Source: a virus
DNA length: 22,364 nucleotides
IMG/VR virus record: IMGVR_UViG_3300017963_000781
Span: 1-22,364 of that record
Direction: 5' to 3' (one strand)
In this document: positions 1 to 22,364 of the stretch, one piece after another
Position numbering within the stretch: position 1 is the first letter of the stretch
Layout of the letters: each line of letters starts with the position of its first letter
Notes under the pieces: generated by a model
What the model saw: the letters and a program-made list of their open reading frames with translations, nothing else
What the model was told of the DNA's origin: nothing
Databases searched by the model: none
Position numbers and translations under genes: made by a program

Positions 1-1833
1 ATATCCCTGGGAGAATACCTGGAACCGGCCATCAGGTGGTTCGGTGATCTGATTGCACCGGTGAAAGAGGTAAGCGATAGCCTTATTGACCAGCAGGTAG
101 AGTTACAGAACCTGGGAGTTGAGTTGGATAATAATTGGGAGAAGGAAGAAGATCGCCGGAAGGTCCTGGATGAGATCAATAAGCAATACCCGGCACTGCT
201 TACCGGGATGAATCTTGAAACGGCTAGCCTGGAACAGATAAAAAGCCGGTTGCGTGAGGCCAATGAAGAATACCTGAAGCGTATTGTGTTACAGCAAGCC
301 CAGGAGGATATAGATAAAGAAGGTCGTAAGGTAGCAAAGAAGAAGAATAAGGAGTTAGAAAAGGAGATCGAACTTCGCCGGCAGATTGCTATTGCGGCCA
401 GCAAAATGGGAATTCTTGTAGCTGACTTACCTGAAGGATTAAACGAACAGGCAGCAGCCATTGATAAAGCGGCCCGTGAGGCTGGAAGGTATGATGAAGT
501 GGTCAGTGGCATGGATGGAACCATAAAGGGGTTCTTAAGTGGAGACAATTTGGCAACTGCATTCAGTAAATACCAGGGTGCTACCGAGGGGACCTATGGG
601 GCTATGCAGATATTGAACATGGTTCAATCTGAAGCAAACGAAAAAGCCAAGTTGCTTTTTGGCGTCACCACAGATACAACAGAGGCATTAACCAAGGAGC
701 AGCAGATACTTGCCGATTTGACTTCCGGCCTGATCACATTTGAGGAAGCACAAAAGAGGTTGATTAACCTTACCAGAACCACGACAACACCGACTGAGGG
801 AGGAACAGTAACAACACCGACCGGTGGAGAAAGTAAGCCGGCAGGGCCTTCACAGAAAGAGATTGACCGAGCTGCAAAGGTAGAGGCCGAAAGGCTTAAG
901 TTAACCCGTAGGCGTGTGGATGCAGAAATTGCCCTGGAAGAAGATAAGTACCAGAAAATCTTCTTAATGGAGCAAACAGATTTTGAACGTACCGTCGAGG
1001 ACCTGGAAAGGATGAAGCAGGTCTATCCGGAGCTTGAATCTGAAATCAATCAGCTAATAGAAGCCGAGGAAGCCAGACACAATGCCGAAATGGTCAGGCT
1101 CGCCGGGGAAGCCCAGGAAGAGATAACGGCCAAGAATAAGACTGAGGCAGATAAGCGTAAAGCTGAAGCTGAAGCAGAGAGGCAAGCGGTACTGACCAGT
1201 TACCAGGGATATTTCACGGCTGCTGCCGGCCTGGTGGAGGCATTCACTAATGTATTTGCCGCCGCAAAAGCGAAGGAATTAAGCGCAGTTGGCGACAATG
1301 CCGAGAAGAGGGAGGCTATCGAAAAGAAATATGCAAAGAGGGAGCAGGTAACATCAATAGCAAAAGCATTGATCGGAACTGCATTAGCCGTTATAAATGC
1401 ACTTCAGACACAACCGTTCTTGCCAATGGGACCTATTATGGCCGTTATTGCCGGGGCTGCAGGGCTCGCACAGATAGGAATTATCAGAAGACAGCGTTTT
1501 GCCGACAGTGGAGTGGTACAACCCGGATCAGAGATTTCAGGGCTTAGAGGTAAGGACAATACTTTGGTTATGGCTCACCCAGGGGAGGTATTTCTTAATA
1601 AGAAGCACCAGGCCCTGCTCGGTGGAGCGAATACATTCCGGCGTATCGGTGTTCCTGGATTTGAAAAAAGCGGTATAGTTCCACCGATCCCGAATCTCAT
1701 GGGAGCAGAAACTGATGCTATGGTTACGGGTATCGGTGGCCTGATGCAAACGATCAGGGTAGTGAACTATATCCAGGAGATGCACGAAGCTGAAGATGAT
1801 TTGAAATTGGTCAATGAATCAGCTGAACTATGA
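1..1833 (+). CDS. Phage tail tape measure protein, C-terminal part (5' end outside window)
   Basis: The reading frame is open from base 1, so the gene begins upstream; the GTG at 61 is internal, not a start. About 610 residues are visible. They are mostly charged coiled coil, broken by a Thr/Pro/Gly-rich linker near base 780-850, followed by another long coiled coil and an Ala/Ile-rich hydrophobic stretch around bases 1345-1490 that could span or insert into a membrane. The tail end carries the pattern FADSGVV...GKDNTLVMAHPGEVFLN, which is frequent at the C-termini of tape measure proteins. Such proteins set tail length inside the tail tube and are ejected with the DNA. The stop overlaps the next start (ATGA). 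Its place upstream of the capsid genes is unusual. The assignment rests on composition, the C-terminal motif and context. Confidence 0.85.
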   Translation: MSLGEYLEPAIRWFGDLIAPVKEVSDSLIDQQVELQNLGVELDNNWEKEEDRRKVLDEINKQYPALLTGMNLETASLEQIKSRLREANEEYLKRIVLQQAQEDIDKEGRKVAKKKNKELEKEIELRRQIAIAASKMGILVADLPEGLNEQAAAIDKAAREAGRYDEVVSGMDGTIKGFLSGDNLATAFSKYQGATEGTYGAMQILNMVQSEANEKAKLLFGVTTDTTEALTKEQQILADLTSGLITFEEAQKRLINLTRTTTTPTEGGTVTTPTGGESKPAGPSQKEIDRAAKVEAERLKLTRRRVDAEIALEEDKYQKIFLMEQTDFERTVEDLERMKQVYPELESEINQLIEAEEARHNAEMVRLAGEAQEEITAKNKTEADKRKAEAEAERQAVLTSYQGYFTAAAGLVEAFTNVFAAAKAKELSAVGDNAEKREAIEKKYAKREQVTSIAKALIGTALAVINALQTQPFLPMGPIMAVIAGAAGLAQIGIIRRQRFADSGVVQPGSEISGLRGKDNTLVMAHPGEVFLNKKHQALLGGANTFRRIGVPGFEKSGIVPPIPNLMGAETDAMVTGIGGLMQTIRVVNYIQEMHEAEDDLKLVNESAEL

Positions 1834-2072
1834 TTGATATTAGAAAGAGTACGGCTAAGCTGATAAAAGAGAACCTTGATCTGGATGAAGGAACGACCCA
1901 GGCACTGTTTGATATTGGGCTATTGGATGTTACTACCAGCCGGAATGTACTGATCCGGGATGAGTGGCAACGCTGTATAAACTTCAAAAGGAAGACTGAT
2001 CTTAAGGTGTACTTAGCCGACAAATATGCACTTTCATATAGTGCAATAGAGAAGATCATTTCCGGCACATAA
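1830..2072 (+). CDS. Small HTH-like protein, function unknown
   Basis: An 80-residue protein whose start overlaps the tape measure stop (ATGA), implying coupled translation. The last 25 residues contain YLADKYALSYSAIEKI, which has the spacing and residue pattern of a helix-turn-helix (Leu-Ala-x-Lys-Tyr then Ser-x-x-x-Ile-x-x-Ile). The first half is a mixed-charge region with no motif I recognise. It could be a small DNA-binding regulator or a virion-assembly accessory protein. Small HTH-like ORFs next to structural genes are common in phages, but I cannot name this family. Confidence that it is a real gene is good; its function is not established. Confidence 0.75.
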   Translation: MIDIRKSTAKLIKENLDLDEGTTQALFDIGLLDVTTSRNVLIRDEWQRCINFKRKTDLKVYLADKYALSYSAIEKIISGT

Positions 2073-2129
2073 AAATATTGAGCAAATCATGTTTCATGGT
2101 TTTGTAACTTGTAGAAAAATTTCTGAACC

Positions 2130-3395
2130 ATGAATATGTTCGCAAGCGATCCTCTCTATGTACAGGAATTTGAGGGTATAGATGCCGAAGCGGGGATCAT
2201 CAGAGGCGTGAAGATTTGTTCTGAAGGCGATGCCAGAGGACACGATCTTTACCTAAACAAGCAGTTCATCAGAGATGTTGCATCACAAGGGAAAGCTCAC
2301 CAGGTAGGAATCAAAGCCAGATTCGGACACCCAAATATGTGTTCAACAGCACTTGGAACCTATATCGGGCGTTATCGGAACTTTCGCACCAGGAGTGAAC
2401 AAGCAGAAGGATTCACGGAAGGGTGGGATGAATTCGGGAAGCCCAGGAAATCAGGTAACAGGTTACATGCAGTTGCAGACTTGCACCTGGATGATACCGC
2501 AAAGAATCTCCCAAAGCTGGGAAACACCTGGGATTACATCATGAACCTTGCCCGTACCAGCCCGGATATGTTCGGGAACTCCATTGTATTTAAAGGTAGG
2601 GCTGAAATGAAGGAGTGGGAAGAGGAAGACGAAAGCGGCCAAAAAGTGAAGAAACAGAGGCGTGATGCTATTCTGGAACTGCTTGTCGCAACGGACCTGG
2701 TAGACTCCCCGGCAGCTACCGATGGATTATTCCAGGAATTTTCTACTGACGAAATGGCTATCCAGGTAACACAGTTCCTGGACCAGCATCCGGAGGTCTA
2801 TCAGCTTGCGGTGGATCACCCGGAACTCATAGAACAGTTTATGACCAGGTATGCCGATTATAAGGCTCACCAGGAAGATAGTAATAACCCAAATGTTCAA
2901 ATCATGACCGAAACCAAATCCGAGAAAAACCTTCTCGAAAGATTAAAGGGCTTGATTTCCAGTTTCGCATCGGGAGGTGATCAGGCTGAAGCCCAGGAAG
3001 AAGCCACTGAAGAGGCCACCGAGGAAGCGTCCGAAGAGGTTGCTGCCGAAGAGGGGGATCAGGGGCCGACAGTCGAAGAAAGACTGAATGAAATCACTGC
3101 TCGCCAGGATGAACTGGCCGAACAAAACTCTCAATTAGAGGCCCAGGTAGCCGAGCTTACTTCCCAGGTGGAAGAAAGGGATGCCAGGGTCACTGAACTG
3201 GAAGCTCAGAACACCGAGCTACAAACACAATTATCACAGGCTAACGGTCAGTCAACTCAGGTTGGCGCAACCGCCGGTCAGGAAGACAGGGAAGAGGCAC
3301 AACTGAGTGACGAAGAAAAAGCACTCGCCGCAGACCTTGCCAGCCTACGGGGTGAAATGACTGAAGTACGCCCTGATTTATATTCTCAAAACTAA
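2130..3395 (+). CDS. Prohead protease fused to scaffold protein
   Basis: A 421-residue protein in two parts. Residues 1 to about 210 look like an HK97/herpes-assemblin-type maturation protease: GHPNMCSTALG places a candidate catalytic His at 67, FGNSIVFKG gives a candidate nucleophile Ser151, and LVATDLVDSPAATDG near residue 180 resembles the usual third motif of these proteases. From about residue 265 the chain is very acidic and coiled-coil-like (repeated EEATEEA, then heptad-like ELEAQ segments), as expected of a scaffold core. Fused protease-scaffolds form the prohead core and then digest it and the capsid N-terminus. The gene sits 2 nt before the major capsid gene, supporting the call. 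Catalytic residues are inferred from motif position only. Confidence 0.82.
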   Translation: MNMFASDPLYVQEFEGIDAEAGIIRGVKICSEGDARGHDLYLNKQFIRDVASQGKAHQVGIKARFGHPNMCSTALGTYIGRYRNFRTRSEQAEGFTEGWDEFGKPRKSGNRLHAVADLHLDDTAKNLPKLGNTWDYIMNLARTSPDMFGNSIVFKGRAEMKEWEEEDESGQKVKKQRRDAILELLVATDLVDSPAATDGLFQEFSTDEMAIQVTQFLDQHPEVYQLAVDHPELIEQFMTRYADYKAHQEDSNNPNVQIMTETKSEKNLLERLKGLISSFASGGDQAEAQEEATEEATEEASEEVAAEEGDQGPTVEERLNEITARQDELAEQNSQLEAQVAELTSQVEERDARVTELEAQNTELQTQLSQANGQSTQVGATAGQEDREEAQLSDEEKALAADLASLRGEMTEVRPDLYSQN

Positions 3396-3397
3396 AA

Positions 3398-4840
3398 ATG
3401 AAGAAAATGAAACAGTTAATCAAAACACTTCGTTGGGTTGGGGCTATCGCTGTTCTCTTGACTTTGATCGTCAGCCCTGATGCTTTTGCGGAAGCCGGTG
3501 CATCGTATGCAATGGCTACGTTTATCACAACCTCTATTACCTGGGCAGGTAAGGAGAACTTGGATTATTTCTTGCGACCGATGTTTATCGGGCAATCTCC
3601 CTGGGAGACGCAAGGGGTAAGGATCATCCCGAATGTTCAGAGTACCATGAAGCTGAATTACTTTGGTACGGTCAGTAAAATCCTTAAGGCTTATGCAAAG
3701 GGATTTAACGCCGCAAGCGGAACGACCTATACCCAAAGGGACCTGACCGTGGTTAGGATGAAAGCCGAGGCAGCAGATGATGCCCTGGATTTCTACCAGA
3801 CCGTTTTTGAGCAGGGGCTTCGAAAGGACGATTGGAATAACTTGGATGGCACGTTCCTGAAGAATATTATCATTGAGCTTTACCGGAATGCGGTTCGATC
3901 CGATGTATTCCGACAGTTCTGGCTCAATGATACAAATAAGGAAACAGTTACCAGTGGGGTTATTGATGGTTCCGCAGACGTGGACTATAATGCATTCCAG
4001 GGTATGTGGGATCGGCTTATTGATAATGCAGCCACCTCTCCTTCGGACACCCAAATTTTCAGGCATACGGTAGAAGATGGAGCAGTTGCGGAAGTCAACA
4101 CCGTTACCCTTACTGGAACCAGCGGAACGGCGAATGTTACTGTTGGAGGGGTGAATTACCTAGCAACTTTTAATACTTCACTGAACCAGACTCATGCGGA
4201 TTTTGTTGCGCTTCATGCTGCAGCACTTGCACTGAGAGGTATCACTTTGACCGGTACGACCACAGCCATATTTACCAGTGCTGTTCCAGGCCAGCCAATT
4301 CCTGATCCTACCGTGACAAACGTGACGGGTGACCTTGCAGGGGCAAACGTAGACACCACACCGAACACTGCCCCATCTGCATTAGCAGCCGGTGAATCTG
4401 AGGACATTTTCTTGGCCCTGTACCAGGGAGCAGATAAAGTCCTGAAGTCAGTTCCGAAGAATCAAAAGGTGCTTCTGGTTTCTGACCTGGTACTTGAAAA
4501 CTACATCACCTACCTGGAAAGCCTGGGAACCGAAAGGGCGCACATGCTCCTGGAGGACGGTATGGAGTTTTACACTTACCGAGGAATCCGAATCATAGCT
4601 CCCGGCTGGGATGTTCACTTGGAAGCAGATTTCCCACACGCAAGCGGTACGCTGTACGCATATCCGCACAGGGTAATCTATACCTCCCTGGACAACCTGG
4701 TACTTGGGATGGATGCACTGAGTCAGTTCAATGAAACCAAGATGTGGTATAATGAAGACGAGGAAGAGAACCGATTCAGGACGAAGATGGTACTCGGGAC
4801 CCAATATGTTCATAACAAGTTGGTAGCGGTGGCTTATTAG
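3398..4840 (+). CDS. Major capsid protein with N-terminal signal-like leader and inserted domain
   Basis: A 480-residue protein directly after the protease-scaffold, the usual position for the major capsid protein. From Met39 the sequence begins ATFITTSITWAGKENL, a typical-looking capsid start. The reading frame, however, begins 38 residues earlier with a Lys-rich segment, a hydrophobic helix (about residues 13-25) and AFA|EA, which looks like a Sec signal peptide with a signal-peptidase site. A Thr/Gly/Val-rich beta-type segment at about residues 225-330 looks like a domain inserted into the capsid fold. The C-terminal third (ERAHMLLEDGMEFYTYRG, then an acidic loop) resembles capsid proteins of Bacteroidota phages. 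The start at 3398 is preferred because it lies 2 nt from the upstream stop and has an A-rich leader; ATG 3512 is the alternative. Confidence 0.82.
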   Translation: MKKMKQLIKTLRWVGAIAVLLTLIVSPDAFAEAGASYAMATFITTSITWAGKENLDYFLRPMFIGQSPWETQGVRIIPNVQSTMKLNYFGTVSKILKAYAKGFNAASGTTYTQRDLTVVRMKAEAADDALDFYQTVFEQGLRKDDWNNLDGTFLKNIIIELYRNAVRSDVFRQFWLNDTNKETVTSGVIDGSADVDYNAFQGMWDRLIDNAATSPSDTQIFRHTVEDGAVAEVNTVTLTGTSGTANVTVGGVNYLATFNTSLNQTHADFVALHAAALALRGITLTGTTTAIFTSAVPGQPIPDPTVTNVTGDLAGANVDTTPNTAPSALAAGESEDIFLALYQGADKVLKSVPKNQKVLLVSDLVLENYITYLESLGTERAHMLLEDGMEFYTYRGIRIIAPGWDVHLEADFPHASGTLYAYPHRVIYTSLDNLVLGMDALSQFNETKMWYNEDEEENRFRTKMVLGTQYVHNKLVAVAY

Positions 4841-4862
4841 CCACTGCTTCCATCCTAATCAA

Positions 4863-4869
4863 AAGGAGG
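4863..4869 (+). promoter_or_regulatory. Strong Shine-Dalgarno site AAGGAGG
   Basis: AAGGAGG lies 5 nt before the ATG at 4875. Most starts in this window have only A-rich leaders, so this site stands out. It fixes the start of the downstream gene and shows that its hydrophobic leader is translated. Confidence 0.8.
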
Positions 4870-4874
4870 CAATT

Positions 4875-5531
4875 ATGAAAAAGTATCTGAACATCATATT
4901 AGCATTTGCGGTCCTGGTAGTAGTTGCAGTAGTCCAGGGGGCTATTGAGATGGAGGGTGTTGTAGGCGCAATGGCAATTGCCGCTTACACCAAAGCCTGC
5001 TCCAAAAACGTAGGGGGAAACTCCGCAGTCTATCTTACTGAAGCCGCAAACCTGAGTTCAGTCACGGTTGTTTCAGGCGAAATCACAGCAGCCTTAAGCA
5101 TGTCCGGGACAACTACGTTCAAAGAGGTCCAAGCAGACCTGGATAGCGTGCTACATACTCAGGAAGGAGAAGGATCGCAGAACAATATCGCATATACCCA
5201 CAGGGTTGAAATGCGATTTGCCAAACCGTCTGTTGGTCTTAACACTCTTCGAAATGCCCTGGCTGACGCTTCACCGTGTGGAGTTTTAGCAATCGTAACT
5301 GATGGCAATGGAAGGTCTTGGTTGGTAGGGTATAACGAAACGGACGGTACGAACCGTGCGCTTTACCTGGCAACCGACTCCCTCAACTCCGGTCAGGAAC
5401 CGGCTGAAGAGGATTCCCAGGCTATCACTATTGCCCTGGAATGCCAAAGCGGTTATCTGTCACTACCGTTTGATTCCACCATTGGTGCAACCATTACCGG
5501 TGGATCAGCGGCGTTCATTACATACGTATGA
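4875..5531 (+). CDS. Tail-tube-like virion protein with N-terminal signal-like leader (paralogue A)
   Basis: A 218-residue protein following the capsid gene, with the start fixed by a strong Shine-Dalgarno site. Residues 4-22 form a hydrophobic segment after MKK, like a signal peptide or membrane anchor. From about residue 40 it is clearly homologous to the protein at 7840-8409: YLTEAANLSSVTVVSGEI matches FLTEAENVSSVVVTGGEV, and LAIVTDGNGRSWLVGY matches IAIVMDGNGNGWLIGW. The xDGNGxxWLxGY pattern and beta-rich make-up resemble tail tube or related structural proteins of Bacteroidota phages, and a strong ribosome site suits an abundant virion protein. A capsid decoration or head-tail role is also possible. 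Virion protein is well supported by context; tail tube is inference. Confidence 0.65.
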   Translation: MKKYLNIILAFAVLVVVAVVQGAIEMEGVVGAMAIAAYTKACSKNVGGNSAVYLTEAANLSSVTVVSGEITAALSMSGTTTFKEVQADLDSVLHTQEGEGSQNNIAYTHRVEMRFAKPSVGLNTLRNALADASPCGVLAIVTDGNGRSWLVGYNETDGTNRALYLATDSLNSGQEPAEEDSQAITIALECQSGYLSLPFDSTIGATITGGSAAFITYV

Positions 5532-5734
5532 TACGGCTAAAAGAGGAATACAAGGATAGCGATGCAACGGTCAATGTGATTATTAATGGCCGTAACATAA
5601 GAGTGACCCTTGCCTCAGTCACAAAAAGCCAACTGATCATGTTACATGAGATCGGACACCCGGCAGTTGAGGACCACAAAGAGGTGAAGAAGGAGGCTAC
5701 CAAGAAGGAGGCTTCAAAGAAATCCGGGGAGTAG
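5528..5734 (+). CDS. Small Lys/Glu-tailed protein, function unknown
   Basis: A 68-residue protein whose start overlaps the preceding stop (ATGA). The first 40 residues look like two or three beta strands (VNVIINGRNIRVTLASV). These are followed by QLIMLHEIGHPAVED and a tail of repeated Lys, Glu, Ala and Ser residues (KKEATKKEASKKSGE). HEIGH superficially resembles a zinc-protease HExxH motif, but the order is HEIGH in a 68-residue protein without a helix-rich fold, so I do not read it as a protease. It is the last gene before a terminator and so belongs to the capsid/tail-tube unit. Likely a minor virion or assembly protein. Confidence 0.7.
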   Translation: MIRLKEEYKDSDATVNVIINGRNIRVTLASVTKSQLIMLHEIGHPAVEDHKEVKKEATKKEASKKSGE

Positions 5735-5758
5735 TAACAGTTTAGTTGTATTTGATTG

Positions 5759-5790
5759 AGGGGTAGGGTAGAGATGCCTTACCCCTTTAT
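5759..5790 (+). terminator. Hairpin terminator between tail-tube-like and portal units
   Basis: A 10-bp stem with one G-U pair (AGGGGTAGGG with CCTTACCCCT), an 8-nt loop and a short T-rich tail (TTTAT). It lies in the 65-bp gap before the portal gene, within an otherwise continuous run of virion genes. Confidence 0.7.
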
Positions 5791-5799
5791 TGTCATAGG

Positions 5800-7056
5800 A
5801 TGAAAAGAGCAATATTTGAATCAAAAAGCTTCGGGTCTCCAAGTGCGGAGATAAATCCGTACACTCCCGTGAACATCAACGTCAAGGATTATATTCCTTT
5901 TGGCAGTGATAACCTGTTCCCTCAGGCCCTTGCTCTGTTTAGCCGGACCAGCCCGAACCACCGGGGAGTGATAAACTCAAAAGGGTTTTATTCTATTGGG
6001 GATGGGATAATGAGCGAAGACTCCTGGCTTATGGATAACTTCATTCTTAAGGCGAACTACGAGGGCGAAATGCTTGAAGAGGTACAAAGCAAAGTTGATC
6101 ACGATGAGTTCACCACAGGGAACGGCTGGTTTGAGATTATACGTGATAAGGCCGGAACATTTATGTGGATAAACCACCTGGATGCAACAAAGTGCCGGAA
6201 GGCCAAGGATCAGCCCAGGGTAATCCTTCATCCTGATTGGTCCCAGGACACTGGCATGAATGACAAGTACCGGAAGACCCTTCCCTTATACCCGAACTTT
6301 GAATCAGACGGGGAGGGACCGTTTGCCGTGGAGCGATGTGTTTACCATAGGTTCAAGTATGAACCAGAATTTGTGCATTACGGGCTTCCACAGTGGATCA
6401 GTGGCCGGGATGCGGTACAGATCGACCTGAAAACGAATAAGTGGAATCTGGCAAGACTGATCAATGCGTTTAAGCTGTCCGGTATTATGTTTGTTCCGGT
6501 AAAGGACCCCACAGAATCTAAGAAGGTCCTGGACAACATCAAAAAGGATTACACCGGAGAGGGGAATCAGGATAAGCTGATGGTTGTAACCAAGTCCAGG
6601 GCAGATATAAACGAAAAAGCTGACCAGGTACAATTGATTCAGAACAAACAGGAAGAATCCGGATCCTGGCTGGGCCTTCACGATATGAGCATTGGGGATA
6701 TTGTTGTAGCTCATTCCTGGTACAGGGCGTTGACCGGTATAGTCGACAATACCGGCTTTGACACTCAGCGAATCCTGAACGAGTACAATATTGCCCTGAG
6801 TACGTTCATTAAGCCCAGGCAGAAATCCTGGGTAAGATTGTACCAAAAGCTGTTCCGGGAAACACTGAACAAGGAAATTGATTTACAGTATAACAACCAG
6901 CCACCGGTAGATACCGATGATGCTAAGTATGTCTGGGAGGTACGGAAGGAAAAAGGATTGGAATATGACGAAACTGACCCGAATCAACAAAAAATGATTT
7001 ACAATGGCAGCATTATTGACGGAAGCGGAAGTGATCAGCAACGCATTTACCCGTAG
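5800..7056 (+). CDS. Phage portal protein
   Basis: A 418-residue protein of typical size for compact portal proteins. The N-terminal region contains YIPFGSDNLFPQALALF and NHRGVINSKGFYSIGDG, patterns I associate with portal proteins of Bacteroidota phages. The middle has the long stretch of paired helices expected for the stem, and the C-terminal third has ALTGIVDNTGFDTQRILNEY, which resembles the portal helix region near the clip/crown. Portals form the dodecameric ring for DNA packaging at one capsid vertex. The gene follows the capsid gene rather than preceding it. Its last 53 bases overlap the next gene in another frame. No terminase is visible nearby, so the packaging motor genes must lie outside the window. 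Confidence 0.85.
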   Translation: MKRAIFESKSFGSPSAEINPYTPVNINVKDYIPFGSDNLFPQALALFSRTSPNHRGVINSKGFYSIGDGIMSEDSWLMDNFILKANYEGEMLEEVQSKVDHDEFTTGNGWFEIIRDKAGTFMWINHLDATKCRKAKDQPRVILHPDWSQDTGMNDKYRKTLPLYPNFESDGEGPFAVERCVYHRFKYEPEFVHYGLPQWISGRDAVQIDLKTNKWNLARLINAFKLSGIMFVPVKDPTESKKVLDNIKKDYTGEGNQDKLMVVTKSRADINEKADQVQLIQNKQEESGSWLGLHDMSIGDIVVAHSWYRALTGIVDNTGFDTQRILNEYNIALSTFIKPRQKSWVRLYQKLFRETLNKEIDLQYNNQPPVDTDDAKYVWEVRKEKGLEYDETDPNQQKMIYNGSIIDGSGSDQQRIYP

Positions 7057-7516
7057 CCAGAACCTGGCTATAAAGATACCGGATAATATTCTTGAGCCGG
7101 TACAGGATAAGCATATCCGGCCTATCCTGGGAGATGATTTTTATGAGGCTGTCGTTGCGGCTCCATCCGGTTATACCGATTTGGTTGCATTTATCAAACC
7201 TGTAATTGCGTATTTTGTCAAGTTTTATGTTTTAAAGGATATTGCAATCGATATTAGCACCTCCGGCCTAAACAAGATCATAGGCAATAACCGCCAGGCC
7301 GGGCAAGCCGGTGACCTGGGAACGGTAGAGCAACACGCCCTGGAAATGGCTGACGTACATAGCCAGCGGTTAACACAGTATTTGAATGACAACGAGGATA
7401 GTTTTCCGTTATATTACAAGTGGTCCAACGCCAGAAACAGGATCACGACAGCCGGAGGTATTATATTCGATCGGCCAAACATTGACGAAGTAGATGATTA
7501 CACTATAAATCTATAA
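7004..7516 (+). CDS. Head-tail connector / head completion protein
   Basis: A 170-residue protein overlapping the end of the portal gene by 53 nt. The start at 7004 gives MAALLTEAEVISNAF, an opening typical of small head-tail adaptor proteins. It continues with a helical body (KHIRPILGDDFYEAVV, then a membrane-like but amphipathic helix YFVKFYVLKDIAI) and an extended acidic tail. The pattern resembles the DUF6712-type family found beside portals in Bacteroidota phages; that family name is from memory and not checked. The likely role is to plug the portal ring and join it to the tail. Position directly after the portal supports this. Confidence 0.7.
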   Translation: MAALLTEAEVISNAFTRSQNLAIKIPDNILEPVQDKHIRPILGDDFYEAVVAAPSGYTDLVAFIKPVIAYFVKFYVLKDIAIDISTSGLNKIIGNNRQAGQAGDLGTVEQHALEMADVHSQRLTQYLNDNEDSFPLYYKWSNARNRITTAGGIIFDRPNIDEVDDYTINL

Positions 7517-7518
7517 TT

Positions 7519-7833
7519 ATGGGAAGCATTTCAAAAATAGCAGGGGAAAGCGGATGCGATTTAGTATCTGGAGCAGTAACCTATACACCCTCAGGAAGGC
7601 ATGCTGGAAAAAAAATCACAGCAATTGGGATTCATGCCGCCGTTAACATTACTAATTTCAAATATACGCCGAATGGATCAGATGGAAGGCCTTTAGCCCA
7701 GGTAACCGTTACGGAAGATAATTGGATTGGATCGGCTATTTCTCCTAGCGGAGCTACAAATTATATTCCATTAGGAGTCGATGCTGATGAAATCACTTTG
7801 GCAAGTGGTGAAGTTATGGTTTATCTTAAATAA
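7519..7833 (+). CDS. Small beta-rich virion-like protein, function unknown
   Basis: A 104-residue protein 2 nt after the connector gene. It is Gly/Ser/Thr/Ile-rich and appears all-beta, with no charged coiled coil or membrane segment. Fragments such as GKKITAIGIHAAVNITNF and a closing ITLASGEVMVYLK look like a compact beta sandwich of the type seen in capsid-decoration or fibre-tip proteins. It opens the more AT-rich block that continues into the fibre genes. I do not recognise the family; a virion role is inferred from neighbours only. Confidence 0.65.
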   Translation: MGSISKIAGESGCDLVSGAVTYTPSGRHAGKKITAIGIHAAVNITNFKYTPNGSDGRPLAQVTVTEDNWIGSAISPSGATNYIPLGVDADEITLASGEVMVYLK

Positions 7834-7839
7834 GCTACA

Positions 7840-8409
7840 ATGAGTTTAGTTCCGTTTTACAAGCAGCAGAATCGTAATGTCTCAGGAAATAATTATATAT
7901 TCTTGACTGAGGCCGAGAATGTTTCAAGTGTTGTGGTTACCGGTGGCGAGGTTTCCGATATCGTTATGGTTGGGACAACAGCATTTAAACAGGTTCAGGC
8001 TGACTCGTATTCAATCAGGAGGACTCAGAGCGGAGGGCGCAGCAATAAGAGCTTTACTAATTATCAGCACAGAATATCGTTTCGTTGCAGTAAGCCTGGG
8101 TCAGAAATAAACATATTATCATACGCCCTAGATGACGCTCAACCAGGTGGCCTGATTGCGATTGTAATGGACGGAAACGGTAATGGCTGGTTAATTGGCT
8201 GGAGCCAGGAAGAAGAAAATAAGCGTCCACTATTTTTGGAAGAAAATGAGTTAGATAGTGGTGAGCGGCCAGGTGACACAGATTCATCTAATCACGCATT
8301 TTTGTTGCGTGGAATAAACGATGAAATGGATTTGCCGATGAATGACATTATAAACGAATACATTCTTGATAGCATTGCTGCCGGGGATGATTTGGGATTT
8401 GTACCATGA
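7840..8409 (+). CDS. Tail-tube-like virion protein (paralogue B, no leader)
   Basis: A 189-residue protein homologous to the product of 4875-5531 along almost its whole length. Shared blocks include LTEAxNxSSVxVxxGE, TTxFKxVQAD, AIVxDGNGxxWLxG and a final acidic SGExPxxxDS segment. It starts directly as MSLVPFYKQQNRNVSGNN and so lacks the roughly 32-residue hydrophobic leader of its paralogue. It keeps an extra Gly/Asp-rich tail (DSIAAGDDLGFVP). Codon use and base composition are more AT-rich than in paralogue A, suggesting divergence or separate acquisition. It may form a different tail segment, the tail terminator, or a fibre adaptor. It overlaps the next gene by 4 nt. Confidence 0.65.
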   Translation: MSLVPFYKQQNRNVSGNNYIFLTEAENVSSVVVTGGEVSDIVMVGTTAFKQVQADSYSIRRTQSGGRSNKSFTNYQHRISFRCSKPGSEINILSYALDDAQPGGLIAIVMDGNGNGWLIGWSQEEENKRPLFLEENELDSGERPGDTDSSNHAFLLRGINDEMDLPMNDIINEYILDSIAAGDDLGFVP

Positions 8410-8945
8410 GTTTAGGAATTGGCATAGGACTTAGAATAAAAGCGGGCGGTGATGGTTATGGCCCGGAACTTTTCACGTTATTAAATGCGGCAAGTTTAAT
8501 AAATGAGGCTAATGCAATAACGGGATTTTCTGAAGAGGGTTTAAATGGAGCCGGGGCAAATGAGTTTATTTCTCAAGGCGTAGAGGTTTATAATAAATCG
8601 TATGCTCTAAAAACAGATGCGAATGATACGCCGACAGGGAATTGTCGGATTTATATTGATCTGCAGGCTGCTCCTTTTAATTTCGTTAATGGTGAAGAAG
8701 GCCGTATAATTTTTTATTCGAGGCATATAGGTAGCGGAAGCACATGGAAAGCTGGTTTTGGATCAAACTCATTAGGCTTAATCACTGAATTAATGGACAT
8801 TTATTCAGCAAATGTCACGTGGTTAAAATATAATCACGATTGGGTTCATGATGGAAATTTTAGGTATCTGATTTACAGGGAGGCATCCGCTCAAAATAAT
8901 GGGGGGATATATTTAGATGCAATCAGTATAAGGAAAAAATTATAA
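8406..8945 (+). CDS. Putative tail fibre / carbohydrate-binding virion protein
   Basis: A 179-residue protein starting on the overlapping ATGA of the upstream gene. It opens with MSLGIGIGLRIKAGG, a short Gly-Ile-rich segment that resembles the beginning of the following 892-residue protein and looks like a virion-attachment peptide. The remainder is beta-rich, with aromatic residues and turns typical of a jelly-roll carbohydrate-binding module (for example GRIIFYSRHIGSGSTW and GGIYLDAISIRKKL). The coding sequence is AT-rich compared with the capsid genes, as is common for host-range genes. Function is inferred from fold character and position; no catalytic motif is visible. Confidence 0.6.
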   Translation: MSLGIGIGLRIKAGGDGYGPELFTLLNAASLINEANAITGFSEEGLNGAGANEFISQGVEVYNKSYALKTDANDTPTGNCRIYIDLQAAPFNFVNGEEGRIIFYSRHIGSGSTWKAGFGSNSLGLITELMDIYSANVTWLKYNHDWVHDGNFRYLIYREASAQNNGGIYLDAISIRKKL

Positions 8946-8947
8946 CC

Positions 8948-11626
8948 ATGATTGGAAACGGAATATCACTAAAATTTAGATCAGGTGAAGCTCTTCTTCC
9001 TTATATTGACGACTTGGCTTTTTGGGGAGACGCTTTTGATTACGATATCAGTGTTCTAAAGGATAAAAGTGGAAATGCAAACCATGTGCCTTTGGTGAAT
9101 GGGAATTGTGTGAATTTCATTAACGATGTAACTATAACGCTTTATCCTGCAAAAGTGGGTGCAACGATCACCGAGTTAAATAAATCCACAAGTGACCTGA
9201 ATGGAATCGCAGTCAATGGGTCTGGCCACGTAGAAATAACTCAGGCATCATTGACTGATCCAAAAGTTTACCAATTCAAGTTAAGCACAGGGGATGAATA
9301 CTTCTTAATTGGTGGAGCAACAAATTACGCACTTTGCAGCGGTTCCGTTTGGGGGCTGTTGGGAGGAACGGAGAATACGGATTGGGAGTGGGAAACGCAA
9401 GACAATTACTTCGGGAATCTTCAAAACGGCTATAATACCGGAGGTGGCTTGCCTTATGATATAACAAATGATCTGACAGATGCTGGATGGGGTTATCGGG
9501 ATGGTTGGGCTGTAGCAGGGGCAGCAGAGGCGGTTTACACCGGAGGCCAATACGCATATACATCGCTTCTTGATTTTAGGAATGCTGGATTTGTGGCAGG
9601 GAAAACGTATTCCGTGAAGATTACTGTTTGGGATTCCACCGAGAATTTCCCAACGAGCAGGGGTAGCGGAGGCTTTTATCAACATTATATGACCAATAAC
9701 CCAACCTATGGGAATGACCTTGAATATGACGATAACGGGGTGCTTTTATCCCTGAATGGTGAGCATATAATCACAGGGCCATGGGACACTGGTGTTGATC
9801 GGATTAGCTTTGACTTTCTTGATGTGACGAACGATAATACGGGACGCAATTTAAAGTTAAAGGTGGATTGGGTCAAACAGGTTGAGGATGATATTTTGAT
9901 AATGGGTGAAGATTATGATTACACACTACTTGGGGATGCCTTAATAAATAAGCCAGCGAATAATCGACATAATGGCTGTGAAGTGCAATTGGATTTTTCT
10001 GGTATTAGTGGAGTAACAGAAGCGGGTGGAGGGGCATGGACAGGTCCATCAGCGTATACTCCGGGGGATGCTGTCACGAATCCAATGTTTAAACGGGTGC
10101 GGTACAATACCGATTTAGAAGAAGAAGAAAGCGAATTTGCTGTATTTGATTCATTCGTGACGGGCAGCGTATTGACCAGGGTTCTGGAAATATACGAGGA
10201 AGCAAACATGCTCATGAAATATTTCCCAGATGATGAGGCTGAGCCGATCTTGGTTATACAAAAATACGATGCCACCAGGGATGTAGTGACTGTTTTTTGT
10301 AAGGTTGGATACAACGGCCTTTATACATATAGTGGGCAGCATCTTGTAAACAACAGCAATCAGCTTCCGGTCGGGATAGAGTTAGCCGATCTGTCTCCTT
10401 CTTATAATCAATATACAGACCGTGTTGGCCCGTATAATTTGGCGGACCTATCGTGGTGCGGAGGGGCTCATGTTGCGCCAAGCTCAGATGACACAGGGGA
10501 GGGTGATTGGGCCGAGGTAACGGCTGTTGACAATGGTGCTGATACGGTGGCATTGGATAGCGTGGCTGATTTCCCTTCACAATTGGAGGATACTCCACCC
10601 TTTAGGCTTGTTGAAATCAGAAACGGCACAGGGACAGCATACACTACAGTTCTAACACGGAGCAAATATACAATCAATGGTAATGTACTTACACTGACCC
10701 CGGTTAACGGAGGAACTGGAGCGGACCTGTCTGCAGTGGTGACAGGTGGAGCAAACCCAAGCAGGGCAAACTACAATTACCAGACTGCCGGTCAAGCAAG
10801 TAAAAGCATCTCAAGTGGATATGAGACATGGACACCAATAAAGCGTTTCTCGTTGGATGTGGTTAATCACTTATATGATTACCGAGAAATTAATAAATCA
10901 ACACTGAAACCTGGTAGTATAATTATCAAGGAAACAGTCCACTATAAAATTAGCCAAAAAGCACCGTTCGTATTTATTAATTACACGGGCGAGTTCAAAC
11001 AAGCATGGTCTGTAAACACATATTATGGAATACAGGGAGGCCAGATTGCCGCAGCCACAGACGCACGGATGTATCTGCCTCACAGTGATGACGAAACGCT
11101 TCGAGCAATAACGGGAGTGCTTTCCGGGGATCGCTCTACTTATCCTTGCGAGAAGGTTATCATGATTGACGATGTGACGGATAATGATGCGTCAAAGAAT
11201 ATTGTGAGTTATATAGACTTGAATTTTGGATCAGTGGACGAAGGTTTAAGCACCCTTGATTATTGGAACACGGAATTAAAGAACTATTTCCGATGCGTGA
11301 ATACTCAAAACATTGCAAAGGGATACAGTGTAACATGGAGGGGCGGTTATGGTTTGTTTAAGAATGTAGCCAGCACACAGTATATTATCGCATATTTTCA
11401 ATGGGAAAATGAAGACCTGTATTTTATTGTGGACTTTACTGACAGCCTGACTTTTGGAAGCATCAATGAAGTATTCACGGCTGTTTCTGGGCGAAAGGTT
11501 GAACAGGTTTATAAGGATTCAGGGATAAGCATTGCAAGCACACCGGGGACAGAGTTTACGGTACCGGACACCGGATTGGACTTGACGGCTACGGCAGCGG
11601 GGAACATCAAACTAAAACTTGTATGA
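8948..11626 (+). CDS. Large tail fibre / receptor-binding protein
   Basis: An 892-residue beta-rich protein, the largest complete gene here, 2 nt after the small fibre gene. The start MIGNGISLKFRSGE shares the Gly-Ile attachment-like motif of its neighbour. Residues about 20-45 (LAFWGDAFDYDISVLKDKSG) resemble the opening of a LamG/concanavalin-like domain often found in Bacteroidota phage adhesins. The middle contains Trp- and Gly-rich sandwich-like repeats. The last 400 residues read as a large beta sandwich reminiscent of polysaccharide-binding or lyase folds, but I see no defined active site. It ends with a Thr/Gly-rich strand pair. The likely role is recognition of surface glycan or protein on the host. 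Its stop overlaps the next start by 4 nt. Confidence 0.65.
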   Translation: MIGNGISLKFRSGEALLPYIDDLAFWGDAFDYDISVLKDKSGNANHVPLVNGNCVNFINDVTITLYPAKVGATITELNKSTSDLNGIAVNGSGHVEITQASLTDPKVYQFKLSTGDEYFLIGGATNYALCSGSVWGLLGGTENTDWEWETQDNYFGNLQNGYNTGGGLPYDITNDLTDAGWGYRDGWAVAGAAEAVYTGGQYAYTSLLDFRNAGFVAGKTYSVKITVWDSTENFPTSRGSGGFYQHYMTNNPTYGNDLEYDDNGVLLSLNGEHIITGPWDTGVDRISFDFLDVTNDNTGRNLKLKVDWVKQVEDDILIMGEDYDYTLLGDALINKPANNRHNGCEVQLDFSGISGVTEAGGGAWTGPSAYTPGDAVTNPMFKRVRYNTDLEEEESEFAVFDSFVTGSVLTRVLEIYEEANMLMKYFPDDEAEPILVIQKYDATRDVVTVFCKVGYNGLYTYSGQHLVNNSNQLPVGIELADLSPSYNQYTDRVGPYNLADLSWCGGAHVAPSSDDTGEGDWAEVTAVDNGADTVALDSVADFPSQLEDTPPFRLVEIRNGTGTAYTTVLTRSKYTINGNVLTLTPVNGGTGADLSAVVTGGANPSRANYNYQTAGQASKSISSGYETWTPIKRFSLDVVNHLYDYREINKSTLKPGSIIIKETVHYKISQKAPFVFINYTGEFKQAWSVNTYYGIQGGQIAAATDARMYLPHSDDETLRAITGVLSGDRSTYPCEKVIMIDDVTDNDASKNIVSYIDLNFGSVDEGLSTLDYWNTELKNYFRCVNTQNIAKGYSVTWRGGYGLFKNVASTQYIIAYFQWENEDLYFIVDFTDSLTFGSINEVFTAVSGRKVEQVYKDSGISIASTPGTEFTVPDTGLDLTATAAGNIKLKLV

Positions 11627-12039
11627 TACCGATAATAATCATATTAGCTACGGCAGTTATTTTTGCTTTGATCCGGGCTAAGCATGACAGCTTTATAGCC
11701 GGGGGAAGGTGGAAGGTGTGGGCTTTCGTGGAGGGGTGTTTCTTTGCTGTTGCCACCGTTGCACTCACCCTGCTGGCCTTTGGCTTACCGTGGTGGCTGG
11801 GCTTTGTCCTTGGGCCTGTATTCGCATTCTCATTTTGGCTGGTGTTTGATTGCGTGGTTGGCTGGCTATTATCAGGTAGCATCTTATATATTGGCAACCA
11901 GGGATTCGATCTTCAAATGAGAAAGATGTTTTTATATAATAAACCGATTTTCGGATGGGAAGAACCAGGTGCTATCCGGCAAATATTCTTTAAGGCGTTC
12001 TGGATCTTCCTTTTATTAGGAGCTTATTTTTCGTTTTAA
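11623..12039 (+). CDS. Multi-pass membrane protein, function unknown
   Basis: A 138-residue protein, start overlapping the fibre stop. It has about four hydrophobic segments: residues 2-17, about 33-52, about 58-85 (Trp/Phe-rich, LPWWLGFVLGPVFAFSFW) and 120-138. Between the third and fourth segments is a polar loop with IGNQGFDLQMRKMF. I have an impression that similar proteins sit between fibre and lysis genes in Bacteroidota phages, but cannot verify it. Possible roles are holin accessory, superinfection exclusion, or membrane remodelling during lysis. It ends on the overlapping TAATG of the next gene. Confidence 0.7.
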   Translation: MIPIIIILATAVIFALIRAKHDSFIAGGRWKVWAFVEGCFFAVATVALTLLAFGLPWWLGFVLGPVFAFSFWLVFDCVVGWLLSGSILYIGNQGFDLQMRKMFLYNKPIFGWEEPGAIRQIFFKAFWIFLLLGAYFSF

Positions 12040-12407
12040 TGGGAAATGAAGATGAACATAAAATACCTACCTATTGCCGGAAAGAGGCTGATATAGCCAG
12101 GCTTGAAGAAAAAGTATCAACGCTCAGCAAACTTGTTATGGGAAATGGTCAAGAGGGTTTAGCAACATCAGTACCCAGGCTCACGGAAAACGTGGAGGAA
12201 TTAACCATGACCACAACATCGTTACGCCGGGGAATCAGTGGATTTATGAAGTTCCAGGCTGAGATGGAGGGCAGTCATGCTGGCCGGGAAGAGATAAGAA
12301 AAAGGAACCGGTGGATCATCGGGACCCTAATTACAGTGGTCGGTATAATGATGAGCGTATTGATATTTATGATTAGCAAAGTACTGAATCACTTGCCTGT
12401 TGGTTAG
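12039..12407 (+). CDS. Coiled-coil protein with C-terminal membrane helix (holin-like candidate)
   Basis: A 122-residue protein starting on a TAATG overlap. The N-terminal part contains heptad-like segments (ARLEEKVSTLSKLV and LTENVEELTMTTTSL), followed by a basic stretch (REEIRKRNRW) and one strong membrane segment at about residues 93-115. This soluble coiled coil plus C-terminal anchor layout resembles XhlA-type haemolysin/holin accessory proteins of other phages. Its position just before further membrane proteins and the endolysin supports a lysis role, but only by analogy. Confidence 0.65.
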   Translation: MGNEDEHKIPTYCRKEADIARLEEKVSTLSKLVMGNGQEGLATSVPRLTENVEELTMTTTSLRRGISGFMKFQAEMEGSHAGREEIRKRNRWIIGTLITVVGIMMSVLIFMISKVLNHLPVG

Positions 12408-12431
12408 TGAACTATATATTTCATATCTTTA
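12400..12431 (+). promoter_or_regulatory. Possible Bacteroidota-type promoter before lysis genes
   Basis: TTG at 12400-12402, a 21-nt spacer and TATCTTTA at 12424-12431 fit the Bacteroidota pattern loosely. The site lacks the ATTGTTA box of the three stronger promoters further right. It precedes the 62-residue membrane protein after a 47-bp gap, the longest within the lysis region. Confidence 0.35.
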
Positions 12432-12454
12432 CTTAACTAATAAACAACAGATTT

Positions 12455-12643
12455 ATGAAAAACTGGAAAACAACACTCGGAGTGGTTATTGGATCGTTGC
12501 TTGTTGTGGCCGGACTCGTTTGGCCTGATAAGGTAGACCCCGACACTCAGGAAGTAATCAAAAGCGCCTTCAATGAAATTCTTGCCGGCGTGGGTGTCCT
12601 GATCAATGTGATCACCGGCCTTGTGGCCAAGGACCCGGAGTAA
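12455..12643 (+). CDS. Small holin-like membrane protein
   Basis: A 62-residue protein with two hydrophobic segments, residues about 6-24 (TTLGVVIGSLLVVAGLVW) and about 40-57 (FNEILAGVGVLINVITG). They are separated by a polar loop KVDPDTQEVIKS. This size and two-segment topology match many small phage holins that permeabilise the inner membrane and release the endolysin. It lies three genes before the spanin and two before the endolysin. Which of the small membrane proteins here is the true holin cannot be decided from sequence. Confidence 0.65.
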   Translation: MKNWKTTLGVVIGSLLVVAGLVWPDKVDPDTQEVIKSAFNEILAGVGVLINVITGLVAKDPE

Positions 12644-12650
12644 TCTAACA

Positions 12651-12680
12651 GGGCCGGGCTCACGCTCGGTCCTTTTCTTC
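12651..12680 (+). terminator. Hairpin terminator inside the lysis region
   Basis: A 9-bp stem with two G-U pairs (GGGCCGGGC with GCTCGGTCC), a TCAC tetraloop and a T-rich tail (TTTTCTTC). It fills most of the 43-bp gap between two small membrane genes. It may act as partial termination or as a processing/stability hairpin. Confidence 0.7.
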
Positions 12681-12686
12681 TTCACC

Positions 12687-12923
12687 ATGAATACAACAAA
12701 AAAATTCCTGACCGGCACTGACGGTGGCTTTAGCTCTACCAGGCTGATCTTTGTTATTGGATCGATTTGGAATATGGCTTTATGTACCTATCTGGTGCTT
12801 ACGGGCATTGAGGCTGGCGCACTGGTTGCAACATTCTCTGCTCTGCAGGGCGTGTTTGTGGGTCTGAAGCTCGGACAAAAACCAATGGAAAACAGAAATG
12901 ACAATAGCGGAACACGTAAATAG
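12687..12923 (+). CDS. Small two-helix membrane protein (holin-like candidate)
   Basis: A 79-residue protein. I place the start at ATG 12687 (MNTTKKFLTG), just after the terminator hairpin; an in-frame extension to 12621 would run through the hairpin and the previous gene. Two hydrophobic segments, about residues 20-39 (LIFVIGSIWNMALCTYLVL) and 43-62 (AGALVATFSALQGVFVGL), are followed by a basic/polar tail. The opening TDGGFSSTRLIF is a pattern I associate with small phage membrane proteins near endolysins. The gene overlaps the endolysin gene by 26 nt in another frame. Holin or antiholin is plausible. Confidence 0.7.
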   Translation: MNTTKKFLTGTDGGFSSTRLIFVIGSIWNMALCTYLVLTGIEAGALVATFSALQGVFVGLKLGQKPMENRNDNSGTRK

Positions 12924-13350
12924 CCATTACGGGCTAAAGGAATTACAGGGAGCGGAGTCTAACACTCCGGAGATCGTAAACTTTTTCAAACTGATAGGTC
13001 ATTCATGGGTCAAAACAGACGAGACTGCTTGGTGTGCCGCTTTTTGTAATGCAATGCTTTTGCTGGCTGGCTTCCCAAATACAGGTAAGCTGAACGCCCG
13101 GAGCTTCCTGGAGATAGGGGAACGGGTTAGCATTCCCAGGCCACTTGGAAGCAGTAATGAGTTTGTAGATGTGGTTGTGCTGTGGAGGGAGGACCCTAAT
13201 GGATGGAAGGGTCACGTTGGATTCTATATTAATGAGATTGGAAACGAGATCTTCATTTTGGGAGGGAACCAGGGAAACATGGTCCAAACAAAACCTTATT
13301 CCAGGAGCCGATTACTTGAATACCGGAGAATCAAAAAAGACACGATATGA
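12898..13350 (+). CDS. CHAP/NlpC-type endolysin (peptidoglycan hydrolase)
   Basis: A 150-residue protein with the papain-like amidase/endopeptidase triad pattern: Cys46 in AWCAAFCNAML, His106 in GHVGFY, and Asn124 in LGGNQGN as the third residue. The length and motif order match the compact CHAP-like TIGR02594 group. These enzymes cleave peptide or amide bonds in peptidoglycan at the end of infection. There is no signal peptide, so a holin is needed for release, consistent with the small membrane proteins upstream. The start overlaps the previous gene by 26 nt and the stop overlaps the spanin start by 4 nt. Confidence 0.88.
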   Translation: MTIAEHVNSHYGLKELQGAESNTPEIVNFFKLIGHSWVKTDETAWCAAFCNAMLLLAGFPNTGKLNARSFLEIGERVSIPRPLGSSNEFVDVVVLWREDPNGWKGHVGFYINEIGNEIFILGGNQGNMVQTKPYSRSRLLEYRRIKKDTI

Positions 13351-13853
13351 ATAGCAAGCTTTTTATCCTGGCTATCGCAATACTCTTCGGGGGATGCGCT
13401 ACCCAAAAACGTTGCTGGGAGAAATTTCCTCCTGAGATTAAAACGGACACTATCGTCCATACGGAAACTGTTTATGTGGACACCACGATCTATGTAGAGC
13501 TTCCTGGGGAGATCGACACGGTAGAGGTCCCGGTACACATTATTGATACCGTCCCGGGAGAACCGATTGTTGTTACATACGAAGAGGCCAAGGCTAAAAC
13601 CGATTTTGCCGAAGCCAGGGCCTGGGTAGAGAACAGTAAGCTAAAGCTGGAATTGATACAGAAAGACAGCCTGATTGTGGTAAAGCTGGATTCGGTGATC
13701 CAGATCAAGGACCATTACGTGGAGCTATACACTGTCGAAATCCATAAATCGCCTCCAAAAAAAAAGTGTCCTACCAGGTCGATAATCCTATACTTGCTTG
13801 GTGGATTCTTTTTGGGAGTCGTTCTAATATTCATTATTAGACTAAAGAAATAG
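13347..13853 (+). CDS. Unimolecular spanin (u-spanin) candidate
   Basis: A 168-residue protein with a lipoprotein signal (hydrophobic residues 4-14, then lipobox LFGGC with Cys17) and a C-terminal membrane helix at about residues 145-164 followed by RLKK. The two anchors are joined by a periplasmic stretch rich in beta-type Thr/Val repeats (TETVYVDTTIYVELPG) and a short coiled coil. An outer-membrane lipid anchor plus an inner-membrane helix in one chain is the layout of u-spanins such as T1 gp11, which fuse the two membranes in the last lysis step. It directly follows the endolysin. The topology is visible in sequence; the function is inferred from it and from context. Confidence 0.75.
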   Translation: MNSKLFILAIAILFGGCATQKRCWEKFPPEIKTDTIVHTETVYVDTTIYVELPGEIDTVEVPVHIIDTVPGEPIVVTYEEAKAKTDFAEARAWVENSKLKLELIQKDSLIVVKLDSVIQIKDHYVELYTVEIHKSPPKKKCPTRSIILYLLGGFFLGVVLIFIIRLKK

Positions 13854-13920
13854 CTCTATTCAGGAAAATGTTGTAACTTGCCTATGTTCCATATTCACAG
13901 AGGCGTGGCTTTTGTTGTTG

Positions 13921-13957
13921 AGGGCCGTCTGTTCCCACCAGGCGGTCCTTTCTTTTT
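13921..13957 (+). terminator. Strong terminator after the lysis genes
   Basis: An 11-bp stem with two G-U pairs (AGGGCCGTCTG with CAGGCGGTCCT), a 7-nt loop and the tail TTCTTTTT. It is the best-formed terminator in the window and closes the virion/lysis transcription block. Confidence 0.85.
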
Positions 13958-14100
13958 GCGCTGATCCCGGCGGAAATATGACGCTTTAAACGCCCGTTTG
14001 GGGTATGTTTTCCAAAAAAATAAACTTTTTTTTTCGGCCCAGGAAGCACTTGCTAGGCTTATGATTCGGGCTGCTTTAAATTTAAACCATGAAAATACAT

Positions 14101-14131
14101 TTGGAGCGTATTGTTATATTTATTATATTTA
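14101..14131 (+). promoter_or_regulatory. Promoter P1 (Bacteroidota type with ATTGTTA box)
   Basis: TTG at 14101-14103, a 20-nt spacer, and TATATTTA at 14124-14131. ATTGTTA at 14110-14116 starts 14 nt before the -7 box, as in P2 and P3. The P1 and P2 sequences are nearly identical through ATAGAAAC downstream. Drives the gene at 14160. Confidence 0.75.
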
Positions 14132-14159
14132 TGATAGAAACGTACAAATCAAACACACC

Positions 14160-14387
14160 ATGAAAACAACAAGAACCACAGCCAACACCATAAGTGATCT
14201 GGAATACAAAGTGAGCGACATGAACGAGTGGAAGCGGAACGTCCTAACAACCCTGATCCAACACGAAGAGGATGAACTAGCCAACAGGCTTTTCACCCAA
14301 ATTGAGATCATCGAACATAAGCTGAAGGTAAGGATTCCCCTGGATGAGCTTGAAACGAGAGCAGTACTTAACCAATTAAATAGATAG
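14160..14387 (+). CDS. Small helical protein, function unknown
   Basis: A 75-residue protein. I place the start at ATG 14160 (MKTTRTTANTISDLE), which follows promoter P1 with an A-rich leader; a longer frame from a TTG at 13998 would run through the promoter and is rejected. It is acidic and helical (TTLIQHEEDELANRLFTQIE), with coiled-coil character and no recognised motif. It is the first gene of the P1 unit, the position often held by small host-takeover or regulatory proteins, but nothing specific points to a function. Confidence 0.75.
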   Translation: MKTTRTTANTISDLEYKVSDMNEWKRNVLTTLIQHEEDELANRLFTQIEIIEHKLKVRIPLDELETRAVLNQLNR

Positions 14388-14389
14388 AT

Positions 14390-14701
14390 ATGGAACTCGA
14401 GAAAAATCAAATGTCAAAAAAACAACTGACAGCAACAGCAGTGAAAATCCTGAAACATGTAGCCGCCCGTTACAGCATAGGCCAGGACCCGGTAATGGTA
14501 AAGCCGGAGTACAGTGATGATCGGAGCGAAGTGCGTTTCTGGATTAACTCAAGGTGGTTGGAGGATTTCTTTCAGATCACCAGGATGCTAGGACTAACAT
14601 CTATCCTTTACACACACAAAAACGCCCAGTACTACAAAGCCCTAACCGGGAAAGAGTCGCTTGAGGGTTATCGTAACTTCTTAAAAGTGGGAATTATTTA
14701 A
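14390..14701 (+). CDS. Small basic protein, function unknown
   Basis: A 103-residue protein 2 nt after its neighbour. It starts with a Lys/Gln-rich segment (KKQLTATAVKILKHVAARY), followed by a mixed alpha/beta region with EVRFWINSRWLEDFFQIT and a closing GKESLEGYRNFLKVG. ATG 14411 (MSKKQL) is an alternative start that would remove 7 residues and has a slightly better A-rich leader. There is no membrane segment and no family I recognise. It belongs to the P1 unit. Confidence 0.7.
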   Translation: MELEKNQMSKKQLTATAVKILKHVAARYSIGQDPVMVKPEYSDDRSEVRFWINSRWLEDFFQITRMLGLTSILYTHKNAQYYKALTGKESLEGYRNFLKVGII

Positions 14702-14719
14702 ACACCATAAATCAGAGCT

Positions 14720-15289
14720 ATGACAACAAAAGCAAAAAAAGCAATGGACAGCTACAAGGTGCCTGTCCTGGTGCAAATCGAAAAAGGACGTTCCTACAAA
14801 GGATACGTGAAAAGCCTGGAGCCCAAAAACGGTAAACTGACCGTGAAAACTCAGAACGGCTTCAAGACCGTTAAAGCCAACAAGGTTGGTCCTTTCCTGG
14901 TGACCGAGAAAGGCAATACTCCTGACATGGACGCTAAGCAGCGAGAGATGAATGCCAAGAAAACGACAGAGGCCAAAAAGAAAAAGGCAGCACCCAAGGA
15001 TCCGCAGGCTCCGAACAAGGTAAGACCTTCGGAAATTACCGAAGAAGAAGCCCTGATCAACGGCCTGGTAAACGTGACCGATGAAGATTCTTTCAACGCC
15101 GCAATCAACGCCATCGATTACGCCGGGATGAAAATCTTCCAGAAACGCTCCGGAGTGGAGTGCCGGATGGCGCAATTCAAAGCAGACAGCACAGGCGCAA
15201 TGTGTATCAATTTCAAAAGTCCTGACGGCAAGAAGGAATACTGGAGCCTTCCCCAATACGCCCGGAGGTACTTCGAAGTTCGGAAGTAG
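14720..15289 (+). CDS. Two-domain protein with KOW/SH3-like N-terminus, function unknown
   Basis: A 189-residue protein with three regions. Residues about 10-62 form a small beta barrel-like segment (YKGYVKSLEPKNGKLTVKT, then FKTVKANKVGPF) reminiscent of SH3/KOW folds. Residues about 70-100 are a Lys/Ala-rich flexible linker with many charged residues. Residues about 105-189 are an alpha/beta domain ending in EYWSLPQYARRYFEVRK. A small barrel plus basic linker would suit nucleic-acid or protein binding, but there is no diagnostic motif. It is followed by a double hairpin, which may end the first part of the P1 unit. Confidence 0.7.
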   Translation: MTTKAKKAMDSYKVPVLVQIEKGRSYKGYVKSLEPKNGKLTVKTQNGFKTVKANKVGPFLVTEKGNTPDMDAKQREMNAKKTTEAKKKKAAPKDPQAPNKVRPSEITEEEALINGLVNVTDEDSFNAAINAIDYAGMKIFQKRSGVECRMAQFKADSTGAMCINFKSPDGKKEYWSLPQYARRYFEVRK

Positions 15290-15297
15290 CTCACCAG

Positions 15298-15335
15298 CCA
15301 CCAATCCTAACCCGGATAAAACCGGGTTTTGGTGG
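15298..15335 (+). terminator. Nested double hairpin (terminator-like)
   Basis: Inner stem AACCCGG/CCGGGTT (15309-15315 with 15322-15328) around a 6-nt loop, followed by TT. An outer stem CCACCAA/TTGGTGG (15298-15304 with 15329-15335) encloses it with a 4-nt bulge. The structure can act as a weak terminator or an RNA-stabilising element. Confidence 0.6.
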
Positions 15336-15366
15336 TAGGACAAACACTTAACAAAACATTGAAACC

Positions 15367-15603
15367 ATGAAAAACGAATGCGCAAAGAAAAGACCGGTAG
15401 ACAATCCTTATGAGATATGGATGAGTCCGGACGGAACCTGGGAGTGGAGGGTGTTAAAGAAGTACCAAACCCCGGCGAACGAAGCAAAGAACAAATACGC
15501 AATCTGGTTTACAGCTTGTAAAAGTCCTAACACTTATGGGTCCTGGGAATACGGGGATGCTTATGTTCGTGATATTAAAAGTACAGCAAGGAGGGAATCA
15601 TGA
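15367..15603 (+). CDS. Small Trp/Tyr-rich protein, function unknown
   Basis: A 78-residue protein with start MKNECAKKRPVDNPYE after a 77-bp gap containing the nested hairpin. It is rich in aromatic residues (PYEIWMSPDGTWEWRVLKKY, then KYAIWFTACKSP and SWEYGDAYVRDI). It looks like a compact beta-type protein; similar small proteins recur in phage early regions, but I cannot name a family. Its 3' end contains the strong ribosome site used by the next gene, and the stop overlaps that gene's start by 4 nt. Confidence 0.75.
   Translation: MKNECAKKRPVDNPYEIWMSPDGTWEWRVLKKYQTPANEAKNKYAIWFTACKSPNTYGSWEYGDAYVRDIKSTARRES
15588..15594 (+). promoter_or_regulatory. Strong Shine-Dalgarno site inside the upstream gene
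   Basis: AAGGAGG, 5 nt before ATG 15600. It lies in the last codons of the upstream gene and fixes the start of the 70-residue protein. It is one of only two perfect AAGGAGG sites I see in front of a start in this window. Confidence 0.7.
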
Positions 15604-15812
15604 GACAGAGGATCGAAAACTCCGTGTCCAGGATTTGGACCAGGGCTGAACTGAACGTGACTGTTCGGCAAGCCCGTGAGAATGGCTTCCGGGTTACCCG
15701 GGACGAGGATATGACGGAGATCAGGGATATACTGAACAACCGAATTGTCCTAAGAGCCTTGTATAACGGCCAGGTAGAAATTGTTAGATTTGATGAAACA
15801 TACTTCGAATAA
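15600..15812 (+). CDS. Small basic/acidic protein, function unknown
   Basis: A 70-residue protein with an ATGA overlap and a strong Shine-Dalgarno site. The sequence has an Arg-rich first half (RIWTRAELNVTVRQARENGF) and a second half with two probable helices and a closing beta pair (VEIVRFDETYFE). No motif is recognised. It ends 3 nt before promoter P2 begins and so is the last gene of the P1 unit. Confidence 0.75.
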   Translation: MRQRIENSVSRIWTRAELNVTVRQARENGFRVTRDEDMTEIRDILNNRIVLRALYNGQVEIVRFDETYFE

Positions 15813-15815
15813 CGC

Positions 15816-15846
15816 TTGGAAGTTATTGTTAGTTTTATTATATTTA
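15816..15846 (+). promoter_or_regulatory. Promoter P2 (Bacteroidota type with ATTGTTA box)
   Basis: TTG at 15816-15818, a 20-nt spacer and TATATTTA at 15839-15846. ATTGTTA at 15825-15831 again starts 14 nt before the -7 box. The downstream AATAGAAAC matches P1. It drives the gene at 15867. Confidence 0.75.
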
Positions 15847-15866
15847 TAATAGAAACACACAAGGAT

Positions 15867-16052
15867 ATGGAACGAGAAGAGATAATTAAACTGATCAAGG
15901 AGCTGATGGAAAACTACCTGGTAGACGGGCTACCTGAAAACCACATAGAAGTTATCATTAATAACATCTGGTTCCTGGAAAAGCAAAGAGGTGGACCGAT
16001 CACCCGGAACGATGTTATTGAAGAGGTCGAATATTTTTATAACAGCTATTGA
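15867..16052 (+). CDS. Small helical protein, function unknown
   Basis: A 61-residue protein starting at ATG 15867 (MEREEIIKLIKELMENY) shortly after promoter P2. A frame extension to TTG 15816 would run through the promoter and add a false hydrophobic leader, so it is rejected. The protein is acidic and largely helical, ending ITRNDVIEEVEYFYNSY. It resembles the small leading gene of the P1 unit only in size and charge. No function can be assigned. Confidence 0.72.
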   Translation: MEREEIIKLIKELMENYLVDGLPENHIEVIINNIWFLEKQRGGPITRNDVIEEVEYFYNSY

Positions 16053-16053
16053 T

Positions 16054-16320
16054 ATGAAAGCAATGGACTACAACGATCTTCAGTATGCATACAGCCAATC
16101 ACAGAAGCTGTCTGAAGATCACATCCTGGGATTGATTGAGCAATCAACAAAAGCCTACCGGACAGAAGGAAGGCTTGAATATCTCAGGGCTATGCAACTC
16201 AGCTTCGCAATGCTAATGATGAAGCTGTCCGGCACTACTCCGGACCAGATACATCGAAGTGCTGTTGCAGCCCAGCGAGAAGAGGAATTATTTGAATATG
16301 TAAAACAAAGCAAATCATGA
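16054..16320 (+). CDS. Small helical protein, function unknown
   Basis: An 88-residue protein with start at ATG 16054 (MKAMDYNDLQYAYSQSQ), 1 nt after the previous stop. An alternative ATG at 16063 would trim three residues. The ORF could extend upstream to 15991, but that would overlap the preceding gene and lacks a leader. The sequence is all helical, with a Met-rich helix (LSFAMLMMKLSGTT) and a closing charged helix. Ends on an ATGA overlap with the next gene. Function unknown. Confidence 0.72.
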   Translation: MKAMDYNDLQYAYSQSQKLSEDHILGLIEQSTKAYRTEGRLEYLRAMQLSFAMLMMKLSGTTPDQIHRSAVAAQREEELFEYVKQSKS

Positions 16321-16688
16321 GCAACTACCCTTGGGGAGCGCAATACGATCCGAATGCGCCCTGGAATCAGAAGGATGAAAATTTCCAGATAGATGACTGG
16401 TATATTGATGGAGGCCGAAATCTCTGCATTACGGCCAGCCTATCAGGAGAAACAGAAACCGTAACTATTAAGCAGCTGGATTGGGAGATGGAGGTTGGTC
16501 TTCAAAATGAACTGGACCATTGGTATCTTATCCACATGGATGAAGATAAAAATATTCCGGTAATCTTTTGGGACGAGGCTTACACCCTTCAACTGTTAGT
16601 CTGGAATACAAACTATAAACGCCGTGAGCTGATATATGCAGACCTCACGGAATTGATTGCACCTAAACTGGAAGACAAGTTTTACTAA
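16317..16688 (+). CDS. Conserved phage-type protein, function unknown
   Basis: A 123-residue acidic protein starting on an ATGA overlap. The opening SNYPWGAQYDPNAPWNQ resembles the start of a small protein frequent in phage early regions (a SNYPxG...PxAPxN pattern), which I recall only as a hypothetical family. The rest is beta-rich with many Trp/Asp/Glu residues (DHWYLIHMDEDKNIPVIFWD). It ends on a TAATG overlap with the next gene. A nucleic-acid-mimic role would fit the acidity, but that is speculation. Confidence 0.72.
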   Translation: MSNYPWGAQYDPNAPWNQKDENFQIDDWYIDGGRNLCITASLSGETETVTIKQLDWEMEVGLQNELDHWYLIHMDEDKNIPVIFWDEAYTLQLLVWNTNYKRRELIYADLTELIAPKLEDKFY

Positions 16689-16957
16689 TGGATATAGACG
16701 CTATTAAGGCATTAGCTGAAAGCAAGGGGTGGCAATTTATAGATCACCAGGAACCGAACAGGATGCTTTCGTTCTATAAGCTGATAGGGGGGAAGGGCGC
16801 AAGGATAAATGTATATTATTCAACAATGACAGTGGGAACCGCTATCCATCACCCAAAGAAAGGCCGGACCCAGCTGTTTCGAAAGCACGTAGATAAAGAT
16901 CAGCTAATTCAAATATTTACAAACCCCAGGATTCATACTGATAAGGGGTATTACTAA
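16688..16957 (+). CDS. Small basic protein, function unknown
   Basis: An 89-residue protein on a TAATG overlap. It looks alpha then beta (IKALAESKGWQFIDHQEP, then RINVYYSTMTVGTAIHHP) followed by a basic segment (KKGRTQLFRKHVDKDQL) and a helix close to the end. The GWQ/TVGTxxxHPKKGRTQLFR pattern gives the impression of a recurring phage early protein, possibly nucleic-acid binding because of its basic hairpin. It has no known catalytic motif. Lies within the P2 unit. Confidence 0.75.
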   Translation: MDIDAIKALAESKGWQFIDHQEPNRMLSFYKLIGGKGARINVYYSTMTVGTAIHHPKKGRTQLFRKHVDKDQLIQIFTNPRIHTDKGYY

Positions 16958-16961
16958 AAAC

Positions 16962-17210
16962 ATGGATATGGAAAAGAGCATTGCATTTAAGAAAGGCGGG
17001 ATTCAAAACTTACGTGAACTCGCAGGGTCTTACGGGGCCGTAGTGGTGAACCATCGTAACGTGGATCAGTTTTGCGACCAGGCTAAGATAGTCACCAGCG
17101 GACCAACTGACCTTGAAGAAATTCGGGACGAGTGGTTTCACATTACTGGGACATTCATAAACATACTTGAAGACGGTAAATCGAACATTCACCAGATAAT
17201 TGACTTATAA
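16962..17210 (+). CDS. Small protein, function unknown
   Basis: An 82-residue protein, start MDMEKSIAFKKGG, 4 nt after the previous stop. A second in-frame ATG at 16968 (MEKSIAF) is equally possible. It is a mixed alpha/beta chain with FKKGGIQNLRELAGSYGAVV and a closing FHITGTFINILEDGKSN. It is the last gene of the P2 unit, ending 14 nt before promoter P3. No function is evident. Confidence 0.72.
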   Translation: MDMEKSIAFKKGGIQNLRELAGSYGAVVVNHRNVDQFCDQAKIVTSGPTDLEEIRDEWFHITGTFINILEDGKSNIHQIIDL

Positions 17211-17228
17211 AAATATTGGTAGGATTTT

Positions 17229-17258
17229 TTGAACACATTGTTATTTTTACTACCTTTG
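17229..17258 (+). promoter_or_regulatory. Promoter P3 (best match to Bacteroidota consensus)
   Basis: TTTTTTG ending at 17231 (TTG 17229-17231), a 19-nt spacer, and TACCTTTG at 17251-17258, a full match to TAnnTTTG. ATTGTTA at 17237-17243 starts 14 nt before the -7 box. It drives the recombination genes from 17275. Confidence 0.85.
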
Positions 17259-17274
17259 TTATAAATATAATACA

Positions 17275-17445
17275 ATGGGAACGCAAATACTTTTAACACT
17301 GCCGCCAGACTTGAATATGGAAGTCGAGAAGATTCAAATGGTTGAGAAGGCTCATAACGGAGGGAAAAAGGTCAGGACGAAACACGACCAGGTTGTGAGG
17401 CTTATTGAAGCCGGGATTGAAACGGTAAATGAAAAGAAGGGTTAA
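17275..17445 (+). CDS. Ribbon-helix-helix-like small DNA-binding protein candidate
   Basis: A 56-residue protein starting at ATG 17275, 16 nt after the -7 box of promoter P3. The order strand-helix-loop-helix is visible: TQILLTLPPDL, EVEKIQMVEKAH, a basic GGKKVRTK loop, and DQVVRLIEAGIETV. That size and layout fit ribbon-helix-helix repressors (Arc/MetJ type), although no curated match could be made. As the first gene after the strongest promoter, it is well placed to regulate its own unit or other ATTGTTA promoters. The next gene starts inside it in another frame. Confidence 0.6.
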   Translation: MGTQILLTLPPDLNMEVEKIQMVEKAHNGGKKVRTKHDQVVRLIEAGIETVNEKKG

Positions 17446-17581
17446 ATACAGCATTATGATTAAGGCGCACGACTCCATCGAGGTCAGCAATAACGAATTT
17501 GATATAGATGCGATTAAGCGCAAACATCGTATTCCGGCAAACGCCGAATGTGAAATCATTGTGCCCAATAGTGGGAAATAA
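17429..17581 (+). CDS. 50-residue basic protein, function unknown
   Basis: Starts at ATG 17429 inside the end of the previous gene (17-nt overlap) and ends 19 nt before the Sak4-like gene. The sequence is basic (KRRVKYSIMIKAHDS, then DAIKRKHRIPANAE) and probably has a small alpha/beta fold with a closing strand CEIIVPNSGK. It is supported by an intact frame, tight packing and a reasonable composition rather than homology. It could be a partner of the preceding putative regulator. Confidence 0.5.
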   Translation: MKRRVKYSIMIKAHDSIEVSNNEFDIDAIKRKHRIPANAECEIIVPNSGK

Positions 17582-17600
17582 CCATAAACAACAAAAGCAA

Positions 17601-18533
17601 ATGTCAAAAATCGTAAAAGCATCGGAGCCCATCCAGGCCACCGCAATCAAGGTTTTGCTATACGGCGAACCAGGGATTGGAAAAACCACGTTTGCCCTGT
17701 CAGCACCCAGGCCGTTACTGATTGACTGTGACGGAGGTGTTCGCCGGGTAAGTCCTCAGTTTCGCCGGGACTATGTGCCGGTAGCATCCTGGGATGATAT
17801 TATGGAAACCATCGGTTCAAACCTGGACGAATATGACACATTCGTCATAGACACCGTTGGCCGGGCGTTGGACTTCCTTTCCGAAAGCATCATAAAAGGC
17901 AACTACAAGCTGGGAACATCCGGGGGGGGATTGACGCTTCAGGGCTGGGGGGTCCTGGGTAGTCAGTTCAAATGCTTGCTGTCAGCCATGAACGCCTCCG
18001 GGAAGCACCTGATTTTTATTGCTCACCAGAAAGAGGGCGTTGAAGATGAGAAGAGGTACTACCGGCCAGAGATCAGCGGCCAGACCCTGGGGAACATTAT
18101 CCGGGATATGGATCTGGTAGGCTATATGCAGAGCCGGAACAACAAACGAACAATCTCTTTCAATCCGGCGGACACGTTTTACGGGAAGAACGCTTGTGAA
18201 CTACCTCCGGTGATTGAATTGCAGGACCTGAACAAAAAGCCTGGGGAGAAACCGTTAACAGCGATCTTCGAACACTATTACGCCTCCCTGGAAAAACAGG
18301 GTGAGGTAATCCAGGAGTATGAGAAACTTTTGGAGAAGCACAAGAAAGCTATCGGGAAGATCAAAAACGTAGACCAGGCTAATGAAATGATCCCGGTTTT
18401 GAAAGAGGCCCAAGTTATTTGGGACAGCCCAACGATCTTGAAGATCGAACTGTCCAACAAGTGCAAGGAGCTTGGGTTTAAATATGACCGGGAGATGGAA
18501 GCTTATTACGAACCACCTGTAGAGGCTAAGTAA
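17601..18533 (+). CDS. Sak4-like RecA-fold ATPase (phage recombination)
   Basis: A 310-residue protein; the start at ATG 17601 (MSKIVKASEP) is preferred over an upstream extension that overlaps the small gene. It has Walker A GEPGIGKTT (residues 22-30), Walker B TFVIDT with Asp84, and FIAHQKEG as a sensor-like strand. These match the short RecA/AAA_24-like ATPases called Sak4 that promote single-strand annealing or recombination in phages. Residues after about 225 add a helical, charged extension (EYEKLLEKHKKAIGKIK...) beyond the usual Sak4 length. It overlaps the nuclease gene by 1 nt (TAATG), making a nuclease-recombinase pair. Confidence 0.83.
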   Translation: MSKIVKASEPIQATAIKVLLYGEPGIGKTTFALSAPRPLLIDCDGGVRRVSPQFRRDYVPVASWDDIMETIGSNLDEYDTFVIDTVGRALDFLSESIIKGNYKLGTSGGGLTLQGWGVLGSQFKCLLSAMNASGKHLIFIAHQKEGVEDEKRYYRPEISGQTLGNIIRDMDLVGYMQSRNNKRTISFNPADTFYGKNACELPPVIELQDLNKKPGEKPLTAIFEHYYASLEKQGEVIQEYEKLLEKHKKAIGKIKNVDQANEMIPVLKEAQVIWDSPTILKIELSNKCKELGFKYDREMEAYYEPPVEAK

Positions 18534-19147
18534 TGTATCGGCTTTATCCAACACTGGTGGAGCAGTTCATGAACTACAAGCGTGATCTGTACGGGATAAC
18601 GGAACAAGATATTATCGACAAGATAAACCGGGTTCCGACCCCAACCCACCCTGCAGCGGCAAAAGGCTCTGCATTCCACGAAATAACAGAAGGTGTTTAC
18701 CAGGACTTGAAGCCTGTCGAATATCGAAAACAGGAGTGCTACAAATATGGGGAGTACTACTTCCCGGTAGGACCTGTTCGGGAAATTGGTGAAATCAGGA
18801 GAGGTGGAGTGCATGAAGTTTTTGCGAAGAAGGTACTGGAAACACGTTTCGGGCCTGTCGAAATCTACGGGTATTGTGATACTCTGAAGATGGGAGTTAT
18901 TTACGATGTAAAAACTACCAGCTCTTACAGAGGCATATCTTACCTAAATTCTCTTCAACGACATGTTTATCCCTGGTTAACTGGTGCCAGGGAGTTGATC
19001 TTCTTGATCTCAACTTTTCAGAATGTTTTCATTGAGCCATACGGCCCGGGAGACGAAGAGGTGATCCGGGTAGAGGTAGAGGACTTTCTAACCTTTGCGG
19101 AACAGAATCTGGACAAGATCACGGATGATAAATTCCTGGGATTATGA
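18533..19147 (+). CDS. PD-(D/E)XK nuclease, RecB/Cas4-like exonuclease
   Basis: A 204-residue protein with the RecB/Cas4-type signature in order: His49 in KGSAFHEITEG, Asp116 in YGYCDTLKMG, and Asp125-x-Lys127 in IYDVKTTSSY, followed by a Gln-Tyr-like helix (NSLQRHVYPWL). This is the metal-binding and catalytic set of PD-(D/E)XK nucleases. Phage members resect DNA ends and supply single strands to a recombinase. There is no four-Cys Fe-S cluster as found in Cas4 proper, only one or two Cys. Translationally coupled to the Sak4-like ATPase. Confidence 0.82.
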   Translation: MYRLYPTLVEQFMNYKRDLYGITEQDIIDKINRVPTPTHPAAAKGSAFHEITEGVYQDLKPVEYRKQECYKYGEYYFPVGPVREIGEIRRGGVHEVFAKKVLETRFGPVEIYGYCDTLKMGVIYDVKTTSSYRGISYLNSLQRHVYPWLTGARELIFLISTFQNVFIEPYGPGDEEVIRVEVEDFLTFAEQNLDKITDDKFLGL

Positions 19148-19204
19148 ACAATTTGTTAATAAGCTCGTTGACAACCAATTCCAGGAGCGTTGAATACTAT
19201 GTGA

Positions 19205-19223
19205 CCCCCTGCTTTCAAGGGGG
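19205..19223 (+). repeat. CCCCCT/AGGGGG inverted repeat
   Basis: A perfect 6-bp stem (CCCCCT 19205-19210, AGGGGG 19218-19223) with a 7-nt loop in the 99-bp gap before the replication initiator. There is no clear T-tract after it, so it may be an operator or an RNA hairpin as well as a weak terminator. Confidence 0.6.
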
Positions 19224-19235
19224 TTGCATATTCAC

Positions 19236-19243
19236 TATCTTGC
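19236..19243 (+). promoter_or_regulatory. Possible -7 box just before the initiator gene
   Basis: TATCTTGC resembles the Bacteroidota -7 element, but there is no TTG at the expected upstream distance and no ATTGTTA box. It lies only 3 nt from the ATG, so use would give a leaderless mRNA. Weak. Confidence 0.25.
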
Positions 19244-19246
19244 AAT

Positions 19247-20239
19247 ATGGAACAATGCAAATTATGTAAGGAAGAGGTTGACCAGTTACATGAACACCAT
19301 ATTGTTCCTGGACTGGAAACACCAGACAATAAGATTAGGATTTGTTCGGATTGTCATTTCAAAATACATCACCCGGATAAAGAAGATGCTGATTTATCTA
19401 AAACTAAAGAAGCCTGGGTTAATGCAATGTCCAGGAAAAGAGAAGATATATTTAGAGAAGGATGGGCTATAATACCAAATGTAGTTGTTCGTGATCCAAA
19501 TTTAAGTGATAGTGCAAAAATACTATATGCAGAAATCAGCAGCCTATGTGCATTAAAGGGCTATTGTTATGCATCTAATAAATATTTTGCAGAGAAATTT
19601 AAAGTGAGTCAGCGAACAATTACCAGACATTTAACGGAATTAGAACCATACGTCTTAATGAAAGATAGAGGTGGAGGTGGATCAAGGAGAAAGATGTATG
19701 TTCATTTATTAGGCTCCACTTCGACAAAAATGTCTAAGTACCAGGAAGAGGATGTCCAAGTGAACATAGACAAAAATGTCCAACAGAATAATAATAAGGA
19801 AGAAAAAATTACAAGAGATATTCCTATTGTGGAGAAGGATATTACTATTGTACTGGAATACTTAAACACTGTTACCGGTAAAGACTTCAAACCCACTACC
19901 GAGGCTCACCGGCGAGTGATCCGGGGCAGGATGAAGGAAGGATTTACGGTACAAGATTTCAAGAAAGTAATCGACATCAAACATGCAAAATGGGGAGGGA
20001 AGAAATGGCAACGGGACGGCGAATATGTTTACGGCGATGACTTCCTGAGGCCAAGCACACTGTTTTCACCAACAAAATTTGAAGGATACGTAAATGAACG
20101 AATGCCGGAGAAAGCAGACTCCGGGGAACCTCTAAACATCAAAACCTCTGAAAAATGGCAAAAGCGGAAAACTGGGACAAAACACTTGAACGGGTCCGGG
20201 GAGCAATCCGTGACCGTAGATTCACCAGGCAACCAATAA
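19247..20239 (+). CDS. Replication initiator: HNH-like zinc domain + winged helix + Phg_2220_C-like domain
   Basis: A 330-residue protein with three parts. Residues 1-45 have CKLC (Cys4, Cys7), HEHHIVP (His17, His18), Asn28, CSDCH (Cys33, Cys36) and His41, an apparently complete HNH/zinc pattern. Residues about 72-150 form a winged-helix-like region (YFAEKFKVSQRTITRHLTEL). After a charged, Gln/Asn-rich linker, residues about 200-285 contain VLEYLNTVTGKDF and FLRPSTLFSPTKFEGYVN, typical of the DnaD-like Phg_2220_C domain of phage initiators. It is followed by the helicase loader, as in other phages. Base composition changes abruptly near 19,860. Confidence 0.8.
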   Translation: MEQCKLCKEEVDQLHEHHIVPGLETPDNKIRICSDCHFKIHHPDKEDADLSKTKEAWVNAMSRKREDIFREGWAIIPNVVVRDPNLSDSAKILYAEISSLCALKGYCYASNKYFAEKFKVSQRTITRHLTELEPYVLMKDRGGGGSRRKMYVHLLGSTSTKMSKYQEEDVQVNIDKNVQQNNNKEEKITRDIPIVEKDITIVLEYLNTVTGKDFKPTTEAHRRVIRGRMKEGFTVQDFKKVIDIKHAKWGGKKWQRDGEYVYGDDFLRPSTLFSPTKFEGYVNERMPEKADSGEPLNIKTSEKWQKRKTGTKHLNGSGEQSVTVDSPGNQ

Positions 20240-20817
20240 CGTATGATCATGACGGGATTCTTGAGATAATCCGGGTAATGGGAGATGAATATTCTCCGGA
20301 GCATTTTGACCTAGATCAACATTGTAGACCGATGTATTCCATGTTGGTCCAATGGCTGTACGGGGACGACCGGCTAACCGATATAAGTATTGATAAAGGA
20401 ATTTTAATAATGGGGCCTCCAGGGACCGGCAAGACCCAGGCCATGATACTACTTCGGGAACTTGCAAACATAACAGCCGTGAGTGATATGAAGTTCGCAA
20501 TTAAACCATGTGCGGAGGTAGTTGCGGAGTACCAGGCTGAAGGAATGGATGTGATCAGAAAGGCAAACGCCACACATAGATGTTTTGATGACCTGGGGAG
20601 CGAGCCACAGAACATCAAGTTTTACAATAATGATCTGAATGTAATGCGTGAGGTTATCACGGCCCGGTATCATCTTTGGCTAACTACTGGTCGATTAACT
20701 CACTTAACCACTAATCTAACCCCGGAGGATATTGAAAAATATTACGGTGAGCGTGTTTGGGGCCGCATCCGGGGGATGTGCAATATCTTTGAACTAACCG
20801 AACCAGATCGAAGATGA
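20155..20817 (+). CDS. DnaC-like helicase loader (AAA+ ATPase)
   Basis: A 220-residue protein that starts inside the initiator gene (85-nt overlap, different frame). It shows Walker A GPPGTGKT (residues 87-94), Walker B CFDDLG with Asp145/Asp146, a sensor-like TTNLTPEDIEKYYG segment and a downstream RVWGRIRGM in which Arg can serve as the finger, all in DnaC/IstB order. The N-terminal 80 residues contain a helical and His/Cys-containing part likely to contact the helicase or initiator. It would load the replicative helicase (from host or elsewhere on the phage) at the origin. The partner initiator lies immediately upstream. Confidence 0.85.
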   Translation: MAKAENWDKTLERVRGAIRDRRFTRQPITYDHDGILEIIRVMGDEYSPEHFDLDQHCRPMYSMLVQWLYGDDRLTDISIDKGILIMGPPGTGKTQAMILLRELANITAVSDMKFAIKPCAEVVAEYQAEGMDVIRKANATHRCFDDLGSEPQNIKFYNNDLNVMREVITARYHLWLTTGRLTHLTTNLTPEDIEKYYGERVWGRIRGMCNIFELTEPDRR

Positions 20818-20978
20818 CTGTTTTCAAACCAAAGTTATATGATAATCTTGGAACCATGAGCGATCTGGAAGAGTGGAACCACTTTCAGGAGTGCATGAAT
20901 TATGTTACCGGAATACCAGGGAAACGACACATCCAACCATCATTAAAAGTTGACATAAGATACCGAAATCAAAACTAA
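20814..20978 (+). CDS. 54-residue protein, function unknown
   Basis: A short gene beginning on an ATGA overlap with the helicase loader stop and ending 4 nt before the next gene. It has a Trp/His-containing helix (SDLEEWNHFQECMNY) and a basic end (GKRHIQPSLKVDIRYRNQ). Tight packing and the overlap support it as a real gene, although it is too short for function prediction. It would be translationally coupled to the loader. Confidence 0.6.
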   Translation: MTVFKPKLYDNLGTMSDLEEWNHFQECMNYVTGIPGKRHIQPSLKVDIRYRNQN

Positions 20979-20982
20979 ATCA

Positions 20983-21315
20983 ATGACAAGAGAACAGCAG
21001 ATAACTCAAATATTGACCGAACTTGAAACACAGGCGTTCGGTTGTGGCAGAGGGGAATGTGCTAATCCTGATATAAGTGATTTCACACAGAGGATAATGG
21101 ACCTGGATATGTTTCAGCCAGGCACTAAAGTGATGTACGCACCCGAACACTATGGATGTGATATGTCCAGATGGGAAAAAGGTATTGTCAAAGCCTACGG
21201 CCCGGAAGCCGGAAAATATTTTGTGGTATATAATTGCGGAGGGGAATGGGACCACTACCAGGATTACACCGCCGCACTAACAAGCGTTTCAGACTTAAGA
21301 CTTGGATGGAGATGA
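20983..21315 (+). CDS. Conserved phage-type small protein, function unknown
   Basis: A 110-residue protein. It has a helical start (QQITQILTELETQAFG), a short Cys-containing loop (CGRGECANP), then a beta-rich second half with FQPGTKVMYAPEHYG, EKGIVKAYG, YFVVYN and a closing YTAALTSVSDLRLGW. This GxxVxYxPxHxxxxxEKGIV...YTAAxxxxxDLxLGW pattern recurs in many phage genomes as a hypothetical family. I know no function for it; the beta part could be an SH3-like ligand-binding domain. Overlaps the next start by 4 nt. Confidence 0.75.
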   Translation: MTREQQITQILTELETQAFGCGRGECANPDISDFTQRIMDLDMFQPGTKVMYAPEHYGCDMSRWEKGIVKAYGPEAGKYFVVYNCGGEWDHYQDYTAALTSVSDLRLGWR

Positions 21316-21572
21316 AAGAATTCTTTGAAACATGGATTAGTAATAACATGGTAGATGTTCTGTTCTGGCTGGCTTGCCTGGTCTTTGCTATCCGATATGG
21401 GGTAGTGGATTGGAAGAGCGAAAGAGCCAGGGGGTTTCAGTTTGTCCTATTCATGTGCTTTTACGGTGGATTCCTGGTATACCGGCTGGGAGCCATGAAG
21501 ATCATACAGCATGAGCTTATCCGTAGATGTATTGAATCCGGTATAGATATAACCGATATAATTCCAATGTAA
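21312..21572 (+). CDS. Small membrane protein, function unknown
   Basis: An 86-residue protein with start at ATG 21312 (MKEFFETWISNN), on an ATGA overlap. A frame extension to 21234 would run inside the previous gene and is rejected. It has two hydrophobic segments at residues about 14-30 (VDVLFWLACLVFAIRYG) and about 42-62, the second Phe/Met/Cys-rich. A charged loop lies between them and a polar helix at the end. Candidate for an early membrane protein such as superinfection exclusion, with no direct evidence. The stop overlaps the next start. Confidence 0.7.
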   Translation: MKEFFETWISNNMVDVLFWLACLVFAIRYGVVDWKSERARGFQFVLFMCFYGGFLVYRLGAMKIIQHELIRRCIESGIDITDIIPM

Positions 21573-21889
21573 TGATTCAAAAGATCAATTCGATTAAGAA
21601 AACGGTTGCAAAGATCCTCATGGAGGAACCGGGTGCTAGGGATAATGACCGGCTGTTAATGTTTAAGGTTTGGGCTGATCAGAATCCAATGATCCGTAAG
21701 CGCAATCCATTTTTGCATGAGTTTGCCAAGGACTTTATCAATGGCGAATATGCTGATCCGGAAAGCATACGCCGCACCCGACAGAAGGTCCAGGAGCAAC
21801 ATCCAGAGCTTCGTGGAAAACATTACAAACAAAAAAAGACAGAAATTGAATCAGAGGTGCGAAAGAAAATAAAAACCTTAGAGACATGA
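21572..21889 (+). CDS. Conserved phage-type basic protein, function unknown
   Basis: A 105-residue, Lys/Arg-rich, fully helical protein. Fragments such as EEPGARDNDRLLMFKVWADQ and ESIRRTRQKVQEQHPELRG match a pattern I recall from many phage genomes (EEPxxRDND...SIxRxRQKxQExxPELRG), where the function is not known. The charge and helical nature suggest DNA or RNA contact. It overlaps both neighbours (1 nt upstream, 4 nt downstream), so it is part of the same translational chain. Confidence 0.75.
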   Translation: MIQKINSIKKTVAKILMEEPGARDNDRLLMFKVWADQNPMIRKRNPFLHEFAKDFINGEYADPESIRRTRQKVQEQHPELRGKHYKQKKTEIESEVRKKIKTLET

Positions 21890-22137
21890 AAACAGCAGAA
21901 GTAATTATTATCGGATTTAGTAACGCCAACAAAGAAGGGGTTACTTTGCATACAAATATACCAGCAAAGTTAAAAACAGGAAACGTAAAAGGAGTGTCAA
22001 TATGGGTATTGTGGGATAAAATTGGCTCCGCCTTGCTCGAAAATTATACAGAAAGATGCGATACTTCAAGCCTTAACGAATTACGTATAACCAATAAGAA
22101 ACAGAGAGATGAAAATAGAAAACGGATATTATGTTGA
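21886..22137 (+). CDS. Small protein, function unknown
   Basis: An 83-residue protein on an ATGA overlap with the previous gene. The first half is beta-like (AEVIIIGFSNANKEGVTL), the middle has KGVSIWVLWDKIGSALLENY, and the end is strongly basic (RITNKKQRDENRKRIL). Base composition is lower in G+C than the genes just to the left. Its last 29 bases overlap the start of the Cys-rich array gene. No homology recognised. Confidence 0.65.
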   Translation: MKTAEVIIIGFSNANKEGVTLHTNIPAKLKTGNVKGVSIWVLWDKIGSALLENYTERCDTSSLNELRITNKKQRDENRKRILC

Positions 22138-22364
22138 TTACAATAACAATCGTTGGAATTGTGATTTCTACACAGAAGAACAGGCACAAAAGAATAGCGA
22201 TTCATTGATTAACTGCTCTAACTGCTCTTACTGCTCTTACTGCTCTGGCTGCTCTGGCTGCTCTAACTGCTCTAACTGCTCTGGCTGCTCTGACTGCTCT
22301 GACTGCTCTTACTGCTCTTACTGCTCTGGCTGCTCTGGCTGCTCTAACTGCTCTAACTGCTCTG
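22109..22364 (+). CDS. Cys-Ser-x tripeptide-array protein (3' end outside window)
   Basis: The frame opens at ATG 22109 and is still open at the window edge, with 85 full codons visible. Residues 1-34 form a header, MKIENGYYVDYNNNRWN then CDFYTEEQAQKNSDSLI, which looks like a small beta hairpin followed by a helix. From residue 35 on, every triplet reads x-Cys-Ser, with x restricted to Asn, Tyr, Gly or Asp. Seventeen full triplets are visible, so a third of the array is cysteine. I see no signal peptide or membrane segment. Possible roles are metal binding, a disulfide or thiol-stacked solenoid, or a host-interaction surface; none is shown by the sequence. It overlaps the previous gene by 29 nt. 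Confidence 0.8.
   Translation, partial: MKIENGYYVDYNNNRWNCDFYTEEQAQKNSDSLINCSNCSYCSYCSGCSGCSNCSNCSGCSDCSDCSYCSYCSGCSGCSNCSNCS
22211..22363 (+). repeat. Tandem 9-bp repeat array, NNC-TGC-TCT, 17 full units
   Basis: Seventeen units of exactly 9 bp without indels. TGCTCT is invariant; the variable triplet is AAC, TAC, GGC or GAC. In order the encoded variable residues are NN YY GG NN G DD YY GG NN. Units 3-11 reappear at units 12-17 and beyond, giving an 81-bp higher-order period. The array runs off the window. Confidence 0.97.

What the first reader, a model, noticed from the sequence alone, without database searches (positions are those of the whole stretch)
22211..22364. Phage gene built of a pure x-Cys-Ser tripeptide array
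After a 34-residue header the protein becomes an uninterrupted series of x-Cys-Ser triplets, x being only Asn, Tyr, Gly or Asp. One third of residues are Cys in a protein with no export signal. This is not collagen-like, pentapeptide-repeat, metallothionein or known antifreeze spacing. A 3-residue period puts Cys in a regular stack, so a thiol-lined solenoid, a metal-binding rod or a redox-dependent scaffold are all conceivable. I have only a vague impression that related Cys-triplet proteins exist in other phages and know no function.
Basis: partly seen in the sequence, partly recalled or inferred. Interest (0 to 1): 0.9.

Follow-up and report, generated by a model that had tools for sequence, protein, structure and literature searches.

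The report
Phage cysteine-triplet rod with swappable ends
The odd gene is real: it belongs to a widespread and essentially undescribed family of phage proteins in which a Cys-x-x triplet array takes the place that known rod-shaped beta-helix repeats occupy in sister proteins carrying the same end domains, so it probably forms a new kind of rod with a core made of cysteines.

Summary
In detail: window 22109-22363 encodes a 34-residue header and 17 perfect x-Cys-Ser triplets, open at the contig edge. A 99.99%-identical sister contig breaks in the same array, and its other end carries the last 41 residues and stop of a tail domain, so the gene is complete in the phage. It belongs to an unnamed family (phrog_15341) found in about 130 other contigs, isolated Campylobacter and Flavobacterium phages, and some bacterial genomes. 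In 171 arrays only 18 of 4819 Cys positions are not Cys, although Cys codons vary synonymously (rough omega 0.02): strong protein-level selection on Cys.

The decisive clue is a module swap. A tail profile built only from Cys-array proteins finds the same tail fused to YdcK/hexapeptide beta-solenoids and to pentapeptide-repeat beta-helices; a second tail type occurs on Cys arrays and on pentapeptide repeats. The array therefore fills a slot otherwise held by known beta-solenoids. Best reading: a cytosolic, length-variable solenoid rod with a Cys core between cap and tail, expressed with early DNA-replication/recombination genes. AlphaFold did not resolve the array (pLDDT 25-45), so fold, thiol state and any metal remain inferred. 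A radical-SAM partner was tested and is not general.

The parts
22109..22210 (+). N-terminal header / cap, 34 residues, predicted beta-beta-beta-alpha
   Evidence: Matches phrog_15341 at 2.6e-14 on its own; conserved in type A and type B members; AF2 pLDDT 74-88 for the L003 header.
22211..22363 (+). x-Cys-Ser triplet array, 17 triplets, truncated by the contig end
   Evidence: the array breaks the assembly here and in the sister contig.
21886..22137 (+). Small upstream ORF of unknown function whose 3' end overlaps the header start (possible translational coupling)
   Evidence: no Pfam or PHROG match.
20155..20817 (+). DnaC-like helicase loader (early-region context)
   Evidence: phrog_50, 2.8e-17.
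19247..20239 (+). Replication initiation protein (early-region context)
   Evidence: phrog_428, 1.6e-48; Pfam Phg_2220_C, 4e-23.
17508..18533 (+). Sak4-like ssDNA annealing protein (early-region context; the mechanical ORF may start too early)
   Evidence: phrog_124, 3.5e-52.

Best explanation
The gene encodes a cytosolic early phage protein of three modules: a ~34-residue cap, a rod made of C-x-[D/N/G/Y/R] triplets, and a C-terminal tail domain (type A, 'IGSRNxQT...CGCFxG...F...Y'). The triplet array is most likely a beta-solenoid in which the residue before each Cys makes the turn, each Cys points into a narrow core, and Ser or variable residues face out. It fills the slot that hexapeptide (YdcK-like) or pentapeptide beta-helices fill in sister proteins with the same tail. 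It acts as a length-variable scaffold holding cap and tail and offering a repetitive surface to a partner in early phage DNA metabolism. Shown: gene, modular architecture, tail sharing with beta-solenoids, near-absolute Cys conservation at protein level, early-region location. Inferred: solenoid fold, inward Cys, turn role of the pre-Cys residue, scaffold role. Unknown: the partner, and whether the thiols are free, metal-bound or oxidised.
For: Tail A profile built only from 18 xCx proteins hits YdcK/hexapeptide proteins (5e-17 to 3e-7) and pentapeptide proteins (Listeria LWP01 1.9e-14, EBPR siphovirus 6e-11); tail B profile from 55 xCS tails hits two pentapeptide proteins (1e-36, 3e-32). Solenoid identity by Pfam: PF18836 2.9e-15 and 1.8e-14; PF00805 2.3e-31, 4.5e-57, 3.9e-6. 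35 of 37 records scanned with tail B carry exactly one such gene: Cys array in the phage contigs, pentapeptides in the Bordetella plasmid. Cys: 18 of 4819 register positions changed against 212 minority synonymous Cys codons. Ser is coded by both TCN and AGY, so selection is on protein. Pre-Cys residues are turn formers D, G, N in most subfamilies. Context: Sak4, replication initiator, DnaC loader in the window; 29 of 69 tail-B loci have a recombination-type gene within the fetched flank.
Against: AlphaFold2 gave the array pLDDT 25-45, so no structural support; Foldseek found nothing significant. No i,i+k periodicity of the x residue and no quantised array length for 2-6 triplets per turn, although a rigid rod with fixed cap-tail phasing might show one. 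Known solenoid cores tolerate several hydrophobic residues; near-exclusive Cys suggests chemistry beyond packing. The swap might only mean 'any spacer'.
Confidence: 0.5

Rival explanations
1. Metal- or cluster-binding rod: the CxxCxxC array folds around Zn, Cu(I), Cd or Fe-S clusters and its function is metal sequestration or delivery, metallothionein-like. This may combine with the solenoid reading (metal threaded along the core).
For: One residue in three is Cys; CxxC spacing is that of zinc and iron-sulphur ligands (general knowledge); Cys is conserved at 99.6% while neighbours vary; no apo-fold is predicted.
Against: The slot is held by non-metal beta-solenoids in sister proteins with the same tails; the neighbour survey showed replication and recombination genes rather than metal or Fe-S genes among the recurrent clusters; no metallothionein family match.
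Confidence: 0.25
2. Disordered thiol-rich spacer or redox buffer: the array does not fold; it only tethers cap and tail or consumes oxidants.
For: Very low AF2 confidence in the array; lengths from 6 to 64 triplets with no quantisation; Ser/Gly/Asp/Asn-rich.
Against: Strict period 3 and Cys conservation across very diverged arrays, such as Campylobacter phages where the other two positions are almost free, are not expected of a mere spacer; the alternatives in the same slot are folded solenoids.
Confidence: 0.13
3. Substrate for post-translational modification (radical-SAM thioether or lanthionine-type), with Cys and Ser as reactive residues.
For: In Campylobacter phages WX1, IBB_35 and CJLB-12 the array gene lies three genes upstream of a radical SAM gene; weak sub-threshold similarity to the HxsA4 His-Xaa-Ser repeat protein.
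Against: Those phages carry 11 radical SAM matches each anyway, and of 35 other array-bearing viral contigs only one has a match above the Radical_SAM cut-off. HxsA4 scores are 17-25 bits against a cut-off of 55. Arrays are much longer than known precursor peptides.
Confidence: 0.05
4. Spurious repeat expansion: a wrong reading frame or non-functional DNA repeat.
For: Pure 9-bp DNA repeat; several frames and strands of such arrays stay open, and GenBank calls a wrong frame in Flavobacterium phage FL-1.
Against: Conserved header and tail in the same frame, purifying selection on Cys, and independent Cys arrays with different codons in distant phages.
Confidence: 0.02

Closest known systems
phrog_15341 (PHROGs v4, unknown function)
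   Same: Same header and Cys-triplet array; the window protein matches at 3e-21. The Campylobacter Firehammervirus proteins, such as CP21_166 (6.5e-117), fit it best.
   Different: PHROG gives no function. The Campylobacter members have far more varied +1/+2 residues and lack tails A and B.
Pentapeptide-repeat proteins (PF00805; Rfr beta-helix)
   Same: Fill the same slot before tail A (EBPR siphovirus 1, Listeria phage LWP01) and tail B (Bordetella plasmid pA, locus L196); D/N-rich short-period repeats.
   Different: Period 5 with a Leu/Phe-Ala core; Pfam finds no pentapeptide repeats in the Cys-array proteins.
YdcK beta-solenoid / hexapeptide repeats (PF18836, PF00132)
   Same: Carry tail A in Bacteroides BF766P1, Chryseobacterium MA9V-1/2, Paenibacillus Pd_22F, Fusobacterium phiKSUM, Acidovorax AP1 and Bacillota genomes.
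   Different: Period 6 with Ala/Val/Ile core; different N-terminal domain.
Tenebrio molitor antifreeze protein (PDB 1EZG)
   Same: Its inward residues recur every 3 positions in a 12-residue coil with Cys in the core (general knowledge); best PDB sequence match for tail-B protein L028 (E 0.009) and second best for L003 (E 0.076).
   Different: Secreted and disulphide-bonded with fixed TCTxSxxCxxAx repeats; the match is largely compositional (bias 39.6 bits); the phage protein is cytosolic.
His-Xaa-Ser repeat protein HxsA4 (NF038313)
   Same: Period-3 repeat ending in Ser.
   Different: His instead of Cys, radical-SAM-associated, score far below cut-off.

Membership tests
phrog_15341 | Header and Cys-triplet array match the profile | tested here: met
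   Whole 3.1e-21, header alone 2.6e-14.
Cys-array / tail-A protein family described here | Tail A domain follows the array | tested here: met
   Not in the window itself; the last 41 residues are found at the other end of the same-phage contig G001. The stretch between array break and those 41 residues is missing.
Pentapeptide repeat (PF00805) | A(D/N)LXX repeats, profile match | tested here: not met
   No Pfam hit up to E = 1 in the window protein, L003, L009 or L028.
YdcK/hexapeptide beta-solenoid (PF18836, PF00132) | Six-residue repeat, profile match | tested here: not met
   No hit in array proteins.
Beta-solenoid (fold class) | Superhelical beta coils | tested here: inconclusive
   AF2 array pLDDT 25-45; support is indirect through tail sharing.
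Tenebrio-type antifreeze protein | 12-residue TCTxSxxCxxAx repeat, secreted, disulphide-bonded | tested here: not met
   Only weak compositional match; no such repeat.
Metallothionein | Thiolate metal clusters, curated family match | tested here: inconclusive
   No family match; metal binding is not testable with these tools.
HxsA4 His-Xaa-Ser / radical-SAM substrate | Score above family cut-off and radical SAM partner | tested here: not met
   17.4 bits against 55; no radical SAM match in sister contig G001.

The most novel reading that the evidence does not exclude
A previously unrecognised protein architecture: a triplet-period solenoid whose core is an unbroken ladder of cysteines, possibly threaded with metal ions or iron-sulphur clusters in the reducing cytosol, used by phages as an alternative to pentapeptide and hexapeptide beta-helices.
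Probability: 0.2. Interest if true: 0.9.

Novelty: new variant of a known kind. Interest (0 to 1): 0.62.

Why it matters
If right, phages have three interchangeable repeat rods on the same end domains, one of them a Cys-core repeat with no Pfam or NCBIfam model and no experimental structure. That gives a direct route to a new solenoid type and to the shared function of a large group of unannotated early phage proteins: the tails and the slot can be studied through the pentapeptide or hexapeptide versions, which are easier to model, and the answer transferred. It also explains why many phage assemblies break at these genes.

Tried and rejected
AlphaFold2 on type A and type B alignments: header and tail moderately confident, array not. 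Foldseek against PDB for both models: nothing significant. PDB sequence search with the tail A profile: only weak galactosyltransferase hits. PADLOC: no defence match. Lag analysis and array length modulo 2-6: no coil size. Radical-SAM partner: rejected as general. DNA-mimic idea: net charge per triplet averages only -0.15, range -0.86 to +0.25, so not consistently acidic. Literature: no description of these arrays found in the held library; text search of the CP220 genome paper PMC2853527 and the IBB_35 paper PMC3322345 finds no mention of cysteine. tblastn undercounts relatives because the low-complexity filter masks the array. Chromosomal survey: tails A and B are rare in bacterial genomes (2 of 399, 1 of 396; 7 of 392 matched, three of them weak and without repeats), fitting mobile-element origin.

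Full report
What is in the window. ORF 22109-22363 (+) begins with a 34-residue header followed by 17 perfect x-Cys-Ser triplets, x being N, Y, G or D, and runs off the contig end. The window is an entire IMG/VR contig. The gene follows a Sak4-like annealing protein, a replication initiator and a DnaC-like loader, so it lies with early DNA-metabolism genes of a tailed phage (portal protein also present).

What lies beyond the edge. A second contig of the same phage (G001, 39,495 bp; 99.99% identity over 19,973 bp) also ends inside this array. At its opposite end, in matching orientation, it carries the final 41 codons of a domain that matches the end of the closest complete relative (L003), then a stop, an unassigned ORF, a gene that reads like an HNH nuclease and one that reads like a single-strand binding protein (the last two are my reading of the translation). 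The genome is circular or circularly permuted and the assembly broke in the repeat. Other contigs show the same, for example L020/L047 and L040/L048 with array pieces at both ends. The missing part of array and tail cannot be read from these records.

The family. The header alone matches phrog_15341. Scans of IMG/VR gave 135 array-bearing loci, a few of them sharing contigs; isolated Campylobacter Firehammervirus phages (17 records), Flavobacterium phage FL-1 and some bacterial genomes also carry it. Members share header + C-x-x array + tail. Tail types: A (IGSRNxQT...CGCFxG), B (WHTCxTTHCRAGWVVHLAGEAG), C (LTxEEY, mostly with a different header) and D (short, in clusters). A second header (FLREDK...NGVS...NEGCWNC) also occurs with tail B.

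Selection. In 171 distinct arrays and 4819 in-register positions, 18 are not Cys (11 Ser, 4 Leu, 2 Phe, 1 Tyr), while 212 Cys codons are the minority synonymous form within their array. With a simple mutation model (transition twice transversion) that is an omega near 0.02; it is rough because repeats within an array are not independent. Ser at +1 is coded by both TCN and AGY. The pressure is on the protein. In the most diverged arrays (Campylobacter) the other two positions are almost free, with D/N still favoured before Cys.

The module swap. A tail A profile made only from 18 Cys-array proteins finds, at E between 5e-17 and 3e-7 (nominal database of 100,000), proteins whose central part is a YdcK/hexapeptide beta-solenoid (Bacteroides BF766P1, Chryseobacterium MA9V-1 and -2, Paenibacillus Pd_22F, Fusobacterium phiKSUM, Acidovorax AP1, L007, L202, L208) or pentapeptide repeats (Listeria LWP01, EBPR siphovirus 1); a tail B profile from 55 Cys-array tails finds two pentapeptide proteins (L186 Bordetella plasmid, L196). 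Pfam confirms PF18836 in BF766P1 and L007 and PF00805 in the Bordetella, EBPR and Listeria proteins. Pd_22F has no Pfam hit at 0.001 and is called hexapeptide-like from its sequence only. In a scan of 37 records with tail B, 35 had exactly one tail-B gene. The Cys array is thus a third occupant of a slot otherwise filled by beta-solenoids. This is the main reason to read it as a solenoid and scaffold.

What the structure tools say. AF2 with 12-13 sequences modelled cap and tail at moderate confidence but not the array, and fold searches were empty. No coil size could be inferred from residue periodicity or array lengths. The solenoid is therefore an inference from architecture, not a demonstrated fold.

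Mechanism. Most likely a rod of variable length with Cys in the core, joining cap and tail and acting early in infection near replication or recombination proteins. 29 of 69 tail-B loci have YqaJ, ERF, RecT-like, Sak4-like or PDDEXK genes within the fetched flank, and 7 of 21 tail-A loci a SNF2-type helicase; no background rate was computed, so this is context, not an enrichment test. Whether the thiols are free, oxidised or metal-bound is open; near-exclusive Cys makes a chemical role plausible.

Alternatives. Metal-cluster rod: plausible and partly compatible. Disordered thiol spacer: possible, but does not explain strict Cys in diverged arrays. Radical SAM substrate: suggested by Campylobacter synteny but not general. 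Spurious expansion: excluded by conserved cap, tail and selection.

Novelty. Proteins of this type are in public databases as hypothetical proteins and as an unnamed PHROG; no Pfam or NCBIfam model fits, and no description was found in the papers available. The unnamed family is therefore known as sequence; the tail-sharing with two classes of beta-solenoid, the Cys selection measurement and the recovered tail of the window's own gene are the new points.

Noticed in passing
L051:3497-4201 (Flavobacterium phage FL-1, KY421186.2): GenBank annotates a wrong frame through the Cys array (APZ82901.1, APVAPIAPV-type) and splits off the tail (APZ82918.1); the Cys-array frame runs from 3497 and is broken by an apparent frameshift in tail B.
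   Followed up: partly
L021, L022, L024 (contigs G020, G1264, G022): Phage contigs carrying 13-15 profile matches to different short Cys-array genes, many in tandem, each with its own array and a shared C-terminal motif (IRQEYNINDRRLEIEL type).
   Followed up: partly
array codons across the family: The codon before each Cys codon almost never ends in a purine: Gly GGY 1098 against GGR 38, Arg CGY 674 against 37 purine-ending, whereas Ser codons at the next position end freely in G or A. A purine there would create ATG or GTG over the Cys codon; shared descent may also explain it.
   Followed up: partly
L007:220-720 and L007:812-1507: A YdcK-type beta-solenoid gene with tail A lies directly upstream of a Cys-array gene with tail B in the same phage.
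   Followed up: partly
L189, L190, L175 (Campylobacter phages WX1, IBB_35, CJLB-12): The Cys-array gene is followed by a phosphoesterase gene, a small gene and a radical SAM gene in conserved order.
   Followed up: yes
L049:3001-3168: In Campylobacter phage CJLB-12 one array copy is cut short by TAA while the DNA after it still reads as Cys triplets, so arrays can decay.
   Followed up: no
L057:6021-6861: A Gemmatales protein with a Cys-triplet stretch and a C-terminal part that looks like PEGA domains; it shares no recognised header or tail with this family and is probably unrelated.
   Followed up: no
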